Shown here: positions 1-44,778 of the stretch, one piece after another
Layout: the number at the start of each line of letters is the position of its first letter
Position numbering within the stretch: position 1 is the stretch's first letter
DNA from: Streptosporangiales bacterium
Lineage (GTDB): Bacteria; Actinomycetota; Actinomycetes; Streptosporangiales; WHST01
Length of the DNA stretch: 44,778 bases
Assembly (NCBI GenBank): GCA_009379825.1
Contig: WHTA01000048.1
Coordinates: 1 to 44,778, forward strand
Direction of reading: 5' to 3'
Position numbers and translations under genes: made by a program
The notes under the pieces: model-generated
The model's input: only the letters and a program-made list of their open reading frames with translations
The model's database searches: none
What the model was told of the DNA's origin: nothing

Positions 1-35
1 CACGTGATCGTCGACCACCACATACAGTGCTGTCA

Positions 36-82
36 GGAGGGTGTTCAGTTCTTTGGTCACACATCGATCTTGAACACCCTCC
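36..82. terminator. Inverted repeat downstream of the Mo-hydroxylase operon
   Basis: Perfect 12-bp inverted repeat: GGAGGGTGTTCA at 36-47 and TGAACACCCTCC at 71-82, separated by 23 nt. It lies about 50 bp past the stop of the minus-strand hydroxylase operon. There is no T-run, so factor-independent termination is uncertain; it could also be an operator of a gene to the left of the window. Confidence 0.4.
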
Positions 83-133
83 GCCCCACGTCTCCGCAGC
101 CGCGCCGACCACACCCTTCAAGGAATCACTCAT

Positions 134-598
134 CTAGCTGTTGGCCCGCCGATTCCCGGCGGCCTGGTGGATCGCGCTGCGGATCTCCGGGTAGCTGCCG
201 CACCGGCAGATGTTGCCTTCCAGGTGCCTGGCGATCTCGTCGTCGCCCGGTTCCGTGTTGTCCGCGAGCAGCTCGTGCGTCATGAGCACGAAGCCGGGAA
301 TGCAGTAACCGCACTGCATGGCGCCCTGCTCGACGAAGCACGAGACGACGTCATCGTCGGTCGGTAGCCCGTCGGCTGTCGTGATGTCCGCGCCGTCGTA
401 ACGCACGGCGCGGGCCAGGCAGCTGCTCACGCTCGCGCCAGACACCAGCACCGTGCAGGCGCCGCAGGCGCCCACGCCGCAGCCCTCCCTGGTGCTCGTG
501 CACCCGACCTGGTCACGCAGCACGTCGAGCAGCAGGTCGTCGTCGGCGACGACGACCCGGTGTGCGACCCCGTTGACGGTGAGCTCGATCGGCGTCAC
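134..598 (-). CDS. (2Fe-2S) small subunit of xanthine dehydrogenase-family hydroxylase
   Basis: 154-aa iron-sulfur subunit of a three-subunit molybdenum hydroxylase (CoxS/XdhC/HcrC type) that passes electrons from the Mo centre to FAD. An N-terminal plant-type ferredoxin domain carries the cysteine pattern around CGVGACGACTVL (about residues 40-52). The C-terminal helical [2Fe-2S] domain carries CGYCIPGF and ICRCGSYPEI. The length is normal. The GTG start overlaps the stop of the large subunit by 4 bp, which indicates translational coupling as third gene of the operon. The family hydroxylates N-heteroaromatics, aldehydes or CO; 4-hydroxybenzoyl-CoA reductase is also a member. The substrate here cannot be read from this subunit. 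Confidence 0.93.
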   Translation of the reverse strand: MTPIELTVNGVAHRVVVADDDLLLDVLRDQVGCTSTREGCGVGACGACTVLVSGASVSSCLARAVRYDGADITTADGLPTDDDVVSCFVEQGAMQCGYCIPGFVLMTHELLADNTEPGDDEIARHLEGNICRCGSYPEIRSAIHQAAGNRRANS

Positions 599-2901
599 GC
601 CGCACCTCCTTCAAGCGCGGTGAGCACGCGTTCCGGCGTCAGTGGCAACGTGGTGAGGCGGATGCCGGTCGCGTCGCGTACGGCATTCGCGATCGCCGGT
701 GCGAGCGGGATGAGCGTCGTCTCGCCTACGCCCTTCGCGCCGTACGGGCCGGTGCGGTGCGGGCTCTCCACGATGATGGGCGTCAGCTGGTCGGGGACGT
801 CGGTCATCGAAGGCAGCTGGTAGTCGAGCAGGTTGCCGTTGCGCACCTTGCCCTCGTCGATGACCAGCTCGTCGAACAGCGCCTGCCCGAGCCCCATCAG
901 CGCGGCGCCGGTGAGCTGCTGCTCGACCAGCTTCGGGTTGATCGCGCGGCCGACGTCGCCGGCGATCGCGAGGTGTTCCACGTGGACGCGCCCGGTGCGG
1001 GTGTCGACAGTGAGTTGCGCGGCCGCGGCGCCGGCGAACCAGTGCTCGGTGATCCGCGGCGAGCGCCCGGTGGCCTTGTCGTACGGGACCCACTCGGTGA
1101 CGAACCCCGCCTCCGTGGTGAGCGTCGTGCCGCGGGCGCCGAAGTGGCTCTCCACGAGTGCGTCCAACCGCGTGCTCTGTCCGGACTGCGGGCAGCTCAG
1201 CCCGTCGCCGGTGAGCTTGACGTCGGTCGCGGCCACGCCGAACGACGCCGCCGCGATGTCGGTGAGCCGGTCGCGCATAGCTTCCGCGGCACGGCGGACG
1301 GCGTTGCCGGTGTGGTAGGTCGACCTGCTGCCCGCGGTGATGGTGTCGTACGGCGTGACGTCGGTGTCCGCGCCGACCACCCGCACCTTGCCCTCGTCCA
1401 GGCAGAGCACCTCAGCGACGATCTGCGCCATGATCGTGTCGCTGCCCTGGCCCATGTCCACGGTGCTGATGAGCAACGTCGCCGAGCCGTCCTGGTTGAG
1501 CTGCAGCACGGCGTTGGAGATCGTCGGGGTGAGCACGGCCTTGATCCCCACGGCGACCCCGCGGCCGCGCAGGTAGCCGTCAGGTGCCGGTGGCAGGGGA
1601 GCGTCCCAGTCGAGCGTGGCGGTCACCGCGTCCAGGCAGCCGACGAAGTCGGCGCTGTGCATGGTGGTGCCGAGCACCGACTCGTCGCCTTCGCGCAGCA
1701 GGTTGCGGCGACGGAACGCCGCCGGGTCCTCGCCGCGCTGCCTGGCCAGCTCGTCCACGAGTGACTCGTGTGCCCAGGTGACCTGCGGTACCCCGAACCC
1801 GCGGTACGGGCCGGCCGACGGCTTGTTGGTGTAGATGCACCGGGACCTGACCAACGCGCTCTCCAGCCGGTACGGGCCGGTCGCGACCATGCCGGACTTG
1901 GCGGCGATCCGCGGGCCGATGTCCGCGTAGGCGCCGGTGTCGTAGCGTACGTCCGCTACTCCCGCGACGACCCGTCCGTCGTCGTCGGCGGCCATGCTCG
2001 CCGTCACGGCGACCCCGTGCCTGGTGGTCAGCACGAACGCTTCCTCGCGCGTCACGGCGATCCGCACCGCCTTGCGGTGCAGCCAGGCGAGCGTGGCGGC
2101 GAGCGGCTCGAGCCGGTCGTACATCTTCGCGCCGAACCCGCCGCCGAGCGGCGCCGTGGTGACCCGGACCCGGCCGAGCGGCAGGTCGAGCAGGTCGGAG
2201 ATCGCCTGCCGTACGTACGACGGGGTCTGCGTGGTGGTGAGCAGGGTGAGCCGGTCACCCTCCGGCCATGCCGCCGTGTACGGCAGCTCGATCGGCACGT
2301 GCTGTGTCGGCGGGCACCAGAACTCGCCGTCCACCGTGGTCGCGGCGGCCGCGGCCTGCTCCTCGGCGTCGCCGTGGCGGAGCAGGAACTCGTAGTTGAC
2401 GTTCGTCTCCCGCTTGCCGCTGAGATGCCGCAGGTCGGCGAAGACCGTGGATGGTCGCAGCTCGTCGTGCACGTACGCGCCGCCGCGGACGGCGTCGTCG
2501 ACGTCGTGCACGGCCGGCAGGTCGCCGTACTCGACGGTGACGGTGGCTGCCGCCTGCCGTGCGGTCTTGCGGTCGTGGGCGAGTACGGCCACGACCGGCT
2601 CGCCGACGTACCGTACCCGGTCCACGGCCAGCGGCGGTTGGTCGGAGAACGCCGGGCCGCTGTGCAGGCGGTCACCGAACTCGGCGGCCAGGTCAGCTCC
2701 GGTCACCACCGCGACGACGCCGGGCACCCGCCGCGCCGGTTCAGCGTCGATCGCGGTGATCCGCGCGTGCGGACGGGTACTACGGTGGACGGCGACCTCG
2801 AGACACTTGGGCACCGGCAGATCGGCGGCGTAGAACAGCTCGCCACGCACCCGGGCACGTCCGTCGCTCCTCGGCCACCGCCCACCGACGGCCGTGGTCA
2901 T
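595..2901 (-). CDS. Molybdopterin-binding large subunit, xanthine dehydrogenase family
   Basis: Catalytic Mo subunit, 768 aa from the ATG at 2901 (MTTAVGGRWPRSDGRARVRG). This start overlaps the stop of the upstream FAD gene by 4 bp and follows a good AGGAGG-type ribosome site; the open frame runs further upstream but there only shadows the FAD gene. Seen: an N-terminal ald_Xan_dh_C-like domain, the MPT-binding GGGFGAKMYDR loop, AGPYRGFGVPQ at the active-site loop where CO dehydrogenases carry a selenylated Cys, DMGQGSDT, and the C-terminal GVGETTLIP containing the general-base Glu. PYRGFG rather than AYRCSFR argues against CO dehydrogenase and for a xanthine/aromatic hydroxylase or 4-hydroxybenzoyl-CoA-reductase-like enzyme. 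Inference: it hydroxylates or dehydroxylates a ring substrate of the neighbouring pathway. Confidence 0.92.
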   Translation of the reverse strand: MTTAVGGRWPRSDGRARVRGELFYAADLPVPKCLEVAVHRSTRPHARITAIDAEPARRVPGVVAVVTGADLAAEFGDRLHSGPAFSDQPPLAVDRVRYVGEPVVAVLAHDRKTARQAAATVTVEYGDLPAVHDVDDAVRGGAYVHDELRPSTVFADLRHLSGKRETNVNYEFLLRHGDAEEQAAAAATTVDGEFWCPPTQHVPIELPYTAAWPEGDRLTLLTTTQTPSYVRQAISDLLDLPLGRVRVTTAPLGGGFGAKMYDRLEPLAATLAWLHRKAVRIAVTREEAFVLTTRHGVAVTASMAADDDGRVVAGVADVRYDTGAYADIGPRIAAKSGMVATGPYRLESALVRSRCIYTNKPSAGPYRGFGVPQVTWAHESLVDELARQRGEDPAAFRRRNLLREGDESVLGTTMHSADFVGCLDAVTATLDWDAPLPPAPDGYLRGRGVAVGIKAVLTPTISNAVLQLNQDGSATLLISTVDMGQGSDTIMAQIVAEVLCLDEGKVRVVGADTDVTPYDTITAGSRSTYHTGNAVRRAAEAMRDRLTDIAAASFGVAATDVKLTGDGLSCPQSGQSTRLDALVESHFGARGTTLTTEAGFVTEWVPYDKATGRSPRITEHWFAGAAAAQLTVDTRTGRVHVEHLAIAGDVGRAINPKLVEQQLTGAALMGLGQALFDELVIDEGKVRNGNLLDYQLPSMTDVPDQLTPIIVESPHRTGPYGAKGVGETTLIPLAPAIANAVRDATGIRLTTLPLTPERVLTALEGGAA

Positions 2902-3743
2902 CTCGCCACCTCCTGCCATGCCTGCCGGGTCGCGTCCGCGATGGCGACGAGGGCCAGCTTCCGCTTGTACGAAGCGCTGCCGCGCACGTCGACTGTCGGC
3001 CGGATCAGCGGCTGCGCCGCCTGCTCGGCCGCGTCGATCGCGTCGTCCACCGTGGCGCCTGTCGGCAGCTGGACGCTGACGAAGACGGGCACGTCGGCGA
3101 CCGCGCCGAGGCCGAGCCGCAGCTCGCGCCGGTCCTCGGCGGGTGCGAGCGCGAGCGCCGCCACCGAGGCGCACGGCCAGTCGGCCTCCGCGAGGCTCGT
3201 GTACTTCGCGAACGCGGCGCCCGACCCAGGCGGCTGCCGCGGCAGTTCGACGCCGGCGACGAGCTCGCCGGGCGCGAGCGCCGTCGCATGCCGTCCAACG
3301 AAGAACTCGCGCGCGGCGACGCTCCTGCTGCCGGCCGCCGAGACGACGTCGATGCGTGCCTCGAGGACCAGCAGGCTGCCGAGCGTGTCGAGCCTGGGGT
3401 CGGCGTAGCCGATGCTGCCGCCGATCGTGGCGACGTTCCTGATCCTGGGGTGCGCCACCTCCGCGGCCGCCTTCGCCAGCAGTGGTGCGGCGTCGGCCAC
3501 CTGCGGGTCGCGTTCCAGCCGCCGGATCGTGACCAGCGGACCGAGCCGGAGGCCGTCCGCCGTGACGGAGAGGTCGTCGAGCCCGGCGACGCCGGAGAGG
3601 TCGACCAGGTCGGTGGGGGTGGGCAGTCCCTGGGTGGCGAACAGCGGGATCGCCGTGCCCCCTGCGTACACCGCCGGCCGTGCCGGCCCGCTGAGCAGCT
3701 GGCACGCCTCGTCCAGCGAACTCGGCCGGTAGAACGCCGCCAT
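2898..3743 (-). CDS. FAD-binding middle subunit, xanthine dehydrogenase family
   Basis: 281-aa CoxM/XdhB-type FAD subunit and first gene of the hydroxylase operon. Seen: N-terminal YRPSSLDEACQLL, an FAD pyrophosphate loop (YAGGTAIPLF near residue 26), a second FAD motif RNVATIGGSIGYADP near residue 100, and the C-terminal CO_deh_flav_C domain. Length and motif order are typical, so the complex should accept electrons from the 2Fe-2S subunit and pass them to NAD+ or another acceptor. Gene order FAD-Mo-FeS with 4-bp overlaps indicates one mRNA. A promoter on the minus strand lies immediately upstream, divergent from iclR. Confidence 0.92.
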   Translation of the reverse strand: MAAFYRPSSLDEACQLLSGPARPAVYAGGTAIPLFATQGLPTPTDLVDLSGVAGLDDLSVTADGLRLGPLVTIRRLERDPQVADAAPLLAKAAAEVAHPRIRNVATIGGSIGYADPRLDTLGSLLVLEARIDVVSAAGSRSVAAREFFVGRHATALAPGELVAGVELPRQPPGSGAAFAKYTSLAEADWPCASVAALALAPAEDRRELRLGLGAVADVPVFVSVQLPTGATVDDAIDAAEQAAQPLIRPTVDVRGSASYKRKLALVAIADATRQAWQEVAR

Positions 3744-3759
3744 AGGTCGACCGCCTTTG

Positions 3760-3837
3760 ATGACCGCTATGAAAGACTAGAAGTACTGTATAGAGGACAT
3801 TAAGTGGTCGGCGCCGCAGGGTCAATGATGTCGACAC
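3760..3837 (+). promoter_or_regulatory. iclR-side promoter with AGTACT element and TGTCGACAC site
   Basis: On the plus strand ATGACC (3760-3765) and TACTGT (3784-3789) are 18 nt apart. The segment AGTACTGTATAGAGGACAT resembles the element found twice at 14252 and 15831 (14 of 19 positions). It overlaps the start region of the divergent hydroxylase promoter, so one bound regulator could control both directions. TGTCGACAC at 3829-3837 is a second shared motif, located in the iclR leader. Confidence 0.4.
3797..3825 (-). promoter_or_regulatory. Candidate promoter of the Mo-hydroxylase operon
   Basis: On the minus strand TTGACC (3825-3820) and TAATGT (3802-3797) are separated by exactly 17 nt, a good sigma-70-type spacing. 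Predicted transcription would start near 3790, inside the AGTACT palindrome, leaving a leader of about 45 nt to the FAD-subunit start. Confidence 0.55.
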
Positions 3838-3868
3838 TTGGTGGGCGAGCAGGCCGAGGAGGGTGAAC

Positions 3869-4633
3869 ATGGCCGACGTTCCCGCCGTGGCGGCCGCCGT
3901 CAAGGTGCTCGAACGCATTGCGGACGCATGGCCGCAGGCGGTGTCGTCCGGTGTGCTCATCAAGGAGCTCGGGCTCAACAGGAGCACCTGCTACAACATC
4001 CTCGGCACCCTGGAGCGCGCCGGCTGGGCGACGACCACGGGTGCGCGTTCCGGCTGGTCGCTCGGCCCGCGGCTGCTCGGCCTCACCGGCGTGCCCGCCG
4101 AGGCGGTGGCGGCGATCGTGCAGCGTGAGCTCGACGAGCTCAGCGCGCAGCTCGGCTTCGTGCTCTTCGTTGTACAGCAAACCGGCAACGGGGAGTACTC
4201 GGTCATCGCCAAGGCGGAACGCGGACAGGGGGTACGCGTCACGGTGAGTGTCGGCGACACGTTCCCGTTCTCCGCGCCCGCGATCATGCAGGCGTTCCAC
4301 GCCTGGACCGACCGCGACGAGTTCGCCCGCCTCGCCGAGCAGCACGGCATCGACAGGTTCACCCGCCGCACGAAGACGTCGCTCGACCAGGTGGCGCGGC
4401 AGCTCACCCGCGCGCGACAGCGCGGCTACGGCACCAGCATCCAGGAGTACGACCTGGCCCAGTCCGGCGTAGCTGCCCCCATCTTCGACCCCCGCGGCGA
4501 GGTCGCGCACGTCCTGTGCTCGCTAGCGTTCTCCTCCGAACTCGACGACACCAACGTCGACCAGACAGCCACCCTGGTCCGCGACTGCGCCGCCCGCATC
4601 ACCAACCAAACCGGCGGCCACCCCCCGCAGTAA
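3869..4633 (+). CDS. IclR-family transcriptional regulator
   Basis: 254-aa regulator. An N-terminal winged helix-turn-helix (AAAVKVLERIADAW ... LGLNRSTCYNILGTLERAGW, residues about 8-60) is followed by a C-terminal effector-binding IclR domain (from about residue 80: VQRELDELSAQLGFVLFVV; later SGVAAPIFDPRGEV). The ATG at 3869 is chosen because GAGGAGG lies 6 nt upstream; GTG at 3863 is too close to that site. It is divergently transcribed from the Mo-hydroxylase operon. IclR proteins commonly sense aromatic acids or their CoA esters (PobR, PcaR types), so control of the hydroxylase or of the whole island is a reasonable inference. The effector is unknown. Confidence 0.9.
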   Translation: MADVPAVAAAVKVLERIADAWPQAVSSGVLIKELGLNRSTCYNILGTLERAGWATTTGARSGWSLGPRLLGLTGVPAEAVAAIVQRELDELSAQLGFVLFVVQQTGNGEYSVIAKAERGQGVRVTVSVGDTFPFSAPAIMQAFHAWTDRDEFARLAEQHGIDRFTRRTKTSLDQVARQLTRARQRGYGTSIQEYDLAQSGVAAPIFDPRGEVAHVLCSLAFSSELDDTNVDQTATLVRDCAARITNQTGGHPPQ

Positions 4634-4911
4634 CCCCGCCCGAGCGCGGAGCGCCCCGCCGAACCGGTTCGCCGGAGGGTCCCGCCGCGGCGGGCCGCGG
4701 TCAGGGCCACCGGGCTTGGCCACCCGGGTTCGCTGCCCGCACCCGCACCCCGCGGCCGGCGGTCCGCACCCCCAACCGCCTGCGGCTACCGGTGGCCGCC
4801 GCCCCCACGAGGCACTGTGCCTGCGCGGCCCCCCGCGGCCTGGGGCCGGCATCTGCGGTCACCGCCGACGCGCAACCGTGGTCGAGGCGTGGCCGCCGCC
4901 CAGGGCTACCC

Positions 4912-5196
4912 GTGGTGGTCGTCCCAGGGTGCGCCGGTCCGGGCCACTCCTGTCGTGGTGGTCGTCCCAGGGCGCGCCGGTCCGGGCCACTCCTGTCGTG
5001 GTGGTCGTCCCAGGGCGCGCCGGTCCGGGCCACTCCTGTCGTGGTGGTCGTCCCAGGGCGCGCCGGTCCGGGCCACTCCTGTCGTGGTGGTCGCCCCAGG
5101 GCACCGGTCCGGGCCACTCCTGTCGTGGTGGTCGCCCCAGGGCACCGGTCCGGCCGCCCCGCCCGCGGCCGTCGGCCAGGGCACCGGTCCGGGCCA
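4912..5196. repeat. 43-bp tandem repeat array in the iclR-tetR gap
   Basis: The 4634-5352 gap contains no convincing gene. It holds tandem copies starting GTGGTGGTCGTCCCAGGGCG: units at 4912-4954, 4955-4997, 4998-5040 and 5041-5083 (43 bp each), 5084-5124 (41 bp), a partial copy from 5125, and a degenerate copy near 5175-5196. Units 2-4 are identical by eye. The period is not a multiple of three, so the long open frames across it are artefacts. It is not CRISPR, since there are no spacers. Each junction can pair CCAC with GTGG across TCCTGTC. Confidence 0.9.
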
Positions 5197-5314
5197 TCCC
5201 GCCGGCGGCCACGAACGCCGGCGCGCGCACCACTGCCAGCCGCGCCGTCGACCACACCTGCGGTCGGCGGGTGGACACGAAACGGGGGCGGGGGTGCCCG
5301 TGCGTGTGCATGTC

Positions 5315-5354
5315 TTGTTTCGCGCGAGGTGGTCACATACTATCCAGTCAGTAT
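5315..5354 (+). promoter_or_regulatory. tetR-paa operon promoter with overlapping palindromic operator
   Basis: TTGTTT (5315-5320), 17 nt, then TACTAT (5338-5343) forms a well-spaced promoter. The imperfect palindrome ATACTATCCAGTCAGTAT (5337-5354) covers the -10 box and the predicted start site. The predicted start falls on or 1-3 nt before the ATG at 5353, implying a leaderless message. An almost identical operator (16 of 18 bases) lies at 16023-16040. This arrangement fits autorepression by the TetR protein encoded next. Confidence 0.65.
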
Positions 5355-6066
5355 GGTTGCTCTCGAGCGCGACGACGCCACCGCTGTCGACACTCCCGAT
5401 GGGTTCGGGGGACAGCGGGTGGGGTCGCGCGGGAAGAAGGCGGAGCAGCGCAAGGCGAGCGTCGAGCGGCTGATGACGCTGGCGCGCAAGCACTTCATCG
5501 AGCGTGGTTACGACGCCACCACCGTGGACCAGATCGCTGCGGGCGCCGGCATGAGCAAGGGCGCCGTGTACTTCTACTTCAAGAGCAAGGCGAACCTGCT
5601 GCTCGCCCTCATCGACGAGGCGGAGCAGCTGACCGTCGAGCCCGCCGTCGAGGCGGTACGGGGTGCCAGGGGGTCCGCGCGCGACCAGCTGGTGGCGTTC
5701 CTGCACGCGCAGTCCGTCGCGGGTCAGGAGCACGCCGACCGGATGATGCTGGTCATCCTGATGTCGATCGAGCTGCACGGCCGTGACGGCCCGGTGGAGG
5801 AACGCCTGATCGCCGTCAACGAGTCGATGAAGAAGCTGCTCAGCGGTGTGGTGACCGCGGGCAAGCGGCAGGGGGTATTCACCAAGAAGGTGCCGGCGAA
5901 GGAGCTCGTCAGCATCATCATGGCGGTCAACCAGGGCTGTTTCCTCGAGTGGTACAGGAACGGCGATCAGCTCGACGGACATCAGCTCGTACGCGCGCTC
6001 AGGACCACGGTCCTGCAGGGCGTCCTGGTCGATGCCGGGCACGGCGGCAGTGGAGGCGATGAGTGA
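5353..6066 (+). CDS. TetR-family transcriptional regulator
   Basis: 237 aa from ATG 5353. An N-terminal TetR helix-turn-helix (RLMTLARKHFIERGYDAT through MSKGAVYFYFKSKANLL, about residues 37-85) is followed by an all-helical ligand domain. The ATG overlaps the operator and suits a leaderless mRNA; an alternative GTG at 5419, preceded by GGGGGA and giving 215 aa, would place the operator in the leader. The much longer open frame upstream only crosses the tandem repeats. The stop overlaps the start of paaA (TGATG), so the regulator heads the catabolic operon. Inferred role: a repressor released by an acyl-CoA or aromatic intermediate, acting at 5337 and 16023. Confidence 0.9.
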   Translation: MVALERDDATAVDTPDGFGGQRVGSRGKKAEQRKASVERLMTLARKHFIERGYDATTVDQIAAGAGMSKGAVYFYFKSKANLLLALIDEAEQLTVEPAVEAVRGARGSARDQLVAFLHAQSVAGQEHADRMMLVILMSIELHGRDGPVEERLIAVNESMKKLLSGVVTAGKRQGVFTKKVPAKELVSIIMAVNQGCFLEWYRNGDQLDGHQLVRALRTTVLQGVLVDAGHGGSGGDE

Positions 6067-7016
6067 TGACACAGGTGATGGACCGCGCCGACGACGCGAG
6101 GGAGCGGGCGCTGCGGCAGCGGGTCAAGGCCGGCTACCAGCTCGAGGACCCGAGTGAGATGACGCCCAGGTACCGCGACGTGCTGGTGAATACCATGCAC
6201 ATCGCCGCGGACCTCGAGGTCGTCACCCTGCCGACGTACTCGCCCGCGATCAGGACCTCGCCCACGCTCGACGACAAGATCGCCATCGCGTCGGCCTGCC
6301 AGGACGAGCTCGGCCACGCCCAGGTGATGTACCGGCTGCTCGAGGAGTTCGGGTACGACACGCAGAGCTTCCTGTTCGAGCGCGACCCGCAGGAGTGGCG
6401 CACGTTCCAGATGCTGGAGTTCCCGCACGAGGACTACATCGAGTCGGTCGTCTCCATGTGCTACGGCGACCGCGCCGGCTACATCACGACCGTCGACCTG
6501 GAGGAGAACTGCTCGTTCGCGCCGTTCGCGCGCTCGCTGCGGAAGGTGAACTTCGAGGAGACGTTCCACATCGGGCACGGCGAGCGCTGGGTGCGGTTTT
6601 TCTGGAACCTCAACGAGAAGTCGCGCAAGCGGGTGCAGCAGGCGGTGGAGTTCTACTTCCCGCTCTGTGCCGCCTGGTTCGGCGTCCCCGACGAGATGAA
6701 GAAGCGCACCGACCAGCTGGCGTACAAGATCCGTGGCGCGTCGAACGACGAGATGCGGCAGAAGTGGCTGTCGCAGGTGGTGCCGTTCAGCGAGTCGCTC
6801 GGCATCCGGGTGCCCGCGCACTACGACGAGGAGAGCGGCAAGTTCGTCCTCGACTACGAGCCACCGATCTACCTGGACGAGAAGACCCGCACCTGGGACT
6901 ACGACAGGCAGATCACCTGGGAAGAGCAGTTCAAGATCTGGAAGAAGGGCAGCAGGCACAAGGTGCCGTCCATCACCAGACTGCACCACGAGGTGTACGG
7001 CGAGGACCTGTGGTGA
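6066..7016 (+). CDS. paaA: PaaA-like catalytic subunit of a CoA-thioester ring epoxidase
   Basis: 316-aa protein resembling PaaA, the di-iron monooxygenase subunit of phenylacetyl-CoA 1,2-epoxidase. Iron-ligand motifs of the ferritin-like fold are visible: DELGH (E81, H84) and FEETFHIGHGERW (E164/E165, H168). The length is normal and start-stop coupling to tetR is tight. In the known system PaaA works with PaaC (structural), PaaB and PaaD (Fe-S assembly), with electrons from PaaE. Here A, B, C and a split D are present but no PaaE gene is in the window. The rest of the phenylacetate pathway is absent and ligases and UbiD decarboxylases share the operon, so the true substrate may be another aryl-CoA. 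The family call is firm; the substrate is inferred. Confidence 0.88.
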   Translation: MTQVMDRADDARERALRQRVKAGYQLEDPSEMTPRYRDVLVNTMHIAADLEVVTLPTYSPAIRTSPTLDDKIAIASACQDELGHAQVMYRLLEEFGYDTQSFLFERDPQEWRTFQMLEFPHEDYIESVVSMCYGDRAGYITTVDLEENCSFAPFARSLRKVNFEETFHIGHGERWVRFFWNLNEKSRKRVQQAVEFYFPLCAAWFGVPDEMKKRTDQLAYKIRGASNDEMRQKWLSQVVPFSESLGIRVPAHYDEESGKFVLDYEPPIYLDEKTRTWDYDRQITWEEQFKIWKKGSRHKVPSITRLHHEVYGEDLW

Positions 7017-7023
7017 TCACGCC

Positions 7024-7335
7024 ATGACCACACAGGCGGAAGTCGTCGAGGCGCTCGAGGACGTGCACGACCCGCACGTCCCCGTGAGCTTGCGCAGCAT
7101 GGGCATGCTCGCCGGCGTGGAGGTGAGCGGTGAGCACGTGCAGGTGGAGGTGTGCATCCCTTGTATGGCTTGCCCGGCGTCGGAGTTCATCACCGAGCAG
7201 GTACGGGAGCGGGTGCTCGCGCTCGACGGTGTGACGTCGGTCGACGTGACTCCCGGGTTCCACCTGTACTGGGACCGCGAGTCGGTCGATCCGAAGGCGC
7301 GTGAGCTGTTACGAACCGCCGGCATCCAGCTCTGA
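7024..7335 (+). CDS. PaaD N-terminal half (MIP18/DUF59 domain), stand-alone
   Basis: 103-aa protein starting at ATG 7024, 8 nt after paaA. It matches the DUF59/MIP18 domain that forms the N-terminal half of PaaD: EDVHDPHVPVSLRSMGML at the start and VCIPCMACPASEFI, containing the family's conserved Cys-Pro plus two extra cysteines (CIPCMAC). It ends where normal PaaD continues into a zinc-ribbon tail; that tail is encoded separately at 8394-8645. DUF59 proteins help mature iron-sulfur or di-iron centres, so this should serve the PaaA-like oxygenase or its reductase. Confidence 0.8.
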   Translation: MTTQAEVVEALEDVHDPHVPVSLRSMGMLAGVEVSGEHVQVEVCIPCMACPASEFITEQVRERVLALDGVTSVDVTPGFHLYWDRESVDPKARELLRTAGIQL

Positions 7336-7346
7336 GTGGAGGAAGC

Positions 7347-7619
7347 ATGAGCGAACCGGCTGCGGTGCGGAAGACGTTCGACCCGGAGCGCGAACGCGGC
7401 GGGCTGACGCCCCGCTACTACGAGGTCTTCGCGCGGAAGAGCTCCGACGACCACCTCGCCCACGTGGGTTCTGTGGAGGCGCCCAACGACGATCTCGCGC
7501 AGGTGCGCGCCTGGTACATCTACGACCAGCACTCCTGGAAGGAGATGTGCGTGGTGCCCACCGAGGCGATCATCCCCGTCAGAATCGGCAAACACTCGAC
7601 CCGGATCAAGATGGCCTGA
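7347..7619 (+). CDS. paaB: PaaB-like epoxidase subunit
   Basis: 90-aa protein with the PaaB pattern YYEVFARKSSDDHLAHVGSV, then APNDDLAQVRAWYIYDQHSWKEMCVVP. PaaB is the small subunit that bridges PaaAC heterodimers in phenylacetyl-CoA epoxidase. ATG 7347 follows GGAGGAAGC. It has a typical length and sits between the PaaD half and paaC in the same operon. Confidence 0.85.
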   Translation: MSEPAAVRKTFDPERERGGLTPRYYEVFARKSSDDHLAHVGSVEAPNDDLAQVRAWYIYDQHSWKEMCVVPTEAIIPVRIGKHSTRIKMA

Positions 7620-7620
7620 C

Positions 7621-8397
7621 ATGAAACCTTCCCTCGACGGTGTCGACGCGATGACACGAACGTTGCTCCAGGACGAGTTGCTGTGTCTGGCGGACACCAA
7701 GCTGGTGCTTGGCAACTGGTTCGCCGAATGCGTGATGAACGGCAAGTCGCTGCCCGACTTCGCGGCCATGCTCGGCATGTGCACCGCGTCGTACGGCCAG
7801 ACCCGCGCGATCTACCACTACCTCGACACCCTGGACCACTCGTACGGCCATCTCGAACGCGGCCGCGGCCCGGGCGAGATCAGGTCGATGGACCTGCTGG
7901 ACGCGCCACCGCAGAACTGGCAGGACTTCATCGTCTCCATCTGGCTGGCCGAGCAGGCGACCTGGTCGATGGCGTCGGGTTTCCTGCACAACAGGGACAG
8001 GACCGTAGCCGGCGTCGCACGCAAGATCGGTGAGGAGGCGTACTTCCATCTGAAGTACGCGGTCGGCTGGTTGCGCCTGATAGAGGCGTCCGACGTCGAG
8101 AGCGAACGCGCACGCGAGTCGCTGCGGCAGCGCTACCCGCTCGCGCTGCGTTGGTTCGGCCCATACACCGAGGACGATCTCCACACCGCCGGCCTTCGTG
8201 ACGACCCGCTGGTCGACGTCAAGGCCGGCTTCGTGCACGAGGTGAACGACGTCACCAGCTCGCTCGGGGTCTCGACCGACGACCTGCCCGCTGCGTCGTT
8301 CGCGCCCGACTGGCGCACGGACGCACGCCGCACCGGTGAGCTGCCTGCCGGCCTGTTCGAGGTGATCAGGTTCAAGGACGAGGAGCTCGCCCGATGA
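7621..8397 (+). CDS. paaC: PaaC-like structural subunit
   Basis: 258-aa ferritin-like helical protein of the PaaC type, the non-catalytic partner of PaaA. Recognisable segments are LLCLADTKLVLGNWFAECVMNG, WQDFIVSIWLAEQATWSM and KIGEEAYFHLKYAVGWL. It starts one base after the paaB stop; an internal ATG at 7651 is an alternative. Its stop overlaps the next gene (ATGA). Sequence is typical at the core helices and divergent elsewhere, which fits a paralogue of the housekeeping phenylacetate enzyme. Confidence 0.83.
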   Translation: MKPSLDGVDAMTRTLLQDELLCLADTKLVLGNWFAECVMNGKSLPDFAAMLGMCTASYGQTRAIYHYLDTLDHSYGHLERGRGPGEIRSMDLLDAPPQNWQDFIVSIWLAEQATWSMASGFLHNRDRTVAGVARKIGEEAYFHLKYAVGWLRLIEASDVESERARESLRQRYPLALRWFGPYTEDDLHTAGLRDDPLVDVKAGFVHEVNDVTSSLGVSTDDLPAASFAPDWRTDARRTGELPAGLFEVIRFKDEELAR

Positions 8398-8645
8398 CGG
8401 GGCCGACGCGCGACGGAGGGTCCAGGCGGCCACCGGACAGCGAGCTCTTCCCCGTCGATCCCGACTTCGCCGACGTCGTGTGCCCGGACTGTGCCGGTCA
8501 CGACATCGAGGTCGCGTCGTTGTTCGGCAGCACGACCTCGGAGGTGCTGTTCCGGTGCATCTCCTGCCACTCGCTCTTCAACTGGGTGAAGTGGCGTCAC
8601 CAGCTACCACCTGTCCCAGCGCGCCGTGCCGGCGCAACCGCATGA
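8394..8645 (+). CDS. PaaD C-terminal half (zinc ribbon), stand-alone
   Basis: 83-aa protein with two paired cysteines, CPDC and CISC, around the sequence SLFGSTTSEVLFRC. This is the layout of the C-terminal zinc ribbon of PaaD (CPxC...S.FGST.C...C..C). It lacks the DUF59 domain, which is encoded separately at 7024-7335 with paaB and paaC in between. The start overlaps the paaC stop by 4 bp. Inference: the two chains together replace a normal PaaD. A similar but decayed ribbon lies at 32276-32548. Confidence 0.72.
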   Translation: MTGPTRDGGSRRPPDSELFPVDPDFADVVCPDCAGHDIEVASLFGSTTSEVLFRCISCHSLFNWVKWRHQLPPVPARRAGATA

Positions 8646-8655
8646 TGGAGGTTAC

Positions 8656-9450
8656 GTGACCTACGACGAGTACGAGTTCCTCGAGATCAGCCGCCGCGAG
8701 CGGGTGTTGACCATCGCGCTCAACCGGCCGGAGAAGCTCAACGCGATCAACGGCGGGCTGCACGAGGAACTGTCCCGGGTGTTCGACGACCTGAACAGGG
8801 ACAGGGACATCGACGTGGCGATCCTGACCGGCGCCGGCCGTGCGTTCTGCGCCGGCGGCGACGCCGACTGGCTGGACACCCTCATCGAGGACCCGCTCGG
8901 CTGGGAGCAGCTGAGCGAGGAGAACCGCCGCACGATGATGGGCATCCTGGAGTGCCGGCAGCCGATCATCGCGAAGCTGAACGGCACCGCAGCCGGGCTC
9001 GGTGCGACCCTTGCGCTGTTCTGCGACGTGGTCATCGCGTCCGACAAGGCGAAGATCGGTGACCCCCACGTAAAGGTCGGGCTGGTCGCGGGCGACGGCG
9101 GCAGCGCGATCTGGCCGTACCTCATCGGCTACGCCCGCGCCCGCGAGTTCCTCTACACCGGCGAGCTCCTCACGGCGCAGCGGGCGGCGGACATCGGCCT
9201 GATCAACAGGTGTGTGCCCGCAGACGAGCTCGACGCCGAGGTGGACGCATTCGCGGACCAGCTCGCGAACGGTGCGATCCGCGCGATCCAGTGGACGAAG
9301 CAGGCGGTGAACGCGCCGCTGCGGGAGATCGTGGCGCAGAACCTCGAGCTCTCCCTCGCGCTGGAAGCCAAGTCGAACCTCACGGTCGACCACCAAGAGG
9401 GCATCAACGCCCTGCGGGAGAAGCGGCCGGCGAAGTTCGTCGGACGGTAA
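8656..9450 (+). CDS. Crotonase-fold protein (enoyl-CoA hydratase/isomerase family)
   Basis: 264-aa crotonase. GTG 8656 is preceded by GGAGG at 4 nt. Oxyanion-hole segments are present (GAGRAFCAGGDADWL; LNGTAAGLGATLALFCD). The two glutamates of classical hydratases (E144 and E164 of the rat enzyme, 20 residues apart) align with T118 and H138, so simple enoyl-CoA hydration is doubtful. Other crotonase chemistries on CoA thioesters (isomerisation, ring opening, C-C cleavage, dehalogenation) are possible. It sits directly after the epoxidase genes, where PaaG (epoxide-to-oxepin isomerase, also a crotonase) would be expected. Inference: it processes the epoxide or its product. Confidence 0.85.
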   Translation: MTYDEYEFLEISRRERVLTIALNRPEKLNAINGGLHEELSRVFDDLNRDRDIDVAILTGAGRAFCAGGDADWLDTLIEDPLGWEQLSEENRRTMMGILECRQPIIAKLNGTAAGLGATLALFCDVVIASDKAKIGDPHVKVGLVAGDGGSAIWPYLIGYARAREFLYTGELLTAQRAADIGLINRCVPADELDAEVDAFADQLANGAIRAIQWTKQAVNAPLREIVAQNLELSLALEAKSNLTVDHQEGINALREKRPAKFVGR

Positions 9451-9469
9451 GCCCGGGAGGAGGACGCAG

Positions 9470-11029
9470 GTGTCCAACTGGATCTATGAGTTCGAGAACC
9501 AGGTGCACCACCGTGGCCGTGCCGTCGCGATCGTGCACGACGGCCGGTCCTTCACCTACGACGAGCTGAACCGGTCGGCGTCGAGCTTCGCGCACTGGCT
9601 GCGCGAGATCGGAGCCGGCCGGGTTGCCACCTACCTGACGAACTGCTACGAGTTCTACGTCGTGCAGTTCGGCACGGTGAAAGCCGGCGCGGTCAGCGTC
9701 GCGACGAACTACATGTTCGGCGAGGAGACGCTGCGTTACGTATTGCAGGACTCCTCGGCGGACGTCCTCGTGGTGGCGGAGAAGGACCTGGCCGAGGCCA
9801 AGTCGGCGGCCGCCGGCACGAACGTGCGCTACCTGGTCACCCTCGACGGCCCAGGGAACGACCAGGTGACGTCGCTGCGGCAGGTGCTCACCGACTACCC
9901 TGAGCACATCGTGTCGATGCCGAAGGACGACGGCGACCTGTTCAACGTCACCTACACGAGCGGCACGACCGGCACGCCAAAGGGCGTGATGAAGACGCAC
10001 CGCAACATCGGCGCGCACGTGTCGAACCTCGTACATGCGTGGAAGCTGACACCGGAGAGCCGGTGGCTGTGTGCGGGCCCCGTGTACCACACGTCCGGTC
10101 TGGAGTCCTCGTCGTTGCCGGTGCTCGCCGCCGGTGGTTCCGTGATCTCGCTGCGGTGGAAGCCGGACGCGTTCTTCGAGCACGTCGACAGGTACCGGCC
10201 GGACGCCGCGTACATCGCGGGCGCGATGATCGTGGACATCGCCGACTACGAGCATCCGGAGCGGTACGACCTCTCCAGCCTGCGGTTCGTCATCGCCGGC
10301 GGTGCACCGATGCCCGCCCGCGCCTACCAGAAGATCCTCGACCGTTATGAGTTCACCGTGTGCGAGCGGCTGGGCATGACCGAGGCTGGGATCATCTTCG
10401 TCGACCGGGTCGGGCGGCCGGGGTCGTACGAGCCGCGCGACGAGCTGCCGGGTCATCGGATCGGCTCGTGTGGCAGCCCGTTGTACAACCAGACCCAGTT
10501 CAGGCTCGTCGACCCGGTGACCAATGACGTCAGGTCGGTCGGTGAGGGCGAGCTGCAGGTGCGCGGTGACTCGGTCTTCGCCGGTTACCTGAACATGCCG
10601 GAGCGCACGAAGCAGTCGTTCACCGACGACGGCTGGTTCATCAGCGGCGACATCGTACGGATCGAGGACGACCACGTCTGGCACCTCGGCAGGCGCGACG
10701 AGATCATCATCAGCGGCGGCGAGAACGTCAGCCCCCGTTCGGTGGAGAAGGTCGTCGAGTCGCACCCGGCCGTGGTCGAGGCGGTCGCCTTCCCGCTTCC
10801 GCACGAGCGTTGGGGCCAGGAGGTGTGCGTGGCCGTCGTCCTGCAACCGGACGCCACGGTCACTGCCGACGAGCTGCTCGACTTCTGCAAGACCGGCGGT
10901 GGGCTGGCCAAGTACGAGGTGCCGAAGCAGGTGTTCATCACCGACGACCTGCCGAGGACACCGACACAGTCGGTGCCCAGGGCGAAGCTGACGCAGCGGT
11001 ACGCCACCGCGACGAAGGAGCCGGCATGA
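9470..11029 (+). CDS. AMP-forming acyl/aryl-CoA ligase
   Basis: 519-aa ANL-superfamily ligase: carboxylate + ATP + CoA to acyl-CoA. Motifs in order: P-loop NVTYTSGTTGTPKGVMK (about residues 159-175), adenylate-binding ERLGMTEAG, the SGDIVRIEDD motif, the GRRDEIIISGGENVSP hinge, and C-terminal KYEVPKQVF and the Lys region. GTG start after GGGAGGAGGA. It ends in an ATGA overlap with the first ubiD. A fatty/aryl carboxylate substrate is likely; specificity cannot be read with confidence. One of two ligases in the operon. Confidence 0.9.
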   Translation: MSNWIYEFENQVHHRGRAVAIVHDGRSFTYDELNRSASSFAHWLREIGAGRVATYLTNCYEFYVVQFGTVKAGAVSVATNYMFGEETLRYVLQDSSADVLVVAEKDLAEAKSAAAGTNVRYLVTLDGPGNDQVTSLRQVLTDYPEHIVSMPKDDGDLFNVTYTSGTTGTPKGVMKTHRNIGAHVSNLVHAWKLTPESRWLCAGPVYHTSGLESSSLPVLAAGGSVISLRWKPDAFFEHVDRYRPDAAYIAGAMIVDIADYEHPERYDLSSLRFVIAGGAPMPARAYQKILDRYEFTVCERLGMTEAGIIFVDRVGRPGSYEPRDELPGHRIGSCGSPLYNQTQFRLVDPVTNDVRSVGEGELQVRGDSVFAGYLNMPERTKQSFTDDGWFISGDIVRIEDDHVWHLGRRDEIIISGGENVSPRSVEKVVESHPAVVEAVAFPLPHERWGQEVCVAVVLQPDATVTADELLDFCKTGGGLAKYEVPKQVFITDDLPRTPTQSVPRAKLTQRYATATKEPA

Positions 11030-12558
11030 TCGACGTCCGCAGCTTGCGGTCGACCATCGAAGGACTGGCCGCCGCCGGGCGACTCGTACGCACCGACGTG
11101 CCCGTAGATCCCGACGTCCAGTTCGCGGCCGTGCAGAAGCGCATGGACGGCGGCCCGCCGGTCCTGTTCGAACAGGTCAAGGGGTACGACCACGCCAGGT
11201 TCGTGATGAACCTGTTCGCACAGCAGGAGACCATCGACCTGCTGTTCGGTTTCGACGGCGCCACCGTTCGTACAAGCCGGATCGCGGAGGCGATCCGCAA
11301 GCCGCTCGCGCCGCGCACGGTGTCCAGGGACGAGGCGCCCGTCCAGCAGGTGGTGCACACAGAGGATCTCAGGCCGGCCGAGTACGTCGTGCCGATCCGG
11401 CACACCGAGCAGGAGGAGGAAGCCACCTTCGGCAGTGGCGTCACGCTCCTGTCCGGCCGGTTCTTCGGCGGCGGCAACCACATCGGCTACAACCGGCAGA
11501 ACTTCCGCTGGGGCGACACCGGCACCTTCCAGATCGCGCCAGGCAGCCACATGTGGATGGCATCGGCGGAGTTCTACGGCAAGGAACGGCTGCCGCTCAC
11601 CATCAACTTCGGCCTGCCGCCCGCCGTGACGTTGGCCGCAGGAGCCGGTTTCGACTACGTGGTGCTGCCGTACGGCAGCGACGAGCTCGGCGTGGCCGGC
11701 GCACTGCAGGGCGCTCCCGTCGACCTGGTGCCGGCCGTCTCTGTGCCTGACGCGTTCGCCGTGGCGAACGCCGAGTACGTGATCGAGGGCTACCTGGACC
11801 CGACCGACCGTAGATACGAGACCGAGCGGTCGGAGGAGACCAACCAGCAGGGCGAGCATCCGTTCCACCCGGAGTGGGCCGGCTATATGGGCAAGGCGTA
11901 CCGCGCGCCGACCTTCCAGATCACTGCCATCACGCACCGCCAGCTGACCGACCGGCCGATGATCCAGCCGATGATCGTGCACGGCTCGGAGGAGAACAAC
12001 ATCCAGACGAGCGTCCGGACGGCTGCGCTGTACGAGCTGGGCAACCGGATCATGCCTGGACTGGTTGCCGACGTGCACATCCCGTTCGCGATGACCGACT
12101 GGGGCGGTGCGATCTTCCAGATCGACAAGAGGAGCAAGGTCGACGAGGGCTACCAGCGCAACGTGCTGGTGTCCGCGCTGGCCAGCTCGCGCGGCATGCG
12201 CATCGCCATCGCCGTAGACAAGGACATCGACATCTACAGCACCGACGACGTGCTGTGGGCGTTGACCACCCGGGTCGACCCGAACGACGACATGATCGTG
12301 CCCGTGCCGGGTGGCGCCGGCCAGGCGTTCCAGCCGAGCGAGCGGTCCTCGGCCGGCCGCGGCGGCTCGGGCACCGCGTTCGAAGGCGGTCTCGCCATCG
12401 ACGCGACGATCCCGTACGGGACGGCGGACCAGTTCGACCGGCCGAGGTACGCGGTCGACCAGATCGACCTGTCGCACTGGTTCACCGACGACGTGGTGCG
12501 GAAGGTCGAAGAAGAGCAGCGGGGGTGGCTGAAGCTGCTAGCCCAGTCCGGGCAGTAG
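11026..12558 (+). CDS. UbiD-family decarboxylase 1, atypical active-site motif
   Basis: 510-aa UbiD-type protein from ATG 11026. The family uses prenylated FMN to decarboxylate aromatic or alpha,beta-unsaturated acids. Recognisable parts: the prFMN/arginine segment HIGYNRQNF (R157), the central beta domain, and C-terminal IAIAVDKDIDIYSTDDVLWAL. The family motif E-G-P-F/Y-G-E, holding both catalytic glutamates, reads EHPFHPE here (E277 and E283), one residue longer. The preceding loop is extended (RRYETERSEETNQQG). Activity may be altered. It is coupled to the upstream ligase by a 4-bp overlap and lies 34 bp before the next ligase. No UbiX is in the window. Confidence 0.85.
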   Translation: MIDVRSLRSTIEGLAAAGRLVRTDVPVDPDVQFAAVQKRMDGGPPVLFEQVKGYDHARFVMNLFAQQETIDLLFGFDGATVRTSRIAEAIRKPLAPRTVSRDEAPVQQVVHTEDLRPAEYVVPIRHTEQEEEATFGSGVTLLSGRFFGGGNHIGYNRQNFRWGDTGTFQIAPGSHMWMASAEFYGKERLPLTINFGLPPAVTLAAGAGFDYVVLPYGSDELGVAGALQGAPVDLVPAVSVPDAFAVANAEYVIEGYLDPTDRRYETERSEETNQQGEHPFHPEWAGYMGKAYRAPTFQITAITHRQLTDRPMIQPMIVHGSEENNIQTSVRTAALYELGNRIMPGLVADVHIPFAMTDWGGAIFQIDKRSKVDEGYQRNVLVSALASSRGMRIAIAVDKDIDIYSTDDVLWALTTRVDPNDDMIVPVPGGAGQAFQPSERSSAGRGGSGTAFEGGLAIDATIPYGTADQFDRPRYAVDQIDLSHWFTDDVVRKVEEEQRGWLKLLAQSGQ

Positions 12559-12592
12559 TGACCTACAAGACCGGTCCTACGCAGGAGCGACG

Positions 12593-14239
12593 ATGACAGA
12601 GACGTTCTCGCGGCTTGCGGAGTCAGGAACCGCGTACTCGTCCGAGTGGTACGAGTGGCGAGACCCGGAGATTCCTGCTCAGCTGAGCCCTACCTGGTAC
12701 TTGCTCGACAAGCACCTGGAGACCGATCGCGCCGACAAGGCGGCCCTGGTCGCCGACGGTGTGCCGTACACCTACCGGGAGCTGGCCGCTCTCGTCGAGC
12801 GGGTGACAGCGGGGCTCGCCGAGCTCGGTGTGGCACCCGGCTGCCGGCTGCTCATGGTCGGCACCGACAGCGTGGAGTACGTCGCGCTGTGGCTCGCCTG
12901 CGTGCGCGCCGGCGTGATCCCCGTGGTCGTGTCCGACCAGGTGAAGCCAGGGCAGCTCGCGTACTACCTGCTGGACGTGGAACCGGCGGTGCTGTACGTC
13001 GACGCGGCACACCTGACGAAGCTCGGTGAGGCAGTGGGCGAGGTCGGCCACGCGCCACCTACGGTCGTCGTCCGCGGCGACGCCACCGCGGCCGGCAGCG
13101 AGCTTGCGGCCGCAAGGGTCGAGCCGATGCAGCGGCTGACCGACTGTGCGGCGCAGCCACCGGCGCCGGTGTCACTGCACGCCAACGACATCGCGTACAT
13201 GCTGTACTCGGGCAGCACCACCGGACCGGCGAAGGGCGTCACCCACTTGGCGCACGACTTCCTGCTCGTCCCCGAGCGCCAGGGGGCGTACTGGGAGTAC
13301 ACCGAGTCGGACGTGGTGCATGCGACGTCGAAGAAGTTCTTCACGCACGGGCTGTGGCCAGGTGTGCTGATCCCGCTGTACTGGGGGAGCACGGCGGTGG
13401 TCAGCAGCGACGTGCCGAGCGGTGAGTCGGTCGTCGAGATCGTGGAGAAGCACCGGCCGACCAAGCTGATCACCGTGCCGACGACGGTCAAGGCGATCCT
13501 GCGCTACGCGGACGAGTCGGGGCGCCGGCCGGACTTCTCGAGTGTCGGTCTGGTGGTCACTGCCTCCGAGCAGGTGCCGACCGAGATCGCCGTACGCTTC
13601 GACGAGCTGTTCGGCCTGGAGCTGATGGACTCGATCGGTTCGTCCGAGGTCACCTACGAGTGGATCGCCAACAGGCAGCGCGACTACCGGCGCGGCACGC
13701 TCGGCCGGCCGGTCTTCGGTTACGAGATCAAGCTGGTCGGCGCCGACGGCGACGAGGTGACCGAGGCCGGTGTGGAAGGGGAGGCATGGGTGCGCAGCAA
13801 CACCGCCTGTCTCTTCTACTGGCGGAAGTTCGACGCGTCGCGGAATACGTTCGTGGGCCCGTGGACTCGTACCGGCGACATGCTGAAGCTCACCGAGGAC
13901 GGCTACTTCCAGTTCGTCGGCAGGCGGGACGACCTGTTCAAGGTGAGCGGCATGTGGGTGTCGCCGCTCGAGGTGGAGGGCGCGATCGCCACCAGCCCGG
14001 TGGTGCATGAGGTTGCGGTCGTCGGCGCACCGGACGACAACGGCCTCACGAAGCCCGTCGCGTTCGTCGTGTTGCGCGGCGGTGAGGATCCGACCGACGA
14101 GCTCGCCGACGACCTGCGGACCAGGGTGCGCAAGGTCGGCGGCTACAAGGTGCCGAGCGTCGTGAGGTTCGTGGATGCGCTACCGCGTACCCCGTTGATG
14201 AAGATCAACAGAAGGGCACTGCGCGAGCTCGACTCTTGA
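12593..14239 (+). CDS. Benzoate-CoA-ligase-like AMP-forming ligase
   Basis: 548-aa ligase of the benzoate-CoA ligase group: WYLLDKHLE near the N-terminus, P-loop YMLYSGSTTGPAKGVTH, the KKFFTHGLWPG segment typical of benzoate/aminobenzoate ligases, GSSEVTY, TRTGDML, FKVSGMWVSPLEVE and the C-terminal PLMKINRRALREL lysine. It activates an aromatic acid as AMP-ester then CoA thioester. Last gene of the tetR operon. The pairing with UbiD enzymes suggests sequential CoA activation and decarboxylation of a ring acid. Confidence 0.88.
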   Translation: MTETFSRLAESGTAYSSEWYEWRDPEIPAQLSPTWYLLDKHLETDRADKAALVADGVPYTYRELAALVERVTAGLAELGVAPGCRLLMVGTDSVEYVALWLACVRAGVIPVVVSDQVKPGQLAYYLLDVEPAVLYVDAAHLTKLGEAVGEVGHAPPTVVVRGDATAAGSELAAARVEPMQRLTDCAAQPPAPVSLHANDIAYMLYSGSTTGPAKGVTHLAHDFLLVPERQGAYWEYTESDVVHATSKKFFTHGLWPGVLIPLYWGSTAVVSSDVPSGESVVEIVEKHRPTKLITVPTTVKAILRYADESGRRPDFSSVGLVVTASEQVPTEIAVRFDELFGLELMDSIGSSEVTYEWIANRQRDYRRGTLGRPVFGYEIKLVGADGDEVTEAGVEGEAWVRSNTACLFYWRKFDASRNTFVGPWTRTGDMLKLTEDGYFQFVGRRDDLFKVSGMWVSPLEVEGAIATSPVVHEVAVVGAPDDNGLTKPVAFVVLRGGEDPTDELADDLRTRVRKVGGYKVPSVVRFVDALPRTPLMKINRRALRELDS

Positions 14240-14273
14240 CGGCGGTAGGCGACAAAAGTACTTTACAAAAGTC
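14234..14273 (+). promoter_or_regulatory. Promoter of ubiD 2 with shared AAAGTACTTT element
   Basis: TTGACG (14234-14239), exactly 17 nt, then TACTTT (14257-14262). The -10 box lies in the palindrome AAAGTACTTT, followed by a third half-site AAAGT. The 22 bases 14252-14273, beginning AAAAGTACTTTACAAAAGTC, are identical to 15831-15852, and CTCTTGACGG upstream is also repeated at the same distance. Transcription should start near 14269. Confidence 0.7.
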
Positions 14274-14303
14274 ATATATCTCCTCGGTGCACGTCCCGCC
14301 GTA

Positions 14304-14313
14304 GTGTCGACAC
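14304..14313. promoter_or_regulatory. GTGTCGACAC palindrome in the ubiD 2 leader
   Basis: Perfect 10-bp palindrome immediately before the AAAGGAG ribosome site of ubiD 2. The same core recurs at 3829, 5385, 15989 and 22980. Candidate operator; the regulator is not known. Confidence 0.35.
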
Positions 14314-14324
14314 AAAGGAGCGCG

Positions 14325-15770
14325 ATGGAGGACCTGAGGGCCTGGCTCGAGCACATGCGATCGCGCGACCTCGTGCGTGACGTACGCGGTGCGGATCCGC
14401 ATCTCGAGGTCGGTGCGATCACGGACCTCAACGTCAAGCGCAACAAGCACGTCCTGCTCTTCGACGAGATAGCGGGCTACGACAAGGGATTCCGGATCCT
14501 GACCGGGTCCATGCTCGATGCGCAGCGGGTCAGTCATTCGCTCGGGTGTGCGACGGGTTCGGACGCGCAGGCGCTCGTCCGTGAGCTGCGGTCGCGGCTG
14601 CGGCACCCCCGGGCGACCGGCGTGGTCGACCGTGCGGTGGCGACGAAGGACGTCCCGCTCTTCGAGAACCAGCGCTCGGGCAGCGAGGTGGACCTCACCA
14701 AGCTACCCGCGCCGCTGTGGCACGAGCTGGACGGCGGCCGCTACCTGGGCACCTTCGACGCGGTGGTGACGCGGGACCCGGATACCGATTGGGTCAATGT
14801 CGGCACCTACCGGATGATGCTCTACGACTCGCGCCGGGTCTGCCTGTTCGTGAATGCCAGCCACCACGCCAGGCTGCACATGGAGAAGTACTGGAAACGC
14901 GGCGAGCGCGTGCCGGTAGCGGTCTCGCTCGGCCACCACCCGGCGCTGTCCGCACTCGGCGGCATGGAGCTACCGACGGGCATCTCCGAGTACGACGTCC
15001 TCGACGAGCTACGAGGTGACGTCAAGCTGGTGGAGGCGCCGGTGACCAAGTTGCCGGTGCCTGCCGGCAGCGAGCTCGTCATCGAGGGCTACCTCACCGA
15101 GGAGACCGTGGCGGAAGGCCCGTACGGCGAGTTCCTCGGCTACTACGCCGGCGGCATGATGCAGACGCCGACCATCGAGGTGGAGGGGCTCTACTACCGC
15201 AACGATCCGATCATCCTCGGCACGTGCGCGGGAATCCCGCCGTACGACTACTCCTACTTCCGTTGCCCGATGCGTTCGGCGATGATCTGGGACGCGCTCG
15301 AGGAGGCCGGCATACCCGGGGTGACAGGCGTCTGGTGCCACGAGGCCGGCTACACCCGCGCACTCAACGTCGTGTCCGTCGAGCAGGCGTACCTCGGTCA
15401 CGCACAACAGGCCGGCATGGTCGCCTCGCAGGCTCGCGACGGGGCGTTCGGCGGCAAGTACACGATCGTCGTGGATTCCGACATCGACCCGAGCAACCTC
15501 GAAGAGGTGATGTGGGTCGTCTGTACCCGTACGGACCCGGCTGAGTCGATCGAGTTCGTGAAGCACTCGTGGGGCATGGCGCTCGACCCGATGGTCGTAC
15601 GCGGCCCCGACGACGCTCTCAACGAGCTACCGATGTCGCGTGCGGTGATCACGGCATGCCAGCCGTTCAAGCGCCGCCAACGCGGTGAGTTCCCCGCCGT
15701 GGTCACCGTGCCCACGGCAGTGGCCGAGCAGGTGACGAGCAGATACCCCGAGGTGCTCGGGCAGAGCTGA
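14325..15770 (+). CDS. UbiD-family decarboxylase 2
   Basis: 481-aa UbiD-type prFMN-dependent decarboxylase. ATG 14325 follows AAAGGAG at 4 nt. Catalytic features look complete: VNVGTYRMM with R163, and EGPYGEFLGYY with E264 and E269. Further family landmarks are ELVIEGYLTEE and the C-terminal VDSDIDPSNLEEVMWV. It has its own promoter and appears to form a single-gene unit between the tetR operon and the ABC operon. Of the three paralogues this one best fits an active decarboxylase (or carboxylase). Substrate unknown; aromatic or heteroaromatic acids are usual for the family. Confidence 0.9.
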   Translation: MEDLRAWLEHMRSRDLVRDVRGADPHLEVGAITDLNVKRNKHVLLFDEIAGYDKGFRILTGSMLDAQRVSHSLGCATGSDAQALVRELRSRLRHPRATGVVDRAVATKDVPLFENQRSGSEVDLTKLPAPLWHELDGGRYLGTFDAVVTRDPDTDWVNVGTYRMMLYDSRRVCLFVNASHHARLHMEKYWKRGERVPVAVSLGHHPALSALGGMELPTGISEYDVLDELRGDVKLVEAPVTKLPVPAGSELVIEGYLTEETVAEGPYGEFLGYYAGGMMQTPTIEVEGLYYRNDPIILGTCAGIPPYDYSYFRCPMRSAMIWDALEEAGIPGVTGVWCHEAGYTRALNVVSVEQAYLGHAQQAGMVASQARDGAFGGKYTIVVDSDIDPSNLEEVMWVVCTRTDPAESIEFVKHSWGMALDPMVVRGPDDALNELPMSRAVITACQPFKRRQRGEFPAVVTVPTAVAEQVTSRYPEVLGQS

Positions 15771-15812
15771 GCATCGGCGCCCGATGAGTGTCGACGTCCC
15801 GTCGCGGACCTC

Positions 15813-15852
15813 TTGACGGGAGCACGTGATAAAAGTACTTTACAAAAGTCAT
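15813..15852 (+). promoter_or_regulatory. Promoter P1 of the ABC/ubiD 3 operon (copy of the ubiD 2 promoter)
   Basis: TTGACG (15813-15818), 17 nt, TACTTT (15836-15841). The 22-bp block 15831-15852 is identical to 14252-14273 while the spacer differs. This selective conservation supports an operator overlapping the -10 box. The 15771-16118 gap otherwise holds P2 and one doubtful small open frame. Confidence 0.7.
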
Positions 15853-15988
15853 TGACTTGAGTAGTTGGAATACCGAGCGAGCCGCACCGTGCAGGAGGCT
15901 ATGCCCTGTGGTTCGCTGGCTCGACGTGCACTACGCAGGTGGCCAGATGATGATGACTTTTACTCCCGGGATCCTGCATTCTGGCAAA

Positions 15989-16040
15989 GTGTCGACACCC
16001 TTGTCGGCGCCGTCCATGACACGTACTATCCGGTCAGTAT
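15989..16040 (+). promoter_or_regulatory. Promoter P2 of the ABC operon with TetR-type operator
   Basis: GTGTCGACAC (15989-15998) abuts TTGTCG (16001-16006), then 17 nt, then TACTAT (16024-16029). GTACTATCCGGTCAGTAT (16023-16040) matches the tetR operator at 5337-5354 in 16 of 18 positions. The predicted start is near 16036, giving a leader of about 80 nt. This links the importer operon to the TetR regulator. Confidence 0.6.
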
Positions 16041-16118
16041 CTTGAATGAGTACCTGGCGGATCCGATGAACGCGGTCGGCACGTGCGGGTGCCCCGCCGA
16101 TCCAACGAGGGGTTGATG

Positions 16119-17195
16119 ATGTCCCCGAACGTGAATCCCCGCGAGCTGACCAGGCCTGGTCGCGGTGTCGCGCACAAGATGCTCGCCGCTGGTGTGGCCG
16201 GCCTGTTGACCGTAGCCGCCACCGGGTGTGGTGGCGGCGGCGGGTCCGGCGGCGAACAGGACAAGAGCTGGGTGCACGCGATCGTCACGCCGAAGGGTGA
16301 TGCCGGCTACATCCTCATGGCGCAGGAGAAGAAGTACTACAAGGAGCAGGGTATCGACGTGAAGATCAAGAGCTTCACGGGGAACATCCCGCTCAACCAG
16401 GCGCTCGCCTCAGGTGACGTGGACTCGATCGAGACCTCGCCCGACCCGGTCTTCGACGCCGCCACGAAGGGCGGCAACGCGAAGATCATCGGGTCGACGC
16501 TGCCGGGCCTCACCTACGCCGTCATCGCACAGAAGAACGTCAAGTCGTTCGCCGACCTCCGTGGCAAGAAGATCGGCGTGTCCCTGCCAGGTTCGCTGCC
16601 CGACGTCGCAGCGCGGGCGATGGTCGAGCACGAGGGCATGGATTCGAAGTCCGTCAAGGCGGTCAACGTCGGCAACGACGCACAACGGTTCCAGGCGGTG
16701 TCGGCCGGCCGGGTCGAGGCGGCTGCGGTGTCGTCGGAGTTCGTGCCGCGGGCGGAGGCCAGCGGGAAGCTCCACGTCCTCGGCGTCGCGGAGGAGATGC
16801 TGCCGAAGTATCCCCGCTTCATGATCGCGGCGAACGGCGACTCGCTGGAGGAGAAGCCGGACACCGCGGTGAAGTTCCTCGCGGCCACCATGCAGGGCAT
16901 CAGCCACGCCGCCGCCAACCGCGACGAGGCGCTGAAGATCTCCGCGAAGACGCTGAAGACCGAGCCGTCGGACGAGTCGCTGACCTACTTCTACGACCGG
17001 ATCCGGAAGTACGATGCGGCCTCACCGCGCTGCGAGGTCCCGATGGACAAGCTGAAGTGGCTGCAGAACTACCGACTGAAGGCAGGCCTACAGAAGGAGC
17101 GGGTGAACCTCGACGAGATCGTGGACACCTCGTACCAGAAGAAGGCCCTCAAGCGGGTGGGTGACAAGCTCGAAGAGCCCGAGGACGGTCAATGA
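16119..17195 (+). CDS. NitT/TauT-type ABC substrate-binding lipoprotein
   Basis: 358-aa extracellular binding protein of the SsuA/TauA/NMT1 group. A signal peptide ends in VAATGC, so Cys37 is the likely lipid-modified residue, followed by a Gly-rich linker. The body shows KKYYKEQGIDVKIKSF, the ligand-loop SGDVDSIETSPDPVF and VSAGRVEAAAVSSEF. ATG 16119 is used after CGAGGGG; ATG 16116 directly before it is equally possible. Family members bind sulfonates, nitrate, thiamine precursors or aromatic acids such as phthalate. In this operon an aromatic or heteroaromatic carboxylate is the likeliest cargo. Its stop overlaps the ATPase start. Confidence 0.88.
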   Translation: MSPNVNPRELTRPGRGVAHKMLAAGVAGLLTVAATGCGGGGGSGGEQDKSWVHAIVTPKGDAGYILMAQEKKYYKEQGIDVKIKSFTGNIPLNQALASGDVDSIETSPDPVFDAATKGGNAKIIGSTLPGLTYAVIAQKNVKSFADLRGKKIGVSLPGSLPDVAARAMVEHEGMDSKSVKAVNVGNDAQRFQAVSAGRVEAAAVSSEFVPRAEASGKLHVLGVAEEMLPKYPRFMIAANGDSLEEKPDTAVKFLAATMQGISHAAANRDEALKISAKTLKTEPSDESLTYFYDRIRKYDAASPRCEVPMDKLKWLQNYRLKAGLQKERVNLDEIVDTSYQKKALKRVGDKLEEPEDGQ

Positions 17196-18058
17196 CCGGT
17201 GCCGCCGACGTCGCCAGGTCCACCGAGGAGGCAGCCGCAGGCGGTGGGCCTGGCCGCGACACCCCGAAGGTCGAGGTACGAGAGGTTGCCAAGGAGTTCT
17301 CCCGGCGCCAGGACGGGCAGACGGAGGTCGTCCAGGCACTGCACGACGTCTCGCTGACCGTCAACGCCGGTGAGATCGTCACGCTCACCGGGATGAGCGG
17401 ATGCGGGAAGACCACGCTGCTGCGCGTCATCATGGGGCTGGAGCAGGTGACGTCGGGCACCGTGTACGTCAACGGGCAGGCGATCGACGGCCCGGGCGAG
17501 GACCGCGCGATGGTCTTCCAGCACGCCGAGCTGCTGCCCTGGCGCTCTGCGCTCGGCAACGTGGAGTTCGGCCTGGAGATCCGCGGCATCAGGGCGGACG
17601 AGCGCAACGAGATCGCCAGGAAGTACCTGGAGCTCGTCGGCCTCGACGAGGCCATGAACCGCAGGCCGTACGAGCTGTCCGGCGGTATGCGCCAGCGGGT
17701 CGGCATGGCACGCGCGCTCGCCATCGAGCCCGACGTGCTGCTGATGGACGAGCCCTTCGGCGCGCTCGACGCGCAGACCAGGGAGACGTTGCAGTACGAG
17801 CTGCTGCGGATCCACGCCAACGACAGACGCACCATCATCTTCGTCACGCACGACCTCGACGAGGCCGTGCTGATCGCCGACCGGGTGGTCATGATGGCGC
17901 CGAGCCCAGGACACATCCACCGCATCATCGACGTGGACCTCCCGCGGCCGCGGGAGAACGCCGCCGAGCTACGTACGTCACCGGAGTTCGGCGAGGTGCG
18001 TAGCCGGCTGTGGCAGCTGCTGCAGGAGGCCAACACCACGTCGTCGAGCTCCGGCTGA
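17192..18058 (+). CDS. NitT/TauT-type ABC transporter ATPase
   Basis: 288-aa nucleotide-binding subunit of the SsuB/TauB group. Walker A GMSGCGKTT (67-75), Q-loop VFQHAELLPW (about 108-117), signature LSGGMRQR (162-169), Walker B VLLMDEP (182-188) and H-loop VTHDLDEA. The PWRS segment after the Q-loop is typical of this family. ATG overlaps the binding-protein stop by 4 bp. An N-terminal extension of about 25 residues is rich in Gly/Ala and likely disordered. It powers import with the permease at 18074. Confidence 0.93.
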   Translation: MTGAADVARSTEEAAAGGGPGRDTPKVEVREVAKEFSRRQDGQTEVVQALHDVSLTVNAGEIVTLTGMSGCGKTTLLRVIMGLEQVTSGTVYVNGQAIDGPGEDRAMVFQHAELLPWRSALGNVEFGLEIRGIRADERNEIARKYLELVGLDEAMNRRPYELSGGMRQRVGMARALAIEPDVLLMDEPFGALDAQTRETLQYELLRIHANDRRTIIFVTHDLDEAVLIADRVVMMAPSPGHIHRIIDVDLPRPRENAAELRTSPEFGEVRSRLWQLLQEANTTSSSSG

Positions 18059-18073
18059 GCGGGGAGGAGGCAG

Positions 18074-18913
18074 ATGGCAGCACAGCAGGTCGAAGGAGAG
18101 GCCGCCGCAGAGACAGCGCCGAAGCGGGCCAGGCAGCCGTCCCCGGCGAAGCGGAAGGTGCTGAACGGGCTCGCCCCCGTGGTCGTCGGTGCCGTCGTGC
18201 TCGTGGTCTGGCAGCTCGTCGGTGCCAGCGTCAGCCCGATGGCGATGTCGTACCCCACCGCGGTGCTCGAAGAGGCGGGCGTCCTGATCAGCGACGGGTC
18301 GCTGGCCGAGGGGTTCCTGTCGAGCATCCAGTCGTTCGTGCCCGCCTACGTGCTTGCGGTCGTGGTGGGTGTTCCCGTGGGCCTGGTGCTCGGTCGTTAC
18401 CGGCTCATGGAGGCGGGCTTCGGGCCGTACGTCACAGCGGGGTACGCGACGCCGCTCGTCGCGCTAATCCCGCTGTTCATCGTGTGGTTCGGCACCGGCC
18501 TGGTCGTGAAGATCGCAGTGGTCTTCACGCTGACCATCTTCCCGATCATCATCAACACCTGGCGTGGTGTGCAGGCGGTGCCTGGCACGCTGATCGAGGT
18601 CGGCTCCAGCTTCGGGGCGTCGCAGTCGGAGATCATGCGGAAGATCATCATCCCCGGCACGCTGCCGCACATCATGACCGGTCTGCGCCTCGCCGTCGGG
18701 AGGGCCGTGATCGGCATCGTGATCGCGGAGTTCTTCACCGCCGTCAGCGGACTCGGCGGGATCATCATCAACGCCGGCAACAGCTTCGACACCGCGCGCA
18801 TGTTCGTGCCGGTGATCGTCGTGCTGCTGCTCGGTGTCGTACTGACCTGGTTGGTGGGCCTGGCCGAGCGGAAGCTCGCGCCCTGGCACGCGGCCATGAG
18901 TGGACGGCGGTGA
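18074..18913 (+). CDS. NitT/TauT-type ABC permease
   Basis: 279-aa membrane subunit (SsuC/TauC type). A charged N-terminus (KRARQPSPAKRK) is followed by about six hydrophobic helices: VVVGAVVLVVWQLVG, YVLAVVVGVPVGLVLG, TPLVALIPLFIVWFG, and a C-terminal VPVIVVLLLGVVLTWLVG. The EAA-type loop that contacts the ATPase is visible as EVGSSFGASQSEIMRKIIIPGTLPHI. ATG follows GGGGAGGAGGC. The stop lies 5 bp before the third ubiD, so transport and catabolism share one mRNA. Confidence 0.92.
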   Translation: MAAQQVEGEAAAETAPKRARQPSPAKRKVLNGLAPVVVGAVVLVVWQLVGASVSPMAMSYPTAVLEEAGVLISDGSLAEGFLSSIQSFVPAYVLAVVVGVPVGLVLGRYRLMEAGFGPYVTAGYATPLVALIPLFIVWFGTGLVVKIAVVFTLTIFPIIINTWRGVQAVPGTLIEVGSSFGASQSEIMRKIIIPGTLPHIMTGLRLAVGRAVIGIVIAEFFTAVSGLGGIIINAGNSFDTARMFVPVIVVLLLGVVLTWLVGLAERKLAPWHAAMSGRR

Positions 18914-18918
18914 CAGCG

Positions 18919-20538
18919 ATGTCCGGGTACCCAGACCTGCACGAGCACGTGCGGCAACTGGAGGAGGCCGGCTACCTGATCAGGGTCGAGCGCGCGATCG
19001 ACAAGAACACCGAGCTGCACCCACTGGTCCGTTGGCAGTTCTGCGGTGGCCTGGACGCCGAGCAGCGCCGCGCGTTCCTGTTCGAGAACGTCGTCGACGC
19101 ACAGGGTCGCACGTACGACATGCCGGTGCTCGTCGGTGCGCTCGCGTCGAACCGCGCCATCTACGCGTTGTCCATGGGATGCCCCGTAGAGGACGTCGCG
19201 GCGACCTGGGCCAAGGCGATCTCGTCACCGATCGAGCCGAAGCTGGTCGAAGACGCGCCCTGCCACGAGGTGGTGATCGAGGGCGACGACCTGCAGGAGA
19301 ACGGGCTGAACGCACTGCCGGTGCCGATCTCCACGCCTGGCTGGGACAACGGTCCGTACCTCACCAGCGCGCATTACATCACCAGGGACCCCGACACCGG
19401 GGTGCAGAACTCGGGCAACTACCGCGGCCAGATCAAGAGCCCGACGTGTGTCGGCATGAACGCCTCGCACGAGCTGAACCAGGGCATCACCGGCCACTGG
19501 GAGAGGGCCAGGGCCAAGGGTGAGCCGCTGCCGTGCGCGATCGTCGTCGGTGCGCCGCCGTGCGTGACCCTGACGGCGGTGCAGAAGGTGCCGATGGGTG
19601 TCGACGAGAACGCGGTCTCCGGCGGCCTGGTCGGCGAGCCGCTGCGCGTCGTGCGCGGCCGCACGGTGGACGTACTCGTGCCCGCTGAGGCGGAGATCGT
19701 CATCGAGGGCTACATCAGCACCGAGCTGCTCGACCCCGAGGCGCCGTTCGGCGAGTCGCACGGACACGTGAACCTGCAGGAGTTCAACGCGTACATGGAC
19801 GTCACGGCGATCACCCGTCGCCGCGACGCGATCTTCCCTTCCATCCTCAGTCAGGTGACGCCGAGCGAGTCCAGCCTGATCAAGCGGGTGGCGTACGAGG
19901 AACGGTTCCTCACCACGTTGCGCGAGATCGGCATCCACGGTCTGAAGCGGGTCTTCCTGCACGAGCCGCTGACGAACATCAGGAAGTTCGTGGTGCTGGT
20001 GTTCGAGCGCGGCGCCGAGGAGACGAACGTCTGGCGCGCGCTGTACGCGGCGAGCTCGCTGCAGAACGCGGTGGGCAAGTTCACCATCGCGGTCGACGAC
20101 GACATCGACCCGGACAACACCGACGCGATCCTGTGGGCGCTCGCGTACCGGATGGATCCGCGTCGCGACATGCAGGTGCTCGAGCACCGCTCGTGGGGGC
20201 ACGGCCCGGCCGGTCCCGTCGGCGACGGGCAGGACGCGGCGGTCCTCATGGACGCCACGTTGAAGCGCGCGTACCCGCCGATCTCGCTGCCCAAGCGTGA
20301 GTACATGGAACGTGCGAAGGAGATCTGGGAGGAGCTGGGGCTGCCCAAGCTGCAGCCGCAGGCGCCGTGGTTCGGCTACTCGCTGGGTGACTGGAGCGAC
20401 GAGTTCGAGGCGGAGGCGCAGCTCGCCGTCCGTGGCGAGTTCTGGGAGACCGGGAAGAAGAACGCCGCCAGACGTCGTGGCGACATCCCCATGAACACGC
20501 CCGCGGTCGAGGTGGACGGGGGGCCCGGCGGTGCCTGA
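18919..20538 (+). CDS. UbiD-family decarboxylase 3
   Basis: 539-aa UbiD-type prFMN enzyme. Visible: NSGNYRGQIKSP (R169) and EAPFGESHGH (E274, E279), so both catalytic glutamates are kept although the usual Gly after the first is Ala. Also ETNVWRALYAASSLQNAVGKFTIAVDDDIDPDNTDAILWAL. ATG 18919 is preferred (GGACGGCGG 8 nt upstream); GTG 18910, overlapping the permease stop, is an alternative adding three residues. Compared with ubiD 1 and 2 it has a longer C-terminal tail. Co-transcription with an importer suggests it acts on the imported acid or a derivative. Confidence 0.88.
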   Translation: MSGYPDLHEHVRQLEEAGYLIRVERAIDKNTELHPLVRWQFCGGLDAEQRRAFLFENVVDAQGRTYDMPVLVGALASNRAIYALSMGCPVEDVAATWAKAISSPIEPKLVEDAPCHEVVIEGDDLQENGLNALPVPISTPGWDNGPYLTSAHYITRDPDTGVQNSGNYRGQIKSPTCVGMNASHELNQGITGHWERARAKGEPLPCAIVVGAPPCVTLTAVQKVPMGVDENAVSGGLVGEPLRVVRGRTVDVLVPAEAEIVIEGYISTELLDPEAPFGESHGHVNLQEFNAYMDVTAITRRRDAIFPSILSQVTPSESSLIKRVAYEERFLTTLREIGIHGLKRVFLHEPLTNIRKFVVLVFERGAEETNVWRALYAASSLQNAVGKFTIAVDDDIDPDNTDAILWALAYRMDPRRDMQVLEHRSWGHGPAGPVGDGQDAAVLMDATLKRAYPPISLPKREYMERAKEIWEELGLPKLQPQAPWFGYSLGDWSDEFEAEAQLAVRGEFWETGKKNAARRRGDIPMNTPAVEVDGGPGGA

Positions 20539-21262
20539 CTGGGAGCGGTTCCTCACCGCGCGGGATCTGGAGGTCTTCGCCGCCTCCGGCTACGGCGTCA
20601 TGGCGGGCCTGGGTAGCCGGCCGGTGCTGCTCGTGGTCGACGTCACGTACAACTTCTGCGGTGACCGCCCGGAGCCGATCCTCGAGTCGATCAAGCGGTG
20701 GCGGAACAGCTGCGGCGCCGAGGCCTGGGACGCCATCGCGTCGATCCGTACGCTCGTCGACGCCGCCCACCAGGCACGGGTGCCGGTGATCTACACCACC
20801 GGTATGGACTACCGTCCCGACGGCTTCGACGCCGGTCGGTGGGCGGACAAGAACCAGCGTGCCGGTGAGCAGGTGCAGACGGCCGTGCGTGGCCACGACG
20901 TGGTGGCCGACCTGGAGCCGGAAGAACGCGACATCGTGCTGGAGAAGGCGAAGCCGAGCGCGTTCTTCGGCACCTTGCTGCAGTCACACCTGACGGCGCT
21001 CGGCGCCGACTCGGTCGTCGTCTGCGGCACGACGACGAGCGGCTGCGTGCGGGCCACGGTCGTCGACGCGTTCTCGTACAACTACCGCGTCGGGATCGTC
21101 GAGGAGGGCACCTTCGACAGGTGCACGGCGTCGCACCACATCACGTTGTTCGACATGTCGCAGAAGTACGCGGACGTGATGTCGGTCGACGACACCGTAG
21201 GCTATCTCGGCGAGCTGCCGGCCGACTTGTTCACTGGGCAGCTGCCGATTCTTGCTCGCTAG
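20531..21262 (+). CDS. Isochorismatase-family cysteine hydrolase
   Basis: 243-aa isochorismatase-fold hydrolase. The Asp-Lys-Cys triad can be placed at D37 (LLVVDVTYNF), K139 (EKAKPSAFFGT) and C172 (GTTTSGCVRAT). The CGTTTSGCVRAT and PSAFFGT strings are most like N-carbamoylsarcosine amidase and maleamate amidohydrolase subgroups. It likely cleaves an amide or carbamoyl bond; in nicotinate catabolism a relative converts maleamate to maleate, which would suit an N-heteroaromatic substrate. GTG start, overlapping the ubiD 3 stop by 8 bp, after a GGGGGG-rich site. Its 3' end overlaps the convergent GntR gene by 32 bp. Confidence 0.87.
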   Translation: MPDWERFLTARDLEVFAASGYGVMAGLGSRPVLLVVDVTYNFCGDRPEPILESIKRWRNSCGAEAWDAIASIRTLVDAAHQARVPVIYTTGMDYRPDGFDAGRWADKNQRAGEQVQTAVRGHDVVADLEPEERDIVLEKAKPSAFFGTLLQSHLTALGADSVVVCGTTTSGCVRATVVDAFSYNYRVGIVEEGTFDRCTASHHITLFDMSQKYADVMSVDDTVGYLGELPADLFTGQLPILAR

Positions 21263-21989
21263 CGCCTCCGGTCCAGCCGTGCGCTTCGATCGCGGCGAGG
21301 CCGCGCCTGACGAGTGCCCGGGTGACGGCCACGGCCAGCTCTGCGTTGCGCTCCTCGTACGCGCGGAGCAGCTGGGCGTGGTCGTGCACCGAGGAGTCGA
21401 GCCGCTTCGGCAGTGACAGGCTCAGGTGGCGCAGCTGCAGGGTGCGCACGCCGAGGCTGTCCAGGATGCGGGTCAGCTGCCGGTTGGCGGCGATCTGTGC
21501 CTCGGCGTTGCGGAACTCGACGTTGGTCCACAGGTAGTCGTCGACATCATCGGAGTCGACGGCCGCCTCCAGCCGGTCCTGCAGGGCGCGCAGGTCGGCC
21601 AGGTCGTCGTCGGTGGCGCGCTCGACGACGAGCTCGCTCACCAGCCCGTAGAGGTTGTCGCGCACCCGGTAGATCTCCTGCACCTCGGTGAGGTCGAGTG
21701 AGGCAACCCGCGGCCGCCGGCGTGCGGTGATCTCCACCAGGCCGTCACGTTCCAGGCCGAGCAGCGCCTCCCGGATCGGCGTGCGGCTGGTCTTGAAGTG
21801 CTTGGCGAGCTCGACCGAGTTGAGGTCGTCGCCTGGCTTCAGCCGGCCCTCCACGATGCCGGTGCCGATGGTGAGGATGACGCGGTTGACGATGCTGCCG
21901 CTGTCTTCCGATCGGTCCAGCATCCTGAGCATCTCGGTTGCAGCCGTCCCGCTGGGGGTACGGAGTTTCAGTCGTCGTTTGGGAGCCAC
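21231..21989 (-). CDS. GntR-family (FCD-type) transcriptional regulator
   Basis: 252-aa regulator. Winged helix-turn-helix at about residues 30-95 (LKPGDDLNSVELAKHFKTSRTPIREALLGLERDGLVEI) followed by an FCD effector domain with the Asp/His ligand pattern (EIYRVRDNLYGLV ... VHDHAQLLRAYEERN). GTG start with GAGGTG upstream. The FCD group binds organic acids or their derivatives. It is convergent with the catabolic operon and follows the alpha/beta hydrolase gene on the same strand (about 100 bp gap). It is a candidate regulator for the TGTCGACAC sites, but this is not shown. Confidence 0.88.
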   Translation of the reverse strand: MAPKRRLKLRTPSGTAATEMLRMLDRSEDSGSIVNRVILTIGTGIVEGRLKPGDDLNSVELAKHFKTSRTPIREALLGLERDGLVEITARRRPRVASLDLTEVQEIYRVRDNLYGLVSELVVERATDDDLADLRALQDRLEAAVDSDDVDDYLWTNVEFRNAEAQIAANRQLTRILDSLGVRTLQLRHLSLSLPKRLDSSVHDHAQLLRAYEERNAELAVAVTRALVRRGLAAIEAHGWTGGASEQESAAAQ

Positions 21990-22090
21990 CGGTCACCTCG
22001 TGCCTCGTCCTGCTGTTACGCACGCTCTCGACTCGGCACCATACCCGTGCACCGTCGCGGGCCCGACCAGGTGGGTTGGTGTCGGCGTCG

Positions 22091-22921
22091 TCAGCCGTCC
22101 TGCTCGAGGGTGTCGATGATCACCTTCGCGATCTCGGCGGACCGCTCGAGCGGGGTCAGGTGCTTCGCACCGGAGAGGACGGTCAGCGAACCGTTGACCG
22201 AGTCGGCCAGCTCACGGGCCATCTCAGGAGGCGTCGCGTAGTCCTCGGAACCGACGACGACAGCCACCGGCTGTGCGATCTGCGTGGCGATCGGCCGCAG
22301 GTCGGCGTCACCGAGCAACCGGCAGCTAGCGCCGTACGCGTCGAGGTCGTTGGCCAGGAAGGTCTTGGTGAGCGAGTCGACGACGGCCTTGTTGGCCTGC
22401 GCGTAGTCCTCGCCGAACCACCGGGCGAGCTGGAAGGGGAGCAGCTCGCCGAACCCGTCGGTCCTGGCCTTGTCGGCGCGCTCCCGCCAGGTCTTCGGTG
22501 CCTCCGGGCCATACCAGGCGGTGGTGTCGATGAAGACACTGCCGCGGACCCGGTCGCGGTGCGAGGCGGCGAACTGTTGCGCGACGGCGCCGCCCATCGA
22601 GCAGCCGGCGACCAGTGTGTTCGACCAGCCCAGCGCGTCGAGCAGTTCGGCGAGGTCGTCGGCGAGCTGCTCGGTGGTGAAGTCGGGCGTGCCTGTGCCT
22701 GACGCCCCGTGCCCGCGGCAGTCGAAGGTGAGTACGTCGGCCTCGTCGACCAGGTGCGGCACGACCTGGGACCACACACCCCGGTCGAGTGCGAGGCTGT
22801 GGATCAGCGTCGCTCGCTGCGGGCGCGTACCGGTGCCGAACATGCTGAAAGCCAGCTGCACACCGTCACGAAGACGAACGGCTCCTGTCATCCTCGGTTC
22901 GACGTCGGCTAGCCCGCTCAT
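22091..22921 (-). CDS. Alpha/beta hydrolase, 3-oxoadipate enol-lactonase-like
   Basis: 276-aa alpha/beta hydrolase. Nucleophile elbow GCSMGG gives S108; D227 (GSEDYATPP) and H254 (GAKHLTPLE) complete the triad; the HS segment after strand 3 (LIHSLALDRGVW) supplies the oxyanion hole. The overall pattern is that of PcaD-type enol-lactonases and ring-cleavage product hydrolases. ATG 22921 is chosen because GGGAGA lies 5 nt upstream; the frame runs about 30 codons further without a ribosome site. TGTCGACAC lies 59 bp upstream in the promoter. Inferred to hydrolyse a lactone or thioester late in the pathway. Confidence 0.85.
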   Translation of the reverse strand: MSGLADVEPRMTGAVRLRDGVQLAFSMFGTGTRPQRATLIHSLALDRGVWSQVVPHLVDEADVLTFDCRGHGASGTGTPDFTTEQLADDLAELLDALGWSNTLVAGCSMGGAVAQQFAASHRDRVRGSVFIDTTAWYGPEAPKTWRERADKARTDGFGELLPFQLARWFGEDYAQANKAVVDSLTKTFLANDLDAYGASCRLLGDADLRPIATQIAQPVAVVVGSEDYATPPEMARELADSVNGSLTVLSGAKHLTPLERSAEIAKVIIDTLEQDG

Positions 22922-22979
22922 GGATCTCCCTCTGCTCGCCCGCGCTGACGCCCCGACGATATCGAGCCCGCCGATCTTC

Positions 22980-22988
22980 TGTCGACAC
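22980..22988. promoter_or_regulatory. TGTCGACAC site overlapping the hydrolase -35 box
   Basis: On the minus strand the site includes TCGACA, which matches TTGACA in five of six positions and is followed 17-18 nt later by ATATCG/TATCGT. Shares its core with four sites in the catabolic island. Confidence 0.35.
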
Positions 22989-23039
22989 TTCACCTGGGCA
23001 GCGCGACGGTGGCCCACGCCGGTATGGTCCCGGCTGCGG

Positions 23040-24638
23040 TCAGTAGTACTCGGGGAGCCCGTTCCCGCTGCGCCGGTAGAGGTCGAGCACCTGTTCGCGC
23101 GGGAGCACGCCGCACCGCGCCGCCCACTGCTCGTACTCGGCGGTGAGCTCCCTGGCGACCTTGGGGTGTTTCGCGGAGAGGTCGTTGAGCTCGGTGCGGT
23201 CGGCGTCCATGTCGTAGAGCTCCCACGACTTCGGGTACTTGCGTACCAGCTTCCACCGCCCGCGGCGTACGGCTGCGTTGCCTTCGTGCTCCCAGAAGAG
23301 CATCCGGTCGGAGGGGCCGTTGCCCTCGCCGCGGAGTGTCGACAGCATGCTCTCGCCCTCGGCAGGCAGCACCGAGCGGTCGGCGAACTCGGTCGGGTAG
23401 TCGACGCCGGTGATGTCGAGGACGGTGGCCATCACGTCGGTGAGCTGGTGCGTCTGGCGCCTGACCGCACCGCGCCCGGGCAGGCCCGCCGGCCAGTGCA
23501 CGACGAACGGGCTGGCGATGCCGCCCTCGTGCACCCAGTGCTTGTACTCGCGGAAGGGCGTGTCGGAGAGGTTCGCCCAGGCCCTGCCGTAGCTGGCGTA
23601 CGTGGAGTCGGGCCCGGGGAAGACGTCCGGGTGGTTGCCTGAGACCACCGGCTGGCCGTCGCGTGTGGTGTCGTTCAGCGCGAGGAACCGCGGCACCCAT
23701 TCCTCGACGTTCTCCGCGCACGCCCCGTTGTCGGAGAGGAAGACGATCAGCGTGTTGTCGAGCCGGCCGGCGGCTTCGAGCGCGTCGATGACCCGGCCGA
23801 CGCCCTGGTCGATGTGGTCGATCTGGGCGGCGAACACCGCCATCCGGTGTGCTTCCCACTCGTGCTCGTCCGCGTCGTGCCAGGGCCCGACGACTGGGTC
23901 GCGGTCGCTCATCGGCCACTGCGGGTCGATGACACCGAAGTCGACCAGGCGCCGCATCCGTTGTTCGCGCAAGGCGTCCCAGCCGTCGTCGAAGACGCCC
24001 TTGTAGCGCGCGATGGTCTCGTCCGGTGCGTGCAGCGGCCAGTGCGGCGCCGTGTACGTGACGTACATGAACATCGGGTCGTCCGGCCTGGACTCTTGGT
24101 GTTCCTCGACGTACCGCACGGCACGGTCGCTGATGGCGTCGGTGTAGTAGAAGTCGGCGGGCAGCTCGTCCTGGTCCAGGCGCTCCTCGCCGTCCATCAG
24201 CGTGTGCGGCTGCCAGAAGCTGCCGCCGCCTTCGAGCGTGCCGAAGAACCGCTGGAAGCCGCGCCTGGTCGGCCACGCGTCGTTCGGCGCGCTCATGTCG
24301 GCGGCCATGTGCCACTTACCGGACATGTACGTGCCGTACCCGGCCTGGCCGAGCAGCTCGGGAATGGTGACGCACCTGTCGTTCAGGTTGCCCGGGTAAC
24401 CGTCAGGTCCGTCGTCGAAAGTCAGAATGCCGATACCAGTTTGGTGCGGATGCAAGCCGGTCATCAACGAGGCTCGCGACGGACTGCACCGCGGCGTGAC
24501 GTAGAACTGCGAAAGCCGGGTTCCGTTGGCAGCCAGGCGATCGAGGTTCGGTGTGTGTACCTCCCCGCCGTAACACCCGATGTCGGAGAATCCCATGTCA
24601 TCTGCGAGAACTACGACGATGTCGGGCCGTGACGGCAT
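23040..24638 (-). CDS. Type I sulfatase
   Basis: 532-aa arylsulfatase-type hydrolase that removes sulfate esters. C51 in the signature RCSPSRASLMTG is the residue converted to formylglycine; metal ligands appear at LADDMGF (D13, D14) and later LSDNGA. The C-terminal sub-domain is present. ATG 24638 follows GGAGGGAGA; the frame extends 13 codons further without support. No signal peptide is visible, so it is probably cytoplasmic. It lies 59 bp after the MtnA-like gene on the same strand. Inferred to act on sulfated sugars or aryl sulfates. No sulfatase-modifying enzyme is in the window. Confidence 0.92.
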   Translation of the reverse strand: MPSRPDIVVVLADDMGFSDIGCYGGEVHTPNLDRLAANGTRLSQFYVTPRCSPSRASLMTGLHPHQTGIGILTFDDGPDGYPGNLNDRCVTIPELLGQAGYGTYMSGKWHMAADMSAPNDAWPTRRGFQRFFGTLEGGGSFWQPHTLMDGEERLDQDELPADFYYTDAISDRAVRYVEEHQESRPDDPMFMYVTYTAPHWPLHAPDETIARYKGVFDDGWDALREQRMRRLVDFGVIDPQWPMSDRDPVVGPWHDADEHEWEAHRMAVFAAQIDHIDQGVGRVIDALEAAGRLDNTLIVFLSDNGACAENVEEWVPRFLALNDTTRDGQPVVSGNHPDVFPGPDSTYASYGRAWANLSDTPFREYKHWVHEGGIASPFVVHWPAGLPGRGAVRRQTHQLTDVMATVLDITGVDYPTEFADRSVLPAEGESMLSTLRGEGNGPSDRMLFWEHEGNAAVRRGRWKLVRKYPKSWELYDMDADRTELNDLSAKHPKVARELTAEYEQWAARCGVLPREQVLDLYRRSGNGLPEYY

Positions 24639-24697
24639 GGGCAGGTCTCCCTCCGGTGTCACCTTACGGGTGACCATATGTAGCGCCGCGAGCTACG

Positions 24698-25693
24698 TCA
24701 ACGGACCGGTGCCTCGCCGCGATCGGTACGTACGACGCGTTGGTCGGTGACGATCGCCGTGACGAGTTCCGCGTCGGTGACGTCGAAAGCGGGATTGACC
24801 GCATTCGAGTCGGCGGGCGCGATCGGTGTGCCGCCGACCGTCACCACCTCGTCGGCGGGCCGGTCCTCGATCACGATCGTGCTGCCGTCGAGTGTCTGCG
24901 GGTCCACGGTCGACTCGGGTGCGACGACGACGAAGGGTACGCCGGCATGCTTCGCGGCGAGCGCGAGCGCGAACGTGCCGATCTTGTTGGCGACGTCGCC
25001 GCGGGCGGTGATCCGGTCCGCGCCTGTGACCACGACGTCCGCGTAACCACGGTGCAGCAGCGCGGGGCAGGCGGAGTCGACGGCTAGCCGGTACGTAGCG
25101 CCGAACCGCTGCAGCTCCCACGCGGTCAGCCGTGCGCCCTGGAGCAGTGGGCGGGTCTCGGCGGCGATCACCTCGCGCAGCTCGCCGCGTTCGTGCAGGG
25201 TCTGGATCACGCCGAGTGCCGTGCCGCGCTCGACCGCGGCCAGCCCGCCGGTGTTGCAGATCGTCATCACCCGCAGCGGGTGGTCGGGCACCAGGTCGGT
25301 CAGCAGTGTCGCGCCGCGTCTGCCCATCGCGAGCGATGCCGCGATGTCCTCGTCGCGGCAGGCGATGGCCTCGGCGAGCACGGCGTCCGGCCCTTCGGGC
25401 AACCGGCCCAGCGCGCGGTCCACGCCCCAGGCGAGGTTGACGGCGGTCGGCCGCGCCGCGCGCAACCGCATCGCGTGGGCACGTACCTCGGCCTCGGGCA
25501 TGGCGGTGTGCGCGAGCAGCGCGACACCGAACGCGCCCGCGACTCCCAGGGCGGGCGCGCCACGCACGGTAAGCCGTTCGATCGCCGCGATCAGGTCGTC
25601 GACCTCGGTCACGCGTACGACGGTCAGGTCGTGCGGCAGGCGGGTCTGGTCGACGAGCTCGATGCCGCCGTCCACCCAGTCGATCGTGCGCAT
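24698..25693 (-). CDS. MtnA-like aldose-1-phosphate isomerase
   Basis: 331-aa member of the 5-methylthioribose-1-phosphate isomerase family. Family motifs: RGAPALGVAGAFG (44-56), ICNTGGLA with catalytic C146, ETRPLLQGARLTAWEL (179-194), GADRITARGDVANKIGT with D226. Length is normal. ATG at 25693. No other methionine-salvage gene is present; its neighbours are a sugar-acid dehydratase, a FadR-type regulator and a sulfatase. It may therefore isomerise another pentose or deoxypentose 1-phosphate rather than methylthioribose-1-phosphate. Family is secure, physiological substrate is not. Confidence 0.88.
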   Translation of the reverse strand: MRTIDWVDGGIELVDQTRLPHDLTVVRVTEVDDLIAAIERLTVRGAPALGVAGAFGVALLAHTAMPEAEVRAHAMRLRAARPTAVNLAWGVDRALGRLPEGPDAVLAEAIACRDEDIAASLAMGRRGATLLTDLVPDHPLRVMTICNTGGLAAVERGTALGVIQTLHERGELREVIAAETRPLLQGARLTAWELQRFGATYRLAVDSACPALLHRGYADVVVTGADRITARGDVANKIGTFALALAAKHAGVPFVVVAPESTVDPQTLDGSTIVIEDRPADEVVTVGGTPIAPADSNAVNPAFDVTDAELVTAIVTDQRVVRTDRGEAPVR

Positions 25694-25733
25694 CGCGGCG
25701 TCCTCACGTCGGTGGCTGCCACGTACGACGCTA

Positions 25734-26879
25734 CTACCACTCGGCGTACGAGCCGTCCCCGTGCCGCCACAGCGGCGACCGCCAGCGGTGGCCGGCGCGG
25801 TCCGCGCGCCGGACGGCGGCCTCGTCCACGGTGACGCCGAGGCCCGGTGCCTGCAGCCGTTCGACGTAGCCGTCGACGAACCGGAACGCGGCCGGGTCGA
25901 CGAGGTAGTCGAGCAGGTCGCCTGTGGTGTTGTAGTGGATGCCGAGGCTCTGCTCCTGGATCAGGAAGTTCGGCGTCGCGAACGCCACCTGCAGGCTGGC
26001 CGCGAGCGACACCGGCCCGAGCGGGCAGTGGGGTGCCAGGGCGACGTTCCAAACCTCGGCGAGCGAGGCGATGCGCCTGACCTCGGAGATGCCGGCGGCG
26101 TGCGAGAGGTCGGGCTGTGCGACGGCGATGCCGGCCTGCAACGCCGGCAGGAACTGCGCACGCTCGTAGAACCGCTCGCCGGTGGCGATCGGCACCGAGC
26201 TGGCGGCCGTGACCCGGTCGAGCAGGTGGGCGTGCTCGGGGAGCACCGGTTCCTCGACGAACAGCGGGTGGAACTCGGCGAGCAGGGGGAGCAGCCGGCA
26301 GGCGTTCGGCGCGGTGACCCGGCCGTGGAAGTCGACGGCCACGTCGCGGTGCGACCCGAGCACGTCGCGCACCTGGGCGACGCGCTCGACGACGGCACGG
26401 GTCTCTGCCGCGCTGGCCAGCGGCGACATCGGCCCGGAGGCGTTCATCTTCACCGCGGTCATGCCTGCGTCGACCTGGGCCTGTGCGGCGTCCGCCAGCT
26501 CGCTCGGGTCGTCGCCGCCGATCCACGCGTAGACGCGCACCCGGTCGCGCACCGGCCCGCCCAGGAGCGCGTGTACGGGGGCGTCGTAGAACTTGCCCGC
26601 GATGTCCCACAGCGCCTGGTCGATGCCCGCGACGGCGCTGGAGAGCACGGGTCCGCCGCGGTAGAAGCCGGCCTTGGTGAGCACCTGCCAGTTGTCCTCG
26701 ATCCGCAGCGGATCGCGGCCGACCAGGTAGTCGGCGAGCTCGTGGACGGCCGCTCGTACGGTGTCCGCGCGGCCCTCGACGACCGGTTCGCCCCAGCCGA
26801 CGATCCCCTCGTCGGTCTGCAGCCGGCAGAACAGCCAGCGCGGCGGCACCTGGAAGGTCTCGACCTGGGTGATCTTCAT
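25734..26879 (-). CDS. dgoD: D-galactonate dehydratase (enolase superfamily)
   Basis: 381-aa enolase-superfamily dehydratase, D-galactonate to 2-dehydro-3-deoxygalactonate. The N-terminus (MKITQVETFQVPPRWLFCRL, then TDEGIVGWGEPVVEGRA) is characteristic of DgoD. Metal ligands and base fall at D183, E209, E235 with H185 (DFH) and H284 (APHCP), essentially the E. coli DgoD numbering. Start overlaps the regulator stop by 4 bp. No KDG-6-P aldolase or kinase is nearby, so the remaining steps must be encoded elsewhere. A closely related sugar-acid substrate cannot be excluded. Confidence 0.9.
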   Translation of the reverse strand: MKITQVETFQVPPRWLFCRLQTDEGIVGWGEPVVEGRADTVRAAVHELADYLVGRDPLRIEDNWQVLTKAGFYRGGPVLSSAVAGIDQALWDIAGKFYDAPVHALLGGPVRDRVRVYAWIGGDDPSELADAAQAQVDAGMTAVKMNASGPMSPLASAAETRAVVERVAQVRDVLGSHRDVAVDFHGRVTAPNACRLLPLLAEFHPLFVEEPVLPEHAHLLDRVTAASSVPIATGERFYERAQFLPALQAGIAVAQPDLSHAAGISEVRRIASLAEVWNVALAPHCPLGPVSLAASLQVAFATPNFLIQEQSLGIHYNTTGDLLDYLVDPAAFRFVDGYVERLQAPGLGVTVDEAAVRRADRAGHRWRSPLWRHGDGSYAEW

Positions 26880-27586
26880 GCCTGGCTGCCTTTGTCGGTG
26901 AGCGCGTCGACGTCGCGGCGCGCCTGCTCGAGCAGCGCGCGCATCGCACGCTCGGCGGCGTCGCCGTCGCCGGCGGCGACCGCGTTGAACACGGCCCGGT
27001 GCGCGGGTTCGGCGTCGGCCCAGGTCTCCTGGCCGTGTGCGAGCAGGTCCCTGGTACGTAGCCCGGTCTCGATCACGATCTCCATCTGGCAGAGCAGCTC
27101 GTTGTGCGTGGCGAACAGCAGGGCGCGGTGGAACCGGACGTCGGCCGCCACGACCTCCTGGGCCGTCGCGCCCGCGCGGGCGGAGAGCTCCAGGCTGTCG
27201 GCGAGCTCGGCGAGGTCGGCGTCGGTGCGCCGCTGGGCGGCCAGGCGTGCGGCCGCAGGCTCGACGATGCCGCGCACCTCGGCGAGGTTGTCGAGGAACC
27301 CGGTGCCGCGCTGCTGCTCCAGCTGCCAGCGCAGCACGTCGGGGTCGAGCAGGCTCCAGGCGTCCCGCGGCCGGACGAAGGTGCCGCGCTTCGGCCGGGC
27401 GTCCACCAGCCCCTTGGCGGCGAGCACGCGCAACGCCTCCCTGATGACCGTGCGGCTGACGGCGAACTCCTGCTCGAGCGCGTCCACGGCCAGCACGGCG
27501 CCCGGACCGAGGTCGCCGGCGAGGATCCGCCGGCCGATCTCGTTGACCGTCTGGCCGTGCATGCCGCGCTGCGGGTAGCTGCTCAT
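26876..27586 (-). CDS. GntR/FadR-family regulator (DgoR-like)
   Basis: 236 aa from ATG 27586. Winged helix-turn-helix (QTVNEIGRRILAGDLGPGAVL, then VSRTVIREALRVLAAKGLVDARPKRGTFV) followed by an FCD domain. The WSLLDPDVLRWQ segment is typical of DgoR/LldR-like regulators of sugar-acid genes. A GTG at 27631 would add 15 residues and has GGGTGG-like sequence before it; both starts are possible. It overlaps dgoD and lies divergent from the sugar ABC genes, with the AT-rich control region 27640-27680 between. Likely represses both directions. Confidence 0.88.
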   Translation of the reverse strand: MSSYPQRGMHGQTVNEIGRRILAGDLGPGAVLAVDALEQEFAVSRTVIREALRVLAAKGLVDARPKRGTFVRPRDAWSLLDPDVLRWQLEQQRGTGFLDNLAEVRGIVEPAAARLAAQRRTDADLAELADSLELSARAGATAQEVVAADVRFHRALLFATHNELLCQMEIVIETGLRTRDLLAHGQETWADAEPAHRAVFNAVAAGDGDAAERAMRALLEQARRDVDALTDKGSQA

Positions 27587-27633
27587 GCGGCCCGTCGCAA
27601 TCGGTCCATCACCCGTCCAATCTTGCTCCACCC

Positions 27634-27672
27634 TTGCCCAATCAAGTTATCATCTCATAATTTTGTAGTACT
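27634..27672. promoter_or_regulatory. AT-rich divergent control region of the sugar locus
   Basis: An AT-rich island between the FadR-type regulator and the sugar-binding protein. On the plus strand TTGCCC (near 27634) and TAATTT are 18 nt apart, a usable promoter for the ABC genes. TTATCATCTCATAA is a loose inverted repeat and AGTACT (27667-27672) a palindrome; either could be the operator. Confidence 0.35.
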
Positions 27673-27698
27673 AATTCTTCGGCGAAAGGTGGCCCGTG

Positions 27699-28979
27699 AT
27701 GTCAGGCTCAGCGCTGAGCCGCCGGGGACTCCTGTCCGGCGCGGCCGCACTCGGTGGTGCGACCCTCCTCGGTGGTTGCATCAGCGGGGGGAACAACTCG
27801 TCCGACGCGAGCGGCAAGCTCGTACTCCAGGTGTCGCAAGGCGACCCGAAACCCGCGAAGGCGCTCGCCGACGTCGTCGCGAAGTACTCGAAGCACGAGG
27901 TCACGGTCAACCGGGTGGCGACCGAGTCGTTCCGCGCCCAGCTGCCGACGTACCTCAACTCGGCCAAGCCACCGGACGTGCTCACCTGGTACGCTGGCTC
28001 GGTGGCGCGTGACTACGCCTCGAAGGGACTGCTGCTCGACGTCTCCGAGCTGTGGCGCGGCGACGGCGCCTGCGCATCGTTCTCCCAGGCCCTGAAGGAC
28101 CTGTCGAGCACGGACGACGGCAAGCAGATCTTCGTGCCCACGCACTACTACTGGTGGGGGATCTTCTACCGGAAGTCGAACTTCAGGAAGTGGCAGGTCG
28201 AACCGGCGGAGAACTGGTCGGACTTCCTGAAGCTGTGCCGGACGCTGAAGAGCAAGGGCGTGGTCCCGCTGAGCATGGGCACCGGCGGCGGCGAGGCGTG
28301 GGTCGCGTCCGGCTGGTTCGACTACCTCAACCTGCGCATCAACGGCGCGCAGTTCCACCTCGACCTGCTGACCGGCGAGCACAGCTTCGACAGTGCCGAG
28401 GTACGTGACGTGCTGAAGGCGTACCGGGAGCTGTTGCCGTTCATCGACCCGAAGGGGCGTTCGCTGAACGGGCAGCAGGCCGTGACGCCGTTGATCAACG
28501 GCAAGGCGGCGATGTACCTGTACGGCGCGTTCTTCACCGCCGCTGTGCCGGAGAAGACGCTCGCCGACATGGACTTCTTCCGGGTACCTGTCGTCGACGA
28601 GGGCGTACGCAACGCGGAGGAGGCGCCCACCGACGGCTACTTCGCCGCGGCGAAAGGAAAGAACAAGGATGGCGCCAAGGAGCTGCTGTCCTACCTGGCC
28701 GCGCCGAAGACCCAGTCGATGTACATCGCCAAGTCCGGGTCGGCGAACATCCCGACGTCACCCGAGGTGGACACGTCCGGCTTCGCGCCGCTGGTGCGGA
28801 AGGGCATGCAGTTCCTCGACGACTCCAAGGACCTGACGCAGTTCTTCAACCGGGACTCCAGTGACGAGCTGCAGAAGACCGCGGACACCGCGCTGACGAA
28901 GTTCCTCGACCGGCCCGACCAGGTGGACGCGATCCTCGCGGAGTGGCAGAAGTCGGCTGAGCGGGTGCGCGACAAATGA
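27699..28979 (+). CDS. Sugar ABC transporter substrate-binding lipoprotein
   Basis: 426-aa family-1 extracellular solute-binding protein. A twin-arginine signal (LSRRGLLSGAAALGG) ends in a lipobox LLGGC with Cys27, so export is probably by Tat with lipid anchoring. The body has typical features: HEVTVNRVATESF, FVPTHYYWWGIFYRKSNF, NGKAAMYLYGAFF. ATG 27699 is preferred over GTG 27696. The stop overlaps the first permease start. Family members bind oligosaccharides or glycosides. Confidence 0.9.
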   Translation: MSGSALSRRGLLSGAAALGGATLLGGCISGGNNSSDASGKLVLQVSQGDPKPAKALADVVAKYSKHEVTVNRVATESFRAQLPTYLNSAKPPDVLTWYAGSVARDYASKGLLLDVSELWRGDGACASFSQALKDLSSTDDGKQIFVPTHYYWWGIFYRKSNFRKWQVEPAENWSDFLKLCRTLKSKGVVPLSMGTGGGEAWVASGWFDYLNLRINGAQFHLDLLTGEHSFDSAEVRDVLKAYRELLPFIDPKGRSLNGQQAVTPLINGKAAMYLYGAFFTAAVPEKTLADMDFFRVPVVDEGVRNAEEAPTDGYFAAAKGKNKDGAKELLSYLAAPKTQSMYIAKSGSANIPTSPEVDTSGFAPLVRKGMQFLDDSKDLTQFFNRDSSDELQKTADTALTKFLDRPDQVDAILAEWQKSAERVRDK

Positions 28980-29893
28980 CGGAACGGGCTGCCGCGGCTA
29001 CCGACCGCGGTTCGCTCATCCGTCGGCTCGGCCAGGTGCCGCGCGGCGTCTGGGTGTTCGTCGCGATCCCGTTCGTGGTCGAGGCGATCTGGGTGTTCTG
29101 GCCCGCGCTGAACAGCTTCTGGCTGTCGCTGACGAAGTGGAACGGTACGGGTGCACCGAAGTTCGTCGGCATGGACAACTACCGGCAGCTCGTCACCGAC
29201 GCAGTCTTCCGGCAGGCGCTGCTGAACAACGCGATCTGGCTGGTCGGTTTCGGCGGGCTGTCGGTGCTGATCGGGCTCGCTCTCGCCATGGCGCTGAACC
29301 GCCCCCGCAGGCTCGTCGGCCTGTACCGCAGTGCCATCTACGTGCCGATGGTCTTCTCGCTCGCGGTGACCGGGTTGTTCTGGCGGGTGTTGTACGCGCC
29401 TGACGGCTCGATCGACTCCGTCCTGCGCGGCCTCGGGTTGGGCTCGTTGACGCGGCAGTGGCTGGCCGACCCGGACACCGCTCTCGGCGCGGTGTTGATC
29501 GCCGCGGTCTGGCGGCAGGTCGGCTACCTGATGGTGCTCTATCTGGCCGGGCTGAAGGGATGCGACCCGACGCTGGACGACGCGGCGGCCATCGACGGCG
29601 CGAACGCCTGGCAGCGGTTCAGGTAGGTGACGCTGCCGCAGCTGCGTGGGGTGAACACCGTCGTCTTCGCCGTCACGGTGATCGACTCGCTGCGCACGTT
29701 CGACCTCGTCTGGGCGATGACCCAGGGTGGCCCGTACCACGCGACCGAGTTGCTCAGCACATACATGTTCCAGCACGGCTTCACGTTCCTGAACCTCGGC
29801 TACGGGTCGGCGCTGGCGATCGTGATCTTCGTGCTCGCGATCGGTTTCATCATCACGTACCTGGTGCGGGGATCGCGGCAGGAGGCGATCTGA
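28976..29893 (+). pseudogene. Sugar ABC permease (MalF-type) split by an in-frame amber codon
   Basis: First membrane subunit of the sugar importer. From 28976 the frame encodes 216 aa with at least four helices, then meets TAG at 29624-29626. The same frame continues at once with GTG (29627) for 88 aa to 29893 with the last helices. The stop falls within the EAA loop (DDAAAIDGANAWQRFR, stop, VTLPQL) that docks the ATPase. Relatives have one residue there, so a single-base nonsense change is likely. TAGGTG is a direct stop-start junction, so reinitiation could yield a two-piece permease. A sequencing error is also possible. Confidence 0.85.
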
Positions 29894-30744
29894 TGGCGGC
29901 GGCGGCCGGCAGGCACGCAGGGCACCGCCGCGGCGGGGGCGTGCTGTTCCACGCCGTGCTGGCCCCGCTGACGCTGGTGTGGGTCGCGCCGATCATCTTC
30001 GTCGTGCTCGTCGGGCTGCGCTCGTTCGACGACCTGGCGGCGAACGGGCTCGGCTCGTTGCCGCGCTCGCTCACGCTCGATGGGTTCTTCGCCGCGTTCA
30101 CCGAGGTCGAGCTCGGACAGGCGCTGTTCAACAGCATCCTGCTGACCGCGCCCGCCGTCGCGGTGTCGCTGCTGCTCGGCTCGATGGCGGCGTTCGGGCT
30201 CAGCCGTTACGAGATCCCGTACCGCAAGGTCGTGCTGCTGCTCATGCTTGCGGGCAACCTGTTGCCGCCGCAGGTATTGCTGATCCCGGTAGCGAAGATG
30301 TCGGAGAACATCGGCACGTACGACACGATCCTCGGGCTCGTCGCGATCCACGTCGGGTTCGGGCTCGGCTTCTACACGTTCGTGCTGCACGGGTTCATGC
30401 GCGGCATCCCGCGGGAGATCACCGAGGCGGCGATCGTGGACGGCGCGTCGACGGCGCAGGTGTACTGGCGGGTGGTCATGCCGCTGAGCCGTCCCGCGCT
30501 CGCCGCGCTCGCCGCGCTGGCGACCACGTGGATCTACAACGACCTGCTGTGGGCGTTGACCGTGCTGCAGTCGCAGGCGAAGTTCCCCATCACCGCGGCA
30601 CTGGTCAACCTGGGCGGCAGCTACGTGACGCAGTGGAACGTGGTGGCGTCGGGCGCCCTGATCGCGGCGCTCCCCACAGCCATCGTGTTCTTCGCCTTCC
30701 AACGGCACTTCGTGTCGGGACTACTCGTCGGCTCCACGAAATGA
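29893..30744 (+). CDS. Sugar ABC permease (MalG-type)
   Basis: 283-aa second permease with six predicted helices. First helix VLFHAVLAPLTLVWVAPIIF, then FNSILLTAPAVAVSLLLGSMAAF, VVLLLMLAGNLLPPQVLLIP, and a last segment ALIAALPTAIVFFAF. The EAA loop EAAIVDGASTAQVYWRVVMPL is intact. ATG overlaps the previous stop (TGATG). No ATPase gene follows, as is usual for actinomycete sugar importers that share an MsiK-type ATPase. Confidence 0.9.
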   Translation: MAAAAGRHAGHRRGGGVLFHAVLAPLTLVWVAPIIFVVLVGLRSFDDLAANGLGSLPRSLTLDGFFAAFTEVELGQALFNSILLTAPAVAVSLLLGSMAAFGLSRYEIPYRKVVLLLMLAGNLLPPQVLLIPVAKMSENIGTYDTILGLVAIHVGFGLGFYTFVLHGFMRGIPREITEAAIVDGASTAQVYWRVVMPLSRPALAALAALATTWIYNDLLWALTVLQSQAKFPITAALVNLGGSYVTQWNVVASGALIAALPTAIVFFAFQRHFVSGLLVGSTK

Positions 30745-30758
30745 GAGGCACTACAGGT

Positions 30759-32021
30759 ATGCGCACAGCTGTTCCCGATCACCTGCCCGAGCGGCTCACC
30801 GTCACGCTGTGGGACTTCTCCTGGTACGTCCGTACAGCACCGGGCGACGCGTTCGCGGACCTGGACGGCTGCTTCGCGGAGGCGGTGCGGCGCGGTTACA
30901 ACACGATCCGCATCTGCGCGATGCCGTACCTCCTGTTCGGTACGGGCATCGACCCGTCGGCGCTGACGTTCACGCCGCTCGGCGGTGAGTACGGCCAGCG
31001 CACCCGGTGGTACGACGTGAAGGGCACGGCGACGCTCGACGGCAGGCAGCACCTGCTCGACCTGTTCGCCGCGGCGCGCAGGCACGACTGCTACCTGATC
31101 GTCTCGAGCTGGGAGTACCAGCAGAGCCCGTGCTTCCTCGACGGCCCCGCGTGGGCGGACGCGCTCGCCGCCGTCGCGCCGCACGACCGGCCGGCGGCGC
31201 TGGCCGACGCGCTCGCCGACCTGGTGGACTTCCTCGCCGAGCACGGCCTCGACGACAGGGTCGCGTTCGTGGAGCTGCACAACGAGGTGCAGGTCGGCAA
31301 GCTCACCGACGTCGCCGACAACCGGATCTTCGCGCTGCCGGTGCTGCGGCCGCTGCTCGAAGGCGGCATCGAGCGGTTCAAGAAGCGGCACCCCGGGCAG
31401 CTGGTCACCGCCAACTACGCGGGCGTGCCCGTCGGTCACATGCGGCACCTGCCGGAGAACGTCGACGTCGCCGTGTTCCACCCGTACGTCTACGGTGTGC
31501 TCGACGAGCTGATCTCGACGTACCACCTGCGCGACGACGAGCCGTTCGACGAACAGCGGCTGCACAGGGAGCTGCTGCGCGGCGGCGCGCCGCCGCTGGA
31601 GGAATGGCTGCCGCCTGAGCCCGACCGGTGGCGGATGCGCGCGACGATCATGCGCCACAGGGAGCTGTACGCGCACGACTGGTGCGATCCGGTGAAGTGG
31701 GACCGGTGGCTCTACGACCACTACGGCGAGCACCGGATCGCGATGGAGCAGAAGCTGACCATGTGGCTGGACGTGGCCCGCGACTGGGCGCAGCCGCGTG
31801 GGATACCGCTGGTGTTCGGCGAGGGCTGGGTGGGCTACACGCCGCTGCTCGGCACGTTCGAGGAGGGCCCCGTCGGCGCCGCGTTCTGCGAACGCGCAGT
31901 CGCCGAGTCCGCCCGCGTAGGCGCGTGGGGCACCCTGGTGTGCTCCAACGCCGCCCCGCAACACCCGATGTGGGCCGACATCGACCTCCAGCAGCGGCTG
32001 AACGCAGCGTTCGTTGCCTAG
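30759..32021 (+). CDS. Cellulase-like (GH5-like) family protein
   Basis: 420-aa protein resembling the cellulase-like glycosidase family with a TIM-barrel pattern: LWDFSWYVRTAPG, YNTIRICAMPYLLF, CYLIVSSWEYQQSPCF, FVELHNEVQVG (likely acid/base Glu), AVFHPYVYGVL, GIPLVFGEGWVGYTP (likely nucleophile Glu). No signal peptide, so it is probably cytoplasmic and acts on an imported glycoside. ATG 30759 follows AGAGG; ATG 30741, overlapping the permease stop, would add six residues. Its TAG stop shares the CTAG at 32018-32021 with the convergent SDR fragment. Confidence 0.8.
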   Translation: MRTAVPDHLPERLTVTLWDFSWYVRTAPGDAFADLDGCFAEAVRRGYNTIRICAMPYLLFGTGIDPSALTFTPLGGEYGQRTRWYDVKGTATLDGRQHLLDLFAAARRHDCYLIVSSWEYQQSPCFLDGPAWADALAAVAPHDRPAALADALADLVDFLAEHGLDDRVAFVELHNEVQVGKLTDVADNRIFALPVLRPLLEGGIERFKKRHPGQLVTANYAGVPVGHMRHLPENVDVAVFHPYVYGVLDELISTYHLRDDEPFDEQRLHRELLRGGAPPLEEWLPPEPDRWRMRATIMRHRELYAHDWCDPVKWDRWLYDHYGEHRIAMEQKLTMWLDVARDWAQPRGIPLVFGEGWVGYTPLLGTFEEGPVGAAFCERAVAESARVGAWGTLVCSNAAPQHPMWADIDLQQRLNAAFVA

Positions 32022-32270
32022 CCGTGGGCGAGCCTGGTGCCCGCCTCGAGCCGGATGGTCTCGCCGTTGATCATCGGGTTCTCCGCGATGCTCCTCACCA
32101 GCTTCGCGAAGTCCGTGGGCAGGCCGAGGCGCTTCGGGAAGACGTGGATGTCGGAGAGCCGCTCACGCAGCTGGTCGCTCGCCGCGGCCAGCATCCCCGT
32201 GTCGAAGAGGCCGACCAGGTTCACGTCGATGACCTTGCGGTAGAGGTCGAGCGGGAACATGTCGCCGAGG
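32018..32270 (-). pseudogene. Short-chain dehydrogenase remnant with catalytic core deleted
   Basis: A minus-strand frame encodes about 84 aa of a 3-hydroxyacyl-CoA-dehydrogenase-type SDR. GDMFPLDLYRKVIDVNLVGLFD (mid-protein) is joined directly to TGMLAAASDQLRERL through NGETIRLEAGTRLAHG (C-terminus). The stretch that should lie between, including the Ser and YxxxK catalytic residues, is missing, and so is the NAD-binding N-terminus. The frame stays open, so the internal loss was in frame. It abuts a PaaD tail on the opposite strand. Confidence 0.75.
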
Positions 32271-32275
32271 TGCAC

Positions 32276-32548
32276 GTGGTCTGGTCCGCGGCGGCGGTGT
32301 GGTCGACGCGCGATATTACCGCGTTCGGTCGCGCCCGGCTGGCCGACGTGGGGATCGCCGTGCCGGACGCGGACGGTGCGTTCGACTGCCCGCGCTGCCA
32401 CAGCGAGCGGGTGGTCATCGACAGCGAGTTCGGCGCTGCCCTGTGCCGTCGGCTCGCGCACTGCGAGCAATGCGGCGAACAGCTGGAGGTCATGCGTACC
32501 CGGCCGCGGTCCGGTCAGGTCGTGGGCGCGGGGGACTCCACCTCGTAG
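32276..32548 (+). pseudogene. PaaD C-terminal remnant (linker plus zinc ribbon)
   Basis: The plus frame from about 32276 reads VWSTRDITAFGRARLADVGIAVP, then CPRCHSERVVIDSEFGAALCRRLAHCEQC. This follows the order of the PaaD C-terminal half: W-T/S-T-D linker, GxxxLxxxGIAPP, CPxC, SxFG, CxxC. No DUF59 domain precedes it; upstream DNA is the opposite-strand SDR remnant. GTG 32276 could start a 90-residue product but no clear ribosome site is seen. The end overlaps the convergent thiI gene. Interpreted as debris of another paa-type locus. Confidence 0.65.
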
Positions 32549-33744
32549 AGCTGGGCGCTTTCGACGAGTGCGTCGACCATGTCGGTGGCGTCGACGCGGC
32601 GTTCGATCTCGCGTAGGTCCGCCGGCTTGGAGCTGGTGGCTACGTACGGCGGGGTGAGCAGCGAGCAGCAGTCCTCGTCCGGCAGCTCGGAGATCGCCAG
32701 GGTGCCGAGCTTGCGCGCCTCCCGGATGATCTCGACCTTGTCGTAGCCGACGAGCGGCCGCAGCACGGGCATCTGCACGGCGTCGTGCAGCGTCGTCATG
32801 TTCGACAGCGTCTGGCTGCTGACCTGGCCGAGGCAGTCGCCGGTGACCAGTGCCTGCAGGCGCTCGCGGTGCGCGAGCTGCTCGGCGGTCTTCAGCATGA
32901 TCCGGCGCTGCGCGATGATCTGCAGCCGGCCGGTGCCCGCGGACGCGAGCTGCTGCTGCGCCTTGCCGAACGGGATCACCCACAGCCGCAGCCCGGCGGC
33001 GTACTTGCCGAGCAGCCGCTGCACCGCGTACGCCTTGTAGATCGACTCCGGCCCGGTCTGCGGCATGCCGGAGAAGTGCAGCAGGTCGCACCACAGGCCG
33101 CGCTGCATCATCCGGTACGTGGCGACGGGGGAGTCGATGCCGCCGGACAACAGCGCGAGCGCCCGCCCGCTCACCCCGACCGGCAGTCCGCCGGGGCCTG
33201 GCAGTGCCTCGGTGAAGACGAGGATCTCGTCGTGGTCCACCTCGACGCGTACCTCGATGTCCGGGTGCGACAGGTTCACCGGCATGTCGTGCGCGCGCTG
33301 CACCTCGGTGCCGATGTACGCGGCCAGCTCGCCGGACGTCATGGGGAACCGCTTGTCCCTGCGGCGGGCGCGCACGGTGAACGCGCCCTTCGTGCGGCCG
33401 GCGAGCAGCTGGACGGCCGCGTCCGCGGCGGCCTCGGCCGTCTTCGCGACGCGTACCGCCGGGTGCACCCAGACCAGGCCGATGACGTGCTTGGCGCGCT
33501 GCGCGACCGCGAGCGGGTCGACGCCCTCGCCGGGCTCGAGGAGCACGACGCCGTAGCGCTGCCTGATGGTGACCGGTCCGACCTCGTCGAGCGCGACCCG
33601 CAGGTTGTTGCGCAGCTTGCGCTCGAACATCTTGCGGTTGCGGCCCTTGAGGACGATCTCGCCGACCTTCAGCAGCACGCACGGTCTACCGATGTCCGGC
33701 AGTGCGGCCGTGGTGGGCGGGTCGGTGGCCGGCAACGTCGCCAT
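32515..33744 (-). CDS. thiI: tRNA 4-thiouridine synthase ThiI
   Basis: 409-aa ThiI: adenylates U8 of tRNA and transfers sulfur to give 4-thiouridine, and may support thiazole synthesis. N-terminal ferredoxin-like/THUMP region (residues about 20-180), then the PP-loop ATPase with LLSGGIDSPVATY (S200-S205). Later landmarks: TGDCLGQVSSQTLSNM and RPLVGYDKVEIIREARKLGT. It lacks the C-terminal rhodanese domain of the E. coli enzyme, so sulfur must come from another carrier, as in Bacillus. ATG 33744 follows GGAGGA; the open frame extends upstream without support. It overlaps the PaaD remnant at its 3' end. Confidence 0.93.
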   Translation of the reverse strand: MATLPATDPPTTAALPDIGRPCVLLKVGEIVLKGRNRKMFERKLRNNLRVALDEVGPVTIRQRYGVVLLEPGEGVDPLAVAQRAKHVIGLVWVHPAVRVAKTAEAAADAAVQLLAGRTKGAFTVRARRRDKRFPMTSGELAAYIGTEVQRAHDMPVNLSHPDIEVRVEVDHDEILVFTEALPGPGGLPVGVSGRALALLSGGIDSPVATYRMMQRGLWCDLLHFSGMPQTGPESIYKAYAVQRLLGKYAAGLRLWVIPFGKAQQQLASAGTGRLQIIAQRRIMLKTAEQLAHRERLQALVTGDCLGQVSSQTLSNMTTLHDAVQMPVLRPLVGYDKVEIIREARKLGTLAISELPDEDCCSLLTPPYVATSSKPADLREIERRVDATDMVDALVESAQLYEVESPAPTT

Positions 33745-33888
33745 GACGCGCAGTCCTCCAGAACGAGAGTCGGGTGGGTCTCGGCGAGGTGCCGAGTCGG
33801 ACAAAAAGTCTAACCGAAGACGCCGGCGGCGTCCGCGGTGTGCGTCCTGACGGGGGCCGTCCCCGGTCGGGTAGCCGTCGCCACCAGC

Positions 33889-34017
33889 TACGATGGGTAG
33901 CCGAAGGGGAGTAGTTCCCGTCGCCGGGCCGTAGCGGCTGGTGACGGAGGTGCGTCGACACACTGGCCGGCAGGCCCGGTGCACCACCCGCACGCAGGGC
34001 GAGCGAGACCTTCGGTC
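33889..34017 (+). ncRNA. yybP-ykoY-type (Mn2+) riboswitch with its -10 box
   Basis: The 5' leader of the VIT1-type gene has the hallmarks of the yybP-ykoY class. P1 stem CCGAAGG (33901-33907) pairs with CCTTCGG (34009-34015). The conserved loop GGGGAGTAG follows directly at 33907, and GCGAGCGAGACC comes just before the closing strand. Between them are two GC-rich arms. This class senses Mn2+ and often precedes metal exporters, which fits the downstream ferritin/VIT1 transporter. TACGAT at 33889-33894 is a good -10 box placing the start near 33901. About 85 nt separate P1 from the start codon. The rest of the thiI-to-transporter gap holds nothing else recognisable. Confidence 0.8.
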
Positions 34018-34100
34018 AGGCAGTCACGACCTACCGTCGCACGAGTCGGCACTGACCGGGGACGCGGCCGTTCTCCTCGGTCAGGGCAATGAGGAGGACG

Positions 34101-35216
34101 ATGCCCGCGGCCAAGTCGATCGGCGACCACCCGGCGAGCCCGCGCCCGCAACCCGGCCCCGCCGAGATCAAGCGCTGGCGGCAGTACCTCGCCGATGAGC
34201 GGGCCGAGGCCGCCGTCTACCGGGATCTCGCCCGCCGGCGGACGGGTGAGGAGCGGGCGATCCTGCTTGCGCTCGCGGCGGCCGAGAAGCGCCACGAGCA
34301 GCACTGGCTGGAGCTGCTCGGCGACGAGGTCGGGATGCCGCGCAAGGGCGGGATCCGCACCCGGCTGCTCGGCTTCCTCGCCCGCAGGTTCGGGTCGGTG
34401 TTCGTGCTGGCGCTCGCGCAGCGCGCGGAGGCGCGGTCGCCGTACAGCAGCGACGTGCACGCGACGCCGAGCATGGCCGCCGACGAGCAGATCCACGAGG
34501 AGGTCGTGCGTGGCCTGGCCACCCGCGGCCGGAACCGGCTGTCCGGCACGTTCCGGGCCGCGGTGTTCGGCGCCAACGACGGGCTGGTCAGCAACCTGGC
34601 GCTCGTGATGGGGATCGCGGCGAGCGGCGTCTCCAACCAGACGATCCTGCTGACCGGCCTGGCCGGCCTGCTCGCCGGTGCACTGTCGATGGGTGCCGGT
34701 GAGTACGTGTCGGTGCGTTCGCAGCGGGAGCTGCTCGATGCGTCCGCGCCGAGCCCGGACACCGGTGCCGCGGTGTCGCACCTGGACATCGACGCGAACG
34801 AGCTGGCGCTCGTCTACCGGGCGCGCGGGATGGCCGAGGCTGAGGCGGAGGCGAAGGCCAACGAGGTGATCACCGCGCACGGCAGGGACGCCGGCGTCTC
34901 CGCCGGTGCCGAGCAGGCGGGCGACGTGCACGAGGCGGTCGGCACCGGCTTGCGGGCCGCGGTGTCGAGCTTCTGCTTCTTCGCCTCGGGTGCGCTGATC
35001 CCCGTGCTGCCGTTCCTTGTCGGGTTCGAGGGCCTGGTCGCGGCCGGGACGGCCGCGGTGCTCGTCGGGCTGGCACTGCTCGTCACCGGCGCCGTCGTCG
35101 GTCTGCTCTCCGGCGCGCCGCCGCTGCGCCGTGCCCTGCGGCAGCTGCTGATCGGCTACGGGGCAGCGACCGCGACGTACCTGCTCGGCCTGCTGTTCGG
35201 CACTACGCTCGGCTGA
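34101..35216 (+). CDS. Ferritin-like/VIT1 fusion metal transporter (MbfA type)
   Basis: 371-aa membrane protein. An N-terminal rubrerythrin-like domain (residues about 20-95) has metal-ligand spacing DERAEAAVYRDLA and AAEKRHEQHW (ExxH). The C-terminal VIT1/CCC1 domain has AVFGANDGLVSNLALVMG, AGALSMGAGEYVSVRSQREL, and terminal hydrophobic helices (LVAAGTAAVLVGLALLVTGAVVG, IGYGAATATYLLGLLFG). This architecture belongs to the erythrin-VIT1 proteins, which export iron or manganese across the inner membrane. ATG 34101 sits 3 nt after AGGAGG; ATG 34089 is an alternative adding four residues. The upstream riboswitch argues that Mn2+ is a controlling signal or cargo. Confidence 0.9.
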   Translation: MPAAKSIGDHPASPRPQPGPAEIKRWRQYLADERAEAAVYRDLARRRTGEERAILLALAAAEKRHEQHWLELLGDEVGMPRKGGIRTRLLGFLARRFGSVFVLALAQRAEARSPYSSDVHATPSMAADEQIHEEVVRGLATRGRNRLSGTFRAAVFGANDGLVSNLALVMGIAASGVSNQTILLTGLAGLLAGALSMGAGEYVSVRSQRELLDASAPSPDTGAAVSHLDIDANELALVYRARGMAEAEAEAKANEVITAHGRDAGVSAGAEQAGDVHEAVGTGLRAAVSSFCFFASGALIPVLPFLVGFEGLVAAGTAAVLVGLALLVTGAVVGLLSGAPPLRRALRQLLIGYGAATATYLLGLLFGTTLG

Positions 35217-35734
35217 TGACCTCGATCCGATACGGCCTCAAGCTCAGCCAGCAGGCGACCATGGAGCAGCTCCGTGCCGTCTGGCAGCTCACCGACCAGG
35301 CGGGCTTCGACCACTGCTGGAACATGGACCATCTCGCCACCCTCGGCCCGCGCCAGGACGGTGACATCTTCGAGGCGTGGACCATGCTCGCCGGCATGGC
35401 CGCCCTGACCTCGCGGACGCGGCTCGGCTGCTCGGTCGCAGGGAACACGTACCGGCACCCGGCGGTGCTCGCCAAAGCGGCGGTGACCGTGGACCACCTG
35501 TCCGGCGGCCGGCTGGAGTTCGGTATCGGCTCGGCGTGGGCGGAGAACGAGCACACCATGCTCGGCCTGCCGTTCGGCACGGCACGTGACCGGGCCGACT
35601 GGCTCGACGAGTCCTGCCAGGTGATCCGCTCGCTGTGGACGGAGGAACGCACGACGTTCGCCGGTGCGCACTACCAGCTCGTGCACGCGATCGCCGAGCC
35701 CAAGCCGGTGCAGCGGCCGCACCCGCCTATCTGA
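35217..35734 (+). pseudogene. F420-type LLM oxidoreductase, truncated at an integration site
   Basis: 172-aa N-terminal half of a luciferase-like monooxygenase family protein (F420-dependent type). Family segments: DHCWNMDHLATLGP, LGCSVAGNTYRHPAVLAKAAVTVDHLSGGR and FGIGSAWAENEH. It runs normally into KPVQRPHPPI, where relatives continue WIGGGG for another 100-150 residues, but a TGA follows at 35732. Homology appears to end at about 35733, 40 bp before a large serine recombinase gene. The missing 3' half was not found elsewhere in the window. Probably inactive, unless the short product folds. Confidence 0.8.
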
Positions 35735-35770
35735 ATGGCAATGTATAAACTGACCCTAGCCGAGGAGGGT
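35728..35770. other. Putative left attachment junction (attL) of the recombinase element
   Basis: Chromosomal LLM coding sequence stops matching its family at about 35733. The next bases are AT-rich (GAATGGCAATGTATAAACTG) and carry TATAAA, which may serve as -10 of the recombinase gene. A gene interrupted immediately beside its recombinase is the usual signature of serine-integrase insertion. The exact crossover dinucleotide cannot be set without an empty site. Confidence 0.55.
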
Positions 35771-35775
35771 CAGCG

Positions 35776-37281
35776 ATGGCAAGTCGGAAGAAGACCACGG
35801 GTCTTGTACTCGATATCTACGCGCGGGTCTCACGGGTCGGCGATGACCGACAGCGCTCCACCGAGGGGCAGGTGGACGACTGCAAGCTACGGGTTGCCGA
35901 ACGCGGCGCCGTGGTCGGTGAGGTGCATATCGATTCGGGGCGGTCGGCGTGGAACCCGAATGTGAAGCGCCCGGATTGGGACCGGTTGATGGAGCGCCTG
36001 GAGTCAGGGGCGACCGGTGGTGTGGTGGTGTTCGACTTGGAGCGGTTATCCCGGCGTCCGATCGAGGGTGAGCGGTTGATCGCCGCCGCTGAGCGTGGTC
36101 TGGTCGTGCTCGATTCGGAGGGTGAGTACGACTTGACGACGGCGAACGGGAAGAAGGCGTTCCGCGAACAGCTGGTCAGTGCTGCGTACTACTCCGACCG
36201 GTTGTCGACGAAGGTCAAGCGCGGCAAGCGACTCAAGGCAATGAAGGGCGAGTCGAACGCGTCGTGGCGGGGGTTCGGGTTCCCCGGTAAGGATCTCAGG
36301 ACCGGGGAACCGGTGTCGGAGGAGCAAGTGCAGCGGGAGCGAGAGATCCTGCGCGACCGAACCAGGCGTCTGTTGGCCGGGGAGAGTCGACACAGCATGA
36401 TCAACGAGCTGAACAAGCAAGGCATTCTGACGTCCACCGGTGGGCATTGGACACAAACGGGATTCGACAACGTCATGCTCCGCCCGGCGAACGCCGGCCT
36501 AGTCACCTACGAGGGTGAGGTGGTGGGCAGGCTGCCGGGAGAGCCGATCATCAGCGAAGCGGACTACGAGCGCGTGGTCGCGTTGTACGCGTTGCGGCGT
36601 CGGGGTCGCCCGGCGTCGGATGTCTATCTCTGCACCGGCATCGTCTGGTGCGGCAGGTGCCGGCAGCGCACACTGTCGGGTCGCGCGCGCAGCCATTTGC
36701 CGCCGTATCCGGAGGATGGTGGGATCCGACGGGTGTACAACTGTCAGCCTCGCCCGCATCCCACCAACAGTGGCTGCGGCAAGCTCACAGTCGATCAGCG
36801 GGCGCTCGACAAGCATGTCGAGAGGCTGGTGATTGCCATCCTGGCTGACCCCCGGCATGCCGCGAGTGTCCAGAAGGCGGCGCGGCAGGTGGCCAGTGAG
36901 AAGGAGAAGCTGGACGCGGAGATCGCCGAGATCGAGCAGACCACCATCGAGCTCGCGAGCCGGTTGGGCAGGGGTGAGATCAGCCTGGCCCGGCACGATG
37001 CGGCCGTCGGCCCGCTCGACCGGCGCCTGGCCGCGCTCGAGGAGAAGCGGGCCGCGCTCGGCCAGGCGAGCGCGGCCGGTCCGATCTCGGCGGAGGAGAT
37101 CAACGCGTCGCGCGCGGAGTGGGAGCGGCGGTGGAACGATGCCACTACCGACGAACAACGCAAGCTCATCCGCCGCGCCCTCCAAGGCCGCCGCCTGTTC
37201 GTGATGCCCGCCGACCCGCATGCGCCCCGCCGGTTCGACCCCAACCGGATCGTCCTCGAGGACGCCGAGAAGTCCCGGTAG
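35776..37281 (+). CDS. Large serine recombinase (integrase)
   Basis: 501-aa large serine recombinase. Catalytic domain at residues 10-150 with nucleophile S19 in DIYARVS, then FDLERLSRRP and AAYYSDRLSTKVKRGKR. The recombinase domain (WRGFGFPG to about 280) is followed by a zinc ribbon with C292, C295, C323 and C334, a coiled coil around residues 365-440 (QVASEKEKLDAEIAEIEQ onward), and a basic tail. ATG 35776 follows GAGGAGGG. The catalytic core is intact, so it may be active. It would integrate or excise the element to its right, by recombination between attL near 35733 and an unseen attR. Confidence 0.93.
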   Translation: MASRKKTTGLVLDIYARVSRVGDDRQRSTEGQVDDCKLRVAERGAVVGEVHIDSGRSAWNPNVKRPDWDRLMERLESGATGGVVVFDLERLSRRPIEGERLIAAAERGLVVLDSEGEYDLTTANGKKAFREQLVSAAYYSDRLSTKVKRGKRLKAMKGESNASWRGFGFPGKDLRTGEPVSEEQVQREREILRDRTRRLLAGESRHSMINELNKQGILTSTGGHWTQTGFDNVMLRPANAGLVTYEGEVVGRLPGEPIISEADYERVVALYALRRRGRPASDVYLCTGIVWCGRCRQRTLSGRARSHLPPYPEDGGIRRVYNCQPRPHPTNSGCGKLTVDQRALDKHVERLVIAILADPRHAASVQKAARQVASEKEKLDAEIAEIEQTTIELASRLGRGEISLARHDAAVGPLDRRLAALEEKRAALGQASAAGPISAEEINASRAEWERRWNDATTDEQRKLIRRALQGRRLFVMPADPHAPRRFDPNRIVLEDAEKSR

Positions 37282-37416
37282 CTGTCACCGGCCCACCGGC
37301 ACGTGGACAGGTCCCCATGTTGCCCTGGGTCCTGCCCAACGCGTGCTGCGTCGCCGTGCGTCGTGCATGTCCCGTGCGGCGGCGAGGAATTCGCTGCCGC
37401 ACGGTTGGCTGGCGCG

Positions 37417-37734
37417 CTATGGCGGTGGCGGCGGGCCTGCACCACCGGTCGGGAGCAGGCCGGCATGGGCGTTGTCGGAGTCGTCGACATGCACCCACAC
37501 CACCGGGCGGCCGTCGTCACGCACGCTGGGGGCGACCACCTTCAGGCACTGCACCGGGTAGCCGGCCTGGACGAGTCGGTCCACCAGCATCCTGGCGACG
37601 TGCTGGGCAATGTCGAAGGCTTCGTAGACCGAGGGCAGGTTGTCCGCCGTCACCAGGCGCAACACCGTGTCCCCGATCATGGCCTCGAACGGTTCGGCTT
37701 TCTGGTTGTTTGGTGACTCGTCGTGCGTCGTCAT
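37417..37734 (-). CDS. Hypothetical protein, 105 aa
   Basis: Starts at ATG 37734 with GAGGAG about 9 nt upstream. Sequence MTTHDESPNNQKAEPFEAM followed by a mixed alpha/beta pattern (RLVTADNLPSVYEAFDIAQHVARMLVDRLVQAG) and an acidic/Pro-rich tail (DDSDNAHAGLLPTGGAGPPPPP). I do not recognise the family. Codon use is normal for the genome and the start is well formed, so it is probably a real cargo gene of the element. Confidence 0.55.
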   Translation of the reverse strand: MTTHDESPNNQKAEPFEAMIGDTVLRLVTADNLPSVYEAFDIAQHVARMLVDRLVQAGYPVQCLKVVAPSVRDDGRPVVWVHVDDSDNAHAGLLPTGGAGPPPPP

Positions 37735-37791
37735 GTTCCGGGGGCTCCTCACACGTGTTCCAGGTGGGGAGCCGACACGCCACCAGCGCAG

Positions 37792-37832
37792 CGCGGGGTT
37801 CCCCGATACCATCGGCATCGGGGAACCCCGCG
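37792..37832. repeat. 16-bp perfect inverted repeat
   Basis: CGCGGGGTTCCCCGAT (37792-37807) pairs perfectly with ATCGGGGAACCCCGCG (37817-37832) around a 9-nt loop. It lies about 58 bp upstream of the start at 37734 in a gene-free stretch (37735-38058). No T-run follows. It could be a terminator, operator, or recombination/transfer site. Confidence 0.75.
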
Positions 37833-37964
37833 AGGTTTCCCACCGGCCCACCCGGGTCCGTGCAAGGTGTCGGGTGGGCCGGCTGTGTCTTCGGGGGCCG
37901 CTCGACGTTGACCGCGCGTCGCGGGCCGGTGTTGGTGGTCCGTTCCTCGGGCGGTCGGCGTAGT

Positions 37965-38047
37965 GGTCACCAGGTCCACCCTGGTGACCGCCACGCCCGA
38001 TGGTGTGGTGACCGGCAGGGCGGGCGGGTGTACCGGTCACCACACCA
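37965..38047. repeat. Cluster of GGTCACC/GGTGACC inverted repeats
   Basis: Two perfect inverted repeats in 83 bp. GGTCACCAGG (37965-37974) pairs with CCTGGTGACC (37980-37989). TGGTGTGGTGACCGG (38001-38015) pairs with CCGGTCACCACACCA (38033-38047). The 7-mer GGTCACC or its complement appears four times. The cluster ends 11 bp from the DUF397 stop, so one arm may terminate that gene; four half-sites also suit a protein-binding site. Confidence 0.7.
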
Positions 38048-38058
38048 GCGCGCGGCGG

Positions 38059-38280
38059 TCAGGCGAATTCGCCTGCTGCCGCGCCGCGGACGAACGCCCG
38101 CCACTCGGCGTTGTCGAACACCAGGGGGTCACCCTGCGGGTTCGTCGAGTCCCGCACCGCCACGCCACCAGCGATCAGCGCGACCTCGACACAGTTGTGC
38201 GGGTTCGAGAAGCTCGACTTCCGCCACGTCGCGTTGGTCAGGTCGACGTCGTACAGCTCGGCTTTCTGCAGCTCGTCCAT
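38059..38280 (-). CDS. DUF397 family protein
   Basis: 73-aa DUF397 protein from ATG 38280 (AGAGGAAA 5 nt upstream). Core pattern TWRKSSFSNPHNCVEVAL, then GGVAVRDSTNPQGDPLVF and AEWRAFV, is diagnostic. In actinomycetes these small proteins are usually next to an XRE-type regulator and act as partner or antagonist (Scr2/BldB-like relationship is suggested for some). Here the matching regulator at 38944 is broken. Confidence 0.9.
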   Translation of the reverse strand: MDELQKAELYDVDLTNATWRKSSFSNPHNCVEVALIAGGVAVRDSTNPQGDPLVFDNAEWRAFVRGAAAGEFA

Positions 38281-38386
38281 CTGGTTTCCTCTCGATCTCG
38301 GGGCACCGTCGGGTGGGTCACACCGGCGGGGAAGGGTCGGGTCCGTACCCGGCATCGGGGCTACCAGGCACGAACCCGACCCGGCT

Positions 38387-38836
38387 CTAATGCGGCGCAG
38401 CCTTGCTGCTGCGCCGTGCGTTGGTCAGGCGTTTCCGGGCGCCGTGCACGCGGCCGTCGCGGATCACCGCTTCGATCTCGGCGGCGTCGGTCGCAGTCAC
38501 CTCTCCGGCGCGTTGTGCGCGCCACAGCGCGTCCAAGACGGCGAGCTGGTCACCGGTCAGCTCCGCACGCTCAGCGCGCCGCTGCGCGTAGATCGCAGCG
38601 AGGTGATCCGCGTCCATCACGCCGTCACCGCCTGCACCGTCACCACCCATCCCGTCAGTCACCCCCTTGAGTGGAAGGCAGGACAGCCGCCGGCCCAGGG
38701 GCATCGCGGCGACCGCCCCACCACGCTTTTCACATGACCGAACACCCGTTGACCCAGCGAGTGGGCCGTCGGCACCGCCGTCGTCCCAGACGATGTCTTC
38801 GACGGAACTGGCGGCCTCCGCCGTGTTGACGAGCAC
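38387..38836 (-). CDS. Hypothetical protein, 149 aa
   Basis: GTG 38836 has a perfect AAAGGAGG at 5 nt, which supports the start. The N-terminal half is low complexity (Gly/Asp rich). The C-terminal half is helical and charged (DADHLAAIYAQRRAERAELTGDQLAVLDALWRAQRAGEVTATDAAEIEAVIRDG). I do not recognise a family. An 8-bp inverted repeat (CGGCGCAG ... CTGCGCCG, 38393-38416) falls at its 3' end. It is transcribed toward the DUF397 gene and divergent from the broken regulator. Confidence 0.6.
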   Translation of the reverse strand: MLVNTAEAASSVEDIVWDDGGADGPLAGSTGVRSCEKRGGAVAAMPLGRRLSCLPLKGVTDGMGGDGAGGDGVMDADHLAAIYAQRRAERAELTGDQLAVLDALWRAQRAGEVTATDAAEIEAVIRDGRVHGARKRLTNARRSSKAAPH

Positions 38837-38883
38837 GGCGTCCTCCTTTCTCGACTAAGCGTTCGGGTGCGGTTACTGTGGTT

Positions 38884-38901
38884 CCACATCGTCGGATGTG
38901 G
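38884..38901. promoter_or_regulatory. Inverted repeat in the divergent regulator promoter
   Basis: CCACATC (38884-38890) and GATGTGG (38895-38901) form a perfect 7-bp inverted repeat with a 4-nt centre, midway between the start at 38836 (minus) and the XRE regulator (plus). Candidate operator for the HTH protein. Confidence 0.4.
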
Positions 38902-38943
38902 GAGGCGCTTCCGGGAGGGCGCAAACGGGGGCGCAAATGTGCA

Positions 38944-40303
38944 GTGGGGGTGGCTGCTGCGAACGTGAATGAGCGTCTTGCTGCCGTCATGCGCGAAGCC
39001 GGCTGCTCGAACAAGAGATTGGCTCGGCTGGTCCGCGAGACGGCGAGCAACTGAGCACGGACCACACAGCGGTAAGCCGCTGGTTGAACGGGAAGGTCCG
39101 TGCTCCTCGTGCAGCGGCGTACGTCGCGGAGGCGCTGAGCGCCGAACTCGGGCGAGAGGTGACCCTTGCCGATGTCGGGTTCGGCCACACGGCGGACCTA
39201 CCGCCAGGTTTCGGATTGGTCTACCCATCGACGACGGTCGAGACCGTAACGACGCTCGAACGCCTTCTGCGCGCCGACATCGATAGGGCCTCCATGCTCG
39301 ACCGACCAGCCCAGGGGACGGCGTGGCAGGAAGCGCCGTTGAGCTGGCTGGTGTCGACTCGGCGGCAACCATCGTCAAACGGCGGCGTGTCGGCGCTTCC
39401 GACGTTTCGGCATTCGGCGCCAGTGTCGAGCTCTTCAGTCAGTTGGACGCCACCCGTGGCGGTGGCTATGCTCGCGCCGCGCTGGTCTCATTCCTACACG
39501 GAACGCTGACACCGTTGCTCGATGGTGTGTTCAGCGAGCGCGTCGGACGCAGCCTGTTCGCCGCCGCTGCTGAGGCGACGCTCCTTGGCGCGTGGATGAG
39601 CTACGATGCGGGTCGCCATGGCTTGGCGCAGCGGTACTTCGTCCAAGCGGTCGGTCTGGCCGAAGATAGCGGCAGCCGTGCCTTGTCCGGGACCGTTCTC
39701 TCTGCCATGAGCCACCAAGCGACCTACCTCGGGCACGCACGCGATGCCGCGAACCTCGCAAGGGCAGCGCTGCTCGGTGCGTCCGCCACGATGAGCATGA
39801 CGCAGCAGGCTCAGGTATACGCGATGGAGGCACGTGCACTTGCCGGGCTTGGCGAGGCGCGCGGCTGTGACCAGGCGCTCACGAATGCGACATCTGCACT
39901 GGAACGGGAAGACGCAGACATGCCCGCGTGGATCAGCTACTTCGACCAGCGCGAGCTGTACGCGGAGATCGGGCACTGCATCCGCGACCTCGGGCGTACG
40001 GCGGCGGCAGCGCGGTACGCTGAACGGTCCGTCGACGGTGGCTGCGGACCGCGCAGTGACTTCTTCGCAGAGATGGTGGCTGCCGACGCCTACCGCGCCG
40101 AGGGTGAGTACGAGCTGGCGACCACGACAGCGCTACGAGCACTGCGGCTCGGCGAACAGCTCGACTCCCGCCGCTGCCTGGCCTACGTCAACGACTTCCG
40201 CCGAAACCTGCCCACCGACGATGCCAGCGCCGTCGTCCGGGAGTTCATCGAGCAGGTCGAGGACTACCCGCTCTGGCAGCAGACCGACGAGTCGGTCCCA
40301 TGA
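38944..40303 (+). pseudogene. XRE-type HTH/TPR regulator with two frameshifts
   Basis: Three frames together give one regulator of the actinomycete DUF397-partner type. Part 1 (from GTG 38944): NERLAAVMREAGCSNKRLARLVRETAS, then TGA near 39051. Part 2, in another frame: LSTDHTAVSRWLNGKVRAPRAAAYVAEALSAELGREVTLADVGFGH through WLVSTRRQ. Part 3 (from about 39385): RRVGASDVSAFGASVELFSQLDATRGGGYARAALVSFLHG and the TPR-like rest to VP at 40303. Each shift equals loss of one base. The 326-aa C-terminal frame could be translated from an internal start but would lack the DNA-binding domain. Two independent shifts favour a true pseudogene over a sequencing error. Confidence 0.8.
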
Positions 40304-40311
40304 CAGTGCGG

Positions 40312-41217
40312 TCAGTACGGCGACCAGTCCTTGCGTGAGCCGCCGGCGCGTAGTGCGTGGACCCGTTTGCTGACCTCCCGAGCCGTTCGCTGCGACTCGC
40401 CGGATTTCTGCGCCAGCCACGTCACCATCAGGAGTTCTCGTAGGTCACACAGCATCTCGTAGGCAGGTGAGGATCGTACGTCGTATCCGTACGTCCGTAC
40501 GAACGCCTCGTACTCTTCGGTGGAGTGCCAGCCGAACCGTTCGTAGTACAAGGCGGTCAGCACCAGGTCCCACTCCCGAGGTCCGACCGCGAACCCGTCG
40601 AGGTCGATCAGGACCGGTCGGCCGTCGCGGTCGTGGACGACATTGCCGATGCTCGCGTCTCCATGGACGACACCCGTGGGCAGTTCGAACGACGCTTGGT
40701 CGTAGCGCTCGCGGAGACTGCTCAGCCATTCCCGCAGGAAGGCGCGGTCGCCGTCGGTGACTGCCGGCGCGCTCTCGATGTGCTGAGCGCCCCGAATGAA
40801 CGGGTCCAGCTCGGGCAGTTCCAGTGTCGCCGGCTGTGACAGTTTGTGCAGGTCACGGACGATCTCCGCCACCTCTACGACCGTCGCATACTCGTCTTCT
40901 TCGGATACCGACACCCAGAACGTCACCGGGGTTCCACCGACCAGCACCGGCTGCTCGACGGGCAGAGCCCGCACCGCCGGGAATCCCTCCGACTCCAGCC
41001 AGCGCGCCACCTCAACCCCCGTGCGGACGCGCTCCGAGCCGTCCCGCGCGACGCGGGCAACCACACGGTCCGGCAACCGGAAAACCGCATTCGAGCCCAT
41101 ACGCAGCAACTCTGCACCTGTGGAGTCGACGCTTACCTGCTCGCATGCCGCCGTGAGCTTGGCCAGCGCCGTGTCCGGTGTGAGCGTGTTCCTGTCCGAT
41201 CGATCAGCCACGAACAT
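40312..41217 (-). CDS. Aminoglycoside phosphotransferase (APH)-family kinase
   Basis: 301-aa kinase-like protein. Nucleotide-lobe segment GSNAVFRLPDRVVARVAR (41-58), catalytic HGDASIGNVV (H185, D187, N192) and metal-binding LIDLDG (D205). The family phosphorylates aminoglycosides, macrolides, homoserine, choline or thiamine-like alcohols; the substrate cannot be told here. The frame is intact, unlike most neighbours. Its 3' end is 8 bp from the convergent broken regulator. Confidence 0.88.
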   Translation of the reverse strand: MFVADRSDRNTLTPDTALAKLTAACEQVSVDSTGAELLRMGSNAVFRLPDRVVARVARDGSERVRTGVEVARWLESEGFPAVRALPVEQPVLVGGTPVTFWVSVSEEDEYATVVEVAEIVRDLHKLSQPATLELPELDPFIRGAQHIESAPAVTDGDRAFLREWLSSLRERYDQASFELPTGVVHGDASIGNVVHDRDGRPVLIDLDGFAVGPREWDLVLTALYYERFGWHSTEEYEAFVRTYGYDVRSSPAYEMLCDLRELLMVTWLAQKSGESQRTAREVSKRVHALRAGGSRKDWSPY

Positions 41218-41348
41218 CGAGGCTATCTGGCAGCACGCTCAATATGACAAGCACGTGGCTTCTACAGTGGCATAGGCCACGAGTGATCGCTCGCAGGATG
41301 ATCGAGCCAGACGTACCGGTTCTCGGTCGCTTCGAGCGCGGTGATGCT

Positions 41349-42024
41349 CTACCGGGTGCGGTGCGGCCGGTCGAGGGCATGCCACCGCCGTACCGCGTGT
41401 TCGGGCGTGTCCCACGGTGGGTGACTGGCTCGTTGGAGCACCGGCCATGACGCGGGAGCTTTTGGCGTGAGCGCTGCTTGCGCGAGGCTCGCTACATCGG
41501 CGACGGTGACGGTCTTGCCGAGCCGGGGATGGTCGCTCGTACCGAGCATAAGCCCGGGCAGGTGTAGGTGCAGGAAATGCACCAGGTTGTCGTCGGGGTC
41601 GAGGAGCTGGGTGGGGTCGACGTCGGTGATGCCGTCGTGGGTCATACCCGTCGCGGGGATACCGAGTATGCCGCCACCAGCGAGGGGATTGGTGAGGTCC
41701 GAGCGGAGCGGCATAAAGCTCACCGGTGCGCGTCGAATCGACCGGTGACCTCGTCGGAGCTGGTCTTTGTGCTGACCATGAGCGCGGCATCGTGCGGGCC
41801 GGCCAGGGTGCGACGAGCTACCTGTGGGTGCGAGTTGACGTTTCCATTCCGACGGGATATGGGAGACAGCGTACTTTGCCAGGATCGCGTCGTAGGGACC
41901 ACGGCCCGCCACACCTGCGTAGCCGTCGCCGGTGACGATGGTGGTTGGTAGTCGAGGCCAGTTAGCCGGTCACCAACAATGCTGGTGAGCTCGGGGTCGA
42001 GGTCGATCGTGGTGCGTCTGGGGG
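41349..42024 (-). pseudogene. Graspetide PIMT-like methyltransferase remnant (tgmC-like)
   Basis: Three short minus-strand frames join into most of a protein-L-isoaspartate-methyltransferase-type enzyme of the ATP-grasp peptide maturase system. In order: TTIDLDPELTSI (SAM motif II region), VTGDGYAGVAGRGPYDAILAKYAVSHIPSEWKRQLAP, then in another frame MVSTKTSSDEVTGRFDAHR, then VSFMPLRSDLTNPL through WDTPEHAVRRWHALDRPHRTR. The N-terminal SAM motif I is missing. Relatives convert Asp in the modified peptide to a methyl ester and then to aspartimide. At least two frameshifts make it non-functional. Confidence 0.72.
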
Positions 42025-42436
42025 ACGTTCATCGCAGCAGACGCGGCGAGAGAGCGAGCTGCCGTGGCTTGTACTCGGCATCGGCGAGCGCGGACGGGTG
42101 ATTGACCCATCGCGCTGGCAGCGACCGAGGACGCCGCCGACGCCGACGCGGGCCTGGGACCGCGAGAACCGCAGTTCCGGACCGGACAACCCTTCGGGCA
42201 TGGCGAAGTCGCCGGGACGCCTGTAGTACACCGACCGCACACCGTCCAGTGTGAACGCACTGTCGCCGTCCACCCTGTGGACCCACCATGCGGTATCGAG
42301 CGCCGTGTCGAATTATGCGGGCATGCTCAGCTGTTGCGGGAAATCCGCTGGATCCAGCCAGGCGTACTCGCGTCCGCGCATGGTGAGCTGCTCGGGAGCG
42401 TAGTCACCGCGCGGAGACGATGAGCACGTCGGTCAC
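42025..42436 (-). pseudogene. ATP-grasp RiPP maturase remnant (tgmB-like N-terminus)
   Basis: Minus-strand fragments match the N-terminal third of ATP-grasp peptide maturases. VTDVLIVSAR (from GTG 42436) is shifted into GDYAPEQL, then GREYAWLDPADFPQQLSM, a TAA, then VRSVYYRRPGDFAMPEGLSGPELRFSRSQARVGVGGVLG, and in another frame PARWVNHPSALADAEYKPRQLAL. The ATP-binding and catalytic domains are absent; the sequence runs directly into the tgmC-like remnant. Frameshifts plus an in-frame stop show decay. Confidence 0.75.
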
Positions 42437-42640
42437 GTTAGCCGTCCGGGTGTAGTAGGTGTCCGGGACGGTCTTGCCGTCACGGCTGGTCTGCTGCACG
42501 TGCAGCTGCTGGGTACGCGGCGTGCGGTGCTTCCCCGCCTCCACCACACTGGTCTCCGGCACCGCACCACGCAACCGTACGGTCGGCGCACTCGGCGCCT
42601 CGTCGCGGGGGACCGGCGAGACGCCGGCATCGGCGGGTTC
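42437..42640 (-). other. Possible remnant of a graspetide precursor
   Basis: A minus-strand frame just upstream of the tgmB-like start reads VVEAGKHRTPRTQQLHVQQT then SRDGKTVPDTYYTRTANVTD. Position (immediately before the maturase) and composition (Thr/Gln/Asp rich tail after an AGKH-like segment) resemble a tgmA-type precursor. No clear start or repeated core is visible. The match is weak and could be chance. Confidence 0.25.
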
Positions 42641-42674
42641 GCGGACATCACAAGGCTCCCATCACTTGATGTGC

Positions 42675-42860
42675 TCAACGGGCGCGACCCGTCTGCTTGA
42701 CCGGCGTCAACGTGTAGGTCAGCTGGGTGTCGTCGGCGGTGTAGCGGGTCTCCTCCATCGCCAGCACCCGTCCGGCCTCGTCGGTAGTGGTGCGGCGGGT
42801 GATCAGCATGGGGATGTTGTCGCCGATGCGGAGGGCGGTTTGGTCGTCGGGTGAGGGCAT
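42675..42860 (-). pseudogene. GntR regulator remnant (UTRA domain tail only)
   Basis: 61 codons from ATG 42860: PSPDDQTALRIGDNIPMLITRRTTTDEAGRVLAMEETRYTADDTQLTYTLTP. This is the C-terminal end of a UTRA effector domain of GntR/HutC-type regulators. The helix-turn-helix and most of the UTRA domain are missing. At 42860/42861 the sequence switches to a methyltransferase fragment on the other strand. Confidence 0.65.
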
Positions 42861-43118
42861 GCGCTGGCGATCGCCGATATCGTCACGGAGCGGCAGCTGA
42901 CCGAGTCGATCGTGTGCAATGTGGACCTGTGGGCGTCGTGCATCGGCGGCGCCGCGCAGGAGGACGCCTACCGGCACGCGATCGAGTCTGCCGGGCTGCG
43001 CGTCGAACAGGTGCGCACCAACCCCTATGCCTTCATCTCGCCGAGCGCGCGCAACGCCACGTCTACCTACGGGGTCAAGAGCATCTCGCTGTTGGCACGC
43101 AAGACCGCCGAGAGCTGA
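42861..43118 (+). pseudogene. ArsM-type methyltransferase remnant (C-terminal tail)
   Basis: The open frame from 42861 reads ALAIADIVTERQLTES, then WASCIGGAAQEDAYRHAIESAGLRVEQV and AFISPSARNATSTYGVKSISLLARK. This is the C-terminal region of arsenite-methyltransferase-like class I enzymes. The SAM-binding core is absent; the frame begins exactly at the junction with the GntR fragment. The stop is followed 12 bp later by another methyltransferase gene. Confidence 0.65.
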
Positions 43119-43130
43119 GTAGGAGCTGTC

Positions 43131-43869
43131 GTGGCTTCCGAGGAGCTGAAGAAGAAGCAGAGCGTCATCTGGGGCTTCGGCCCCTATGAGCGGCTGCCGG
43201 AGCATTACGCATCGCTGGTCGATCATCTCGCCCGTGCCATCGCGGTGCGGCTCGCCCGCGCCGGCGCGACCGTCACCGGTGTCGATCTCGCGCCCGCCTT
43301 GATCGAGACCGCCAAACGGATCGCTGCCGAGGAGGGCCTCGCGATCAGCTACCAGGTCGGTGACGCCGAGCTACTGCCCTACGAGGACAGCGAGTTCGAC
43401 GTCGTGGTGTCGAGCATCGGTTCGATGTTCGCGCCGGACCATGCCGTCGCACGCGAGCTCACGCGGGTGTGCCGGGCTGGTGGTCGGCTCGGACTCGCGC
43501 ATTGGAGCCCGGATCGGGGGGGTAGTGGACATGTTCATGGTGATGGCGCCCTTCATGGCGCCGCCGCCCGGCGCAGGCTCGCCGTTCCGTTGGGGCGATC
43601 GGAAACATGTCGAGAACCTGCTCGGCGCGGCGTTCGACCTTCGTTTCGAAGCGGGCGACGCGCCGCAGCGCGGCGAGTCCGACGAGGAGATCTGGCAGCT
43701 CTTCTCCACCGTCTACGGCCCGACAAGAACCCTCGCCGAGTCGCTCGACCCCGGCCGCAGAGGCCAGCTGCACCGCGTCTTCGTCGAATTCTTCGAAGGC
43801 CACCGAACCTCCGACGGAGTGCACCAGTCCCGTCCTTACTCGATCGTCCTCGGCACGAAGCACGACTGA
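43131..43869 (+). pseudogene. Class I SAM-dependent methyltransferase, frameshifted
   Basis: GTG 43131 follows AGGAGC. First frame: KQSVIWGFGPYERLPEHYASLVDHL, ATVTGVDLAPALIETAKRIAAEEG (motif II), YEDSEFDVVVSSIGSMFAPDHA and GGRLGLAHWSPD. The frame is lost at a run of seven G (near 43516), and the rest of the protein (GVVDMFMVMAPFMAPPPG through SRPYSIVLGTKHD) continues in the +1 frame to 43869. The glycine-rich SAM motif I expected before RLARAGATVTGVDLAP is missing or shortened, which suggests real decay rather than only a homopolymer error. Confidence 0.7.
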
Positions 43870-44001
43870 TCACCCCCCCGGACAGGACAGTGCAGTCATA
43901 GCGGCTTATCGTAAAGGCCATACCCGGAGATGATCGACACGTGGCACTACCGGATGGGTGACGGAGAAGCAGACCCGCTGGTCCACGTGTCTGGGGCGGG
44001 T

Positions 44002-44196
44002 CTACGTGTCGAAGTTTAGCGTTGCTCGATTGACGTCTGGGCGTGCGTAGCGCAGGAAGTCGGCGCCGGCGAGCTCCGCGTGGCCCATGGCGGTGGCAGC
44101 CGAGATGCCGAGCATCTCGGCCAGGACACTCGGTGGCCCTTCGCGGACGAGCTGCCGCCAGGTTGTAGCGCGTGTCGGTTGGGCGGGCACGTCCAT
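44002..44196 (-). pseudogene. C-terminal HTH fragment, possibly of a recombinase-associated protein
   Basis: Minus frame from ATG 44196: TTWRQLVREGPPSVLAEMLGISAATAMGHAELAGADFLRYAR. This helix-turn-helix-like tail occurs at the C-terminus of some actinomycete integrase-like proteins; I recall it only loosely. The N-terminal body is absent. The rest of 43870-44454 has no convincing gene; a weak membrane-like frame (44080-44442) lies opposite. Confidence 0.35.
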
Positions 44197-44455
44197 GCGC
44201 TTGCCCTCGGGCTGGCCATCGTCACCGGTCCGCTCGCCGAGGACTTGTGGGGTGGTTCCCTCTCCGGCACCGTCGCGGGCGTTTGGGACGCCGCCGTGGG
44301 ACAGCTCGTGACGGGCTACCACCGGGCCTTCGCAGTTTTCACGGCTATCTCGGCGTCGCCGCCTGCCTGGCGAGCCGGCACGTGGGTGTTGCCGCCGTTC
44401 CGCGGACGGGCAGAAGTCTCCGCGACGAGGCACGCGTGTTGACCGCACTAGGACT

Positions 44456-44469
44456 TGATTCTAGAATCA
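44456..44469. promoter_or_regulatory. 14-bp palindrome in an AT-rich promoter-like patch
   Basis: TGATTCTAGAATCA is a perfect palindrome in a local drop in GC, 124 bp before a small open frame. Candidate operator. Confidence 0.4.
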
Positions 44470-44592
44470 GTATCTGATTTAGTCATCGTCGACTCTGATA
44501 CCGCTCTTCGGGGGCAAGTGACCACCGACGTTCGTACGCGACGCGTCGAACGGAGGCGAGATACGGTGTTCGTGCATCGAAGGGAGAGTCGG

Positions 44593-44760
44593 ATGACTCT
44601 TTCAATACCTCGCTCGATACTTCGCCACAAGGTAGCGACGGTGTTGACCACTGTCCTCGTAGCGGTCTCGGCATACATCAGTGATCTAACCTCTCACCAC
44701 TGTCCGATATCCCGGGACGGCTCAGGAGGGCGACTCGACAGAGAGCCGTGCGGATCCTGA
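44593..44760 (+). CDS. Possible small membrane or secreted protein, 55 aa
   Basis: ATG 44593 follows GGGAGAG. The product starts MTLSIPRSILRHKVATVLTT, with a positively charged segment and a hydrophobic stretch (VATVLTTVLVAVSAYIS), then a polar tail with two cysteines. It could be a short exported peptide. Codon bias is weak and the family is unknown. Confidence 0.35.
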   Translation: MTLSIPRSILRHKVATVLTTVLVAVSAYISDLTSHHCPISRDGSGGRLDREPCGS

Positions 44761-44778
44761 GGACTAACAACTCGGTAC

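What the first reader, a model, noticed from the sequence alone, without database searches (positions are those of the whole stretch)
7024..8645. PaaD is split into two separate genes
The DUF59 half (7024-7335) and the zinc-ribbon half (8394-8645) of PaaD are separate proteins flanking paaB and paaC. In canonical loci they form one chain. Each half has clean start-stop coupling, so this looks like a stable architecture and not damage. The DUF59 half also has an unusual CIPCMAC cysteine cluster.
Basis: partly seen in the sequence, partly recalled or inferred. Interest (0 to 1): 0.65.

Follow-up and report, generated by a model that had tools for sequence, protein, structure and literature searches.

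The report
Two-piece PaaD in unusual ring oxygenase
A helper protein of an aromatic-ring-opening enzyme, a single chain in E. coli, is made here as two separate proteins, and the same two-piece layout recurs in distant bacteria and archaea, which points to a helper that acts as two cooperating metal-handling parts.

Summary
Window 7024-7335 encodes a 103-aa DUF59 protein and 8394-8645 an 83-aa zinc ribbon; they match positions 1-88 and 90-144 of the PaaD model TIGR02159. The layout A-D59-B-C-ZnR is not local: I found 45 complete clusters (plus one cut by a contig end) in Actinomycetota, Alphaproteobacteria, Thermus and haloarchaea. In A and C trees they form one clade, sister to all canonical paaABC clusters. 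Five alphaproteobacterial genomes have the split cluster and no fused PaaD above cut-off. Both halves are under purifying selection. The extra cysteines are real: every split-family D59 has a second loop cysteine (CxxCP or CPC) and none of its zinc ribbons has the fifth cysteine that all canonical ones have; canonical D59s lack the second. Twelve fresh loci obeyed this. 'Split' may be the wrong word: a one-residue insertion marks 37 of 38 fused PaaDs and no unfused D59 or SufT, so fusion is probably derived. Separate chains were already named in haloarchaea (NCBIfam NF041868 PaaD, NF041869 'PaaE'), but not, as far as I found, as PaaD's halves. Likely role: a two-protein maturation factor for a PaaA-like diiron oxygenase. 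New variant of a known kind.

The parts
6063..7016 (+). PaaA-like catalytic diiron subunit (317 aa)
   Evidence: PF05138 165 bits; TIGR02156 110.6 bits, below cut-off 280; E52, E82/H85, D136, E166/H169 align with E. coli PaaA
7024..7335 (+). D59: stand-alone DUF59 half of PaaD (103 aa), loop CIPCMACP
   Evidence: PF01883 60.4 bits; TIGR02159 positions 1-88; predicted fold matches SufT-type DUF59 structures 3cq2/3lno, TM 0.8
7347..7619 (+). PaaB-like bridging subunit (90 aa)
   Evidence: PF06243 27.7 bits, cut-off 27; TIGR04031 39 bits and TIGR02157 25.9 bits, both below cut-off
7621..8397 (+). PaaC-like structural subunit (258 aa), most metal ligands lost
   Evidence: PF05138 78.8 bits; A/C alignment
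8394..8645 (+). ZnR: stand-alone zinc-ribbon half of PaaD (83 aa), CPDC...CISC
   Evidence: PF23451 38.2 bits; TIGR02159 positions 90-144; hhalign to canonical PaaD C-termini prob 98, E 1.9e-13
8656..9450 (+). enoyl-CoA hydratase/isomerase, PaaG-like, conserved next to the cluster in close relatives
   Evidence: PF00378 183 bits; 33% identity to E. coli PaaG; present in L040-L042, L044, L045
9470..11029 (+). acyl-CoA ligase (AMP-binding)
   Evidence: PF00501 245 bits; also in L040
11026..12558 (+). UbiD-family decarboxylase
   Evidence: PF01977 100.5 bits; also in L040
12593..14239 (+). benzoate-CoA-ligase-like enzyme
   Evidence: TIGR02262 370.6 bits, cut-off 375.25
5422..6066 (+). TetR-family regulator directly upstream of A
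   Evidence: PF00440 63 bits; TetR-like ORFs also precede A in L041 and L042

Best explanation
The window carries a PaaABC-like aryl-CoA oxygenase of a separate, deeply branching family in which the two functional parts of PaaD are independent proteins: a SufT-like DUF59 protein (D59) and a zinc ribbon (ZnR). Shown by sequence: homology of both parts to the two halves of PaaD, conserved gene order, purifying selection, conserved diiron ligands in A, and a second cysteine beside the invariant one in D59. Inferred: D59 and ZnR act together in trans, as fused PaaD does in cis, to load or protect the metal centre of the A subunit during assembly of A-B-C, and the oxygenase epoxidises an aromatic or heteroaromatic acyl-CoA made by the neighbouring CoA ligases and opened by the PaaG-like enzyme. 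The substrate is not known.
For: Complementary matches to TIGR02159 and PF23451 over cut-off. Order A-D59-B-C-ZnR in 41 of 41 split-family clusters on long enough sequence and 4 of 4 fresh ones. One clade in A (100/95) and C (96/70), rooted reciprocally. dN/dS 0.19-0.34 for D59 and 0.16-0.21 for ZnR. Both parts are in all 76 clusters on long enough sequence, but no PaaE reductase gene was found in 36 of 41 split ones (the other 5 have a separate ferredoxin) nor in 19 of 33 fused ones, so the client is more likely the oxygenase than PaaE. Diiron ligands kept in A. A DUF59 gene also sits in a phenol/methane-type diiron oxygenase operon of the same genome. Published: PaaD is needed in vivo but not in vitro (PMC4498308, PMC9493321).
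Against: No experiment shows that D59 and ZnR bind each other or A, or that this complex oxidises anything. The PaaE scan covered only a few kilobases round most clusters. A, B and C are below every PaaA/B/C equivalog cut-off, so the reaction could differ from epoxidation. Co-occurrence within one operon is also expected of any conserved operon gene.
Confidence: 0.65

Rival explanations
1. Fission: a canonical fused PaaD was broken into two genes in this lineage and D59 moved next to A.
For: In canonical bacterial loci the two domains are one chain; gene order differs from canonical.
Against: The unfused family is one deep clade, sister to all canonical clusters; unfused D59, haloarchaeal D59 and SufT lack the one-residue insertion found in 32 of 33 and then 5 of 5 fused PaaDs; haloarchaeal canonical-clade clusters are unfused too. 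Not fully excluded: on the A tree the counts tie if the long-branch fused cluster L207 is placed at the base (2 changes; 1 without it).
Confidence: 0.2
2. D59 and ZnR mature the [2Fe-2S] cluster of the electron-transfer partner (PaaE or a ferredoxin), not the oxygenase.
For: D59 is SufT-like and SufT serves Fe-S proteins (PMC4982691, PMC9045647); five haloarchaeal clusters have a 2Fe-2S ferredoxin gene beside them.
Against: No PaaE or ferredoxin gene found with 36 of 41 split clusters, yet both halves are kept in all; no PaaE-type reductase in this window, only elsewhere in the genome.
Confidence: 0.2
3. The zinc ribbon is an unrelated small regulatory or nucleic-acid-binding protein that only looks like PaaD's C-terminus.
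For: Its predicted structure is weak (pLDDT 64.7) and the best fold hits are generic zinc ribbons such as NrdR, none significant.
Against: PF23451 above cut-off with the next family 22 bits lower; hhalign prob 98 over 41 columns; always follows C, the place next to PaaC that PaaD holds in canonical operons.
Confidence: 0.05

Closest known systems
Canonical PaaABCDE phenylacetyl-CoA epoxidase (E. coli, TIGR02156-02159)
   Same: Diiron A, structural C, small B, DUF59 plus PaaD-type zinc ribbon, PaaG-like isomerase nearby
   Different: D is two proteins and D59 stands between A and B; no PaaE; A/B/C far below equivalog cut-offs; cysteine pattern differs
Haloarchaeal paaABCD + 'paaE' (NCBIfam NF041867-NF041869)
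   Same: DUF59 and zinc ribbon are separate proteins; D59 lacks the one-residue insertion
   Different: Order A-B-C-D59-ZnR, belongs to the canonical clade, ZnR keeps the fifth cysteine; there the 55-aa 'PaaE' is the zinc ribbon, not a reductase
SufT (TIGR02945, DUF59 only)
   Same: Same fold as D59 and the invariant CP cysteine
   Different: No oxygenase partner genes, no zinc-ribbon partner, no second loop cysteine; window D59 scores 56 of the 143 bits needed
DUF59 protein in a Phenol_Hydrox diiron oxygenase operon (own genome, L222)
   Same: A DUF59 gene placed within a diiron oxygenase operon
   Different: Different oxygenase family (PF02332), a reductase is present, no PaaD zinc ribbon seen among the genes scanned

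Membership tests
PaaD equivalog TIGR02159 | one chain scoring at least 108.15 bits over DUF59 plus zinc ribbon | tested here: not met
   49.8 and 32.6 bits for two separate chains
PaaD equivalog TIGR02159 | both halves homologous to the model | tested here: met
   positions 1-88 and 90-144
PaaD zinc ribbon PF23451 | score above 27 bits and four zinc cysteines | tested here: met
   38.2 bits; CCCC in all aligned
Canonical PaaA/PaaB/PaaC (TIGR02156/02157/02158) | equivalog cut-offs 280/85.45/133.35 bits | tested here: not met
   110.6/25.9/48.4 bits
PaaA-type diiron oxygenase | diiron ligands in A, mostly lost in C | tested here: met
   alignment with E. coli PaaA/PaaC
Canonical PaaABCDE | PaaE reductase in the cluster | tested here: not met
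   none in window 1-26000; FAD_binding_6 hits only on other contigs
Haloarchaeal PaaD/PaaE NF041868/NF041869 | cut-offs 180/100 bits | tested here: not met
   D59 64.3 bits; ZnR no match to NF041869 at E up to 1
SufT TIGR02945 | cut-off 143.4 bits | tested here: not met
   56.4 bits
Aryl-CoA epoxidase | oxygen- and NADPH-dependent epoxidation of an aryl-CoA | not testable with these tools
   needs enzymology
PaaD (function) | needed in vivo for oxygenase activity | not testable with these tools
   needs knock-outs

The most novel reading that the evidence does not exclude
PaaD is historically two proteins: the unfused D59 + ZnR pair is the ancestral state and the fused textbook PaaD is derived. 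The pair forms one shared metal or persulfide site that needs a second thiol next to the CP cysteine, supplied by ZnR's loop in canonical systems and by D59 itself (at -3 or +2) in the split family; the pair is a dedicated diiron-centre maturase.
Probability: 0.3. Interest if true: 0.72.

Novelty: new variant of a known kind. Interest (0 to 1): 0.5.

Why it matters
PaaD is required in vivo but has no known biochemical function; reviews list it as unknown, and one suggests it serves PaaE or PaaA (PMC4498308). Clusters that keep both PaaD parts with no PaaE gene beside them narrow that choice, and separate genes allow each part to be deleted, swapped or purified alone. The cysteine exchange between the halves gives a precise mutational test. 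It also corrects annotation: the haloarchaeal 'PaaE' examined is a zinc ribbon, several stand-alone ZnR genes are unannotated, and a 2026 survey scored all 32 archaeal pathways as a partial configuration that it defines as PaaA-PaaC only (PMC13186573), whereas every haloarchaeal cluster read here encodes both PaaD parts.

Tried and rejected
Damage or pseudogenisation: rejected by dN/dS and conservation. Unrelated zinc-ribbon family: rejected. Dependence on a complete PaaD elsewhere: rejected by five genomes without one above cut-off. Sequence search of PDB with ZnR gave only chance hits, mostly antibody chains. AF2 of ZnR was too weak for a useful fold search. Literature searches for a split PaaD or for this oxygenase clade found nothing; the library is open access only. 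The polarity of fusion could not be settled by parsimony alone because of the long-branch cluster L207.

Full report
OBSERVATION. The five genes lie as described: A 6063-7016, D59 7024-7335, B 7347-7619, C 7621-8397, ZnR 8394-8645. D59 is a DUF59 protein (PF01883, 60.4 bits); ZnR is the PaaD zinc ribbon (PF23451, 38.2 bits against a cut-off of 27; next family 15.6 bits). Against the full-length PaaD model TIGR02159 the two proteins match positions 1-88 and 90-144 of 146, that is, consecutive halves. A profile comparison of split ZnRs with canonical PaaD C-termini gives probability 98 and E 1.9e-13. The D59 model (pLDDT 85) superposes on SufT-type DUF59 structures with TM about 0.8; the ZnR model is too weak to be informative.

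CONTEXT. Downstream lie a PaaG-like enoyl-CoA hydratase, a CoA ligase, a UbiD decarboxylase, a benzoate-CoA-ligase-like enzyme, a second UbiD, an ABC transporter, a third UbiD and an isochorismatase-fold protein; upstream are TetR and IclR regulators and a molybdenum hydroxylase. No PaaE-type reductase was found in the window; FAD_binding_6 proteins occur only on other contigs. The same genome has a separate canonical paa operon with a fused 196-aa PaaD and PaaE.

DISTRIBUTION. Close relatives (A 77-91% identical) with the same order occur in both genus-mates held, in Amycolatopsis alkalitolerans, and in five alphaproteobacterial MAGs. More distant ones (about 38-52%) are on plasmids of Agrobacterium tumefaciens, haloarchaea and Thermus thermophilus. 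In a 396-genome sample of the phylum, 25 further genomes have a strong A match, but in a 395-genome sample of the window's class only its own genome has one. Names of the sampled genomes are withheld, so I do not name those lineages. With HMMs made from these seeds, 77 clusters were typed: 41 A-D59-B-C-ZnR, one more cut by its contig end (a ZnR match opens another contig of that genome), 33 canonical A-B-C-D fused, and 2 haloarchaeal A-B-C-D59-ZnR. Several ZnR genes are unannotated in the records (Agrobacterium, Haloterrigena, Haladaptatus). The five alphaproteobacterial genomes have no fused PaaD above cut-off.

ALREADY NAMED IN ARCHAEA. In Haloferax mediterranei the paaABC operon is followed by PaaD (DUF59 only, NF041868) and a 55-aa 'PaaE' (NF041869). 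That 'PaaE' matches TIGR02159 positions 100-143, so it is PaaD's zinc ribbon, not the reductase. Separate PaaD parts are therefore recorded for haloarchaea, though I found no text describing them as PaaD halves.

EVOLUTION. A and C are paralogues, so each roots the other. In both halves of that tree the split-order family is one clade (A 100/95; C 96/70) opposite all canonical clusters, with the haloarchaeal canonical-clade clusters next to the fused ones. A D59 tree with SufT as outgroup gives weak but concordant groups (split 74/74, fused 82/90). Fused PaaDs carry one extra residue (E. coli DPEIPVLTITDLG) in 32 of 33 cases; no split-family, haloarchaeal, SufT or Mrp domain has it. Twelve fresh loci agree: 5 of 5 fused have it, 0 of 7 unfused. 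The most economical reading is one fusion in the bacterial canonical lineage. The exception is the long-branch cluster L207: with it, the A tree needs two changes of state, and fission then becomes equally parsimonious; without it, one. I hold a derived fusion at about 0.7.

CYSTEINES. Every D59 has the CP cysteine. In the split family 42 of 42 D59s have a second cysteine in the same loop, at -3 (32, CxxCP) or +2 (10, CPC), and 0 of 41 ZnRs have a fifth cysteine. In canonical systems 0 of 35 D59s have the second cysteine and 35 of 35 ZnRs have the fifth (in most, FGxTxC). Twelve loci fetched afterwards all obeyed. SufT proteins lack the second cysteine. The -3/+2 position changed within the split clade (3 state changes on the A tree). 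This may reflect a needed second thiol provided by either half, but it is confounded with the two-clade phylogeny. It bears on the remark that SufT has only one strictly conserved cysteine whereas most described Fe-S carriers have two or more (PMC4982691). The window's third cysteine (-6) is restricted to its near relatives (10 clusters).

SELECTION. Between the window and three relatives dN/dS is 0.19-0.34 (D59) and 0.16-0.21 (ZnR), against 0.10-0.16 for A.

MECHANISM. A keeps the diiron ligands seen in E. coli PaaA and C has lost most of them (ligand identity from knowledge of the family). PaaD is needed in vivo but not in vitro, suggesting maturation (PMC4498308, PMC9493321). All 76 clusters on long enough sequence keep both D59 and ZnR, but no PaaE gene was seen near 36 of 41 split and 19 of 33 fused clusters (5 haloarchaeal split ones have a separate ferredoxin). 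A DUF59 gene also lies in the operon of a different kind of diiron oxygenase in this genome. I infer that the D59/ZnR pair serves the oxygenase's metal centre or assembly. That they work as a pair, and on which substrate the enzyme acts, is not shown.

VERDICT. Real, conserved, and more interesting than a split gene: a separate family of PaaABC-like oxygenases whose PaaD is two proteins. New variant of a known kind.

Noticed in passing
window 32231-32497 (+): C-terminal remnant of a canonical-type fused PaaD (TIGR02159 positions 46-144, 52 bits; PF23451 44 bits) with no PaaA/C partner nearby; probably a pseudogene fragment.
   Followed up: partly
L095:7488-7655 and NCBIfam NF041869: The haloarchaeal subunit called PaaE is PaaD's zinc ribbon, not the reductase; the name collides with bacterial PaaE.
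   Followed up: yes
window 7347-7619; L093:9217-9408: PaaB-like proteins match TIGR04031, a family named as a radical-SAM-partnered candidate RiPP, better than the PaaB model; that family may really be PaaB-like.
   Followed up: no
L093, L156-L168, L175: Many distant split clusters (Thermus and other Actinomycetota) carry two tandem PaaB-like genes.
   Followed up: no
L041:7847-8608, L042:10715-11476, L045:12186-12962: Alphaproteobacterial split clusters have a nitroreductase-like gene (named from its sequence, not tested by a family search) before the enoyl-CoA hydratase; a candidate electron or flavin partner in place of PaaE.
   Followed up: no
L222 (own genome C18:34500-42500): Phenol/methane-type diiron oxygenase operon with its own DUF59 gene, amidohydrolase and alcohol dehydrogenase.
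   Followed up: partly
L194 (G396:C147): A genus-mate holds a second, 48% identical split cluster besides the close one and a canonical paa operon.
   Followed up: partly
window 4911-5210: Tandem array of 43-bp units (5.5 to 7 copies) between the IclR and TetR genes.
   Followed up: no
L207 (G162:C10): Very divergent PaaABC cluster with a fused PaaD that lacks the fused-type insertion; possibly an independent fusion.
   Followed up: partly
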